In this document: positions 1 to 64,000 of the stretch, piece after piece
How the letters are laid out: every line of letters starts with the position of its first letter
How positions within the stretch are numbered: position 1 is the first letter of the stretch
Source of the DNA: Polychytrium aggregatum
Taxonomy: Eukaryota > Chytridiomycota > Chytridiomycetes > Polychytriales
Length of the DNA: 64,000 bases
Direction: 5' to 3'
Assembly (NCBI RefSeq): GCF_025602895.1
Contig: NW_026516215.1
Span: 434,001 to 498,000 of the forward strand
Notes under the pieces: model-generated
Told to the model about the DNA's origin: nothing
The model's database searches: none
What the model saw: only the letters and a program-made list of their open reading frames with translations
Program-made: the position numbers and the translations under genes

Positions 1-1
1 G

Positions 2-232
2 GATCCAAGGCGCCTGCTTCCGATCAGAGGATGGCTCCATTGCACAGCCGACTATATTTGTGGCAGCTGCAAGGGTCTTTGCTGACAACGCCACATGGGC
101 TCGCTCCCTTCGCTATTTTGTACAACAGAAGCAACAACTCTTTATTCGACAAAAGAACGGAGAACTTCGCCCCCTTACCAACGTCGAAAGGTTCCAGAAG
201 CGCAACGAGAAGCCCAAGTATGCTGTCATCGG
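2..232 (+). CDS. 3' end of an unidentified protein-coding gene (partial)
   Basis: An open frame enters from the left edge (frame 2) and stops with TAG at 230-232, giving about 76 residues. The tail is basic and Gln-rich, containing ARSLRYFVQQKQQLFIRQ and ending NEKPKYAVIG. The charged composition without low-complexity sequence looks like a genuine C-terminus, but I recognise no family. The rest of the gene lies outside the window. It could also be part of a decayed mobile element, since a Fanzor-like relic starts about 300 bases downstream. Confidence 0.35.
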
Positions 233-529
233 ATAGACGAGGCACTTTAGCTTTCCAGGAAAGAGCGGGCGCCTAGTTTCCAGAAATCGCATGTATTTGA
301 ATGCCGCCTCCTGACGGAGACTCATCGACCCATTACTACCAATGATGCTATCAATTGACGACAGGCTTCCATTGAGAAGCGCAGTCCCGAATACACTCTA
401 TCGCTTGCTCGCGATAGAAATCCCACAAATAGCGCCTATATGATCAGAGCAAGCCCAGATCCTGCTCGTGCACAGAAATACGACGGGGCTCATATACGCT
501 CTTTCACAGCCCAATCCTGCCTTCAGCGT

Positions 530-765
530 GGCGAGTGGCTTGAAGGCCGATGTGGGCTCTGTGACTCCGATGGTGGGGGAGCTGCCCATGGTACCCGGCG
601 AACCTGAGCCTCCATGGGCTCGATACCTATCTCTCTCCTACTTCCACGGTGCATTCCCAAGGCAACCACAATGTCAGTCCCATCGAGAATATTGCCTGGT
701 TCCGGTGGAGGAATGTATATCCACGTCCAGGAAAAGCGACAGCCCTGCTTCAAACAGGGTGACTT
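530..765 (-). mobile_element. Relic of a Fanzor-like element (3' part of gene), copy R1
   Basis: On the forward strand, positions about 575-695 align by eye with 13296-13415 inside the Fanzor gene. The shared blocks include GATGGTGG, AACCTGAG and GCATTCCCAA(A)GGCAA. In reverse translation it gives a decayed match to the RuvC-II region, with TDIVVALG in place of TEVVIAFG. Stops and indels break the frame. The remainder of 233-886 shows no gene. Confidence 0.6.
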
Positions 766-886
766 GTTTCATTGTATGACCAGTATATTTAGACAACAGA
801 CCAACAGCCTCCGATCTCAAAGCAGATTGGCTTCGACACGGCCGAGGGCGTTCGCATGATCAGTCGCACCGACTCTGACACAACTA

Positions 887-3800
887 CTACGCGTCCTTAT
901 CTTCCTTGGCAGGGACGCTTGCGCTGTTGATGTCTTCCAAGAATTGCTGTGTGGGGCTGGAAGGTCGGCTCGGCATAGGGCTATTGTTGATGTTGTCAAT
1001 CACCTTCTGCGTTGGAGATGCAGAACGGCTCGGCATCGGGCTACTGTTGATCTCGACAATGAGTTTCTCGGCTGGCGATAACCGCGATTTAGGACGGGAC
1101 AATGATACAGAAAACAAATTAGTCAGCAGTTGCAGCTGCAGCCGCGCTTTTACCCCACCCTCTCAGGTTGTTGAAAGCGTATATCTGCTAAGGATCCGAT
1201 CCCAGGCAGATGCCGCATCAGCCATTGGCAGCAAGAATCAGACACAAACCCTCTGCAAACAGATCGCCGTGCTCATATTCCTCGTCCTCGTCGTCCTCGT
1301 CGTCTTCCTCTTCTTCGTCTTCATCGCCTTCACCAGCGGCGTCGGGCTTCTGAGCATCGGTAGCGTCGGTAGCGTCTGTAGCGGCGGGAGCTGCATCGGC
1401 GTCTTTGGAGCCAGCCGTGCTCTCTGAGCCTGCAGCAGCGGCAGCGCTCGCTGCGCCTCTGGCTTTCTTCGAACGGCCCCGGGTTCGGGTTGTCCACTGG
1501 AGACCACCCTTCCACAGAGCCTCCATCATTTCCTTTCCTACCGCCCGAGTGACTTCGACGGTGGTCTTTGTGGTTTCGTGGAGGACAAAGGTCTGGGCAA
1601 AGCCTGTATCAAAATAGTCCGTAAGGAGGGTATCGCCCAAGATAAGCTCCCGAAACGTCGAAATGGGAATCGAGAAGTTGGTCTCCGAAAGCGGTGTCTC
1701 AGAGTTGGCGGCATCAGCGTTGAGTTGAAAAGCAACGTTCAGCAGATTGGAGACGGAGTTGAGATGAGTGTCGCCTTCCTCGAGACGGAAGAGGAAGAGC
1801 AATGACTCGGAAAGGTGGATGATTTGTTCTTTGGAGATGACATTGTCGCCGTCGTCGTCGTGGATCGCAAAGAACAGATCGATCCTCCCCATCAGATCCG
1901 AGTGGATAATCTTTCCAAGGCCAATCACAATATCTTGAAAATCAACAAACCCATCGCCGTTGCGGTCGAAAAGCCTGTGAAACATGCTGGTCATGAATGC
2001 CTTTCCGACCAGGGGCCGGTCGCGATACTGTGCCTCTTCCAGGTTGGCGGCCCAGGCGGCGACCTGACCGAGGTACTGGCAAAACTGATTAGGATCAAGA
2101 CGATCGCTCGATTTTTGAGATTGCTGTGTCTCGTAGTACTGGATGGAATAGTACTGATCACACAAAAACAGGAGTTCGTCCTTGGTGAATCTGGAGGTCG
2201 AGTTGAGATTGCGAATGACACTCCGCTTGGCGTAGAGATCCAACCCGTGAACGACTTTGAGGTGATGGGTCTTGCGAAGATCGACGATCATGTCATGGGT
2301 GATCATCTGGAACTCTCGGTACGCCGTCTGTATCAGGTGGCTGAACTTGGTCATCGACTTTGCGGATCCGTCGGATGATGCCACGACTTCGCCAAGCTGA
2401 GCAAAGTAGCCTTTGAACACATTGCTACAGTGGGGTCACAGATGCGGGTGCAAGAAGACTTAGTGGTCAGCTACGACGTGCATCAAGATGGCTGCCAAGG
2501 CACCGCAATAGTTACATGAGTTCCCCTTCGTCGCGAGCTTTGAGGAGCGCATCACCGTTGGTCTTGAGGATAGCCAAGCTGCACGTTTATCGTTTGTCAG
2601 AATCGGTGTGGTTGATGGAGAAAAGTGCGTATGTGGGAGGGGACGATGGTCGATTTTAGTTGAGGAGGTGGCGGTGCTCCAACAACTTGGATTGACTTGC
2701 CAATCCATTTGTAACGAGACTACTCACCCGATCTGGAAGAGAACCTGATACCACCAAGCATTGAGGGAAGAGCGGAATCGAGTCAGCGACTTTTTTGTTT
2801 GTTTGTTTTACTCGCATTCAAGGGGAAAGAAGACGCTGGGCATTGGTAAACCTCATTTGAGGCAAATACCTTGGGACCTTCCATGAAAAAGCAATCCAGG
2901 ATCCTCAGTACGAACGGGAGCGGGAGCGAGTTGATGTACAGGCTCAAGAACCAGGGCAGACACGCCACCGAGAGTTGAATCTCGTACTTTTTCAAATGCT
3001 GGGCAAGCATTGGCATGTACTTTGCAGCCTGCGCAGAGTCACGGCGTCAGTATGGGCTCTGTGCCTTGGAGCGAGAAGGGACCTGGCAGCTGTGAATGAG
3101 GGCGGGTGGCGCGTTTGTTCGATCATGAGCTGCATCCAGAATAGAAACCGACCAGTGTTTCGAACACCTGATTGTCGACCACGGCGCCGACCATGTTGAC
3201 GCTAGTGGGAAATGCAAAGATGGTTGACAACACAAGCAAACAGGGCAAGGCTGTTCCTCTGATCAGGCCGCTGGATTACGCTGAGTCATCGTACCTATAG
3301 TACCCAGGCAAAAAGCTATCGCAAAGCACCGTGAGAACCCAGAACGCCTGCTCCTCGGTCAAATAGATGAGAAGCACACTGGCGACAATGTTCATAGCTT
3401 GACAGTATCCAAGTTCGGGGTCGTGGAACGAGTACGCCTGTGGGCATCATAGGTTGTAGTGAGCTGCGTTCCCTTTCAATCGAGATAGTACCAGCCCACG
3501 ATCCAGGATGACACCTCAGAAGCGCACTCACATAGAGCGTTCGACGCAGGGCGCTGATTCCTTCCTCATTTTGGTACCCACTGTACTCGGGTAGACTCCT
3601 GGGTGGCGGTCGCTATCAGCGACGGAAAGACTCGAGCCAGTCGACAGGATGACGCCTGGATTTGGGGTATCGCTGAAGCCACAGGGAGCATATAGACTTG
3701 CCTGTTCAAGTCCTTCTCAATCTCTTCCGTCGAAATGGATGTTCGCCCGGCATTTTCTTCGTGCAGGCGCTCGTAGTAGCCATTGTTGATATATCTACAA

Positions 3801-6800
3801 GAGCCACTCGTCACCACACTGACACAAGACTCAAACCCAGGTCGACAGTAATCAACCAGAATGCTCCGATGAGAGGGAACGACACCACTACCTTTTGTAG
3901 ATTGCTCCACTCGAGACCTCCCAGATTTCGCCTTGATATGTAAAGCACCAACCGGCAGGGCAACATTGACGACATACCATTCCATGAGTATGATTAATCA
4001 CCAAAGTCAACACATGGATACGTTACCGAGGCGTCGACGAAACAGGAGAGTGGAGTGTCCAAATTTCAGTCAACCACCACTGTTCCAAACGAGGCTCTTG
4101 GCAAGCGACCGTCATACCTCGGAGTGTATTGGGAAGTCCGACCCGAACCAACTTGATGAACGTCGGAAGGCGGATGAGGGTCAAATTGCGGCCGAACTCT
4201 GGGTGTTGTCCAGCACAAAGAAAAGAGATAATGACAGTGTGACATGTTAGTTTTATCGATTCCACCAAAGTACCGATGCTATGTGCAGCATATTCACATA
4301 CCATTGAAGTATGCGAGCCAGAATTTGATCTTGTTCCGTTCCTTGACCCTGCGTGGGCGTACGGCAAGAGCAATGCCAAAATGGTGCGAGGTATCGGTCA
4401 GCGGCTCCCTGCATCTCAATGAGAATGACCGAAGCTCTACCATTACAGACCGAGCGGGTCGGAAAGCCAGGTGTGATACTGGTGCGAGGTATTGCTCAAA
4501 CAAGCAAACCCCGGGTGTTGGTGCAGCGTCGGGCATGACTTGGCGTCCACGCTTACTTTTTCAGCTCGACGTAGCCAAATTTGAGACCAAGGCCACCACG
4601 GACAATCTCGCGATTGTTGATCAGATCCTCGGAAGAACATGTGAGCAAAAAGGGCTTCAGGAGCTTCATGAGATGGACATGATACTGGAGCTTCTCCTTG
4701 AGGATGTCGCAGAAGGCGTCCGAGCTTTTCTTGTCGCTGGCCATCTGGAAGAGAAGCTTGAGCTTATGCCAAAGGGTGATTGCAATCGTCGAGGTCTGTG
4801 AGCTGATGCGCTCGACTCGCTTGATTGCGTAGAAAGGGATGACGAGCTGGCACTGGTTTTTGGTCGTGGTTTGGAAGCACAAGAACATTTCCGAAAGGTA
4901 GATCTGGCCTGAAAGCGTAGTTTGAACTCCTGGGATCGTGCAGCTACCCTGAATTTCTGAAAGCAGCTGCTCATCTGGCGGAAGATTAAACATAGCCTGG
5001 AACTTTTGGTTGCGCTTTTGGGCACTGAGGCTCTGCTTCAAAGGCTGCGATGAGCCGGGAGGGGCGCCCATATTGGATGGTAGCAGCTGCGAGCTGTCAT
5101 CGGCAGCTTCCCAGGATAATCCAGGGGCAGGATCGGTTGTAGTGCTCTTGAGAAGACGGTGCATGGCAAGATTGGTCACATGCTCAAGCAGTTCAAAGGT
5201 TTCATCGCGGTTGAAAAGATTGGAGAAATAGTGCTAGTTGGGGTGGCGCGTTATGATTGCGAAGTGGGCCGGGGCACAAGAAGCACGACGAAGGGGGGTC
5301 AGTCGGGTAGCTGATCATCAAGGGCATATATCAAATTCTCGCCAAAGCGTATCGGTGCACAGCATCCGCCTATCAGGAAGCCAGCCAGGCAATGCGACCA
5401 CCGAGCTTAGCAGTGCTGTGATGGCCGCAAAGCACATACGAAGGGCACACGGGGACCCTACCTCCTGTTTGTTCTTGGTCACAATCTTGATGGCGTCAGA
5501 AAAGACACCCCGCCTTGAGGTATCTTTCGATAGCTCCTCGATGCTCTTGAGCTCAATAACAACCTTGGTTTCAACCCCAAAGATGAACGAGTAGAAGCAA
5601 ATGTAGGACATGGAGACGTACATCCAGCCTTGGTTGGTCAGCTTCTTGTGGTACGCACATGAATAGACTGGAATACCAACGGAGTCTGGATTAGATGGGC
5701 GACTTGAAGTTATCCTCGATCGGAGGACGATACGTTACCACCGGCTTGAGCGGCGCGGGAGCAATATAACTGTAGCACCACTTACAGTTGACCAAGCGCT
5801 CGGATTCCGGCAGACGGAAGGTTTGCCGCCAAGCCCTCGAGGCTGCCCGGAACTTGGCATCGGTTGATTTTTCGTCCGTGTCTTGCTCTGCATATCATGC
5901 ATGGACGACAAGCGCAAGAGGTGTGGAGAAGAGCACGATTGAGGCACGGCTGGGGTGAGGAACTGCCCGTTGAATTGCGCAAATCCATGGTACCATCGAA
6001 AACACACGAAGAGCGCTGTTGGGACTGACCTGTGTTTGTGATGAGTGACTGGAACTTGGAGACAGCAAAGGCTTCCTTGTCGAGAGGATCCTCGAGCTCA
6101 GCAAGCTCGGGCATGAGCGTAGCTGGATTGCAGAGGTAGACAATGTGGCGGAATGATGAGTTCGTCTTGGCGCCGTACCGTCATCAATATACAGCCAAGG
6201 CACGGTCTAGATGACAACTTCGACAACGGGGCATACCAACGACCCAGGCCCAATCTTGCTCGATAAGCTTCAGCGTGTCGGCCGTCTAAATCGAATAACG
6301 ATATGAGCATTGGATATCGACACAGCCCTAAAGAGCGTCTGGAGCGAGCACCGCCAAAACAGCAGAGCCTCCGTCGCCGTCTGTTCGCGATGCTGGCTGA
6401 TAGGTTGCCAGAGAGGCAGCAACATCGAAACAGGTCAAGTACTCACGGCTACAAGATAGCCAGTGTCGCTACTCTCAGCACTCCGAAGGATGATTCGGAA
6501 CGGAGGCTGCTTGGTGTCGAACCTGCAGGGTTATTGTTTTGAACGCATGTTTACCCAGACTGTGAGCATCGCAGCAACAAGCTCCAGCGGCCTTTTGAAG
6601 CGAGCGGAAGCTGCACCGTGACATGATGGAAGCTGCGATGAATCGAGCGACCAGGCAGTGCACGACACAGATGCCGGCGAGCTGCATGCTGAGCAGACGG
6701 CCCGCAGACTCTTGAGAAACAAGGCATCAAGCCCCGGGCGCGATGCCAGGGGTATGGAAGCAGAGCACCGGGCAGAACGCGAAGGACGGGCTTTACACAT

Positions 6801-6942
6801 TCTGGATGGTCGATAAGACCGATTTCCACAGGGCTCCGTTTGACTGCTCCTTGAGCTTCTGCAGTATGAAGAGCTCGTTTTCTTTGAGAGCCTCCCAGTA
6901 GGCGGACGGCGTGATGTCCGTGGGCGTTGGAACCACCCACAT
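887..6942 (-). CDS. TBC1D9-like Rab GTPase-activating protein (GRAM-GRAM-TBC-EF hand)
   Basis: Multi-exon reverse-strand gene. It starts at MWVVPTPTD (6942); the MWV start and following segment resemble TBC1D8/9 proteins. Order of domains: first GRAM (about 5460-5690, [15 protein letters not shown]), second GRAM (4560-5220, [13 protein letters not shown]), then TBC. TBC motifs are [21 protein letters not shown] (about 4110-4180), the arginine-finger motif EEIEKDLNR (about 3730), the glutamine-finger motif GYCQAMN (about 3400) and [10 protein letters not shown] (about 2880). Two EF-hand loops follow in exon 1250-2424: [12 protein letters not shown] and [12 protein letters not shown]. An acidic tail follows. 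The last exon is 887-1071, joined through an intron at 1072-1249; the phase closes and it adds a Ser/Pro-rich tail. Family role: stimulates GTP hydrolysis by Rabs in membrane traffic. Middle exon edges are approximate. Confidence 0.85.
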
Positions 6943-7226
6943 GGCGGGCTCGTGGCGGGTCGGATTCGGCAGGGCAGAGGGGGTGCCGCCCACGATCGCC
7001 AGCGCCGATGTTGGAAGCAACAAGCCCAGCGAGCGAGGTGCGAGAGGATAGCGAGAGGCGCCTCGCGAGAGCAGATACGAGAGCAGCCGGATCGAATGCT
7101 GCAGCCGGATCGAGTGTGCCGCACACGCCTCCCTTGCATTTCCCTCTCGCCTTTCGGGTCAAATCGCTGTCGCCCATCCATCACCAGCAGCGTCGCCAGC
7201 AGCGTCGCCAGCAGCAGCGTCCCGAC
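6943..7226. promoter_or_regulatory. Divergent intergenic region between the TBC gene and YIP1
   Basis: This 284-base spacer separates two divergently transcribed start codons (6942 reverse, 7227 forward), so it should contain both promoters. It is GC-rich with short direct repeats, such as CGCCAGCAG just before the YIP1 start. I see no clear TATA box. Confidence 0.4.
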
Positions 7227-8544
7227 ATGTCGGCTCTCTTTGACCAGAATCCGTACCAGTCGTACTCGGCCGGTGGCCAGGAGGACTCGCTGCAGTTTAC
7301 CCAATTCAGCTATGGCGAGCCCTCCGGCGCCTCCTATTCATCCTCATACGCCCACTCGATCCAGCAACAGTCCTACAACCAGGCCTCGCGGATGCACTCC
7401 TCATCGCCGTCCGAGTTTGACTGGAGATCAGCTTTTGGAACTGGTGGTCTGGCTGGGGAGCCGCCTCTGCTCGAAGGTACATTTGCCGAGAGCTCTTGAC
7501 CATGCTGCTCACCTCTGAACCATGCTGCTCACCTCTGAACCATGTCGCTCACCTCTTGGCCATGCCGCCGGCGCTAAACGATTTATCAGAGCTTGGAATC
7601 AACTTTGAGCATATAAAGAACAAGGTGCGTACCAATCATTGTGCACCCATCAAAAACCTTTCAGGAGGTGTGAGGGTAGCAGGTCCCTACATCCAGCTTC
7701 CCAGACTCGACCACAGAGCGGCGCATTTGGCAAGGGGCCCACGTCAGGCAGCGCCTCATTCTGACGACATCCGCCTCGTCTATCCCCATTTCTCCCATTC
7801 GCTCGATTCGGCATTGCTGCCCATACCTCAAACGGCCTCGCTATGGTCTCCGATGGTGTCTCAGAGCCTCACGGTTCTCAACCCCTTCACGAACGTCGAT
7901 CAGCACATCATGGACGATACCGATTTGGCCGGGCCGCTCATTTTCCTCGGGCTCTTTGGCGGTTTTTTGCTGCTGGTATGTAGACAGCTTCTCAAGCGTT
8001 AGCTGTCTTGACGGCCGACGCAGGGCTGCCCAGACCCTGCAAGCAAAGCTCCGTTTCCGGCCGCTGGCGTCAGCGTATTCCCGATTAACCTGCCTCGCCT
8101 GGACACAGTCGGGCAAGCTTCACTTTGGATACATTTACGGCGTTGCTATGCTCGGCTGCGCTTCGATGTATGTCATCCTCAACCTAATGAGCACCGACGG
8201 CATCGACGTTTCGAGAGCAACCAGCGTTCTTGGATATTGTTTGCTGCCGATGGTGCTGCTGAGCTCAAGCACAGCCCTTCTCCAGCTCAGGTGAGCAGCC
8301 TTCCAGGAGCAGACGGTTGCATCCCACCGCATACTCTGACTCTGGCTTGCTCTACATCTCCAACGGCAGCGGCTTTGGCCTCGGCATCATCGGATTCGCT
8401 TTGACGTGCGTGTCGGTTCTCTGGTGCACGTATTCGGCCTCCCTCATGTTTGTTACGGTGCTACGCATGAAGGAGCAGCAGCTCCTGGTGGCCTATCCTG
8501 TCGGCCTGCTCTACAGCGCCTTTGCCCTACTGGCGATGCTGTGA
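7227..8544 (+). CDS. YIP1: Yip1/YIPF5-family ER-Golgi membrane protein
   Basis: Five exons close in phase: 7227-7476, 7590-7624, 7865-7975, 8109-8290 and 8370-8544 (stop TGA). They encode about 250 residues, close to yeast Yip1 (248). The N-terminal half is a cytosolic Ser/Tyr/Gln-rich segment. It is followed by the family signature ELGINFEHIKNK, then VLNPF and DTDLAGPLIF. At least four hydrophobic helices follow (FLGLFGGFLLL, YIYGVAMLGCASMYVIL, LLPMVLLSSSTALLQL, LLYSAFALLAML). Yip1 binds prenylated Rab/Ypt GTPases and supports COPII vesicle formation and ER structure. The first intron carries a three-copy direct repeat of about 20 bases (7500-7560). Confidence 0.92.
7497..7562 (+). repeat. 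Minisatellite in YIP1 intron 1
   Basis: Three to four tandem copies of a unit of about 20 bases (ACCATGCTGCTCACCTCTGA), the last diverged, lie wholly within the first YIP1 intron. Confidence 0.85.
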
Positions 8545-9011
8545 TGTGCCCGCTGAGACATATGCACCAGGGCCAATAGAACGACCCAATGCAAAAACAG
8601 GATTTGATTCCAGAGAATCATTGGTCCGCTTTCCAAGGCGACAGCGTTGAAAGACAAGGCAGCACACTGTTGCTTTCGGGAAAAGCACGGCCAACAACGA
8701 CCAAGTGGGTTGAATCATCTCCCGGAGCGCCCGTCTCATGGCGCCGGTCCGGCCAATATTCCGACATCGCTGCGATCGATATCTCATCGGCCGGGTGCAT
8801 GCGTCACAGCAGCGGCACAAGCGCGGACCAGCGCCACATCATTCCATCCGCCTGCTTCGTCTGGGATGGGTCACGTGCCATTCGGCTGATCCGGCACCGA
8901 GCCCGTTCAAGCCGATTGACCCAGCGTGCTTGCTGTTCCGCTCGGTCGCATTCCACCGACTGCAGCCAGCCGAAAGCCAGACACCGAGGAACCGTCGATC
9001 CATCAGAAAGC
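8545..9011. other. Spacer between YIP1 and NCS6
   Basis: This stretch of 467 bases lies between the YIP1 stop and the NCS6 start, both genes forward. It must hold the YIP1 terminator and the NCS6 promoter. Open frames here lack family features. I see no relic or repeat. Confidence 0.5.
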
Positions 9012-11235
9012 ATGGCACCCAAGATTTGCGTGATATGCTCCGCCGAACGAGCCGTCCTGAAACGGCCCAAGACCGGTCAGCAGCTCTGTCGAGAGTGCTT
9101 CTACACCGTATTTGAAACCGAGATCCACGAAGCCATCGTCGACAATAACCTGTTTGCTCGTGGAGACAAGGTTGCCATTGGCGCATCCGGAGGCAAAGGT
9201 GGGTGCTGTCTCAGATCTGACGATTTGGGCTGCAGTGGATCGATCCGTTGGCCGCCGAGACCCAAACACGGCCTGGAGGCAGCCACTTTGGGGCATGCAG
9301 ATCTCTGGGGGCATGCAGATCTCTGGGGGCATGTAAATCTTTGGTGGATGAGATTGAGGTCTGTGGCTCTCGTGACACGCTGTTGCTAATATCGAGCTTT
9401 GGCAACATACTGTGACCCCGTATGCGCTCGTCGGCATCGGTCTTAGACTCGACGGTGCTCGCTCATGTCATGAAAACCCTGAATGAGCGATATGATTATG
9501 GACTCGAGCTCTTCCTGTTGTCTGTTGATGAGGGCATCAATGGCTATCGAGACGACTCGCTCGAGGTGAGGATCCGGGATTCAGATGTCCCAGCGGCGCT
9601 ATCGTCACCGATTCAGGCACAGAACCGACTGCTCGATGCAGGTGCCGGCCAACACAAGCTGTCCTTGAATCAGTCGCCTCGAGTGGTAGTTCATTCTATC
9701 TGCCAGGAGGCTTCCCTACTGCAGGCCTGCCGCCACGGCATTACTCCACATGGTCACCCAGGCCGATACTACCACGACGCATCTGACGAAATGGCTGTGA
9801 TCTTGATCATGACTCAACATCCACAATGACTCAACATCCACAATGACTCAACATCCACAATGACTCAACATCCACAGACCGTCAAGAGAAACAAGGAGCA
9901 GTATCAGCTTCCCCTGCTGATTGTGTCGTATGAACAACTCTATGGTTGGACGATGGACCAGATTGTGGAGGAAGTCGGTTTGAAAAACAACTGTAAGGAA
10001 CGGTTCGTGCTCGTCGAGAGCAATCGGATTCATTCTCGCAACAGCGACTCTAATCAATCCCCTTGACCCAGGCACATTTTGTGGTGTCTTTAGACGGCAG
10101 GCGCTTGACCGAGGAGCCGCCATGCTCAAAGTCGATCATATTGTGACGGGACACAATGCCGACGACATTGCCGAAACCGTTCTGATGAACAGTAAGGATC
10201 GCTTTGAGACACGCTGACATTTGCTGCGTCGTCAGAGCAGTTGGCACAGCTGTATCCTGGCCATCCGCAGCACGACCGACTTGTGCTGCACTCTGCGTCA
10301 CAAGAATCGAATGAACGAGGGGTGGATATGGATGCGATCGGCAAGAGGGAGCCTTTACGAACACGTACATACAGCACTCGTGGGGTGCTCAAATACTGAT
10401 AGCTCGAAACGGCGTGGACCTACGACCGTCCTTCAGTCCTTCGCGGCGACATTGCCCGACTGCAGCGATGCACGGCCATCAAGACACTAACGGATGACTC
10501 GATACCGAGGTCCAAGCCCTTCAAATACACATACGAGAAGGAAATTGTGATGTATGGCGCTCGCGAGCCCATCTGTCTGTCTCTCGGCCGCCGCTGGTGT
10601 TGGGGCTGCACCTTGACACTGCTTATGCGCCGTCGTACCTAGGTATGCCTATTACAAGAAGCTCGACTACTTCTCGACCGAGTGCACATACTCACCGAAT
10701 GCCTACAGAGGATACGCCCGTGTCTTTCTCAAAGATCTCGAATCGATTCGACCAAGTGCGATTCTTGGTGAGTGAGCGAGGAAGGGTGGAGCGCAGGTTG
10801 CCATGACGAGCATGATCTGCCTTGTGCATGCATCGACGCAATCGAGCAACTGCAAGCATTCTATCGAAGGAAACAACGCCATTTCCAAGTCCTTAAACGA
10901 GCAGGCTTCGCTACGGCACTGGCTTTATGCTAATTGCGGAGGAAATGGCTGTGTGTACGGCATGTGGATGTAGACATTATCCACTCTGGAGAAGCCTTTG
11001 AGCTGCGAGAGGAAGTTAAATCCAAGATGCCTGTCCAAAGTATGTTTATTGGTCGCGCTTGCCTCAGCGGCACCGCATCGACTCGGGTGTCGATGCGACA
11101 AAGATCACCAGTGCTGACCACGACAGCGATTGTGTTTGCTCAGGCAACTGCGAACGCTGTGGATATATCTCAAGCAACAAGCTGTGCAAGTCATGTATGC
11201 TGCTTGATGGGCTGAACAAAGGGGCCCCCAGGTAG
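9012..11235 (+). CDS. NCS6: Cytoplasmic tRNA 2-thiolation protein 1 (Ncs6/CTU1)
   Basis: Eight exons close in phase: 9012-9198, 9447-9565, 9878-9992, 10072-10191, 10437-10551, 10643-10767, 10974-11039 and 11144-11235 (TAG). They give about 312 residues, somewhat shorter than yeast Ncs6 (359). Motifs in order: N-terminal zinc-binding CxxC pairs ([16 protein letters not shown]), the PP-loop ATP-pyrophosphatase motif SGGKDSTVL formed across the first splice, [10 protein letters not shown], and [14 protein letters not shown]. Then [10 protein letters not shown] and the C-terminal zinc site [16 protein letters not shown]. Ncs6 with Ncs2 thiolates wobble U34 of tRNAs for Lys, Glu and Gln (mcm5s2U), using sulfur relayed by Urm1. 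Two introns contain short tandem repeats. A Fanzor-like relic begins about 340 bases past the stop. Confidence 0.93.
9290..9351 (+). repeat. Short tandem repeat in NCS6 intron 1
   Basis: Three copies of a unit of about 19 bases (GGGGCATGCAGATCTCTGG), the last diverged, lie inside the first NCS6 intron. Confidence 0.8.
9811..9877 (+). repeat. 18-base tandem repeat ending in the NCS6 intron 2 acceptor
   Basis: Four copies of ATGACTCAACATCCACAA run up to the splice acceptor. The last copy changes its final A to G, producing the CCACAG used as the 3' splice site at 9877. Confidence 0.85.
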
Positions 11236-11574
11236 GTGTTAGGCAAACGCAGCTATTCAGGATTCGGGGCCTTGCGTTCTTCAGGATCGTTGGACAGAGC
11301 GCTGGGGAACCTTGGAGTTTCGCCGTCGTCGCTGCTAATGAACAATACATTGATGTGTTGCTATACCCACACAGGATCGCGCTGGGATAGATGCCATTTT
11401 CATCTTGTGCAGCAGAGCGGTGCATATGCAGGCTCGATGATGGCAGGTGACCGTCGACTGGAGCGGTGTATTCAGGGAATCCGATCTGATCAATGCGGAA
11501 ATACAGCATGTTTGGAGCGAGACGGAGCGGTGCCAATTTGCGCTCTGCCGTGCGCCAACCACTGCCTGCTGTTG

Positions 11575-11840
11575 GCTCGGGAAGCATAGTCTTGGGATGC
11601 AATATGCATTCGACCCTTCGGGCAGCTCTGTAGTTTCTCGACCTCCGAATCGTTGGATCGACCGAGTCGCCTGCCATGTGTTCTGGGCCTTGGGCGTCTG
11701 TGTTAGTGGCGGAGCCGTTCAAAGTCCAGGGAATCTCAAGATCCGTGGACTTTGTGCATCCTCCTTCCCTTGCACGAGGCATTCCCAAAGGCAACCACAA
11801 CATCAGTCTCCTTTGACACGCTGTTTGATCATGGTGGATC
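11575..11840 (-). mobile_element. Relic of a Fanzor-like element (3' part), copy R2
   Basis: Read in reverse, positions 11840-11770 translate as SKETDVVVAFGNASCKG, a close match to KETEVVIAFGNASWKQG of the Fanzor gene at about 13360-13410. It stops soon after. Downstream sequence to about 11575 matches copies R3 and R4, and the Fanzor 3' end around 13010-13030 (forward-strand TTCGGGA..A.AGTCTTG-like block). Frames are broken by stops. The rest of 11236-12162 shows no gene I can support. Confidence 0.75.
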
Positions 11841-12162
11841 GGTGTATTCATATCAAGAGAAAGTCCCCAATCGACACTCAAAAATGGGTGTCCTGCTTCG
11901 TGTTGGATGTGTTGGAAAGCCACGCGGAATCCGCAGCTGCCGGAGATGGCCGACAACCCGATGGCTGAACAACGCTACACAGAGATTTCCTGCAGTGCAT
12001 GGCGTTCATGATTTGGAATCAAAAGAGTGTCAAAGACGGTCAATGATGGAATCAGAGTGCATGGAGAGCGGGCGGCGAAACGAGACGGCCTAAAGGTCGG
12101 GGCCAAAAGAGAGCCATCCCGAGATGCACTCGTCAACGGTATACAGGCAGGATCGCATGCCT

Positions 12163-12549
12163 CTATAGCGCACATCGCTGCCGCCCCCTCGGAACAGAGG
12201 GCAGCGGGTCGTGTTCGAGTGCTAAGGGAATCAAAGACCACGGTCCTCGATTTATCAGGCAACCCAGCGCACAACTTGCCTCGTCCTTTTCGATGTAGTC
12301 AACCGACGGCCAGTTCTGGATGGTATTTTCAGCAAAGGAGGGATCGCAATCGATGATGATGGCGGGGAGAACCTTGAGGCGGCGAACGACGGAACCGCCG
12401 CTGGCGACGACTTTGGCGGAGGCCTCCGAAATCTCGTCAGCGAGGCTGCCAGAACGGAAGACGACCACGTAGCGGTCGGCAGCGACGCATGAAGCGAGCA
12501 CGAGGCAAACAAGGGCAGTGATCAGCACGGGGAGCGAGCGCCGGGCCAT
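12163..12549 (-). CDS. Small secreted protein with an inhibitor I9-like (subtilisin propeptide) domain
   Basis: The ATG at 12549 opens 128 codons. MARRSLPVLITALVCLVLASCVAA is a clear signal peptide. The next segment (DRYVVVFRSGSLADEI through VDYIEKDE) has the layout of peptidase inhibitor I9 / subtilisin propeptide domains: an initial YVVVF strand, a helix, VLPAIIIDCD, then VDYIEKD. Stand-alone I9 proteins such as yeast Pbi2 inhibit vacuolar protease B; a secreted form would act on a subtilase outside the cell or in the secretory path (inference). The natural end may be near IEKDE, since the last 30 residues look like read-through or an unrecognised intron. No protease gene is adjacent. Confidence 0.6.
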   Translation of the reverse strand: MARRSLPVLITALVCLVLASCVAADRYVVVFRSGSLADEISEASAKVVASGGSVVRRLKVLPAIIIDCDPSFAENTIQNWPSVDYIEKDEASCALGCLINRGPWSLIPLALEHDPLPSVPRGRQRCAL

Positions 12550-12922
12550 GGCATGCAAAAATGGTGCTTGGAGAGGAGAGAGAGCGACGGGTGCGACGGG
12601 TGCGATGGGTGCGATGGGTGCGATGGGCTGGACACTATGAAAAAATTTCTTGTTAATAAAATGAGCGAGAACGAAAAAACGCGCTCTCGGAGCCACCTCG
12701 GTCGGCGAGAAGAGCAGTCTCTGGCGAGAGACCCCCGAGGGAAGGCGAGAAGCCTCTCGCCGTCACACACACACACTTTGCACAAGGGAGTCAAACACCT
12801 CCCATCGACCATCCCAAGAGGGATGGCAACCCCGAAGTGGACTGCCCAGAATATGGGCGACCCGGCATCCACTGTCGAAATGAACAAGATACTTACAGTC
12901 TATCCAGAAAGAAACGGGACAG
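12550..12922. other. Spacer with a (GGTGCGATG) microrepeat
   Basis: This is the promoter side of the I9 gene and the region past the Fanzor 3' end. It contains four to five imperfect copies of GGTGCGA(T/C)G at about 12590-12628 and a CA-rich tract at 12767-12778. No coding signal. Confidence 0.5.
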
Positions 12923-15486
12923 TCACTTTCTGGCTTCTGAACCCCGCTGACTGACTGTAGGCCCAGCGGGTAGGCCATGGCATTGCACTCCTGTCTTCGT
13001 TGGCAATCTCTTTGTTGGTTTCGGGAGCACAGTCTTGAATACACCCGGCCGATCTCCTGTGGCGATGATCGACTGGCATACCGAGATCATGTTCCGTGAG
13101 GCATTGATGTCTCGATGTGTTTGTGTGATGCATTAACTCGACTCTCAGGACAACTCCATGGTGAATCGATATCAAGATGCTCGGGTGACTCAAGTCGCTT
13201 GAATTCCCGGCAGTGTGAGCACACCTGGGATGTGTTGAACTCGTTCACCGAGCACACATGGATCTTGGAGACGGATCGGTCTGGTGGGCGTCTCTGGTGA
13301 TGGTGGAATTGCTCAAAGTACTTGGCAAACCTGAGTCTCCTGGGACTGGAAGCATATCCCTTCCCCTGTTTCCACGAGGCATTCCCAAAGGCAATCACCA
13401 CTTCGGTCTCCTTTGGTGCCTGGTCGATGACTTGCTTGCACATCTCGTGGACAGTGCGCTGTCGCTTGCCGTAGAGATCGAGTCGCTTGAATCGCCGTCG
13501 CCGGGTCAGGCTGAAGTACAGCTGTTTCTCCAGCATGTCTCCATCGAACACATGGCGAATATCTCGTAAGAAAGAAGGCACTCCAGGGATCTTGGGGCTC
13601 GGTGTGGTGCTCATCCATTTCTGCAGACCAAGGATCTTGTGGGTGCTCTGGATCCACTTGGTCGCCTGGGTGGTGCCACATCGATGCTGGTACTCCTTGT
13701 TGGAGAACGACACGATCTTCTCGTTGGCACGCTGTGCCTTGGTCACCTTGACACCGTCTTGCTCCTGGATGGTTGGTTGACCGGGTGCTCGAATGACAGC
13801 GGTGAAGATCGATCCCACACCAGGGTCGATCCCAATCCATGTGGTCCGAGAGTCGTCAATGGGACCGACCCTGGTCTGGATCTTCTTCTCGGGGGTGAGC
13901 TTGGGTGTCTTGTCCACGGGTTCTGGTTTGGCATCAGGGTCCTTCTTCTCCAGGATCTTGTATCTGAGCGTGGTGATTGAGCACCCGACCCCATCGGTGG
14001 TGATCTCGCAACCAAAGAGCTGCTTCCCCTCTTTCCTGGCACCAAAGAGTCTCGGATCCAGCTTGAAGTTGGTCTGCCAGAAGGTCTCTTGCTTTGTGGT
14101 GCCATTGACCTTGGTCTTCAGGTCGTCCCACTTGAACCCAGTGCCAGTCTGGTATCCAAGGATCTCCCACAGTGCTGTGGTGTCGAGCTTGACATACTTG
14201 GCTCGGGCATCGCAGAGCGGGACCAAGGTGCACTGTGCTCGAGGGACATTGTGTCGCTTCTTGGTCTGGGCAAGCCGGTCGGTCAATCGCTTGATCCGCT
14301 TCGTGTTGACAGTGATCTGCTTGCACACCTCCTCGTGCTGGGTTTGGAGATCTTTGAGTCTGTCAGCCCCGATGTGGTGGATGGGTTGACACATTTCCTC
14401 GTTCAGCCGTCCGCGCTCTCCTTTCAGATCATCGGTCACCCTCGCGAGCCTGGGAATGATCATCTTCTGAAAGACCACCATGAAGAGGGCCTCCTTCAGG
14501 TGGGTCAGTCGAGAGACTTCACTGGCCAGAATTGGTGCGACTTTGTACAGGTCCTGGTGGCTTTCGTACCGAAACTCATACAACTGGTCGGCATGGTGGG
14601 CGAAGGATTTTCTCAGATCACCGAGGAGTGTCTTGGAGAGGGGATTCTCCATCAGCTTCATGCACTCATCGACGTGTGTGTGCCGTTTGACATCCTTGGG
14701 AGCAATCAGGGCCAGATTGCAGAATCGACGGAGGAGAGACCAGTATCGATCAAGAATGTGGGTCTCGCAGTTGACTGCATAGGTCTTGACAGCCAAACCA
14801 AGGACCTGTGACCCAGTACCCTTTGGAAGGGACACTGGAGGCAGGATACACGACTTTCCCCATGCACGTCGATACAGCTCATATGTGTCGAGGAGGTGCC
14901 TGTCATCTTCCGGGGTGTTCGTCCTGGCACCCACTGTTCCTGTCTGCACCATATTGAAGCACTTTCGAACAAACGCGGGTTCACTCGACGACACAGTGTG
15001 GAGGGTGATGCCCTCGTCCAAGCACCGCCTGAGATGCAGCTCCAGGAGACGAGATGCTTCGTACTGCACGTGTGTCATGGCCCGGACAGTCTCCTCGATC
15101 TTGTCGTGCAAGGTATCGTTCTTGATGATGGCGTCGAGGGTGCACTTGACGGTGGAGTAGTCGGCCTTGACTTGCTCGTTTGGGCCACAGCCAGGCAAGG
15201 TAGAGCTCCAGAGTGGGTTCTTCTTGGTACACAATGAACTGTTGCTTTTGGCATGACCCACTTGCTTGCACGTGGCACATACAGGGACCTTGGGTGCTTG
15301 GCTGACCATTTCAGCGACCGAGGCAGGGCTGCTGTCGATTCTGGCTGTGCACTTCTTGGTGAAGGGCCTAACATGGTTGGTCAGGCCACAGGAGGGACAC
15401 GATTTGATAGTGGGCTTCTTGGCCACAGGAGAGTCACTGGGTGATCCCGGGTCGGGATCGGGGGGTGTCTTTCTCTTGGGAGCCAT
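12923..15486 (-). pseudogene. Fanzor-family RNA-guided nuclease (eukaryotic TnpB homologue), frameshifted before RuvC-III
   Basis: The ATG at 15486 (MAPKRK) opens 799 codons to a stop at 13087-13089. The start is NLS-like and basic, followed by two zinc knuckles of identical spacing (C30-x2-C-x4-H-x7-C46 and C70-x2-C-x4-H-x7-C86). A long helical middle follows. RuvC-I is WIGIDPGVGS (Asp about residue 554). The RuvC-II region VVIAFGNASW lacks the canonical Glu; a conserved Glu in NEFNTSQVCSHC (about residue 749) fits the rearranged site described for Fanzors. The zinc finger begins CSHC. The expected second half CITQTH-RDINASRNM (RuvC-III Asp) is at 13088-13132 but in another frame, which runs to a stop at 12923-12925. 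Comparison with relic R5 suggests two extra bases between PWS (about 13155) and 13132. Known Fanzors cut DNA using a guide RNA encoded at the 3' end. This copy is either recently inactivated or carries an assembly error. Confidence 0.88.
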
Positions 15487-17066
15487 CTGGCGAGAAAATA
15501 GCAGCGATGGCTGGTTCTTGTCAGGAACGGAGCTGGACTTTGGCACCAGACAGCTGATGGTAGTCGAACGGACGGTCGTAGGACGAAGGGGAGTGTATTC
15601 AATAGGCTAAGGGCAGGATACAAGAGGCAAGGTGAGGTGCTGGTTCTGAGGCCACAGCACCTCGTTTATATCTCTAAACGCCGTCCTTGTTCGCCGCAGA
15701 TTTTTTTTCCACTACAATGGAGATTGGTTATCTGCGACGGGGGGAGATTAGATCCGAACGTTTCCCTCGCCCGCCGGGAGGTTTCATGTCAGTGCCTTAC
15801 CCAACATTGCACATCAAGGAAACAGGACACGGGTTGGGGCGCCCATGAAACCATCCACCGGGCGTGGGAACGCGGTTCATGACAGTTCTGCCCTTGGGGA
15901 AGAAAAATTCTCCTCAAAACCAGCGCATTTTGGGCTGGCAGAGATACTGTGCAGTGGCGTCCTTGATTCAGATCCAGAAACGCATCGCTCGCTCAATCAG
16001 TCGTGGGAAGACATCTTGTCAAGGTGAGTCTTGCCTGATAGCCAAACGATCATGTCATCTCGCTGACACACAGCCACGCTTGACTAGGTTTCCAACCAGA
16101 GAGATTCAGATGGTGGTGGTTCTTGTCCGCAATCGGAGTGGAGCTTCCAACAATGATACAATTGGTCATTCTTCCACACCAATTGCCCACCACCACCGTC
16201 AATCGGCTCAAGGTGATACCAAATGCCGTCAACCGACCATGGCCGGATTCCAACTTTTGCTGCTCCACATTCGACGTGACTTTCAGGTGACCGAGATGAG
16301 CAGCCGCGAGGGGCCGGAAAAAATTGATAGTGGAGCCGTTTGGAGCTGGAGCCGTTTGGGTTGGAGTCGGCATGGTGGGAGAATGTCCGTCAGAGGAGAG
16401 TCACATGGCGCCGCCCAGCCAGCCAAGGAGCCGGCTGGAGCCGAGGCGGTGGCGATGTGTGGCGGTGGTGGCACGCCACAACAAACAGTGCATCTGTGGG
16501 AATCGAGCTGCTGGGAGACGAGGCCCGACCGAACGCAACCCAGCAGCAGCCGGGGGGGGGCAGTTTGCAATATATAACTGCGGTGTCGCAGAGATCTATA
16601 TTGAAGTGTAATTGAGCCACGCCAAATATAGCAACTGCATATAGCACGATACATTGCTCCTCCGAGCTTGCAAAGTCATGCGACCAGAGCCGATGGGGGA
16701 TGCGATGCGCTCGCCTCCCCCGCCTCGCCTTCTGTTTGCACATTCGCGATCGAGGGCACTCTCGCCCGAAGCCCGAGGATACTCATCTGTCTGCCCGGAG
16801 TTGTTTGCATCGCCGGCCCGAAGTTGTTTGCATCGCCGGCCCGAAGTTGTTTGCATCGCTGGCACAGACCTTCCATCCTCTCGGCTGCTTCTGCGGTCCT
16901 CGCGGTCGCTCCATCGGCGCTGTTGTCATTTTCTTTGGCCTCGGCCACGCCGGTCTCGGCGCTTCTCTGCCCCGCACCGCCCCTCGCCGGCCCAAAATCG
17001 CCCTGTTTGCCGTCGCCCGTCCTTGGCCTTCGTCCACCCCCAGCCGCATCCCCATCCACCCACACC
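15487..17066. other. Spacer between the Fanzor gene and the rhomboid gene
   Basis: This spacer of about 1.6 kb holds the Fanzor 5' flank and the rhomboid promoter. I see a T-run at 15702-15709, a G-run at about 16552-16561 and a three-copy 22-base repeat (16798-16862). A forward frame through about 15864-16577 has no recognisable domain and biased composition; I do not call it. I found no convincing terminal inverted repeat for the Fanzor element. Confidence 0.45.
16798..16862 (+). repeat. 22-base tandem repeat
   Basis: Three near-identical copies of GTTGTTTGCATCGCCGGCCC plus GAA (the third shorter and diverged), about 200 bases upstream of the rhomboid start codon. Confidence 0.85.
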
Positions 17067-18966
17067 ATGGCTACCTACTCGTCCTCGCAAGTCTACACCG
17101 CAAACGAGCTCGAGTCCAACTTCCCCGCGCGGGAGAGAGAGCCGCTCAACAGGTACATTGCCACCCATGCGTTGCCTGTGGGCTCGGCCATTCGCTGCGG
17201 CACCATCATGGCTGGCACCCGACCACACCCCCACCATCGTCGATGCGCCCGGCCCACTGGGATCGTTGCCCCGGTTCATTAAACAGCCGATCCGTTTGCT
17301 CTTTCCTTCCACGCTGCTCCGATCTGCTGTGCTCACACACTCTCTGCCGATGCATCCGTGCTTGTTCCGCTGGTCCACGATGCCTCGGCTTTGGGTATCA
17401 ATCACCGACAGCCCGATAAGACCTAACCCGTTTGGCGAATCATCCAATCCCTCCCTCCCCTCGTCTCGGCCACATCCTTCGAACCACCACCGCAACCCCC
17501 ATGATCACAGGGCCTCTCCCTCCAGCAACATCGACATGCACGAGTCTGACTTTGGCAAGCATGGGCCCGACGCCGGCCAGCAAATCCCGAACGCACAGCG
17601 ACGCAACAGCACCCGCTCGCAAAAGAGCGTAATGTGGAAGAAGTGGAAAACTGTGCCGTGGTTCCTGGGCACCATGTCGCTCGCGCAAGCCATCGTCCTG
17701 GTCTACACTCTTGTCGTCAACTACAACAACACCGGCGAGTTTATCCAGACAAACCCATTCAACTTTCTCATTGGTCCCACCACCGGAGTACGTCCCTTCT
17801 TCGCTTGGGGCTCTGAGGCGGCCAGGACGGCCAGGACGGATCGATTGGGTCGTTGCTGCTTGATGCTTCGGCCGACTGTTGCCTCCGTGTGGAATGAGTC
17901 TTGTGTGGACCTCTGCACTTGCTTACTGCTCTTTGTCTCTTCCTTTTGTGTTGTCAACCCCGTCTGCTCTGTCTACCCGTCCCCCCCCCTTTCGTCGGTC
18001 CCGTAGACACTTCTCCTTACAGGCGCCCGATATGTCCCTTGCATGAAGCCCGTCGCTCCGTACGTCAACTCGTCGATTATCTGCATCCCCGGCATTAACC
18101 CGTCGGTGCCTGGCCAGCCATGTACCCTGCTCGACTTTTGCGGCATGGGTGGATTCCCCAGTGGCCAGCCCAACCAGTGGTACCGCCTGATTGTGCCTAT
18201 CTTCCTGCACGGCGGTGTGCTGCACTACGCCCTCAACATGACCTTGCAGATGCGCGCCGGCTTCGGGCTTGAGTCTGAGTTTGGTAGCTTGCGCATTGGC
18301 TTGATCTACATGATCAGCGGCATCGGCGGCTTCCTGTTTGGTGCCAACTTCAGTCCCTTGACTCCCTCGGTCGGATGCTCCGGTGCACTTTTTGGTACGT
18401 GCTATGCGAACACCTTTGCCGCATCCGGGAGATGCTTCTCCCGGCCCTTACGCTGGCCGTGTCTCTCTCGGTCCTGAATGGTTTCTGCCTCTTGGTCCAC
18501 TGACACTCGTGACGGCTCTTACGACGGTGCAGGCCTGATTGCATGTCTCATGATCGATCTGGTCCAGAACTGGAGCCTCGTGGAGCAGCCACTCAAGAAC
18601 TTTTTCGTTTTGCTGGGAGTCACCATCTTCTCGTTCCTGATGGGTCTCCTGCCACTCTTTGACAACTTTGCCCACATCGGCGGGTTTGTCTTTGGCTTTA
18701 CCTCGGGCCTGTTCCTGATGCCTCTGCTGGAGAATCAAGAGCTCGACAGCACCAAGCCCTCGGCCTTCAAGCGCATGGGCCTCAATCGCCAGAACTGGAA
18801 GCGGCTGTTCATGCTGGTCGGATTTTCCCTCACGGTTCTCCTCTATGTCGTTTTGTTCATCCGCTTCTATTCCAACCGCGACGACTGCTCGTGGTGCAAG
18901 TACTTGAATTGCATTCCTGGTCTGCCCTGGTGCCAAGACAAGTGGAACCAGATGGGCTCCAACTGA
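17067..18966 (+). CDS. Rhomboid-family intramembrane serine protease
   Basis: Four exons close in phase: 17067-17152, 17526-17787, 18007-18394 and 18533-18966 (TGA), giving about 389 residues. The cytosolic N-terminus is polar. The first hydrophobic helix follows VMWKKWKTVPWF. A luminal loop of the NPFNFLIGP..LLLTGARYVPCMK type leads into the core: QWYRLIVPIFLHGGVLHYALNM (oxyanion-side HxxxxHxxxN-like motif), the serine motif GCSGALFG split by the last intron, and the catalytic HIGGFVFGF. Both catalytic residues (Ser and His) are present, so an active protease is expected. Layout is that of secretory-pathway rhomboids (extra TM helix after the core), which cleave TM substrates in Golgi or plasma membrane. 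A Cys-rich tail ends the protein. Confidence 0.9.
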
Positions 18967-19172
18967 AGGCAAGGCGCATAGGCGCCGAGCCAGTCGCTTG
19001 GCCAGCGCTAATCACTTGACCTGTGCAGCGCCATTACCGGCGCCATTACCGACGCCGACGCCGACGCTGACGTAGTTGCAGACACAGGCGCCGTCCGATC
19101 CAACAACAACAGTGATATATTCGTCTCGTCCGTTTGCCGTTCATTCGCATGCCAAGGCACCGGTTGCATTGG

Positions 19173-20051
19173 TCATCTGGGCCAAGTGGGTGTGATGGCT
19201 TGGACATCCCGGGTATGCGGTTGCTCGTGCCCCGAATGCGTTGCGCTCGAGTCCGAGAGCGGGCGTACTGACCCGGCATGTTTGATGGCACGGGATTTTG
19301 GCCGTCTCGACGGACCCGGGCCGTCCTTGGGCAACCGAGATATAACATTGTCTTGGGCAGCGCAGGAGCACCCGGGGTGCTGATCAGAGACGAACGGGAA
19401 GCTCTTGGCGACCAAGAGCTGCAGGATCTCGTCCTCGCGGCCCTGGCTCACCCGGGCCACGATCTCGTCGAGGGCACGGACGTCGTCGAGGGCCCGATGG
19501 ACGACAGGCGACAGGCCAAAGTGCTCCGATAGAGCGGCCAGGGAATGCTTCTTGAGCGGCACCATGGGTCGCAGAAACCCAACCAACGTGCAGGCCGCTC
19601 GCCAATGGGTCAGCTGCAGGCGCTGGGCCGGGCTGAGTTCGGCATTGATCATCCTCACATCGAACTTTGCGTTGTGGGCCAAGATCAAGGGAGCCACCCC
19701 TGGTCCGCAACGGTCCTGGACAAAGCCGACGATGCGGTTCCATTGGGTGGCAAAGACGGGCGCACTCGCCACCATCTGGTCGCTAATGCCGTGGATGTGC
19801 TGGTTGGCGATATGGCTCTTGGGATTGACCAGGAGCGAGATATGTTGTGGGTTCGACCGAGTCGGGCCCGCGAAACACGAGGCCTCCTGGATCGCCATCT
19901 CGATGATTTGATTTCGCCCCGGCGAGAACCCGGTCGTTTCGGTGTCGCAGATGAACGCCTTGTACGAGACGTATCGGATGCATGCTGGCCTGGGCCGTCG
20001 TTGCGGAAGCCGGATCGCGCAAACGATGGCACCGAGGATTCGCGGGAACAT
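19173..20051 (-). CDS. DEDDh-family 3'-5' exonuclease (DnaQ/epsilon-like)
   Basis: Open frame with all DEDDh motifs: ExoI FICDTETTGF, HGISD, ExoII LILAHNAKFDVRMI, and ExoIII HRALDDVRAL. I place the start at MFPRILGAIVCAI (20051), giving about 292 residues; the Arg-rich start could be a mitochondrial targeting signal. The frame stays open upstream to about 20771 with ATGs, so a longer N-terminus or an unseen first exon is possible. The C-terminal 80 residues are low in structure. Family members trim 3' ends of DNA or RNA; the substrate cannot be told from sequence. Transcribed in the same direction as the upstream Rheb gene. Confidence 0.8.
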   Translation of the reverse strand: MFPRILGAIVCAIRLPQRRPRPACIRYVSYKAFICDTETTGFSPGRNQIIEMAIQEASCFAGPTRSNPQHISLLVNPKSHIANQHIHGISDQMVASAPVFATQWNRIVGFVQDRCGPGVAPLILAHNAKFDVRMINAELSPAQRLQLTHWRAACTLVGFLRPMVPLKKHSLAALSEHFGLSPVVHRALDDVRALDEIVARVSQGREDEILQLLVAKSFPFVSDQHPGCSCAAQDNVISRLPKDGPGPSRRPKSRAIKHAGSVRPLSDSSATHSGHEQPHTRDVQAITPTWPR

Positions 20052-20869
20052 TTGGGGCTGATCGGCGTGAGATGGAGAAGGAGCCAAGGACTTGCGAGGG
20101 CGGATCGATGCTTCTTCAGGGGGGCCACGCCCACCTGCATCATGTTCGTGTTGTCGCTGATAGGCCAGCCGCGATTCGGACCCAGGAAATGCAGGGATCA
20201 TGACAGGCGGATGTGTTCTCGGCCTCGATGGAGCAAGCAGATGGACGAATGTCTCGAGGCAAAGAAGTAGAGGGTCGGATTGCGAAAAGTAACTGCGAAT
20301 TCGTGCAGCTGGGAGGGGGAAGGCGAGTTTCCATGCGAGAGCGACGGAAACACTGGCACATAGGGACGGAGCTGGAACCGGACGCAATGGCGGCCTGCGG
20401 CGAGCCATTCGCCCGGTCCGGTGTCTGTTTGTGCGGTACAGGTTTGCAATGCTGGGAAAGCAAAAGGCGGCAGCATCATGGCCATGAAGTCGACGACTGG
20501 CGTGGCAGGGAAAGCGATGCACTGTATTGGGGCGACATGGAACTCGACGGGCCGACACCGATTGGAAGATCCAAAGCTGACGGGGTGACGAGGTTGGCGA
20601 GGTGCAACAGCAGCATGCAGAAAGGCCGCAACGGAACCGGGCCTTCATCAGAGTGCGTTGACAAGCGACAGGGATCAAGGACGGCCCGGCGATGGAGATC
20701 GAAAGCGACTCGGCGACGAAATGCAGGCGATCCAATCGGTCGAGAAACGGAATAAGCAAGAAAGAACCCATCACCCGGATCCTTGCGAGCCAGCTGTGCA
20801 GAGTCCCTCGGGGACAGGATGTGTGTGAAGCGAGGGCCGCGACAGCCGGCTCATCCGATCAACACCCTC
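20052..20869. other. Spacer between Rheb and the exonuclease
   Basis: Probably Rheb 3' UTR plus the exonuclease promoter or N-terminus. The reverse frame is open through most of it, but the predicted residues are low-complexity and unlike the nuclease domain. Confidence 0.35.
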
Positions 20870-21433
20870 TCACATCAGCAGACAGCCACTGGTCCGAGGC
20901 GGCTCCGAGTCGAGGCCCTGCTTCTCGATCTCGCCCAGGACAAGCTCAAAGATCTTGCCAATGTTCTGGTTGTGCTTGGCGCTCGATTCGATAAAGGCGC
21001 AGTTCCACTCGATAGCGACCCGAGTGGCCTCCTCGGTTGGGACCTGACGCTGGTTCGAGAGATCGGCCTTGTTGCCGACCAGGACGATGGGTACCCAGTC
21101 GATGCCGGTGTAGTTGAGAATCTTGTCTCGGACAACGTGGCACATCTCAAAGGATTGTCGAGAGGCGATCGAGTAGACGAGGACGTAGCCGTGGATGCCG
21201 ATGGCGTGCTTGGAATTCAGGATCGAATACTCGTCTTGGCCGGCAGTGTCGATGATCTCGGCGTCGTAGTCCTGGTTGCGGTACCGGACGAGCTTGTGGA
21301 AGGTGTTTTCGATGGTTGGGTAGTAGGTGTCTGCAAAGTGGTTCTCGACGAACTGGATGGTCATGGACGACTTGCCGACGGCGCGGGAGCCCAGCACGGC
21401 GATTTTGCGGGCCTTGGGAGGAGCTCTGCTCAT
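20870..21433 (-). CDS. RHEB: Rheb small GTPase
   Basis: Single-exon 187-residue Ras-family protein. P-loop GSRAVGKSS, switch I YYPTIENTF, switch II DTAGQDEYS, G4 NKADL, G5 ESSAK, and a C-terminal CAAX box CLLM for prenylation. The Arg in the P-loop position and the effector sequence PTIENTF are Rheb hallmarks. Rheb-GTP activates TORC1 at vacuole or endomembranes and is switched off by TSC2. Length and start match the family. No intron, unlike most neighbours. Confidence 0.93.
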   Translation of the reverse strand: MSRAPPKARKIAVLGSRAVGKSSMTIQFVENHFADTYYPTIENTFHKLVRYRNQDYDAEIIDTAGQDEYSILNSKHAIGIHGYVLVYSIASRQSFEMCHVVRDKILNYTGIDWVPIVLVGNKADLSNQRQVPTEEATRVAIEWNCAFIESSAKHNQNIGKIFELVLGEIEKQGLDSEPPRTSGCLLM

Positions 21434-22257
21434 GGCTGCAGTAATTCAGAGAGGGTGTGGGGCCGATGGACAGACGAGTCGCCGACAAAGGTACCGGCGG
21501 ATGGGATGGGATGGGATGGGATGATGAGATGGGATGATGGATGGGATGATGAGATGAACGGAAGGCTCGGGCGGACGAGAGGGGCGAACGGGCTGAGGCC
21601 GGGCTGGGCTGCGGCGTTCGGTCAGGGGCCGGTTGGGTGCACGTGTGCATCGGTTTGGTAAGACCACAGACGGATGGATGAATGGATGGATTGCACATCT
21701 CTGAAGCAGCGAGCAGCGGATGCATCGGCAACGACAGAAGCGGCTCGGTCACAGCACGCAACGAGCAGAGATGGTCTGGTCGGCCGCAATCGAATGTCCG
21801 TTCACGACGGATTTGCGGCGGCGCCATTGAAACCGGCCACTGTCGCAACCACCACCAACATATTCTCGGCATCAGGTACCAGTATTAGCGACAGTATCAC
21901 GACAAAGAGGACGAAGACAGAGCAGGCGACAAAGCTACACGAAACAAGCAATCGATTCACAGGCAGCGACGGCAAAAAATAACAAACTAACAACAGATAA
22001 TCTATAGCAAAGAAAGTAATTTCAGATAGTTCCCAATCCCGAGGGCCGGGGCAGTTGGTAAAGTGTTTTCAGTGTCGCCCGAAGAGAGAAAGCGCAAAAG
22101 AGATAAAGAACAAGCGAACGGGCGAACAAACGGACGAACGAATGAGAGAAAGCTGCGAGAGCCACCTTCATGGCGACTCTGGGCCAGTGCATGCACATGA
22201 GCATGTCATGTCGATAAGGTACGGAGCTCGCCTGGTGTAGGGATCGCTCGAGTGTGC
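21434..22257. other. Spacer upstream of Rheb, downstream of the CH-DH RhoGEF
   Basis: Contains GGGAT(G)-type microrepeats at about 21502-21552 (GATGGGATG units) and ATGGATGG at 21671-21690. It also has AT-richer sequence around 21960-22030, possibly the 3' UTR of the RhoGEF or the Rheb promoter. No coding signal. Confidence 0.45.
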
Positions 22258-25200
22258 TTAGGCTCGAGCGGTGCCCTTGGACCAAAGCTTGTCGCTGATG
22301 GACTGAACAAGGATATTGAGCTTGACAATGCCCAACTGGATCTTCTTATTATCCCGCACGGCGACGGGCCCGGCGACCTGCTCGATCTCTGGCTTGGCAA
22401 TGTCCAGCATCCAGTTCTTGTACTCGAACAGTCGGTAGATTGGATAGCGGATGTACCAGCCGACATCGGCACGCACACGCATCAGCTCGAGCGTCATCGG
22501 GTCGGCCGACTCGTCGTTGGGGGCATAGTAGTCCTGGCTCTCGGCGTGGGACTGGATGTGCTGCGACTCGAGCGACGTTGAAACCGGCGAGACGAACTCT
22601 TGGTGGACAAATTGCGGGGCGTACGCAAGATCCTGCAGGAAGCGGGCCATCTCGTCTTCGTCGGGTGTGCTGGCGCCTGCTGGCGCTGGCGCAGCAAGGA
22701 TGCTCCGTAAGAGATCGACCAGAGCCTGCGATAGCACGGCATATTTGATGTACAGCTTTTGGATCGCCGTGGCAAACTTGAGGACCGTTGCGCCAATCTT
22801 GACGACTCCGACGCTTTCAGGATTGCCCGGTGCACCAGAGTCGAGTGCGGAGCCGGCGCGGGCACACTCGAGACTGATCTCGGCAGCAAACTTGGTGTGA
22901 GTGGTGTCGATTTCTTTGAGCAGGGCAATGAATCTGGAGAGCTCCTCGGTTTCTCCTTCCAGAGGATCGGCGACATGTTGGCGGCGTCGAGCAAGATCAT
23001 CAAGAAAGGCGGTGATGACGTGCAAATTGTGGACGTAGTTGTTCTGGCAGAGTTTGGCGTGGTGGAGCGGAACGGGAGGGGAGGAACGGTGTGTTAGCCC
23101 AAGTGTCCAAGCCAGCGGCGATGCCGATGCCGATGCCGATGCCGATGCCGATGCCGATGCCGATGCCGATGCCGATGCCGATGCCGATGCCGATGCCGAT
23201 GCCGATGCCGATGCCGATCACACAGGCGAGAGTCGTGCTCGCAGGCTGTCCCTACGCCACCATCAAGAGACTGCGACGTAGCTACAAAAAAACCTCACCT
23301 CCTCGGATACCAGAGTTGCGATCGCATTGTTACGCCGTTTGCGGTAGTTGAGGAGCCGATTCAAACTTGGAACGCGTGGGCGGTCGTGATCGGCCAGCTC
23401 ACCGCGGGCCTCCAACGAAAACGACGCGGTCGTGGCCGGAGAGGTCGATTCATAGGCAGAGAGGCCGCCAGGGCTTACCAGACCCGAGTCACTTGGAGTC
23501 AGCTGGGGAGTCAGCTGGGGGTTGGCGTGGGAAGCCTGGGATCTTGGGATGGGCACGGGAGCGCTGACATTCCCGGTCGAGGGCTTGGCCTCGCCCGAAG
23601 TGTGGTCCGCTGCTACTGTGGTGGGCGGCTCGGCATCGATGGACGGCACAGGCTGCAGATCCGGAAAGTCAGCCGTATAGGAGCCCGTGCGTGACCGGAT
23701 CGACTGGCTGTCGGAACCAGCCATGAACGAATGGACCGAGCCCACGGTGGCGGTCCGGGCAATCGATGGCGAGGTCGATATCATGCTGACGGGGCGCTCG
23801 CCCATGGGGGGAGGCGGAGGGGCCGCAAGGGTCTTCTGTGCCTTGGAAGCGATGCGCAGCTTGTTTTCGGAGCCGGTGGACGAGCCCAGTGAGCTGACGG
23901 TCTGCATAGACATGTTTGAGACGCTGTTTGCCCGGCGAGAGCTCGAGATGGGCGGATGCGCCGTGTCGGAACCGATCTGATATGCAGTCGCCTGAGGGCC
24001 GGGCTGTGAGGAGGCTTGTGGGCCCGGTTGCAAGGGCGGTTGCGGCGCAGACTGCGGCTTGGGCTCGTCGCTGTCCTTGAGATTCATGGCGGGCCCGTTC
24101 CACCCCTTCTTACGAGCCTGTCGCTCAAGCGCACAGATGGTTCTCAAGACCGTCAGGGCGGACTTGCGGAAGGGGTCCTCGTTGCGAGGCATCAGCAGAT
24201 CCTCGACGGTGAACAGGATCGAGGTTTTCAGGCCAATGGTCTTGCAGAACTCCAGAAAGAACACGATCTTGTGGATGGTATACTCGTTGCCTGTTCCCAG
24301 CAGCTGGCATTGTATCTTTGGGAACATGGCGCAGACCAGATGGCAGAGCACGTTGCCGGTCGATATGATCGTAAGAAGGTCGACGTCGGTTGGGTATTCG
24401 TCGTCGAGAACAGTTCCGATCCTTGCATAAAAGGCGACAGAGGAATGTACGGCTGCGCGTCAGACTTGGAAGGAATCCGCCATGACTGCGCCAACATCTG
24501 TCCGAGCCGGTCTGTGCAGAAACTCACCAGGCGATCACTTTGGGAGCATACTCGTTGTACATGACGACCGAAGGGATAGCTCCTGTGTGGCGGCGGCATC
24601 ATATTAGGATGTACATACATGGCCAAGCAGCGCTAGGACGGCGGCACTGGTCCGTGCCGGTACAGAACGCACACAGTGCGGACCCGTTGAGGGGCTCCAA
24701 GACTATTCGACCGTGACTCGGCAGCCGAACAGAGTGAAGGACGAGCTACTGACGACACTCCAACAGGCGGTGGAGGGGGGGGGTGATCTTACCGGTCCTA
24801 GAGAGTGAATCGCTGCCGAGAGCCATTGCAGGCTAAAGAAGGACCAGGGAAGAAGCCGGTATGAGTTAGACAGCCTCGACATGGCAGATGCGCAGGAATC
24901 GTATGCGAACCTTGGGAGTGTTGTCATTGAGGAACCCAAGGTTGGAGGCCAGGAGGAAAGACTCTTCAGAATTGAGAGCGTCCATGAATTCCCGCTGTGC
25001 AGAGTTGTCGTCCTAGGTGAGCGAGCCAGTGGACATGCAATGTGCCCCAAAGAGAATGCACCGCACAGGTGTATTAGTGAGGATGCAGGAGATTGCATGG
25101 GGATGCATGTGTGGTTTGGGGGACAGAGAAGCAGAGTGCACTCACCGGATCGGCCCGTGTGGAGGTGGCATAGAGCGAGGAGATGGCCTGGAGATGCTTT

Positions 25201-26442
25201 CGCAGCCTCTCGACCTTGGTTTTGATACGGATGGCATCGCCGTCGGCGGTAATCGGGCCTCCCTGCAGATCCTCGTTGCGGGTGAGATCCAGCGAGGGTG
25301 CAAGCGAGGTGGCATGGATCCCTGAAACAGTGCGCGTTGGGGCAGTGGGGATGTACTCGGCCGGCGGTGAGACAGGCTCGGAGTGGACAGAGAAGATTCG
25401 GGGCTGATGGGTGCGCTGTGGCTCCACAATCTGCGGCGGGGTGAGATCTGGCGGGGGACTAGTGGACTACAGTGGTGGAGGAAATCGTGTCCGGTGCCCA
25501 GCACATTCAAGCCCGTGGAACCGCGGGTGAGACAGACCAGGTCAGTTCGGGGGGGGGCAAGTGGGATCCAGGTGGGTTTGGACCAGAGGAGGGACAGAGT
25601 GGTTGATGCCGATCGATCGCAAGGGGGGAAATAGCGATTGGCCGCCATGGAACGAGAGACGAAGTGGGTGGGTGGTGGTGGTGAAGGCGGGGCCGAGAGA
25701 GTGCGCCCGCCAGATTGAGGATGAAAACCAGAGTCAGTCGGGGATGAGTGGCAGACGAGTCGAGGCGAATTGGGGAAGCCGATTGTGGGAAGCCGATTGG
25801 GGGGGGGCGAGCAAGGTCGCAGAGTGAGCGAGTTGGGATCGTCAAGCAAGTACTGCTCACAGATGACTCGGTACATGGCAAGTTCATGTCGACATTGGCA
25901 GGAGCGAGTGTAGGGCGAGCCACTTTGGCTGGCTGGCTGGCTCGACATACCTGGTAGATTTCGTTGGTAGACTCGAGATAAGCCCGAACGAACTCGAGAG
26001 ACTGCCCGTCCATGAGCATCCGATGGATCGACAGGCGCAGACGGGCACCTCGCCATGTCTTTTGGATCTTGATGGCGGCCTCGTGCTGGGGCTTCATCCA
26101 GAGATAGCGCTCGATCGTCTGCATGCCCCAGCTCGAGATCCAAATGGTGCCGCCAAAGGCGTCCTTCTCGCTCAGACGGACGTGCCTGGAGCTGATGCCG
26201 AGCTGGGCGATGAAGTGGGAGCACATGGCAACCTTGCGCTCCATGGGATAGAGATGCGATGTGGGAGTGCCGAAGATGTACTTGTCGACAAAGTCGCCGA
26301 TGGGCAGGGCATGCTCGGGGATCGAGTTGCTCTCGGATGGGGAGCTTGGGCTGGGATACTGAGGCGACTGTGGACCAGGCACAGAGAGCCGGCCTGGTGC
26401 GGGTTGCTTCGAGGCCCTGCCTTTCTTCAGAAAGTTGAGCAT
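22258..26442 (-). CDS. Rho guanine nucleotide exchange factor with IQ, calponin-homology and DH domains
   Basis: Six exons in reverse: 26442-25951, 25430-25146, about 25010-24870, about 24590-24530, 24452-23302 and 23043-22258 (TAA). The N-terminus ([10 protein letters not shown]) is Ser/Pro-rich. It is followed by an IQ motif, [17 protein letters not shown] calponin-homology domain spans the exon from 24452 ([33 protein letters not shown]). A long Ser/Pro-rich linker leads to the DH domain, whose start LVSEE-NNYVHNL is formed by the last splice; it ends near [17 protein letters not shown] plus DH recalls Cdc24-type GEFs, but I see no PH or PB1 domain after DH. The role, activation of a Rho/Cdc42 GTPase, is inferred. 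The last intron contains a 100-base hexanucleotide array. Confidence 0.7.
23119..23219 (+). repeat. (GATGCC)n hexanucleotide array in RhoGEF intron
   Basis: About 17 perfect GATGCC units within the intron 23044-23301. The array is open in every frame, reading as Asp-Ala, Met-Pro or Gly-Ile dipeptides, none of which is coding. Confidence 0.95.
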
Positions 26443-27688
26443 GCTGGCAGCGACAGTGTGTTCAGGGCCGATAGGAAGGCGGGTGTCGGGGCTTGAGGAT
26501 GCAGCCCAAGGGCAGGCGGATGGAGCGTCGGGGCGAGCGAGAGCTGTTCAGAGAAGAGACACGAGGGTGTAATTCGACGGCGGGACGGGACAGCCAGAGA
26601 AGTAAAGGAAAGGAAAGGAAGAAAAAAAAAAAGGGACGAAGCTGGGAAAGAGTCGGCGACGAGAGGAAAGCCGTGGATGAGGACCAAGACCTGCCGAGCA
26701 GTCGAGCGGTCGAGCAGTCGAGCGGGGAAGACAAGAAGGACCAGGAGACCGGGGCTTTGTTTGCGACTCGGGGAGGAGCCCAAGGACAGGGCAGACTGGA
26801 GAAGGGATCGCCAGAGAGCAGCGACGGGCAGGGCGAGGGCAACGAAGGCAGCGAGCGCAAGGGAAGACAGGTGCAAAGGAAGCAAGCGAGCAAGCGAGCA
26901 ACCGACCAGGCCGGGCAGCAGGAGCGGCAGCGACCGAGGGCACGGCCAAGGCCGACAATGCATCGCAAGAAGAAACACCAGCAGCAGGAGCTCTCGAGCA
27001 CTGGCGCACAAGCGCGGCCATGCGTTTGAAGCACCGGCGCGCGCCACTGCTCGTGGCAAGAAGAAAGCAAAGGCGCTGGGGGCTGGGCGTTGGTCCGGAA
27101 GTGACAATCGGAAGTGACAGTGCATACGGCAGGTGGAATGATAAACATCTGCGGTTGGCGGGATGGTGTGTGTGGTTTGCAACGAAACAAATAACATCGA
27201 CTGCGGTCCAGCAGCGAGAGAAGGGTGCGATTGGGCAATCCGTCGTCGCTCAAAGTTGTGGGAACAACCGTGTTGACAAGTGGTGCTAACAAGTGGTGCT
27301 GACAATCGGTGCTGATAAGCAAGGACATGAGAGCGACGACGAGCACGGACGGAAAGCTGATTCGACCCACTCCATCCCACTCCTGCGAGCTCTATCCCAC
27401 TCTCGCGAACTCTATCGTGTTGTGCTGAATTACATCGCACACGCCCCCCTCCAACCCAGTCCCACGCGCTTCCATCCGCCGGCCGCCGCTCCTTTTCCTT
27501 GGCTGCAACAAGGCTGCCCGCGGCTTGTCTCTCCCCGCCTTGGCTGCTCGGCTCCTGGGCCCAGTTCGCCAGCGTGTCCGCCTGGCCCTTTGCTGCGCGG
27601 CTTGCTGAGCGGCCTGCGTTCTGCCGTTCACGCGTCTGTCCTGTGCTGCATCCCTCGCCCAACGTTGGGCGCCACCACGCAGGCCGAA

Positions 27689-27721
<33 letters not shown>

Positions 27722-28146
27722 ATCCCGCCTCCTGCATCTCGCTCCTGCGTCTCGCTCCTGCATCTCGCCCGCATCGTGCTTCTGTGTTCTTCGGCCTCAC
27801 GGGTCTGGCTGGCGGCTCTTGCCTCGGCCAGCTGCGCAGCACTCTCGCCACAGCGCGTTTGTCACACTGCGGTGCGACACCCCAGTGTCCCTTTGTCTCC
27901 GGATCGAGTGTGCGATCCCGCCGGATCCAGCCAGCTCGGCTGCTCAGCCACCCCGCGCCACACGGCTTCTCCGCCAGACTCGATCCGCACTCGATCCACT
28001 CCCGATCCGCACTCGATCCACTCCCCACATAAAGCCTGCCCGAATTCCGCGAGATCTTGCCAACAACACACCGCCGTTTCGTCGAGCCGGCTCTCCCTCC
28101 ACTCTCCCGAAATCTCCGTTCACACCACGCCGTTGCCGCCGTCGCC
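26443..28146. other. 1.7-kb divergent spacer between RhoGEF and CWC22
   Basis: Holds both promoters. It contains a purine-rich tract (about 26590-26640, with a run of A), a (CTG)10 microsatellite, and repeated GATCC(A/G)CTC units at about 27980-28025. Long open frames on both strands are composition artefacts of the GC-rich sequence; none shows a domain. Confidence 0.5.
27691..27720 (+). repeat. (CTG)10 microsatellite
   Basis: Ten perfect CTG units about 430 bases upstream of the CWC22 start codon. Confidence 0.95.
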
Positions 28147-30846
28147 ATGGCCACAGCGTCTGCAGTGCCCTCAGGTAGCGTCCTTGCTCTCTCGTCGCTC
28201 CCGCTCTATCCCTGCGATCGCCTCGACACCCCTGCACCGCCTCGTCTGGATCGATTGCTCGATGTGGTCGCTAATGCGCTCAGGTCCTCCAACCGCGCGA
28301 TCGCTGCAGGCTCGAGCCTCCTCGGCCGAGCGGGTGGTGCCTACATCCCGCCGGCCAAGCTCCGCGCCATGCAGGCCGCCATCACCGACAAGTCAAGCGC
28401 AGAGTACCAGAGGATGAGCTGGGAGGCCCTGAAGAAGAGCATCAACGGCCTGATCAACAAAGTCAACACCTCCAACATCAAAAACATCGTCCCGGAGCTG
28501 TTCTCGGAAAACCTGATTCGCGGACGTGGCCTGCTGTGTCGGAGCATCATGAAGGCCCAGTCCGTGTCGCTCCCCTACACCCCTGTTCTAGCTGCCCTCA
28601 TCGCCGTCATCAACACCAAGCTCCCCCAGATCGGCGAGCTTCTCCTCGTGCGGCTGATAGCCCAGTTCCGCAGGGCTTACAAGCGCAACGACAAGACTAT
28701 CTGCATCGCCAGCACAAAGTTCCTCGGTCACCTCGTCAACCAAAAGGTCGTCCAGGAAATCCTCGCCCTCCAGATCCTGATGCTGCTGCTCGAGCACCCC
28801 ACCGACGACTCGGTCGAGGTCGCCGTCGGCTTCATGAAGGAGGTCGGCGCCTTCCTCACCGAGGTCTCTCCGCGTGGCACCAATGCCGTCTTTGAGCGCT
28901 TCCGCGGCATCCTCCACGAGGGCCAGATCGACAAGCGAACCCAGTACATGGTCGAAGTGCTCTTCCAGATCCGAAAGGACAAGTTCAAGGATAATGCCGC
29001 TGTCGAGGAGGACCTCGACCTGGTCGATGAACAGGACCAGATCACACACTACAAGCTGCTCGACGACGAAGCCAGCATCGAAGATGGGCTCAATGTCTTC
29101 AAGTTCGACCCCAATTACCTCGAGAACGAGGCTAGATACCAGCAAATCAAGCGTGAGATCCTCGGCGACGATGACGAGGACGATGATGAAGATGAAGATG
29201 GCGACGATGAGAGCAGCGACGGCGACGAGAGCGACGACGCCGAAGCTGGTGACGAAAGGGCACCCTCGACCGAGCAGCTTCAGCAGCAAATGCAGATCCA
29301 CGACCAGACCAACACCAATCTCATCAATCTCCGTCGCGCCATCTACCTCACAATCATGTCCAGCTTGAACTTTGAAGAATGTGCCCACAAGATCCTCAAG
29401 CTGAAGATCCAGCCTGGCCAGGAGTCCGAGGTCTGCGACATGATCATCGAGTGCTGCTCCCAGGAGCGCACCTACATCAGCTTTTATGGTCTTTTGGGCG
29501 AGCGTTTCGCCAAGATCGACAGAGTCTGGGCCGACAATTTTGCCCAGTGCTTCGAACGCACCTATCAAACCATCCACCGCTACGAGACCAACCGTCTGCG
29601 CAACATTTCAAAGTACTTTGCCCACCTTCTGGCCTCCGATGCCCTCACCTGGGAGGTCTTTGCGCTGATCCGCATCACCGAGCAAGACACCACCTCGAGC
29701 TCCCGTATCTTTATCAAGATCCTGCTGCAGGAACTCAACGAATCGATGGGCCTGCCGAAGCTGAAGCAGCGCCTCGAGGACCCGTATATGGTCATTACCG
29801 TCAACTCCGAGCACGGCTCCGTCACCCGCGGTGCCTTTGACGGCCTCTTCCCCAAGGACAATCCGCGAAATACGCGCTTTGCCATCAACTACTTCACTAG
29901 CATCAACCTCGGCGGTCTGACCGAAGACCTGCGTGAGCACCTCAAAAACGCACCAAAGCTGATCATGGCTCAGCAGCAGCAAGTCGAGAGTTCCGACTCG
30001 TCGTCTTCGGATTCAGACTCGGATTCAGGCTCAGACTCGGATTCAGGCTCGGACTCGGATTCAGGCTCGGACTCGGAATCAGACTCGGAATCGGAATCGG
30101 GCTCAGATTCATCCAGCTCCAGTGCGTCCTCTCGAAACGATCGCCGCAGCCGTCCCAAGTCTGCTCCAAGAAAACAGCGATCACCCAGCCCACCGCCGCG
30201 CGAGAGTGCTCGTCGCCGCAGCCCCGATGCTGCCCCCGCTCCGAGAGCCCCGGAGCGAGTCCCGGAGCGTGCCGCACGATCCCCACGCAGCGACCGTAGC
30301 CCGGCTGCCCGCTCAGGCGGACCTCGTGGCGATCGACGACCTCCTGTGCGCGACTTGGATCGACCAAGCGACCGGAGAGGCTCGCCACGACGATTCCAAA
30401 ACCGCTCACCTCCAGTGCGCCGAGGCTCGCCCGCGCGGGACCCTGCTCGGAGGCGCTACGATAGCCCTCCTCGCCGGCAGCGCCGTGACTCGCGCTCGCC
30501 CGATTCGCGTCGCCGTCGCCGATCTCCCGGCGGCGATTCAAACGATGACCGGCAGCTGCGCAAGAGGCCACGAGAAGACGAACACCGGTCCCGCAGCCGC
30601 TCTCGGGACGAGCGTGGTCCCCAAAGGCGACCTCGATACCGCTCGCTCTCCCGGTCGAGCTCTGCCTCTGCTTCTGGATCTGGCTCTGGATCGTCCGGCT
30701 CGGGTTCCCGTTCGCGCTCCAGATCAAGCTCGGGCGGCTCTTCTCGCTCGCGGTCCCAGGACCGAAGCCGCCCGGGTAATCGCCGCCCACGCAGTCCGTC
30801 TGGCTCTCCGAGACGACGAAGACGCAGCTACTCCCGCTCGCCCTGA
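28147..30846 (+). CDS. CWC22: Pre-mRNA-splicing factor CWC22
   Basis: Essentially intronless frame of 899 residues from the ATG at 28147. After a variable start comes [11 protein letters not shown] and [20 protein letters not shown], the family signature. The MIF4G domain spans about residues 80-300 ([33 protein letters not shown]). An acidic linker follows (about 337-370), then the MA3 domain (about 394-510, [21 protein letters not shown]). A Ser/Asp repeat (about 616-655) and an RS-rich tail (660-899) complete it. CWC22 binds eIF4A3 to load the exon-junction complex and is needed for spliceosome activation in the nucleus. A short intron near codon 10-40 is possible, because residues before GGAYIPP are unlike the family. 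Confidence 0.95.
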
Positions 30847-31118
30847 GTCGCTAGTATGCATCCCTCTTGCACCCTTTCGCCACTGGGGCTGTGTACCTCC
30901 AGCACTGTGCCTCTGAGCGATTCACATGCCCTTGCGGCTGACTCGCACTCCCTCCCCCCTCCTCCTTCGAAGAAAATACACCTGCAGTGGACAGGCAGTG
31001 GCTTGCAATGATCATGTCTCACCTTGGCCCGTCTCACTGAGATGATCAAGCACCTGGCGCCGTTGCCCAGTTGACTATTTGACTGGCTCACAGACCCGGC
31101 TGGTGGTCAGAGGCCTGT
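30847..31118. terminator. CWC22 3' flank
   Basis: Non-coding stretch past the CWC22 stop. An AATAAA-like AAAATACA lies at 30974-30981. No clear hairpin. Confidence 0.3.
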
Positions 31119-31337
31119 GTGGCTGCACCTTTCCCAAAGCCAAGCGGGACACCTTGTTTTGAGTCAGGGCTGCCGTTTTATTCTGGATCTGAATACACTC
31201 GTCACGACCAAACGGTGGGCTCACAGCGCCTGGAGGCCAAGCGGCTCGAGCAGCCCGAGTATCTTGACATCGAGAAACCATGGAGTGTCGCCCAGAGGAC
31301 CGATTGCATCCACCATTTTGTTCACAATCGTGAGTGA
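31119..31337 (+). mobile_element. Relic of a Fanzor-like element (zinc finger/RuvC-III side), copy R5
   Basis: The forward frame reads KRLEQPEYLDIEKPWSV followed by DCIHH, aligning with KRLESPEHLDIDSPWSC of the Fanzor gene and with CITQTH in its shifted frame. The zinc-finger cysteines are lost (VGSQR where Fanzor has VCSHC). A stop follows HNRE, before any NAS motif. This is the only relic on the forward strand. It shows the undamaged spacing between PWS and the second Cys (18 bases). Confidence 0.8.
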
Positions 31338-31379
31338 GATATTCGATAGCAAAGAGCACAGCACAACACAGCACAGGAT

Positions 31380-31410
31380 GGAGGAGGAGGAGGAGGAGGA
31401 GGAGGAGGAA
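31380..31410 (+). repeat. (GAG)n microsatellite
   Basis: About ten GAG units between the R5 relic and the 3' end of the Rom2-like gene. Confidence 0.85.
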
Positions 31411-31669
31411 GAAAGTGACGTACAGGGCAAGAAGGGCCTTGGGGGAATGAGCAAACAGAGGCGGGAGCAGCAAGTCCGCCGCAGGAGCGGCAAGGTACAA
31501 AGATGAAGCGGTGCGGGCAAGCGATGGCAGACAGACAGGCGGCGGCTCGCTCTTGGCGCAGCGGCCAGGGCACAGATGGAGAGTCGAATATGGAGCAGCA
31601 GTGCGGCTTGACAGGGACGGTGGTATGGAAGCAGATACAGCAAATGGCTGTTGTTCGCGCCCAGCGCTC

Positions 31670-34600
31670 TCACGACTTGATCTGCAAGTCCTGGCTGGGG
31701 CTGTGGCTGTCGGAGGACCGCGGACGAACACGAAATATGGACTGAGAATCAAAGGCCGTGTCGGAGACGCCGTGGATGAGCGAGGAGTCGATGTTGAGAG
31801 GCCGGAGGTTGGTGACGGGTATCACTTGGCTGAGTATCCCTGTGTCCACATGGCGCACCTCGATAAAGGTGGGATCGAAAGCAAGGACGTATGGTGGGAC
31901 ATATGCTGTTCGAGGAAGGCAGATTCGGGGGTGGAGAGTGGGTGGGCAGAAAGCGACGACAGCGGACAACCGAGACGATGAGTACGGGGCATATCCAGCA
32001 AGCCGACAGGAACATCCACGATCCGACCAGATGGAGGCAAACGAGCTTACCGAATGCCGTGGGGGCTCCCGACCAATTGATCAACAGCTCGGTATTGGTA
32101 TGCTTGCCGAGCTTGTTGACATAGAAGGCGAACTCTGTGCAAACCAACGCCAAGTCGAGAAAGTGGCGGCGAAGTGAGCGGGAGGCAACAATCCAACCAA
32201 GTGATCATGACGGGCTGTTGCCTTGGGGAGGGAGGGTTTCGCTGTGGCTCTCTCTGCCAAGGTACCACAGGATGCACTCCGCTCCGGCGGGTGAGGAACT
32301 CAGTATACCAGGATAGCAGAGTAAAAACTCTCCGTCACGGACGCGAAAAATGGCGATGGACTTGAGATTGTCTCGCTTGCGGAACTGGTTGAGCGACTCG
32401 TCTTGGGGATCCAGTAGCTCTGTCATGTTCCGGAACAGCGCCGAGCGAGCAATGGTCGAGGTACAGCAAGGTCAGAGTCCCACAAAGCAACAATTACCCA
32501 CCAACATGAACAGACAGACAGATCGACGGCCAGACAGATAGACAGACGCAGGGGCCCACCTTGGCTGCTCAGCGTCTCCAGGTCGACAACCTCGAACCCC
32601 TTTTGACTGCCAACGCACAGTTTGTTCTTCAAGAAATAGACAGTGCTTGATTCGGCAGGAATATAAAACTCCTGCAATGATCGAATGAGTTGCTGGCTAC
32701 ATATCACTGCGGGTCGCACATATTGCTGCGGATCGCACATATTGCTGTGGGTTGCACATATTGCTCTTGATCGAACGCAATATCCCAGGATCATATGCGC
32801 ACATGCATACACACCGCTGTGCCCGTCGCCGCTGGCGACACTCTCTACCTACCTTCAGGATTTTCATCGAATCTCCTCCGGACCGGAACAGCTTGGCGAA
32901 ACGATTGGCCTTCTTCCTTGTGTTGCCCTGGTCCACAGGCTCGAAAATCTTGATGGTCGACGACAGCGTGGTGGACCGGACCGTGCATATCACGGTCTTG
33001 CCCATAAATGCACCAAGCTTGAAGAAACTGACGGGGCTGGTGATCTTCTTGGACCGCTTCTGGGCGGCTTCCTGCTGTCCTTCGTTGAGGAGATCCAAGG
33101 GAAACGTCCACAGGGTCGAGGCTATGCCAGCAACAAAGAGTTCATGGCTCAGTGCTTTGCCCGACAGCGAGGGACGCTTCTCTTTACCGATTGACCACTG
33201 GCGCGACGGTATTTTGCCGATAACGACGCATGGACATCCGATCAACCGCCTCTGCAGCGTTCTCTGCCATGCCGCACAACTCACCAGCAAGGATCGCAAT
33301 TGTCTCGAAATCCTGGAGCACCTCGATCTGGGTGACTTTCTCGAGTTCCAGGACATGCTGAAACGCCGCCGTCCGGATATCAGTCGGAAAGTTGAGGCTA
33401 TTCTCCGGACCGAGCCATAGCCCGTTGTCGGTGCCGAGGATGAGTCGGCTTCCGATTGCCGCTGAGCAGTTGACCTTGGAGTGATTGGTTAGGTTGGTGT
33501 CGACAAGGGTAACGACCTCGAATATCCGTTGGCTGTCGACCAGAACCTTTGACTGCTTGTCGATTGCTTCCCGCCAGGCGCGCCGGTCTGCGTGGCTCGA
33601 GGCATACAGAGTATACGTGCCGCCAAACCGCCCCAGATGGATGACGGTGACGGGGAAGCCTTTCTCGGTGAGGCTCGAGGACGATTTGGGAGCTGTTGCG
33701 GTCGAGGACGTGCGAATGTCCTTGGAGGACTCTCTGCGGTCGAGGGTTACTTTGAGGAAGAGAGCTGACTGTCGATTGGCTTGTACCGTCCTGTCGGTGC
33801 CGAGCACCAGCAGTTCGAGAGGGATTGGCTGTGGGCCAGAGACGTAACCAAGCACGGGCGATCCGCAGCGCATACAGAGCGGATGAGAGGCGTTAGACGG
33901 AGTGCATCGAGTCGAAAGAGACAACCAGCACTACTGGGGTATCCAATACAAGGCAGATCATGGCAGGCGGTATGCTCGCCGTGCTGCCGTTGACTCTGCC
34001 CCAGCGACTTGCCTTCTTGAACACCTTGAACCCGGTTTTCTTGACCTTGGTCAAGAGTAGGCAGTGATCGAACAGAAATATGTGAAGCGACAGGTCCGTC
34101 GCCGCTTTCTTGAAGGTCATTGTGCCGTCTCGCACAAACAGTCTCGACGGATCCGTGAGTTGCAGATCCTGAGGTGGTGGGAGTGGGAGCCAAACCAAAG
34201 CCGCACGAATCGAGATGTGCCGGCAACGAGAGAAATAAAGGGGCGGTGAGTGGATCGCCATTTTCGACTTCAAACCCGCCAGTTTACTGGCAAGCATAAC
34301 AATGCCAGTGCGGCTACTGACTGCCGAGTGTAGCTGTATCGGCGCGCATGGGCCGCACAATGGCACCCACCTCATACTCCCCCGGCGGCCACAGAATCTT
34401 GTGATGCAGCCGCGCCAGCTTCAGAATGTTGTCGGCCTTGCCGGCTTCGGTGTTGATCCGCTGCAGGACGTCGCGAATAACCTTGATCGAGTTACTGATG
34501 AGCAATTGATCGGGATGCTCCTCCGATGTGTATTTGAGAACATTCTCGAGCAGCAGAGGGTATCGCCCCATCCGCGTCACGGGCCGTCCCAGGAAGCTTT

Positions 34601-36869
34601 GGATTGGCAAACGCCGGCTGTCGGGGTGTCGCTCGACTTCCTACAATGCGAGAGGATGACCACAGTTAAAGCTAAAGCACAGCTACACATGCCACATTCA
34701 TCAGGACATGTGAACACCATGTGAAACAGCTATGGGAGAGAGTTTCTGTTCTAGATGTGAAGCAGGTTGACCAGCGGGTCGGCGGTCGCGCTGGGACGGC
34801 AGACTCATATCCTTTGATATGTACCTGAAGCAGCTTGGCGAAATCGGGGTTCTGGGCAATCTCAACGTCGAGGGTGTTTTTGGCATAGACCTGCTTGGCG
34901 CCATATTCGACAAAATGAGAGAACTCGTTGACCACGCCCAGGAATATATCGCCAATCTTGGAAACGATGTAGTTTTCGCTTTGGCGAGCCAAGAGCTGCC
35001 GACACAGCTTGGAGTTGATTGCATGGATTTGGCCAATGTTCAAGAAGACTTCTTTGACAAAGTCGTCGCGCCGTGTGTCCGGGACAATATCCGATTCCTT
35101 CAGTCGCTTGACATAGAGCTTCCCACCAAGAATGTCGAAAGGGGAGGTGAGCAGGCTACCCAGCATGCTCAATGTCCATATCAAACCACTATCTGGGGGA
35201 AATGAAGCCAAGGCAGAGGAGCAGTCGACAAAGAGCCTACATTCTGCACCAGCGCCAGGTCCGCAACAAACTCTTGCTCAGTGTGGATGATTTCATAGAT
35301 AATCTCTTGCCGCTTCCGCTCCTTGTCCGAGGTCGAAGCCAAGACTTCCTCAGGCACAACGGCAGACCATAGCTGATTCAGTTCCATCGTGGGGCAAGTT
35401 CAAGTCCGAACCAAGGCAGGGAGGGCACCGACATTCCAGGGATTGAGTCGATATGCCGCACAGGAGGGGTTAGCCGCCACAATAAGCCCAACCGACAGCG
35501 TTCATTGCATTGGCGACATCAACAAAAACAGACACAGTCGACGAGCATGTAGTCCTTCGTTCAAGCCAAGCAGCCGCAACAGAAAGCGAACCTTGTTGTG
35601 ATTCGAGCTTCCGCGATGGAGCTGCGTGACTTGGTTGCTGACTCGAGTTTGCTGCTCCAGGCGCCGCGGGCAGGCGATGCTGTAGCATAGTTTCTCGCGG
35701 GTACATGTGGGCGAGTAGCAATCCGTGAGGAGAGTGAACACTCCAACGGGAGTATCGTCGGTGAAGTTGAGAGACAGTGGGGTTGGCTCGTTGTTTGGCG
35801 AGGCTGAATCGATGCCGTCGGCCTCGAGCATGTTGATTTCGCTATGGGCCGTGATGCCTCGGGCAAGGCGGATCGATGAGATCGAGACACTGAACTGGTA
35901 CAGTTCGTGCGGCGAGTCGCGCAAACGGTGGTTGTAGTGGACATCGTGGAAGAACTTTTGGGACTCAAGAGCTCGGCCGATGAGGATGGCGAGATTCCGA
36001 TCGGTAGTTTTGATAATGTATGCCAGAGTATCCTAGGACGGTAGAAGAACAAGCAAAAGACATGAGGCGGGGAGGAACCGACGCCAAGTGAGTCGGTTTG
36101 TTGCTGGGTTGTCGACGATGGGACCGCGGAGGTGGGCCTTGGGCTTGAGCGGCAAGGGGGGCAACATGCCAAACGAGAGTTCCACCAGAGGCACTCGGCT
36201 TTATGGCACCCCGCTTGGAGCCTGCATGGCTTTGGCGGCTCTGGCTGGCTGTCGGATGGACGAATGAAGAGGCCCAAGGCACACCATCGCCGAGGCGCCG
36301 ACAGGGGCCCCGAAACAGCATGCATGGGTGAAGGAATAGCCACACGCATACCACAGCTTCGGCCCCGGTGAACGAGTCCTTATACTCCAACGAGTCCTTG
36401 ACATGGGTATCGAGCCGGAGGATGGCCCGAAAGGCCATCGCAACCTGCGAGAGGATGGCCGTGTAGATGACCGGCAGATTCAATGCCTCATATGGGGTCG
36501 CTGAAGCGCTGCCCCTGGCGCCCCTCCGATAGCTGCTGGCCGAAACCGAATCTCGGGTGACGGCGGACTCTGTGGACCGGCTTCGGGCGCGGAAGCTTTC
36601 CTTCCTTCGCTCGAGCTCTGGTCGACAAACGAGCATACATCCGTCATAATTGAAGCAGGCCGGGGTCGAGATAGACGACAGCGAGCAGGGAATGCACAGA
36701 TAAGCGAGCAAATGGGTAAGCATGTCTCGCAATGGCGTTGGAGCACCCTCGCCTTTCGCTGCGAGGGTGCGCGGCTGGCCGGGCTGCAACCAGTCCCGGC
36801 AGATGAACGACGACACTGAAGAGCGGACGGGATCCAGGTGAACGATACTGTACGTCCTTCAGACATCAT
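31670..36869 (-). CDS. Rom2-like Rho1 GDP-GTP exchange factor (DEP-DH-PH-CNH)
   Basis: Multi-exon reverse gene. The N-terminal exons contain a Ser/Arg-rich segment, then LNLPVIYTAILSQVAMAF and the DEP domain (DTLAYIIKTTDRNLAILIGR, about 36030-35940). Next is YSIACPRRLEQQTRVSNQ, typical of Rom1/2. The DH domain starts in exon about 35390-35230 (RQEIIYEIIHTEQEFVADL) and runs through 35130-34830 and 34640-34370 (PVTRMGRYPLLLENVLKYT). PH follows (about 34180-34010, IFLFDHCLLLTKV; and about 33840-33550). The CNH domain covers about 33540-31670, ending PYVLAFDPTFIEVRHVDTG. These proteins activate Rho1 at the plasma membrane for cell-wall synthesis. The first exon and start codon are uncertain (candidate ATG at 36869 or a later one); inner exon edges are approximate. 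Confidence 0.85.
32698..32772 (+). repeat. 19-base tandem repeat in Rom2-like intron
   Basis: Three to four imperfect copies of TGCGGGTCGCACATATTGC lie in an intron of the Rom2-like gene. Confidence 0.8.
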
Positions 36870-37938
36870 CTTGGCGGCGGTGGAGGATGGTTGTGGAGGC
36901 AGACGCTGGGCGGGAGTTGGACGGCAAGGTGAGATGGACCGCGAATGCTCTCAACCAGGGCGGCAGGAGTGCTGCAAGCGGATGTGATCGCAGGGGGGGG
37001 GATCTGGAAGGAGACAAAGGAGGATCGCCGGGAAAGCGGATGTCGCTGGTGGAGTGCGTCGACTGCCCCCTCCTCGCTGATTGGATATGGGGTCGTGGCA
37101 GACGATGCTCACCAAGAGGGTCTTGGCTCTGGCTCTGGCTCTGGATCTGGACCTGGATTGCTCAGGAGAAGTCGGAGGAGAGGGGACAAGCGAACAGACC
37201 AGCCCGGTCTGTCGATACGGGCAACTTCACGCCGAATGGGCAGCCCCGCGCGCCAGAGAAACAGGGCTGGTTCGGCGATGCCCGGACCAATTGCTGCCGA
37301 GCCCGGCCGTGCTGAGCAGCGGCAGCGGCAGATGCTCGCGGGGCAAAGGCGACGGCGGGTGCGTGCTGAGCGTCGTGTGGATAACTAATGGTGAACTCGT
37401 TATGAAACGGGACGCCTCGACGCACGGATGATATGTGGTTTGTGTTGAATGGTGTCGATTGATCATCGTTGAATGATATCGATTGATCATTTGGCTGAAG
37501 GACATCGATCAGCGTTCGCGCTGTTGCGATGGACTCGGCCGATGAGATGGCGACCACAGTCATGGACTCCGTGAGACAGACCCGCTCGGTTGTTCTTGGC
37601 CGAGCGAGACATGATCCAAGGGCACTGTGTTTTGCCTGAAAGAAATGGTGCGGGCCATGCTGTAACGGTGACGGTGGCATGAATGGTTGTCGATGGCGAC
37701 ATAGACGCCTTGCGATGTCGGGATGACTGGGGCTGACATGGATACTGTCACAGTGCTTGTGCGAAGAGACGTTGCCCAGTGCGTCGGTCAACCGAATGCA
37801 TCGCATCATGTCTGGTCCCTGTTCCCAGAAGCCCCGCCGGGTGCCGCCAGAGCGGGGCATCCAGGGTGCTCGAGTCCTTGGCGGGCGACTATCGCATCCT
37901 GCATCTCTCGAGGCTGGCCCGATCAGCATCCCATCGCC
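36870..37938. other. Divergent spacer between the Rom2-like gene and FOR20
   Basis: About 1.07 kb holding both promoters. It includes a GGCTCT microrepeat (37123-37146), a G-run near 36994-37000 and a repeated TATCGATTGATCAT-like motif (about 37448-37490). No coding signal. Confidence 0.45.
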
Positions 37939-39115
37939 ATGAGCTCGTACGGCGAGTTGAAGGAAGGTGTGTAGCCCATGCCAGAAGCAACATTGGTTTG
38001 TGAGAATGCTGCGGGCAGACACCAGATCCGCACCCTGGGCTCGGTCAAATCCGTTGGATTCGGCTGCCTGCCGTGCGGTCTGATGTTCAGCCGACTCACT
38101 CAACACATTCAATGCACCCGACACCTGGCCCGATCCGCTCGGCCAACACCGTACTCGTCCTCTCACCTGCGTGTCGCTGGCCGTTACCGCTGCCGGTGGC
38201 ACCGGCCGCTGGCCTGGCTGGACCACAGCCTTAAAGGAGACGCTTGCCGCTCGGGGAATCCTGGATGAGCTCAAGGCAAAAATCAGGGCCGAGGTCTTCC
38301 GGTCGCTGGAAGATGATGTGAGTATCATGGGCACCACGCGTGTGTCGACATGACAATCGGCCGCATCCTATGATCGACTGCATCATCCATGTGGCTGGTC
38401 TGACCCACAGCCGAAACTGCTTTCCCAGCTCCAGCCGCGACCAGCGCCGGCACATGAAACGCAGACGATCAACGGCCTGATCCGGGAGTATTTGGAGTGG
38501 AACGGATTCCGCCACTCGCTCTCGGTCTTTGAACTGGGTAGGATCTCCGTCTGCTATCGAGCCGAGCACTGATCGTCGGGCAAGAGGCGTGCAAGACCTT
38601 GCCTTCGTTGGGTTGGATGGCTGGAAGCAAAGCATGGGAGCTGAGCCTGCCCGTCGTGCACGCCGGAATCAGAGACCGGATCGGTCAACTCTGAGTCTCC
38701 AACCCGCGATCAGCTCTGTGAAGAGTTTGGACAAGATCCAGGTGTCTTCAACGACCCGAGCCGAAAGCACCGGTGAGCACTCGGGCTGGGCCGGACTGGG
38801 CTGGGTCGGATTGTGTGATGGTGCTGCTTTGATCCAACACCTCGCCAAGCCAAATGCAGTCGATCGATGGTTCTCCATGATCCTTGGACCGGCAGTTGGC
38901 ACAGTCATATGCACACAGCCAAATCGGACAGCTCGCACTCGCTCACTCGCAATATGCGCAGGCCATTGCTATACGACCTAGTCTACCAGAACTCCAAAGC
39001 TCCATTGACAGGCGCGAGAACACTCGAGACGAGATCCAAACTGCCAGGCCGAATCATGAGCGATGCGCCTGAGCCGCTCTCGCTGGATCACGATGTGTTT
39101 GAAGTGAGAAAATAA
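37939..39115 (+). CDS. CEP20: FOR20/CEP20 (FOPNL) centriole and basal-body protein
   Basis: Five exons close in phase: 37939-37966, 38229-38317, 38411-38537, 38673-38772 and 38905-39115 (TAA), giving about 184 residues (human 174). Splicing the 28-base first exon creates the start MSSYGELKEALKETL, collinear with the family's N-terminus. Then come KAKIRAEVFRSLEDD and the LisH motif INGLIREYLEWNGFRHSLSV, with RDQLCEEFG and PLLYDLVYQ further on. FOR20 acts at centriolar satellites and basal bodies and is needed for assembly of cilia. Its retention fits a fungus with flagellated zoospores. The C-terminal 40 residues diverge from animal proteins. Confidence 0.9.
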
Positions 39116-39657
39116 AGCTGGACAGCCCACAATCGCAACGGAGGCGCGCACTGTTGCAGCGCAACCCGATCCGTGACGATTCCACCGCAGTTTGTCGCTG
39201 TTCCATAAGCTGGCTTAGTGCCTGAACCTCATTCGTGTCCCGGGCGGCCGCGCCAGCCGACCGATCCCTTCGCTGGTCTCGCAATCCCATCGATGCTCGC
39301 AGAATGGTCGCTGGGGCGTCGTCGTATGATAGCAGGATCTTGTAATGGTGACGGAACTGACCCATCGACAAAACATTAGCATCGACGTCCGTTTCCAGTG
39401 TAAAAAGCATGCGCAGGATCGCAGCAGCGCGGCGAGTCAGTTGATTGTCGCATATGAGGATTGGTCGAATCGATTCGCGGACAAGCTTGTCCAGCGGCAG
39501 TCGTCGAGAGGGGCGTTGTCCGTGACGCCCTGGCTCCGCGTGGATCTTGGGGATTTGCTCCACAAAAGTGTATTGGGATATACTGTAGTGCCTATCCAAC
39601 AGCTGTTACATCACTTCGAGGTGGCTGTGGCGACTGGGCTCTGGAATGTGACCCTGC
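39116..39657. other. Convergent spacer between FOR20 and the COX7C-like gene
   Basis: Two genes converge here (stops at 39115 forward and 39658 reverse). Reverse frames stay open but lack any recognisable domain; I regard them as non-coding 3' regions. Confidence 0.4.
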
Positions 39658-40642
39658 TTACTGCTGAGCGGCAGCGAGCTTCTTCGCGGCAGCGGCAGCA
39701 CGGAGGGGGGCGCTGAGGTAAGAGACAGTAGTGAGGGTTAGATCCGCCCACCAACTCAGACCGGGCTTTCTGCCGCTCTGTTTCCGTGTCTACGATTGTC
39801 GCTATCGCACGTTCCCTCTCAATGCATTCGCCACGACCGGTGGCAAACGTTGAAACAAGCAGACTTACATGGCAAGCTCGACGGCTATAGAGCGGGAGGA
39901 AGGTCAAATACACATACGACAGGAATACGCTCGTCAGTTGCTGTTGGCATGATGCGGATGCAATTTCCACAGAGGTTTTGCACATGCACCGGCGCCCAGG
40001 AGATGCAGCGGCTGCTTACAGAAGAAAGGCAGGCCCAGGCCGACGATGGACAGAGTCCAGAAGACAGTGTTGAAGATGATGCGGTTCTTGAAGCCGAAGG
40101 GGAGGGTCTACAAACAGGTGATGGGGTTCAGTGAATTGCTCAAGGAATCGCTGGCTTTGCTGCAGATGACATGAGGGCAGGCCGCCTTGGGCATTGCGGA
40201 AATGAATCCTCTTGTATCGGAGTCGCTACGACCGATCGATTCTATTTGCTCTGTTGCGGCATTGACCGTCCCGCGTTGTTTTCGCAACTTGCGGGTCGCA
40301 AGCGGCCATGACCATCACCACCCCGCCGGCGGCAGGTCCTTGGCTGGCTGGCTGCAGCAGACGAGCAGCAGACGAGGAGACACTTACACCGCGGCGGACC
40401 CAGTTGACACCGCTGTTGAATGAGAAGGGCAGCAGGTCGGGGTTCAAGATGGATTTCGAAAGAGAGGCGAGCGATTAGCGGACGCGGCCCGAGCCCGAAT
40501 CCAGAGCGAGTCCGCAACAACCTGTCTCGGATGCGAATATGACGACGTACGTGAAGTGAATGGGGCCGAAGGGGGCGTTGGCGTGATCGGCGCCCCGTCT
40601 CAGCAGGGTCGACGCGCGGGCGAGGGCAGTCTTGGCGAACAT
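39658..40642 (-). CDS. Cytochrome c oxidase subunit VIIc-like (Cox8/COX7C family) protein
   Basis: Five tiny exons close in phase: 40642-40551, 40412-40388, 40107-40020, 39884-39869 and 39720-side exon 39712-39658 (TAA). The result is 91 residues. The N-terminus MFAKTALARASTLLRRG is a typical mitochondrial presequence. The mature part has HFTGVNWVRRGTLPFGFKNR, then one hydrophobic helix (FNTVFWTLSIVGLGLPFF). The LPF-x-N-R before the helix and G-x-PF at its end match COX7C/Cox8, a single-span inner-membrane subunit of complex IV. The Ala/Lys tail is not conserved. A 16-base exon (39869-39884) is notable. Assignment rests on motif layout, so moderate. Confidence 0.7.
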
Positions 40643-41294
40643 GGCGGACAGGCGATGAGGGACAGGAGAGGAGACGGAGCAGAGAGGAGCCGAAGGAAGC
40701 GACAGAAGGATTCGAGACGCCATCGGAAACGATTTTTTGCTTTTTTCTGAGAGCGCGGCGAGAAGCACGGCGGCGAGAAGAGAGCGCCGACAAAGGCACG
40801 GATGCGAGGGGCGAGAGCAGCCGAGAACGCCTGGCGAGACGACGCGGATGGCAGCACAGAACGCCGTGCGTGCACGGAACAGCCACTGGCGTGAGCCACG
40901 GTGTGTCATGTGGCTTAGCGGCGGGTCGAGCCGGATCGAGCTGGGTCGAGGGCCGGGTCGATCCGGAGCAAGCCGCAAGCGCGCAAAGGAGCAAGGCCGC
41001 GCAAGAGACAAGGCCGCTGCCACGTGAATTGGCTCATGGCCCGATCGACACCGCCGCGCCGACCACTCCACGTCCTGCCCGGTCAAGAGCAGACCTGTCC
41101 TTCCGGCTGCCATTTCAAATACCGCAGTCTCTCTCCCACCTGCTCGCTCGCCGGGCTGCTCCAAGATTGCTCCAAGATCGCCGGCTGCATCGCCGTCCTG
41201 AACAATCTCACATCGCCGTCCTGGACAATCTCATATCGCCAGCTCCACCCTCGGCTCGCTCTCGGCATCCAGAACCGCAGTCCCGGCCCTCCAA
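40643..41294. promoter_or_regulatory. Divergent promoter region, COX7C-like / FAD synthase
   Basis: This 652-base spacer lies between divergent start codons. It has GTCGAGC/GGTCGA repeats at about 40920-40960 and a repeated CATCGCCGTCCTG(A/G)ACAATCTCA unit at 41188-41233. No coding signal. Confidence 0.45.
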
Positions 41295-43076
41295 ATGAAT
41301 CCCTCGCCGACATCCGATTGCTGTCAAAGCCTGCCTCCCTTGCACCAGTACAGCAGGGCTCGCCAAGACATCCGCACGATCCTGGAGGCCGAGTTGCAGC
41401 TATCCCATCGCGTCCGTGAATCGCTCGACATCATCCGCGAAACATTCGAGCAGTTCGGGTATGCCTCAATCGAAATGGATAGTCGACCGGGCGCCGATCT
41501 CCAAATCGCACTCTGCCGCTGCGAGCGTCAAGAGGGATGCGGCGTGTATCGGCACTGCCTCTCGCTGCCATGTGCCGTTCGGCACTAGATCAGCTCGTTG
41601 TCAGCAGCCGTAATTGCATCGCTGACCCATTCACTTCCATCCTCTGACGCACTGCTGTGATCGCGCCTCCTGTCATCCGGGCGCCGGCCAACTGTCCATT
41701 GCGATGCGATCCATTGCATCGGCTGCTCGACATATGTGGGACTGGCTCCATCGACTCGATCCAACGGCATTGCTCCGCTTCCACAACCGACATCCGTGGC
41801 TCCGGCCTCCTCAGCGTCGAGCATGTGGCCCTCAGCTTCAACGGTGGCAAGGACTGCACCGTGATGCTGCATCTCGTCGCCGCTGTCCTCGCAGAGCAAC
41901 AACACAAGCACCCTGAATCATGGGCGCCCATCAAGACGCTGTATGTCACTCATCACTCGCCCTTTGGCGAGGTCGATGACTTTGTCGAGTTTGTCGCGAC
42001 AAGGTGAGAGTGCGCCGATATCAACAGACCTGGGCATATGCGGCTCCGTTTCCGTCGTTGCCGTTGGTGATGCTGATGCTGATGCTGATGCTGATGCTGA
42101 TGCTGATGCTGATGCTGATGCTGATGCTGATGCTGATGCTGATGCTGATGCTGATGCTGATGCTGATGCTGATGCTGATGCTGATGCTGATGCTGATGCT
42201 GATGCTGATGCTGATGCTGATGCTGATGCTGATGCTGATGCTGATGCTGATGCTGATGCTGTCCGCGAGATTGGCCATTCGAGCAAATCTACGGTGCTGC
42301 AGCTACCATACTGATCAGTCGGATGTGCCGCTATGCGATCGCCACTGGATCTGCGCCCCGGTTCCAGCTACTCGCTCGATATCATCCGCACCCCACCCCC
42401 GATGAAGCAGGGGCTGCAAGAGTTTCTTTCATCGGCTCCTCAAATCAAGGCTATCTTTATTGGAACACGGACAACCGATCCATTTTCGGGTATGCGGGCC
42501 AGCATCTCGTTGGGGTGAAGGAGTCAGCCAATTGAGCCGCTGTTGCAGCCCCGGCTGCAGTTGTGGGCTTGAGCTTTATGCTTGTTTGAACTTGCGGTAT
42601 ATCTTTTGTCGAGGATGCGTCCTGCTGCCCCCCGGCACTCACAGCCCCGGCTCCCGACATTGCCTCCATCTCTCTTGGATCTTTGTCCTGTCCCGATTCC
42701 ACCAGCCGACATCATGCCAATCCAGCCCACGGACGATGACTGGCCCAGGGTTATGAGGGCACATCCGATCCTGAACTGGGAATACGGCGATATCTGGGAT
42801 TTTTTGAAAATCGCCAACGTTCCGTACTGCTCGCTGTATGATCAAGGGTCAGTTGCGTCGGGCCGCACTTTCAGCCGTACTTTCAGCCGCACTGTCGCTC
42901 GGTCTCTCCTTACTTATGTGCCTTTGCGTTGCAGATATACCTCCCTTGGTGGCACCACTGACACCATCCCAAACCCCTGCCTTGCCAACCCGCTCCGGAG
43001 CTCCGGTTACGACGAGGCATTCCGACTCAAGGACTACTCCAAGGAGCGCGATGGGCGGGTCAAGCGAAAGACATAA
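41295..43076 (+). CDS. FAD1: FAD synthase (FMN adenylyltransferase, PAPS-reductase type)
   Basis: Five exons close in phase: 41295-41458, 41815-42003, 42368-42489, 42706-42847 and 42935-43076 (TAA), for about 252 residues. Motifs: [14 protein letters not shown] (nucleotide-binding loop created just after the first splice), [18 protein letters not shown], then [18 protein letters not shown] and [13 protein letters not shown] across the last splice. This is the fungal/animal FAD1 set, which transfers AMP from ATP to FMN. The second intron contains a 193-base hexanucleotide array. The gene converges on MEX67 with only about 56 bases between the two stops. Confidence 0.92.
42068..42260 (+). repeat. 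(GATGCT)32 hexanucleotide array in FAD1 intron 2
   Basis: About 32 uninterrupted units make up over half of the intron 42004-42367. All frames are open across it, which creates long spurious dipeptide-repeat frames. Confidence 0.97.
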
Positions 43077-43132
43077 TAGATTGCGGCGACATTCATCCCG
43101 CCTTTCCCACGTGCATTTTATGGACAACTGAA

Positions 43133-46100
43133 CTATGCCCGCCGCTGGGGCAGACGCTGATTGCCACAACTGAAATCGAGCCTAAGAGCGGAATTGCGCA
43201 TGGGATGCCGGACTATGTATGATACGATGAATGGGACGATCGGCCCTTGCGTGTTGATTTGATTTGATTTGGTTTGGTTTGGTTTGAACTGATCTGAATG
43301 CTGCCTGGTACGGTTTGCCTCGCTTGCGATGCACGAGCTGGGTGGAATTGAAATGCATCGCGGAAGGCCGCGACACGCAGGAATCCAAGTGGATACACAG
43401 GCGACGGCCTTATTGGATGTATGCATCCGATGGGATGTTGCTCTGGTGGAGATGAAGACAAGGATGAGGATAGATGGCGCCAGCAACAAGAAGAGAAAGA
43501 GGTGCGACAATGTTAGTGCTGGGATGGCGGCTGAAGGCAAGCGGCGAGACATGTCTTGAGCACTCGGTCGAGAACAGGTCACACCCACCTTGTGCCGATG
43601 GAATGCCTCCAGGGCCGTCGTCATCTGCCAGCCGCAGTCGCTGAGGCATTGTAGCGAGTAGGCATAGTTGAGGTGGGTCCTCGATGAGATTTCGTAGACC
43701 ATTTCGAGCTGCTGTGGGTTCTGTAAAGGCGGGTCCGGCGGGGCGCAGCGAAAGTGAGTATAGAGCAGGATCAGACGGAGGTCGAAACGGAAGATGCAGT
43801 CGATCGTGGCCAGGGGTTGTCGACACAGTTCTGCGCACAGCGGCACGAGTGCTTACGAGGTGGGCAAGCTCTGCAGGAACCGGGTTCTGGCCCTGACTCT
43901 GCATGGGCCCAGCCGGAGCCGAGTTTGGTGTTGATGTTTGCAGTGTTGGAGCCGGCTTTGGTGTCGTGGTCGTGTCGGCATAATCAGTTGCATTCGCCCA
44001 TGCTTTGTTGCCGGTGCAGCAGCGGACGACGAGGAGATCGTTGATGATGGCATAGGGCACGCCTGCTTGGTGAGGTCTGCCGACGTCGCGATGATGGATG
44101 AGTCAATGATGTCAAATACTGCGGGCTGGTCGCGGGAATCGTGGTGCCCCACAGGTGAGAGGTTGATGCAAAGTACAACAGGGTCGCCTGGGATATTCCC
44201 TCGCGCCCGCAGGTTGGCAATGAGATCGCCGCAGTATCGCTTACCTCGAGCCAGGAGTCGACGGAACGAGGTAAAGTGTCCGATCAAAACTCCTGTTTCT
44301 TCCAGCCTTGTTGTCTCTGGGGTTGACTGCACATCCAGTCGGTCGGCCGTGCAAATGGAGCGTTAGCCACGGAAACGAGTGGTCAGCCGTCCACCAGACC
44401 ATGTCCTCTTTCTGTAAACTCTGAGGGTGGGTGGGCATATCGAATCGAATCGACTTACTTTCGCAGAACTCGCCATGCACTTGGATGAACAGCATGGGCA
44501 CGCCATTGGGTCCAGCGATCTGGAAAGCATCCGCTACAAACTTGGATGTGTCGTCCAACGGATGGCGGGTGGCGGGTAGGGAGTTGAGGGCACACATGAT
44601 GCGTTCTGTGCCTTGATACAGCAGCGGGATGCGCTTGTCTGTTACGCGCAGATTCCGAGTTTGAAGGGTTCCCGAATGATTTGCAACAACATTGAGATTC
44701 ACGGGTCGATGGGCAGCAAGATATGATTAACGAGATGGGATCAATAGGATGCAACCGATGGCATGTGAGCAAGGGAATAGGAGCACAAGCGTGAGGGCTG
44801 CTGAGTGATCGCTGCGGGAGTAATGCGGGAGCAACGCAGGAGCTGCTCTGCGTACCTGTTGTTTTGCTTCGCTGCAGGTTGCGATTGAAGGTCCACCAAG
44901 TATCAAAGTACTCGGTGCCCGAGCCTCCAGCTCGGCTGCCGAAAGCCTTGGATGTTGGGGGATAGTGGTTGTTGACCGAGACCGAGAAGAGCGCATTGTT
45001 GTCGTAGACGTTCGATAGCTCGGACCGATGAGAGTCAAAGGCCGAGAAAAACCTGCAATGCGGCAGGATCAAGGGGGAGGCGGTGAAGGGTTTGATGAGT
45101 TTGTCGCCACACCACACTGGGCTCATCGGCGCCGGAACCGCATATCTCCGAGCGAAGAAAAGGCAACTGCGGTGAATCTAAGCGATCCACCAAAGCCTAC
45201 AACACATTCGGGCCACATACTTTGGCAGAAAGTCCTGGACCACATTCGATGTCCCAAGCGAATCCATGAAGCCCTTGCATGACTTGAAGGGCAGATCCGA
45301 CTCCATAGTGTCCTCCTCTCCGACGTCGAACCGAATCTCACCCACGAGCTGCTCGTTGTCGAGGAACTCGAGGCTCGGGAATATCTTTTTGATATCGCTG
45401 TCGGATATATCGCAGCGTTGCAGGTTAGCAGAGGAGACATACCGATGTCGAGCGCAGCGAGAGCACCCGTAGCCAAGCCCATGATACAAACCAGGCAATC
45501 TCCAGTCGGCTACCAGAACAGCGACTCGCCCATTGTCAATCGCATACCTCTTATATGTGAGATCTCCACCAGGCCGAGACAACAGCTTGTCCCGAATGGG
45601 GTTGCCAAGAAGAATCAGATGCTTGAGATTCCGCAGCTGGCTCCCAGGCAGCACATCGATGTTTTGATATGAGAATAGCTTGTTGTTCTGGAAGGACAGG
45701 TTGGCGAGATTCGGGAGCCGCGTTGGCAGTGTCGAGAACGGCTGCAGCGTTTTGATGTCATTTCCGGCCAGAGAGATTGACTCGACCTGCACATGTTTGA
45801 ATCAAATAAGCAGGGTTCAGCAGGGCTTGAGTTGCCGGAGGTTGCAGGGTGTAGCAGCAGCCGCTATCGGGACAGGAGCAGCAATGACATTTGAACGGCA
45901 CTATCGTCCGGGGGTGATGAATCAAGTGTCTCTGACCCCACATGTCTGCAAACCCACCTCTGGACAGATTTGCTCAAACAGTTTGCACAGCACAGGCCCC
46001 AACTTTGAGCTTTCGGACAGATCGGGCTGGCCGATGGCCTTGAGCTGATCGGTGATGTTGTCGAGGTTCAGGTAGCGGTTCGCCGAATCGTAGCGAGAGT

Positions 46101-48016
46101 TTATGAGCTCGGTCAGCTTCTGGATTGCCGTTTGGCTGCCGCTGTCATCCGGCGGAGGGCCGGATTGGCCGATTGAGATAAAGAGCTGTCCGGGACATTA
46201 GATGGCATTCGATGGCATTCGATGGCATTCGATGAATGGAGCGAGTCCGATTCGGTCGCTATCCAGACCCCGGATATCGCCCGAGTAGATTCGTCTGCAC
46301 ACGCAGGCCGGGGCGAGAACCGATGGCCGACGCTGTTGCTAGGCCACTGACCTTGATCCCTTGGAAATAGATGCCCGAGAGGCTCTTCAGAACGATGGCG
46401 TGTGCGGGCTTTTCGACCGTGAGAGTGGCTGTGTCGCCCATGTATACGCTCTGGGGTTGGGCATCAAGTCGTTAGAATGTGCTGCCTGGAACCCAAACAA
46501 CACCAGGAAGGCAGGAGAGCTTGAAAGCGCCTCGTGAACCTACATTGATGATGGTGATGGGCGATCTGACTTTGGATCGGATAAAATCGAGGAACGTCTG
46601 CTCCGTTGCAGTCTTGGAAGCGCCGGACCAGTTGGTGACCTGGGGAGATTGAGCGGCGGCCGAAGCGCGAAGCCATCGCAGAGACAGCGCATCGCAGAAG
46701 ACAGTGCGTCGTTAAGGAAAGGGTGCTGAGAGGAAAGGTGCATCAAGAAACAAGATTGCCGAGACAGGCGCTTCGGGGGAGAGCAAGCCAGAGTGGGCCG
46801 GAAGCACCCGCTGGCCATGCACCCAGATCGGGGGTATTGTTCGAAATCGACAACTCGACAAAAGTTGCAGACGATAGATGTGCGCCGACGGTGCAGCGGA
46901 TACCGACAACGACATCGACGGGTCCTACGAGTCTCGGGGTCCCTTCTTGTGCCAGAGTGTTGAAGGTCTTGGATCGATTGCTGGAGACCCGGATGGAGAG
47001 GATTCCGGAGCCGGAAGCGGCACATTGGGGTCAGAGCGATGGCAGTAGGTGAGTGGTTTATTCAGGCCCAAGCAGCCGGACAGCTTCCCAACTTTGCATG
47101 AACGACCGCAGAACAGAAAAGAACAGAATAGAACAGCGCAGACAGACAGACGGACGGACGGAGGCTCGAGTTGAGTCCATCTGAGGGCCACGCCGACAGC
47201 AGCAATCGCAGACAGGCACCGGCTCGACAGAACAGCTGGTCAGGAGGCAGAGAGCATGCATGGCCGAAGGCTACAACACCGAACGCAGATCTCGTTTATT
47301 TAACAACAGGCAGCTCTCGGGGCCAGAGCATTGATCCGAGCCGTACCCAAGGGACGGCCCAGAGCTAATGCGTGCAACACCGCAGAGGAATCTACTTTGC
47401 GCTGCGGGGCCATATGAAAGCCATGCTGGCCCAGCCTCAGTGCGCCGCAGGGCCTCAGATATCGACCGAGAGCGCACAAAAGCCCGGCGATCGGCTGCGT
47501 TGCTTGGTAGACCTCTGCATCTGCAAGCTCCCGCTGCATGATAGTTTCAACGCTGGAGATTCTGCACTGTCTGCACTGTCTGCGCTGCCTGCACTGCCTG
47601 CACTGCCTGCACTGCCTGCACGGTGCCATCCATGTCCCGGTGCAGGGCCTTCCATCGTCGGGGATTCGGGTGCATCGCCCTCTTCGTGGCCCTCGCAGCT
47701 GCCTGCAGTCTGACTCGGGCCGGGTTGTCCCATCCACACAGACTTACTAGGATCGCCGCGGACCACCATCGGGAGCCGAGGAATAGGGAGTGAGGTTGTG
47801 TTCGGGCCGCCCAGGGAGTGAGTGCTTGGAGATGCCGCCCCTGCCTCGGGTCGAAAACCCACCGCCACTGCGATGGCGAGCATGGGTTCCGTCGCGCTGG
47901 GCCGAGGACTCGCCCTGGCCGCTCCCGCCCAGCCGGCTAAAGACGTCGCCGGACGAGGTCCGGCCGCGGGGCCGCGCTCGATCGGCACCGTAGTCGGTGT
48001 CGGCGTATCGACTCAT
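43133..48016 (-). CDS. MEX67: mRNA export receptor Mex67/NXF1 (TAP)
   Basis: Reverse multi-exon gene starting MSRYADTDYG at 48016. The first exon is RG-rich (RNA-binding type, SRLGGSG, RHRSGGGF). Then an RRM-like segment (VTNWSGASKTATEQTFLDF, about 46640-46550; KPAHAIVLKSLSGIYFQG, about 46420-46350), LRRs (KLTELINSRYDSANRYLNL; VESISLAGNDIKTLQPF; LKHLILLGNPIRDKLL, about 46190-45560), and the NTF2-like domain (FFSAFDSHRSELSNVYDNNALFSV at about 45050; FDRTLYLVPSTPGSR at about 44260; VILNDLLVVR at about 44045). The TAP-C/UBA domain ends the protein (LEMVYEISSRTHLNYAYSLQCL, about 43720-43590), which binds FG nucleoporins. A last short exon ending at 43133 is possible. With Mtr2/NXT1 it carries mRNPs through nuclear pores. 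Confidence 0.9.
46199..46235 (+). repeat. ATTCGATGGC tandem repeat in MEX67 intron
   Basis: Three to four copies of a 10-base unit lie just beside the end of the LRR-containing exon. Confidence 0.8.
47570..47622 (+). repeat. CTGCCTGCA-type minisatellite in MEX67 intron 1
   Basis: About six imperfect 9-base units (CTGCCTGCA/CTGTCTGCA) lie in the long first intron. Confidence 0.85.
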
Positions 48017-48419
48017 GGGCGGTGGCTGGTGCGTGGAGATGGGGATGGAGGTGAGGATGTGATCGGGGCGAAGCACAGCCCGAGGAAGCGAACACTGGAT
48101 GGACGATGTGTTGCGAGCCACGACCGGTGGCGCAGCACCGAGGCGCTCTCGCTGCTCGCTGCGGCTCTCGTTACGGGTGGCGCCGGCGATCGGCAGGACA
48201 ATGGAGTTGCAGATCGAACAATGGAGTCGCTGTCGATGATGGCCAGCAGATACTGTCGGCTCTGAACGGGGTCGCCGTCAGCCCGACAGAATGACGGAAT
48301 CGAGAAATCCGTCGCCTCGTCCCAACGAGGCAACGACGTGGACATTCCCATCCAATACCGCGGGTAAATCTGGTAACAACGGTACTCATTGACAACGGCG
48401 TCGTTACTGCTCTCTCGCC
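48017..48419. promoter_or_regulatory. Divergent promoter region, MEX67 / small ORF
   Basis: 403 bases separate the MEX67 start (48016) from the forward start at 48420. It probably contains both promoters. I see no standard core motif. Confidence 0.35.
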
Positions 48420-48674
48420 ATGGATAGCTCTGCGACCAGCAACACCAGCAACGCCGACCCGAAGAGAACATCGCTGCCGCCGCTGCCCGAGCCGCACGGG
48501 GACGATCGGGCCCATGCCGATAGCGCCGGCGACAGCTCGTCGCAGACCAAGATGACGCCCTTTGCCCTTGCCAAAGCCCAGCGGCAGAACAACGTGGCAT
48601 CCAAGACCTTTGGCGGCGAGAACCTGATGATATACGACGGCGAATGCATCCGCAAGCAGACCCTGCATCGCTAG
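48420..48674 (+). CDS. Small hypothetical protein (84 aa)
   Basis: Uninterrupted frame from the ATG at 48420 to TAG. The first half is Ser/Pro/Asp-rich and probably disordered (SLPPLPEPHGDD). The second half is compact and more protein-like (MTPFALAKAQRQNN, GGENLMIYDGECIRKQ). No family recognised, no signal peptide or membrane segment. A Fanzor-like relic follows within about 150 bases. Confidence 0.45.
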   Translation: MDSSATSNTSNADPKRTSLPPLPEPHGDDRAHADSAGDSSSQTKMTPFALAKAQRQNNVASKTFGGENLMIYDGECIRKQTLHR

Positions 48675-48799
48675 GCTGGGATCCTGACTCGGGCTGGCCG
48701 TGGCTGGCCATCGGTTGTCCGTTGGCTACATTAGCACCAGGTTGCGATCGATGAGAGCCGCCTTGGATGCCAATACAGCTTCCTCAGTCGAGATTACAC

Positions 48800-49085
48800 A
48801 GTGATATCCCTGGGTGTCCCTGGGTGTCCCTGGGTGTGCTTCACCAACGACTGCATGTGGTTGGTTTCGGGACTGTAGCCTTGAATACATCCGTCGGTCT
48901 CGTGTGGTGACAGTCAACCGGCATCGATGTCGATGCGGCAGTGTGGTGCACGCACTCGACCATCTGGACTGCTCCCGTGGTTTCTCGCCATCGGGATAGT
49001 CAGGTCGAGCGAGTGCTTGCCATATGTTCTGGGTCTTGGGCGTCTCTGGTGATTGCCGGGATGTGCGCTTGGGATGTGCTGCTGG
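48800..49085 (-). mobile_element. Relic of a Fanzor-like element (3' part), copy R3
   Basis: The forward strand at 48852-48900 (TTGGTTTCGGGACTGTAGCC, then TTGAATACATCC) aligns with the Fanzor 3' region at 13013-13060 (TTGGTTTCGGGAGCACAGTC, then TTGAATACACCC). The part at 48960-49060 matches R2 and R4 (CCCGTGGTTTCTCGCCAT; TGTTCTGGGTCTTGGGCGTC). A GGGTGTCCCT triplication (48812-48838) abuts the end. No usable frame remains. Confidence 0.75.
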
Positions 49086-49520
49086 GATGCATCGGCTCCT
49101 CCCAGCCAATCTCCCCAAAACAGGCAGGTCGCTCGGCTTCTCGTCGTCGTCCTCGCTGCCCGATCCGCCTGCCATATTCAACGCCGATTTTGGAATGGCT
49201 CGCTCTGTCGGCTCATCCTTCCTGCAGCCTCCTTCACACACCTCCTGCACATCCGCCTGTCGCAGGACCCACCGCTGCAAGCCGATCCTCGGACCCGCAC
49301 CCGTCCCGCGCTGTTATTTTCCTCCAGCCAGGGAATTGCCGCACCAAACTGCCACGATCAGGCGCTTGGCAATCAGCACCCAGCTCAATCCGCAATCCGC
49401 CCAATCTGCAACCTACCCAATCTGCAGCCAATCTCTGGCGAATCCGTGGCATCCTTCCAAGACGAATCGCACTTCTACGCTTCCGTGCATCATCCGTCAA
49501 AGCCTATATCTCTCGTCGCG

Positions 49521-52500
49521 ATGATCGCCGAACCCCTTGCCGAACTCTCAACCCCGCAAAAGCCAGCCACGCTCAAGTCAGCCATGTCCGCCTCTCGCAT
49601 CCCTGTACCCATTTCGCAGCGATCATCGTCGCCCACGTCGGCCGATTCCGGCGCAGAATCACAACCCAAGGCCGGAAAACGCCTCAGCTTGGGATCTGCT
49701 GGTCCTCTGGGCCTCGCTGATCTCCCGGCATCACAGAGCCCAACATCGCTCTTTCCTTCATCGCAAACGGTGAGCATCGCCATCTTCAAGCACAGTCAGC
49801 CGCCGATGCACCCACCCAGTCTCGTGTGTTTACCGAGTTTTGAATTCGTCTGGATTTCTGACCCCTCCTGCTTCTGCTTTCCCTGCGGACGCCCTCCAGC
49901 TGCCGTTCGGATTCTCCTCCGTGAGGTTCAAGTCTCCCGAGGTCGTCAGAAGCGACCATGATGAGCTCAAGGAGTTTGCCCGGTGTTCCGCGCCGCTCGG
50001 AAGCGGCCTGATCTTTTCCCCTGTCCAGCCCGAGTCGAGCGTCTTCAAGCTTCCGGCAGAGCCTCCCAAAAAGACCGAGCCGGATCTGCCTCGGGAAGTG
50101 CAGAAGAAGGTCGACGAGGTCGTCTCCTCCAACATCACTTTCACCCCGAGCCGTCTCCTCAGCGCTCTTTCGCGCGAATCGGTATGGCCTACACCTACTC
50201 GCCTCCCGGCCTCGGAACCGGCGCCGTTGTGGCCTGGGCATTCATGGGGGGGGGTTATTTCGGACGTGTGTGCCTCCGTGAGATCCATGTGCCATTTCCC
50301 ACCCAGCACCGTCGTCGAAGCAGCGAGCTTGTCTTTGTGGCTGGAGAGGTGCTCCCGATCTCACACTCCTTTTGTTCCCGCTGGCATGCATATTTGGTCT
50401 TGGTGTGCACCTCGGCTCCAGCCGGCAGAGCCCCCGCCCTCAGGCCCACCTCCGCCTCCGCCCGTCTTCAAGATGGAATTCAAGTTCCCGCCGTCACCAG
50501 GAAGGACCGAGGACCGCGACCCGCTGTCCAGCTCACTGGCCTCTGGCCTCGACGTCGATCCCGAAACCTCGTTTTCGTCGTCCATTATCCCCCTGGAAGA
50601 AGTCCTGCATGACGATATGAACGACGATATGCTGAACCAAAGCGATGGTATGCTTGACTGCAGCTCATGTCCATCCACATACCCCTGGTCAAATCTCGTT
50701 TGAGCGTTTGCGTCTATTTCTTCTGCTCTGAGTCAATATTCACCCAGGTTGACATTCGCCAGCCATCTTGGTTGCAGATTTCTTGGCCAGCTCCACCAAC
50801 GACTCCCTTGCAAAAGAAATCCTGCGTGCCCGCACCGAGGACATTTCTGGAATCCAGAAGCCCACCGAGTTTGGCGGTCTTGTCGGGGCAACAGGGGCCC
50901 CGAACGACCTTGATATCGAGGTGCCCGGATACGCCGGCGATGACATCCACCAGGAAACGACCCCGAGCGCCTTCGATCAGACTGCTGAGATCAGCATCCA
51001 AAACGAGCACGAGAGCAGCATGGGAGAGTTTGACCTGAACTACCGGCCATCCAACTCTCTGCATGACGAGATCCTCGGCGCCGGCTTGGACGGCCCGCTC
51101 TCCGCGACCGAGATCGCCAAGACACCGATTCTGAGTCACCAAGTGCGTCTGCTGAACGGCAAGGACAGCCAAGACTCGGACAGCCTGGCGGCGAGCGAGC
51201 TTGGCCTCGGCCTCGGCCAGGATGAGTCTAGCTTTGCCGAGCCCGTCAGCGACATCGGCAGCCAACAGTTCCGCAGGCCGTTCAGCGAGCGCTTTCCGTG
51301 CGACTTTGAGCCCCATGATTCGAGCGACGATCTGCTCTTCCTCTCCGCCAGATCCAACGGCGCCAATCTCACCACGATCTCGGAGGAGCTGACTCTGGAC
51401 CGCGACCCAGACAGCAGCCTGTCCTTTGCAGTCAAGGATGCACCGTCATTTGCGAACCACAACGTCGTCGATTCTGTTGCGGATCTGTCGACCATCTATC
51501 CTTCCGACCTTCTTGGTCCCTCAAACGAACCCAGCGACTGGGACGTTGTCGACGACAGAGAGCCTGCCCCCAAGCTTGCCGAGGGTACTTTGGGCTTTGG
51601 CACAGTGCGGACAGCCAGCTCCCCGAGAGCGCAAGCCCTGTCCAATGGCGTCTCGGCCCATACTCGGGGCGAGCGGCAAACCTCGATCTCGCCCGTTCGG
51701 CGCGCAGTCGCTGGTGCTCGTCTCTCGCCTATGTCCAAGGAACGCCAGGTGTCGCTTTTGGGAGAAGTTGGCAAGAAGATCAATCAAATCGCAGACCGAA
51801 ACGGTGGGGAGGCCCACGCCAACGGCGTCTATCTGTCGATGATGCAGGTCCTCGACGAGATCCGGGGCATCTTTGGCAAGGTGCATCATGACGAGAGCTC
51901 CAAAAGGTATGGAGCCGAGCGTTGCTGTCGTCGGACCCGATTGCTGCCGAACTCGTGTCCATCGTGCACGTCGGGATGGAAATGATGACCTGGACCAACG
52001 CTCGCCTGACTCTGCTTCTTGGCTGCGCCGTACATGCGAACTACTTGTGGTATCCAGCAAGCTTATGGAGGAAATCGAGCGTGAGCTTCAGGGCATCAGT
52101 GAAGTCGACAGGAAAATGGAGCGTCTGCGTCGAAGAAACACACAGCTCAAGCAAGAGCTCGGCGCTGAACAGGTAACAGTACTACAAGTCGATCCCGGCT
52201 GCACGTGGTGCCAATGATGATGATGATGATGATGGTTGTGGATCGCAGGCATCGCTGCGACGGCCGCTGACGAAAGCTGCTCGCAATGCCCATGCAGTCT
52301 CACCTGGAGCAAGTCGGAGAAAAGATCAGCAAGCTCGAGAGAAACATTGTGGTCTCGCAAGCCGGCCTGGAGTTTGATGAGGCCCGTCTGAAGGATGTCG
52401 AAGAGCGCTATACAGCCAAGGTATGTTTCCAGCTTGATCGCCCCTGGACCAGGGCGATCGCTCGGTGTCTGCGGCTTTGATGGCCATCCAAGATGCTTGT

Positions 52501-53041
52501 ACGCTGACTTGTATCGCCCGGACCGATGTTGCCCAGCTTCGCGAGCTCGAGTTGGCAAAGCAGACTGGTCGGTTTTCGCTCGTGGCAAGGAAGGTCGGAA
52601 GGACCATCACGGTCTACGCGCAGTCGTTCTGGCACAGAATCCTGTCGATTCTGTTTGTAGTGTTTATCTTTGCCCTCGCATACTTTGCGCTGGATGTACT
52701 GATGGGGTAAGTCGAACGTGGCTTGGAGATCCAGCCTCAGCGACTGCTGCCTGGCCGCCGTGCTTCATCGATCTGTGCGGGCGCTGCTTCAGTCGATGGA
52801 CTGGCATCGAAGGGTTCGATGGGGCCGTTGCTGACGCCGTCGCTGGTGCCGTTGCTGACGCCGTTGCGACCAAACTCTGCTTCCTCGGCGGCCGCCACCA
52901 GACTCTGCGTCCCTGTTGGCCATGCGCCCAATGCCCTTTGTCGGGACACTGTCTTTCCCCAGCTCATCATCGCCTTCCGGGAAGCGATCCGCACCGAGTC
53001 CGAAACGATCATCTAGCATTGGCGGCATCGCCTCGTACTGA
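49521..53041 (+). CDS. Unknown coiled-coil, tail-anchored membrane protein
   Basis: Multi-exon forward gene. The start at 49521 (MIAEPLAELSTPQK) is the first ATG before a Ser/Pro-rich stretch. Exons include 49521-49769, about 49845-50180, about 50440-50645, about 50785-51908, about 52060-52172, about 52320-52420 and about 52545-52706. The final exon runs from about 52963 to 53041; it ends GKRSAPSPKRSSSIGGIASY. Most of the protein is acidic and disordered, with PPSGPPPPPP. From about 51740 a predicted coiled coil begins (GEVGKKINQIADRN, then KLMEEIERELQGISEVDRKM). Near the end is one membrane helix (ILSILFVVFIFALAYFALDVLMG) with a short basic tail. That layout suits a tail-anchored ER or nuclear-envelope tether (inference). 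I recognise no family. Confidence 0.6.
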
Positions 53042-53289
53042 GGCCAAGCCAAGCCAAGTCCCGCGGCACATAATTTTCGCCCATTCGACACTTTTGCGCA
53101 GCTCGTTGCGGGCCCACCAAAGTCACACTGAGCCAATCCACACTGCATTCACTTTCGACTCCCTTCCCCACCCTCGCTCTGCATTCTCTATCATTGTTCT
53201 GCGTTCTCCTCTTTTCCTCTGCTCCGCTCTTGCCGAAACCAAAAACAAGACTCTTGATAGTGCAGAGTGAACTGCGTCGAGCAAGCGAA

Positions 53290-53540
53290 CGTGAGCGGCC
53301 GGCATGTTATCGCCGGTGCAAAGCAAAAGTGGATGGCGTCCATATGCGTTTTCCTCACATCAACCACTCCCTGGTGCTGCTTTGGGGAACTCGGGCTTGA
53401 AATGCCATATGCATTCGATCCTTTGAACAGTCCCGTGGTTTCTCGCCATTGAGATCGTTGGGCCGAGCCGGTCGCTCGCTGTGTGTTCCGAGGCCTTTGG
53501 CGTCTCTGGCGATGGTGGATATGCATTCCCGCCCAGCAGA
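53290..53540 (-). mobile_element. Relic of a Fanzor-like element (3' part), copy R4
   Basis: Forward-strand 53433-53525 (CCCGTGGTTTCTCGCCATTG; TTTGGCGTCTCTGGCGATGG) aligns with R3 at about 48970-49055 and R2 at about 11625-11700. Its GGCGTCTCTGGCGATGGTGG also matches 13286-13306 in the Fanzor gene. CATATGCATTCGA is shared with R2. Same orientation as the Fanzor gene. No intact frame. Confidence 0.72.
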
Positions 53541-54935
53541 AGTAAAGTTCGGGGTAACGGACGGCCCTCTGACCGGCTTCGGATTCAGGCCCGGTGAGTT
53601 TCCACGCCAATAGCATCCCCCACGCGGGCGGCTTTGGCGGGAGACCAACCTTAGCGCCTCGATGAGACACATTCCACATGGCTGAATGCGGGGGGGGGGC
53701 CAAGCACCTCGAGCGCCTCGAGCCCGAGCGAACTTGGGTTTTGATTTCGCACGTTTTGGGGGGGGGTTGGGAAAACAGAGTGGCTGCTTCGGGCTATCAT
53801 TTCGGATTACCACCGCGCTCGACGCCCGATCCTTTGACATTGTTCCATTCCGTGACCGGTGAAAGTTATGCGGCCAGCGGCGAGCGTCAGAGGCCCAAGA
53901 CACATGGGAGCGCAGCGGCAGAAACATGCCCGTTTTCCCAGGCACAGGGCCGCCGCCACCAACCGCCAACGTGGTCGGTTGGTTCATGGACAAATGACAA
54001 AGGAGTTGGTGCTGACTGGGCCTCGTCGCAACCTTGGTGGTGGACAGCCGACGCTGGCCCGGGCGGCAGCGAATCTCGGATCGAGGATTCAGGTTGAGCA
54101 GGGTCAGCCGGATCAGAGTTGCGCTTGAAGGGATGACGATGTGGGGAAGAGCGAGAAATAGAGTTGGAGACAGAGCAGGGGGATGTCGACAAGCAAGGAT
54201 GCATCGACATGCCCAATGGTTGCTGCGATTCCGAGACATGAATCCCATGAATACCGCTGAGCAGCACGGCGTGGTGCTGTTTCTGTAGTGCTATTTGAGC
54301 GGACGCGCTGAGCGTGACAAGCCCGTGCGACGGCCTGTACCACCCAAGGGCATACATCGGTGTACAACGGGTGGACAACGGGTGGACAACGGGCCGTTGC
54401 CAGCGATTCACCGCAGCCGCGCCAGCCGTGCGTCGACGGGATGAAGTTATGCGATGACGGAGCTGTGAAGAGTTGGGGTGACGTATTCGCATCTCCATCC
54501 ACGCCAATACACATCCATGCTAATACATCCATCCATGCTAATACACATCCATCCACGCTAATACATCTCCATCCATGCCAATCCACATCCATGCCAATCC
54601 ACACCCACAACTCTCGCGCTCCGGCAATTAGAGTTTCGGTGGTACAAAGGCAAACTCTAATTGCTGAGGGCTGCTCTGAGCTGCAGCTCTGCAGAAAACT
54701 CTATCGGCCGAGGCCGCCGCTTATGGGGATTCCTCCGTCCTTTGCGCTGCTCTGCGACGTCGCCCAACTTTGATCTGCTCTTCGCCGACGCCGTCGCCCC
54801 CATAAGACGCTGCCGCCAAGGCTTTCCGTCCCGTTGGCCCCGTCGATCACATCGATCTCGCCGATCCGCCAGTCTGCCTCTGATATAACTCTCTGACTCA
54901 CCTCACCCCTCCTCACACACCACCGCTCGCTCGAC
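53541..54935. other. Spacer with G-runs and minisatellites
   Basis: Contains G-runs at 53690-53699 and 53759-53766, an ACAACGGGTGG triplication (about 54363-54392) and a TCCATGC(T/C)AAT(A/C)CA array. No coding signal that I can support. Confidence 0.45.
54494..54607 (+). repeat. Minisatellite based on ATCCATGCTAATACAC
   Basis: About seven imperfect units of 14-18 bases lie in the spacer upstream of the gene at 54936. Confidence 0.85.
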
Positions 54936-55968
54936 ATGCCGACCTTCCTGGCCCCACCCCCAACACATATGCGCTATCCCGCCCAGATGCCGCCGCAGAG
55001 TCACGACGTCCGGACCACCATCTCGATCCCGCGCGGTGCTCAGTCCATCCAGCTGCAGCTTGTGCTGCCGAGCTCGGGAGGCCGCACGATGAGCGTGATG
55101 GGCCCCGATGGTGCCCTGCTGGCTTACAGCTTTCGCCTGCCACCGCCGAGGGCAAAGTCCAACTTTCTCATTACCATGCGACGCTATGGCCCCACGGGCC
55201 GGAAGTTGTATGAGATCGTGAGCATCAACGGCCGGTATGTGGATGGGCGCTGGGGGACGTTTCTGTCGCTAGATATCTCCGTCGTTGGATGCATCAGTCA
55301 TTGGATGTCTCTGCTTGATGCCTGGGGGGGGGGCAAGTCAGCGACCTCCATTCTCTCGTCCTGCGCCTGACGTGATGCTGCTCCGATCCTCCTGCAGATC
55401 CAGCCTGGTCGCTCCCTCCGGCAATCCCAACTTTGCCTCGGCGCTACAGCCGTCCAACTTTTGGCACAAGGTCTTTGGGTACTCAGTCCGGACGCCAAAA
55501 TACAAGATCATCTCGATGCTCACCGGCGAGGAATTCTACTGGACCTTTGAATATCCGAGCGCAGGCGGGGCGCCGTCCAGCTCCAGAGTCTCGACCTCGT
55601 CCTCGTCGTCTGTATCGTCGCCGGCATCGTCGTCTGCGTCGTCCCCGGCGTCGTCGAGCATGCCCGCCTTTCCGGCTGTCCAGTCGCCCCAGAGGGTATC
55701 GCCACCGCCGTCACCGCCGTCGTCGTCGCCAATGTCGTCGCACTCGTCCTCAGAGTCTCTCAACCGGGAGTCATCGCCGCCGCTGCCGACCCTGCCGTCG
55801 CTTCCGGACTTGGTTTTCCGGGATGCAAACCACAACACAATTGCTGTTCTCGATCGGACCGACTGCAAGCTCACGGTCTTTCGCCGGGGCTTTGCGATTC
55901 TCGACTGGCTTGTCGCCCAGGCAGTGGCTCTGGATTTCCTGAGCCGCCGGAAGCAATCGCTCCGCTGA
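54936..55968 (+). CDS. Two-exon protein of unknown family with a split beta-rich domain
   Basis: Exons 54936-55234 and 55398-55968 (TGA) close in phase, for 289 residues. The N-terminal part (TTISIPRGAQSIQLQLVLP, RTMSVMGPDGALLAYSF) and middle part (HKVFGYSVRTPKYKIISML, EEFYWTFEYPS) alternate like beta strands. A Ser/Pro-rich insert of about 90 residues follows. The domain then resumes: LVFRDANHNTIAVLDRTDC and a hydrophobic helix (GFAILDWLVAQAVALDFL). A beta barrel closed by a C-terminal helix recalls Tubby-like/LURP-one or scramblase-like domains, but this is only fold-level resemblance. No signal peptide. Confidence 0.65.
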
Positions 55969-57912
55969 CTGGCGAAGCCCCCTCTGGCTCGCATCTCGTG
56001 CTTGCCCCGAAGCTGTGCTTCAGGCTGCAGTAGGTGCGCCTGTCATGGGTAGCCCTGCCATGGGTAGCCCTGCCATGCGAATCACACCGATGGATCTGAA
56101 TCGCCGAGCTCTGCAAGTGTGTCCCCGGCGGCCGCTCGCCATGGCCACGATCAGCGTATCGCCCAGCCCGGAGCTGCGATGCATCCACATTATCAACAAC
56201 AACAAGCGCAAGTATAATAGTCATAGAAGCATCACGGCAACTCCTCCCAGCCACCCGCGGTGCCCCCTCACCCTTCCATTCATACCCTTCCGATTCGAAC
56301 CCTTGCCAAGCTGCCGACAGCCAAACCGTGCCCGTGCATGTTCAACTTTAATAATGGCTTCTCGTTGTCAATGGAGTGTTTCTCTCAATGCTTCATCATC
56401 CCCGAGACAGAACCACCCACGATAGTGCCGGCTTTGCTCGTCCTCTGGACTCGACCGTTACGCCTCATCAGCAATCATAACAATCTCACAGGGGAGCAAT
56501 CTTGGCGCTATCCTTTCCCTTGATACTCCGTCAGTTCGAGCCACACGAGCACAGCTCGCCATCCGTCCACCCAGCAACCCCATTTGTACCTTTATGCATG
56601 CCCCTGGCCTCGGGCTGTTGCTACGGTCAGTTGGAACCCATTCTGGAACCAACACTCCCAGGCCAGCGGCCACGTTTTACTTTCTGCATCATCCCTGAAT
56701 ACACATGCTCTCATCCATCCATCAAACCCCTGATCCTGTCGTATCGCTGCGCTGCATTCTGCAACGCGCTTGATCTGTAAATGAACTACGACGGTATGAC
56801 TACAGCCATCGACTGCGGCCACGATACGCATGCCGATTACTGCGAGCACAAGAAGAAGAAGGCATGCCACACTCTCATGACTACTGCCTTTTGTGCTCAA
56901 CACTCACTCATCACCCACAATAATCATCCAGAGCAAGGAATGCGCGGCCTGCTGCCGTAGGTTCCCACAAGTGTTTTGAACAGTTCCAGCACTGCCCGTT
57001 CGCCGGGCAGTACAACCAAGCCAGACTTGAGCAACGAAGGACTGACAGCGACTCAGTGCTCCCTTGAACAAATGCAAATGGAAAATGGACGATATCCGTT
57101 GTGATAGAACTGTATTTGGGCAGTAGTGCCTGCTGTTCTGGTCTGGTCTACATATCCAAGGCGGAGAAGGGTAATGGCCAAATCAATGACCAGAAGAAAA
57201 AGAAACAAAACAATGCAACAATAGCAACGCTAACAATGCCGACAACAGAGACAAAAATGATGGCAACAACAAAGGTACCGACAGCAGCAACTTGAAGAAA
57301 GGAAGGCGAACATGAAGTACAGGTCAATCAGAACGAAAGGGGGGGGGGCCAAATACAACTGGATTGTATGGATATAGAGTAATGCAAATGTTTTGTTTTT
57401 TTTTGCGTGCGTGAGAGGAAGGTAAGGATGAAATGTTGCGCTCATCAGCACCGTGGAGGGAGGGAAGATGCAATGCAGCTTGTCGACTGCGGCGGAGGTG
57501 ATTCGGAAAGAATGATGGATAATGAAATTGGACATCGAAGGGATGGTGATGGTGATGGTGATGGTGATGGTGATGGTGATGGTGATGGTGATGGTGATGG
57601 TGATGGCAACAATGCTGATAGAGAGCAGCTGGCTTGGCTTGGCTTGGCTTGGAGGTCTTTAATAGTGGCTTCTTACTTTGAGGCAGGGGCTGGGAGGTTT
57701 GCTACCACCCATCCCTCATTTTTTTTTTGGGTTGTTGTATGAGAAGGGAAAGAAGGTCCCTGGTTGGATGGGGATTTGTGGGATGAATCTGTGAGATGGC
57801 GGCTTGTTGCTTACTCCAGCTTCTTCCCTCCCTTTCCCTTCGTGTTCAAATCCAGGCGTCAGAGTCGTCCGATGAATCAAGTCTGGCAGGTCAGGAGTGT
57901 GTGTGGTCACTA
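55969..57912. other. 1.9-kb spacer with repeats
   Basis: Contains an 18-base repeat (CATGGGTAGCCCTGC, 56044-56078), AT-richer sequence with poly-purine tracts (57180-57300), a G-run (57340-57349), T-runs (57395-57402 and 57719-57728) and the GGTGAT array below. Includes 3' flanks of two convergent genes. No coding signal. Confidence 0.45.
57544..57606 (+). repeat. (GGTGAT)n hexanucleotide array
   Basis: About ten perfect GGTGAT units in the convergent spacer, about 300 bases from the end of the coiled-coil gene. Confidence 0.95.
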
Positions 57913-59689
57913 CTAGTTCGGGTTCAGGAGGCTTTTGCCCTTTCGCGGACCAGGGCCGGGGCTGAAGGCTCGCGCCGGAGGCGAGTGTGGTCGGTTGATG
58001 ATCGGCGGCGGAGTGCGCGGACGCAGAGGAAGTCGCGGACGCAGGGCCGAGCCACTCGAGACCCGGTTCAGAGGAACAAATCGGTCTCGAGCGGGGTCTT
58101 CCTCGACCACAGAGTGTCGCTTGAAGTCTGGGTCGAGCCTCTGCCAAGTTGGAAATTGAGATGGAAAGTGTCAGTGTCCAGATATTGAGGCTGATGTGGT
58201 AAGGTGGAAGGGATGGATGGATGGATGGATGGATGGATGGATGGGGCAAGGTCATTTCCGCCAGGGAACAAGCTGTGTGATCCATCATGGCCATCGCCAG
58301 ATCGAATGTAGACTCGCATGGGTGCGAAACGGTGGGTGACGGAGGGCTGTCGCAGAGCACAACGTCATTGGCTTTACCTTGCTGGCGGCAACATCGTGGG
58401 AATACATGGCCTGGATCTGAAGGTTGGCACTCTTGAGATCCATGTATCTTGACCACAGCTCCTGTGCGATGGGTATCCCAGGTTGAGATGGGGGCTGGTG
58501 CGTGAGTTAAGGGCGAGGGTGTGAATGGGGGCTCCCGGCCGTTGTCTGAAGCAGAGTCGCTGGTACACATCGATTCAAGGGGCGAATGCAAGTGACACCC
58601 ACCTCGTATGGCATGTACGAAGCACCAAGCTCCATGGCAGAGTGGGTTGAGAGTGGGCGAGATGCCGGGGGCTGTGCTTGCATGAGCTGTGGTGGAAGAG
58701 ATCCCCCGGAGGTTCGGATGAGAATTCACATATGCACATCAAGCACGGGCAGGCAAGGCAGAGGCTGGTGCCTGACACAACATGGACATTGATCGATCGA
58801 GGGAACTGACATGGCTCGAGGGCCAGGTGTAGTCCAAAGGACCCTCATAGGCAATGCCCGGCAACATCTGTTTGCACACTTACGTTTCCGTTGGTTAGTG
58901 TCATCAGATATGTCTCAAGATGCTCGTTGAAGGCAGTCAGCTCTCGGATCCGGCTGTTGAGTTCTCGGGTCTTGTCCTGGCGGGATATCGACCGGCAGAT
59001 TAGTACGCGAGTCGATAGCAGAGCAAGCCGGCTTTCACAGCAGATTGAGAGCGAGGAGGGCTACTCACGGCCACAATGTCATTCATCTCTTCGAGCGTGA
59101 AAGCGCCGGCCTTCATCTCTTGGCGTTCCTTTTCGACCTTTTCGCAGCGATCCAAAAGGAGAGAGTACTTGACTTGCAGCTCGCGGCGAAGTTCTTCCTC
59201 CTGGGCATGGGATTGCTTGAGGGTCTCGACCTTGGCCTCGTACTGGGAAATGATGGTGTCCTTCTGGGAGATGGATTTTGCCAGCAGAAAGGACTGGTAC
59301 CACTCCTTGATGCGAGACAGATTGAAGGAGCTCCGGAGGAAGAGCTTGTATTCGCCCGTGGAGCTGTTGATGGTGACTGTCAGGACTGGCCCGCACACTC
59401 CAGGGAACTCGTCCTGGTACTTGACGTGGCTGACCTTGCCGGCCATGCTGATGGAGACGTTCTGGGCGCTGAATTCGCAACGCTCGTTCAGCTGCACCCG
59501 AACCTTGGTCCATTTGTAGATGTCGCCGACGATCTGACCGCTCCGCACCAGCAGCGTTCCTTCGCGGATGACGATGGAGCCACTTGAGTAGTGCGACCGG
59601 TTGCGCATCAAGCTGGGAAACGATCGCACTTCCTGGACCTCGAGCAGACGAAAGTCGGACTTGTCTCGTTCGCCGTGTTGCAGTGCCAT
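57913..59689 (-). CDS. Unknown protein with an N-terminal PH-like region and coiled coil
   Basis: Reverse multi-exon gene starting MALQHGERDKSDFRL at 59689. The first exon (to about 59068) has strand-rich sequence (SGSIVIREGTLLVRSGQ, YKWTKVRVQLNERCEF, GEYKLFLRSSFNLSRIKEWYQSFLL), consistent with a PH-like domain (the last block resembles a PH C-terminal helix). A coiled coil follows: KVETLKQSHAQEEELRRELQ, EKERQEMKAGAF. Later exons encode KTRELNSRIRELTAFNEHLE (about 58970-58885), LPGIAYEGPLDYTW (about 58860-58815) and ELWSRYMDLKSANLQIQAMY (about 58465-58400). The last exon is Pro/Arg-rich, ending KGKSLLNPN at 57913. No family recognised; role unknown. Confidence 0.62.
58211..58245 (+). repeat. 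(ATGG)n microsatellite in intron
   Basis: Eight to nine ATGG units within an intron of the coiled-coil gene. Confidence 0.9.
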
Positions 59690-60742
59690 GGCCGATATGA
59701 AGTGGGGGGGGGGAAGTATATGGGAGCGAAAGGGAAGCGGATGTGTGGGTAGAAGTTTGGGGGGGGTGGACTTGATTGAATGTAATCAGATGGAGTTCGT
59801 GCAGAGGTGAAGCGAGATAGAGTTCGTGTGGACGGGATGTAGCGGGGACCGGGTTTTGGCTGCACGATTATGGAGGCTGGTCGTCGAAATGACGGCTGGG
59901 AGACAATGTAAGGTGCTGTCGCCCAGGGTGTTGGCGTTGCTGCAGGATCGTTGCCGTGCAATATCGCTGGGTTCTGTTGTGTGGCAACAGACAAGACGGA
60001 TGCTTGTTGATCGGACTGGTATGCTACGAAGGGTGGGGACGAATGCGAATGCGGTCTCGGGGAGAAGTGGTCTTGGAGACTGCAGCGATGCTATTGGCAA
60101 AACTCGAAGGACAGGACCAGCACCGTTGGTGAGCTGTGATGGAGAGAATGCTGGTTCGACTGGGAGATGGAGGGAGGGAAGGAAGCCGCACCAAGCGATG
60201 GCTTCTTCCCGAAGCGCCTGTCCGGGAACCGGGGGGTTATATATCCGCCGCGGGAGGATCCGAAACTTGCAGACACCCGACCTGGCCGGTCGACGAACGA
60301 CCGAACACCAGACGGTCGAACGACCGACAAGGCCAGGCGATGCACGTTTGCTCTTGATCCCCTCACTCTCCGCCCCGCCAGTCCCGTATCTCAGCCGTCC
60401 CTCGGGCACGGACAGGGCTGGGACGCACTCTCGAGATGGGAGCTCGCGGCCGCAGCCATGCGGGATGTGCATCGGCATTGCCAGCGTCTCCGGTTTGGTT
60501 GTCCGATATATGGGCGACGCGGCATGTCCAGCCACCGAATCTGCGATGGAGGAATGGGGGGGGGATCGGCCACCGCTGTCCAATGCTCAGACCGATGGTG
60601 TTCACGACTGACAACATGGTGGGCCGCTTGCCGCTGAGGGTAACGGCAGAATGGGGGCGGGCAGACCGGCTGGCAGATGCGAATAAGCTGGGAGCGGTCG
60701 AGGAAGGCCCGCTTGTCCGGGGGACGGCGTTGGGATTGCACA

Positions 60743-60803
60743 CAGCGGCAACTCGAAGCATAGCAGCAACTCGAAGCATAGCAGCAACTCGAAGCATAGC
60801 AGC
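60743..60803 (+). repeat. 18-base tandem repeat
   Basis: Three perfect copies of AGCAGCAACTCGAAGCAT plus a partial fourth. Confidence 0.9.
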
Positions 60804-61127
60804 AACAGCAAGGGCGGCACAGACCGCATAAGCACGGGAGGGATGCCTTCCAGACCCGCATCAGCATGAATGCCCCACCAAGGCGGCTGCATCGAATACG
60901 AGTTGAGCGATCGACTGGGTGCGTTTGGTGGTCAGCGGATGAAGACGGTGCGCGGCGACTGCGATCAAGGGGCTCGAGTCGAGCCGAGGAAGTATTGGAT
61001 GTCGGCGGACGAGAGCGAGCGATCGGCGATCGGTGATATGCATTCGCGGCGTGGGATGCACACGGATCTGTTGCGATATTGCGGTGTGATGTCGATGATG
61101 GCGCTGCTGCTGAGATCGAGACGAGCG

Positions 61128-61220
61128 ACATTAACGACATTAACGACATTAACATTAACGACATTAACATGAACAACACTTACAACATTAACATCAACAA
61201 CAACACCAACAACATCAACA
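61128..61220 (+). repeat. ACATTAACG / AACAACATC minisatellite
   Basis: Repeated 6-12 base units built on ACATTAACG, grading into AACA(A/C)CA(A/T)C units. Confidence 0.8.
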
Positions 61221-61577
61221 ACATCAGCACCAACACCAACACCGACAGCCAAGCGCCAACACCAGCATCGTCAGACATCCGGCGCCGGATGGCATTGGCG
61301 CTGTCGGCGCAGAGCGTCCCACAGGGCCTGTGTCGCGCGTGGCGCTGCGGGCGCGGGTTGGCGCTGCATCCCAGAGCCATGTTCCCACGCCCTGGGCAAC
61401 GCGCCGCCCTGCCGCCGGCTGTCGGCTTCCTGGCCCGCGAAATCGCATATAACTCGCGGTGCTCGCTCGCCGTCGCCGTCGTTGTTGTTAACTTGCCATC
61501 GCCATCGCCATTGCTGTCTGTCAATTGATACTGCAATCGATCCATCCCAATCCATCCTAATCGACAATCCGACAAAA

Positions 61578-62429
61578 ATGAAGCTCTCGTTCGCCGTTGC
61601 CACTCTGCTGGCTGCTCTCGCCGCTTCGTCGTCGGCCTCTTCGTACCCCGACATTGCTGTCGACCTCGGCAACATCCAGGTCCAGAAGCGCGACACTCCG
61701 TCATCGACCTGGTCGGCTCCTGCGTCCCAGGCCACCAACTCCTTCGACAGCGGCTGGTGGGACTGCGAGGAAGTCATGGAGATGGACGAGGAATGCGTCG
61801 ATGTCTCGCCCTCCGAAGCCATGCAACTGAGCCCCAGCAACTGGGACTGCACCGAAGAAGAGTGGATGGATCCCAGCAAGTGGGACTGCGAAGACGAGCC
61901 CATCACCGACTGGGACTGCGAGGCCGACTTTTTGCCCAACACAGGTGCGCATGTTTTTCTGCTCCGAGCCAAGAATCGTCGGCGCATGCACATGTCTCGA
62001 TGGACTTGGGCTGCCGTTGGGCCTATGTTGCCGTGGAGCTATGATGCTGTGGGACCTATGTTACCGTTGGGTCAGCCCACTGGCCCCGACCACTCTCGCC
62101 GTTCCAACGGGCCACAATGTCTCTGTTCTCGAGCCAGGACATGTACTGACAGTGTCCTTTCCTACCCCTACTTGTCCCCAGGCCCGGCCAACTCCACTGC
62201 TCCTTCCAGTGCCCCCATGGTCTCGGCGACCGCCATCGGCTCTGCCACTATCCCACTCTCGACTTGGATTCCCACTTCGTCGCCTTCCCCGTCGCAGAGC
62301 TCCGGAAGCGGCGACCAGAGTGCCGTCAATGCCGCCCACAGCGACGCTCCTCCGTCCCGCACTCCGCCAATTGCTGCGTTCCTCACCACCCTCTCGGTTC
62401 TGGTTGCCGGAGCTATTGTTTTGTTCTAA
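61578..62429 (+). CDS. Secreted, probably GPI-anchored surface protein
   Basis: Exons 61578-61944 and 62182-62429 (TAA) close in phase, giving 204 residues. A signal peptide (MKLSFAVATLLAALAASSSA) is followed by a possible Kex2 site (VQKR). Next is an acidic segment with repeated Trp-Asp-Cys units (WWDCEE, NWDCTEE, KWDCEDE, DWDCEAD), four evenly spaced Cys. A Ser/Thr/Pro-rich stem follows, then a hydrophobic C-terminus (IAAFLTTLSVLVAGAIVLF) with no basic tail, the pattern of a GPI-attachment signal. Likely at cell surface or wall. No known family; the WDCE repeat resembles no domain I can name. Confidence 0.8.
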   Translation: MKLSFAVATLLAALAASSSASSYPDIAVDLGNIQVQKRDTPSSTWSAPASQATNSFDSGWWDCEEVMEMDEECVDVSPSEAMQLSPSNWDCTEEEWMDPSKWDCEDEPITDWDCEADFLPNTGAHVFLLRAKNRRRMHMSRWTWAAVGPMLPWSYDAVGPMLPLGQPTGPDHSRRSNGPQCLCSRARTCTDSVLSYPYLSPGPANSTAPSSAPMVSATAIGSATIPLSTWIPTSSPSPSQSSGSGDQSAVNAAHSDAPPSRTPPIAAFLTTLSVLVAGAIVLF

Positions 62430-63417
62430 TCCTCCACTCTCTCACCTCCATTTTTCTCCCTGGCGTCGGTTGCTCGGTGCAAACTCCACCCATCCTCACG
62501 CAAAATCCATCTCCCCACGGCTCCTTTGCCTGTCCCCTCCCCTCTTCATGTCCACTGTGCATCGATTATCGGCACCTGTCCTCCAGATCGTCGTGCGGTC
62601 GTGCCCGGAGCTAGCTCTGCGGCCCCTCCACTAAGCACCATACATGCAGCGCTTTCTCCGCCTCCTGATATTGGTCGCGCTGGGTGAAGGTTTCCTGCCA
62701 CCTTCTCAGTTTTTTGCTGGTCGTCTCCCCCCCCCTCGCTCTGCTGTCGGGCTCGATGGCCGTCCCTCCTTGTCTTTTTGTTGGCATATTCATTATAATG
62801 TATGTACACTATTTCAGAAAATAACAGCGGGCCACAGTCTCACTTCAATCGAACATGTTTTCTGAAAGAGCTTGCGTCCAACGGAGGCCCCTCTGCAATC
62901 AAGCCTGATGAGCTCGGCAACCTCCAGGTGAAGACCGTGGGTCGCCCTTTTGGCCCTCACAATCGCCCAGCGATGCAAAAGTCCAAGTGTGTGGCAGACA
63001 GATGATCATGGTTTTGGTCAAAGTCTAGTCTTGATCATGGTCGCGGCCCGCACAAGATGCTACGAGCCAACAATTCACCTGTGGGCTGGACCAGATTGCA
63101 GAAGGCTCGACACACCACAGGGATGGGTCGTTGTTCTCGTGCACAATGATCTTGGATCCGCATGATCGATTTTGTGAGCGATCCTCAGCTCGTCCGTCGT
63201 AGTTGTGGCTGCTGCACCGATGCCGTGATTACAGAGAGAGGAACAGCATGGCTCGCGGGAAGCAATGGCGATGCGAATGATGAGGATGTGTGTATTGTGG
63301 AGTCCAGGACAGGTTGCCGACGAACCCAGAACCACGACATCCGGTGTCATTCGGCCCGCAATCAAAATCTTGGAAATGGAGTCAGCCATCGTTGATCGAG
63401 CCGACACGGGATGCCTC
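62430..63417. other. Convergent spacer
   Basis: 3' flanks of the GPI-type gene and the small membrane-protein gene. AT-richer near 62785-62830. TGATCATGG occurs twice (63004-63012 and 63032-63040) and TGATC again at about 63162. No coding signal. Confidence 0.4.
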
Positions 63418-63973
63418 CTATGCCTTTGCAGAGCCGCTGTTGCTGCTGCCACTACTTGTGATCTCCTTGTCTATGATCTCTTCGATCTTGGACCGGGCCG
63501 CCGTCTGCGGCTTGGGTGCCGGAAATGCCTCCTCGAGCCTGTACGAGGCAATCACCCCACAGAGCGCAAAGGTGAAGAGTCCTGGGTGCCGCCAACGGGT
63601 CCAGGTCGTTCGTTGGCATTCGTATGGTGGGGGGGGAGGGCGGTTGTTGGTACGCAAAAAAATGGTGTTGAGGGAAGTGCGGTTCGCCAGCACCAAAGGC
63701 GGCAAAAGCAGCGGCATTTAGCATTATGAGCACCATGTCCAGCCCTTCTAAACCCGAGGAGCACCCATTGCGATGCCGGACGCTCGAGCAGCACCAGTCT
63801 CATGGTCCTCTGTTCATGCACGGTCCATCCTCACCAAGGCTAACATAGAGCTTCTGTCTTGGCGGCAGGCGCTGGTAGGCAGCTCCGAAATCGCCAACCG
63901 CAGGCGCCTTGGGCTTTGGGGAGGGATCGTGCTTGGATGGATACGCCGGAGTGGGTTTCGGTTTGGCAGACAT
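63418..63973 (-). CDS. Small single-span membrane protein (100 aa), unknown
   Basis: Exons 63973-63835 and 63581-63418 (TAG) close in phase for 100 residues. The Lys/Pro-rich N-terminus (MSAKPKPTPAYPSKHDPSPK) is followed by FGAAYQRLPPRQKLYVSLG, and the splice creates one hydrophobic helix (LYVSLGLFTFALCGVIASY). The tail is charged (AARSKIEEIIDKEI) and then Ser-rich. Size and topology resemble mitochondrial inner-membrane accessory proteins, but I recognise no family and see no clear presequence. Confidence 0.7.
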
Positions 63974-64000
63974 TGTGGCGATCAGGTACGGATGCTTGGG

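Follow-up and report, generated by a model that had tools for sequence, protein, structure and literature searches.

The question raised by this locus is why a Fanzor-like nuclease gene should carry its RuvC-III motif outside its own reading frame. TnpB and Cas12 have eukaryotic relatives, the Fanzors, whose role for the transposons that carry them is unsettled. In the window, that is the whole stretch of 64,000 nucleotides analysed here (G000:C35:434001-498000, from a host genome of 64.68 Mb in 418 contigs), the focal element lies on the minus strand and its frame of 799 codons, by translation, starts with an ATG at 15486 and reaches its stop at 13087. The end of this frame adjoins the motif RDINASRNM (13114-13088, minus strand), which is read in a different frame, and a second minus-strand frame of 69 codons (13132-12923) holds CITQTHRDINASRNM... 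together with RuvC-III. The displacement reported in a preliminary description made from the sequence alone was thus borne out, to the exact coordinates. That description explained it by recent damage, an assembly error or recoding. As argued below, the focal copy instead probably belongs to a large Fanzor1-like chytrid family with CACTA-type ends, whose copies exchange short stretches, and is dead by a 49-bp block that it inherited. The features of the coding part are the following.

13087..15486, minus strand: Fanzor1-like open frame, 799 codons plus stop, ending before RuvC-III (translation, Pfam)
13820..13839, minus strand: motif W-I-G-I-D-P-G, which we take to be RuvC-I (residues invariant in 11/11 aligned intact relatives)
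13381..13404, minus strand: region EVVIAFGN, probably RuvC-II
13210..13221, minus strand: CSHC, the first CxxC of the zinc ribbon (translation)
13117..13165, minus strand: 49-bp B block replacing a 47-bp A block, second CxxC lost and frame shifted (copy comparison)
13088..13114, minus strand: displaced RuvC-III motif RDINASRNM, in the other frame (translation)
12923..13132, minus strand: 69-codon frame with RuvC-III and the C-terminal tail (ORF listing)

The focal protein finds at least 57 places in the genome including itself, at 82-100% identity and with at least 617 of 795 residues aligned in each, a lower bound given by the best 57 of 1276 candidates scored. Twenty copies were read whole with their flanks, together with 601 bases of a further copy on contig C375 (L041). 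The intact copy L020 scores 38.6 bits against Pfam PF07282 (OrfB zinc ribbon / TNB, cut-off 26.3), so that the identity first given to the locus, a Fanzor-like nuclease, is correct for the family; the focal frame scores 19.0 bits, under the same cut-off, and L020 resembles guided-TnpB models far under theirs (24.5 of 100 bits). The Fanzor1 motif D-X(125,275)-[TS]-[TS]-X-X-[C4 zinc finger]-X(5,50)-RD, taken from PMC3627910, is not found in a single frame of the focal copy, which has one CxxC left and its RD in another frame. Intact relatives carry it whole, the zinc ribbon and RuvC-III sharing a frame in 15 of the 20 copies, 11 of them open from the start. These intact copies encode proteins of 854-933 aa, the 11 aligned ones conserve GIDPG, NTSQ, SHC, SC-S-C and D-NA, and dN/dS is about 0.29 among 10 of them (45 pairs). 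A search of 5.8 billion proteins, which catches only relatives sharing short exact words, returned no relative of an intact copy at E 0.001 and, consequently, no outside homologue was usable for comparison; in sequence searches of the PDB, no entry reached an E-value of 0.1 or better.

Comparison of the 20 copies between the first CxxC and RuvC-III, measured between shared anchors, revealed two forms, A of 47 bp and B of 49 bp. Form A (15/20) has the second CxxC and RuvC-III in frame; of these copies, 11 stay open from the start up to RuvC-III and four are interrupted by a stop or by a frame break early on. Form B was found in the focal copy (L009) and in L010, L011, L015 and L019, where the block codes for only one cysteine in the main frame, with RuvC-III falling outside that frame. 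The C375 copy is a sixth B copy, so that all 15 copies whose zinc ribbon and RuvC-III are in frame have 47 bp and all six displaced ones have 49 bp. Since the two forms differ at 31 of 47 aligned bases plus a 2-base gap, the two extra bases proposed earlier are real as a net offset of +2, whereas the event itself is the replacement of a block and not a 2-base insertion. No CxxC is present in any frame of the focal B block.

The distribution of form B bears directly on its age. L009 and L010 represent one insertion on two contigs (99.4% identity over 8.4 kb), and L009/L010, L011, L015 and L019 occupy four different sites, the last three with different 3-bp duplications. The 601 bases of the sixth B copy match L011 at 100%, and this copy may lie at the same site; the B block thus occupies four or five sites. 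Across the genome, the B core has 61 places with at most 3 mismatches, namely 6 exact ones, which are the six B copies, and 55 with 1-3 mismatches, while its reversed control gave 0 matches at the same limit; the A core has 265 genome matches. The six exact B loci align in the focal frame to residue 795 and most of the other 51 places end at 777. Being shared among copies, the B block is older than the focal insertion.

These results weigh differently on the explanations first proposed. Simple recent damage in one copy, by a small insertion, would agree with an upstream frame otherwise fully open over 799 codons; however, six copies, placed at four or five sites, share the block and its core lies in 61 places. 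Together with the extent of the A/B differences, this makes such an accident extremely improbable, and recent damage is not supported. A local slip was likewise set aside on the family alignment and the shared block. An assembly error at the junction is very unlikely because the B block is shared by copies on several contigs, L009 and L010 carrying it on two. Recoding or splicing that would bring RuvC-III back in B copies was examined by listing in silico, for L009 and L015, the introns of 25-400 nt with GT-AG or GCAA-AG borders. Twenty theoretical splice forms, removing 44-383 nt, keep the motif in frame in L015; the focal copy has only a single theoretical intron (359 nt, GC-AG) that would leave DINASRNM in frame, and splicing rescue of the focal frame was rejected on this enumeration. 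In addition, the focal RuvC-III frame has in-frame stops just upstream, no canonical slippery heptamer was seen in the focal copy on inspection by eye, and a frame change alone would not restore a normal zinc ribbon since the block is devoid of CxxC in every frame. Rescue by either route is thus hardly credible, and recoding is not supported.

The upstream stops and the missing CxxC lead us to take the focal product as nuclease-dead, and loss of cleavage is the probable consequence as predicted from the sequence. The catalytic residues of SpuFz1 include D606, according to PMC10432273; D606 would correspond to the RD aspartate, whose loss would kill the focal protein. One may ask if the truncated 799-aa protein has been kept as a nuclease-dead regulator, with selection on the B block. 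TnpB-derived repressors (TldR) provide a comparison for such a role. The upstream frame is indeed whole in L009, L010 and L015 (799, 799 and 802 aa) with the common ending HIETSMPHGT, and the 3' RNA block is retained. In L011 and L019, on the other hand, reading from the copy's own ATG meets a break close to the N-terminus, and dN/dS of B versus A copies (0.29; L009 versus L015, 0.05/0.19) is similar to A-A values and uninformative because of conversion. A selected regulator is therefore highly improbable, and the inherited dead block is retained as the reading of this locus.

How one block could come to lie in several insertions was addressed with linkage among 17 copies (same-site L010, L020 and L028 dropped; median pairwise coding identity 92%), using the 420 informative sites found among 2386 coding columns without gaps. 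The r2 fell from 0.69 for neighbouring sites to 0.20 at 21-30 bp and 0.09 at 41-60 bp, and beyond 200 bp it was 0.062-0.068 compared with 0.062 in shuffled data, so that linkage dwindles over about 60 bp. The fraction of incompatible site pairs was 0.245 below 20 bp, 0.545 at 20-49 bp and 0.59-0.65 farther apart, and a PHI-like statistic of 0.458 compares with 0.624 +/- 0.007 after permutation (0/1000 permutations as low).

Three pairs of copies that share an insertion site, with nearly identical flanks, gave a second view of this exchange. L013 and L020 differ at 102 of 3686 positions within the element and at only 5/2154 and 0/2487 in the flanks; L023 and L028 differ at 91/3754 inside against 7/2153 and 3/2415 outside; the focal pair L009/L010 shows almost no internal change (5/3700 inside, 2/4643 in the flanks). 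Both states are found in other copies at 88 of the 102 and 72 of the 91 differing sites respectively, and at least one state is found elsewhere at all of them. Since the internal differences occur in other copies, they point to conversion from those copies after insertion and not to new mutation. Many clusters of differences match no single copy over their full length among the 18 compared, so that short tracts, superposed tracts or donors among the unread copies have to be assumed. In this light, ectopic conversion appears to have spread the B block as a dead allele. Among the papers listed in the literature search, none deals with gene conversion in Fanzors to judge by its title.

Shuffling specific to Fanzor elements is opposed by a control with LINE copies. 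Six LINE copies about 98% alike gave 86 incompatible pairs out of 153, the same level as in six-copy Fanzor subsamples (mean 0.55, range 0.32-0.66); by distance, the LINE pairs were incompatible in 8/21 cases below 60 bp, 20/33 at 60-299 bp and 58/99 beyond 300 bp, a weak series given its 18 sites. Twelve LINE copies form deep groups with long-range linkage disequilibrium and are hence an unfair contrast to the Fanzor copies. The control suggests that ectopic exchange may be a general property of the repeats of this genome. LINE-like RVT_1 frames are clustered on many contigs with many equal scores (150 of 1671 candidates scored), some near contig ends, for example on C24 at 1036078 of 1038618 and on C375 at 1129645 of 1154014.

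A different origin for the mosaics would be an assembly or polishing artefact in which repeat copies were blended, perhaps spreading the block as well. The scale of the mosaics, below the length of short reads, and the duplicate contigs resembling haplotypes would agree with it. Against it stand the sizes of the contigs examined, which reach 1.46 Mb and in some cases hold long-repeat clusters, 3-bp duplications left intact in 15/20 loci, the 99.4% identity of L009 and L010 over 8.4 kb and the presence of the B core in 61 places. Blending of copies is accordingly considered very unlikely, and exchange between copies remains our preferred explanation of the mosaics.

Short derivatives of the family also carry the B core. 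Six of the 55 near-match B loci were read (L029 to L034), and five of them (L029, L030, L031, L032 and L034) are short derivatives joining the start region to the zinc-ribbon region; L029 and L031 are near-identical over 4 kb. The sixth, L033, is a 5'-truncated Fanzor piece of about 530 bp (G000:C290:195240-199240) bearing a B-type block. The whole block of 49 bp is kept in three of the six (L029, L031, L033), and the element ends and the start of the 3' RNA block are absent from 6/6 (pattern search, at most 2 substitutions). The transfer may have run from such short derivatives to the long copies. They are reminiscent of the Fanzor "ghost" elements, presented in Saito et al. 2023 as dispersed ORF-less short elements sharing parts of the full element; unlike the latter as described there, the six loci here are devoid of ends and 3' RNA start and carry a frame-breaking core.

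An old Fanzor-like fragment is also present in the window at about 11691-11825, with 71.8% DNA identity over 131 columns to its focal equivalent and a weak protein match. It is perhaps a relic of the type called R5 in the preliminary description. The left break of L033 (L009 position 5071) coincides with the break of this fragment (5072), hinting, on sequence grounds, that the two may be a recurrent derivative. Fainter Fanzor-like pieces were noted at 31215-31322 and 567-626.

The boundaries of the element were defined by blastn and by comparison of the copies.

12633..16332, minus strand: whole element of about 3.70 kb, from CACTATC (16332) to CATAGTG (12633) (blastn and ends of 20 copies)
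16316..16332, minus strand: left (5') end CACTATCAATTTTTTCC (end comparison of copies)
12633..12649, minus strand: right (3') end GAAATTTTTTCATAGTG, its reverse complement beginning CACTATGAAAAAA (end comparison of copies)

CACTATCAAT and CAT[A/T]GTG are at the ends of 20/20 copies, and a 26-bp pattern from the left end has 90 genome occurrences with at most 3 mismatches. An exact 3-bp target site duplication (TSD) flanks 15 of the 20 loci, or 13/17 after dropping same-site L010, L020 and L028, while widths of 4 to 10 bp match at 0/20; the focal locus is without an exact duplication. CACTA-type termini and 3-bp target duplications are features of the CACTA (EnSpm/CMC) superfamily, and both were found in this family, which suggests from its sequence that the carrier is of CACTA type. 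No transposase was found inside the Fanzor element. Transposase_21 (PF02992) has 29 matches in the genome, and two identical copies of an element bearing it (L039, L040) begin with CACTATGAAAAAA, that is 13 bp identical to the reverse complement of the Fanzor right end. By blastn this match is not significant (E 2.1) and carries weight by its placement at the very ends of both elements; the link between the Fanzor element and PF02992-bearing CACTA elements is one of ends and TSD length only. Mobilisation would then be provided in trans by a CACTA transposase. The combination of Fanzor and CACTA was not found described in the literature searched, nor was a linked mention of Fanzor and EnSpm, an alga paper having both as separate repeats. 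Within the 5' non-coding region, a stretch of about 366 bp (window about 15518-15885) is present in the focal and some other copies and missing in about 59% of the 17, the sequence on both of its sides being highly conserved.

Downstream of the coding part, the element contains a conserved region with the following extent.

12633..12930, minus strand: 3' region, conserved and structured, between the usual stop codon and the right end; candidate omegaRNA (conservation and folding)

In this region, 17 copies agree at 95-98% when compared in 100-base windows, against 83-97% in coding windows. Against column shuffles that do not keep dinucleotides, the sense-strand consensus fold gave z -8.2 for 12780-12930 and -6.7 for 12631-12930, and only -2.3 for 12631-12780. 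Control folds gave z -0.2 to -1.0 in three coding stretches, -2.5 in the 3' coding tail, -1.9 in the left end and +0.4 in one 5' stretch, another 5' stretch having too few columns; single-sequence folds with dinucleotide shuffles gave z -2.2 and -3.5. No Rfam family was assigned to the region, its one match (E 0.93) lying under the gathering score. In S. punctatus, the omegaRNA arises between the stop codon and the 3' inverted repeat, as stated in PMC10432273. The focal copy keeps its 3' structured region and, therefore, may still supply a guide RNA, which would serve the nucleases of other copies. Just past the usual stop, a GTAAGT...ACAG segment (window 12872-12896), 25 nt here and 37 nt in several copies, looks like a tiny intron or its remnant; the similarity of L029, L032 and L033 stops no more than about 10 bases from its start.

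Among the closest described counterparts is SPu-1 with its protein SpuFz1 from Spizellomyces punctatus (PMC3627910, PMC10432273). It shares with the present family a chytrid host group, a single ORF in many copies of which only some are intact, short ORF-less derivatives, a non-coding RNA region, here a candidate one, from the stop codon to the right end, and, at the C-terminus of the protein, a C4 zinc finger ahead of an RD motif. SPu-1 is about 2.1 kb long, with 30-33-bp TIRs, putative TA duplications and a protein of 633 aa, whereas the elements here measure 3.7 kb, with 6-7-bp CACTAT-type ends, 3-bp duplications and proteins of 854-933 aa.

Taken together, these observations make most likely a scheme in which intact copies make the Fanzor nuclease, a CACTA transposase probably moves the elements, and the copies are reshuffled, most likely by ectopic gene conversion or by templated repair that switches templates. 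The focal copy would be a casualty of such an exchange, having received the 49-bp block in place of the 47-bp one; this block removes the second half of the zinc ribbon and puts the third catalytic aspartate (RuvC-III) out of frame, and the copy would persist as a dead member that is not autonomous. While the broken frame alone is ordinary, real interest lies in the mobile block that copies share, in the fineness of the mosaics and in the CACTA-like carrier. According to a preprint (PMC11870625), bacterial insertion sequences are driven by TnpB, which cuts plasmids that do not carry them, and a TnpB-like role here, if true, would explain the re-synthesis of elements in place. RNA-guided cleavage of empty or broken sites by the intact Fanzors, followed by template-switching repair from dispersed copies, would continually re-synthesise elements; the family would then act as a freely recombining gene pool with linkage over a few tens of bases, and the dead block would persist by way of guide RNA, dead copies supplying it and being re-copied by intact ones. 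This extension is regarded as unlikely, and a TnpB-like role is not claimed in view of the LINE control. The intact, dead and short copies in one genome, together with the same-site pairs, provide natural test material for RNA-guided copy-back. For similar loci, it is advisable to align the family before calling a displaced motif fresh damage or recoding.

Concerning the surroundings of the element, its right end is about 80 bp upstream of an ATG at 12549 (neighbouring frame region, window 12280-12560) and, therefore, the insertion may sit in the promoter region of that gene, whose product presumably resembles a peptidase-inhibitor I9 propeptide. The window also holds a conserved host gene, a CWC22 homologue, and the host is read as a chytrid. 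Aligned across roughly 60% of its length, this homologue shares 73% identity with proteins of the chytrids Blyttiomyces sp. JEL0837 and Spizellomyces sp. 'palustris'; the values are 69% for Batrachochytrium and 63% for Synchytrium microbalum, the two top-scoring matches being plant-labelled at 56-57%.
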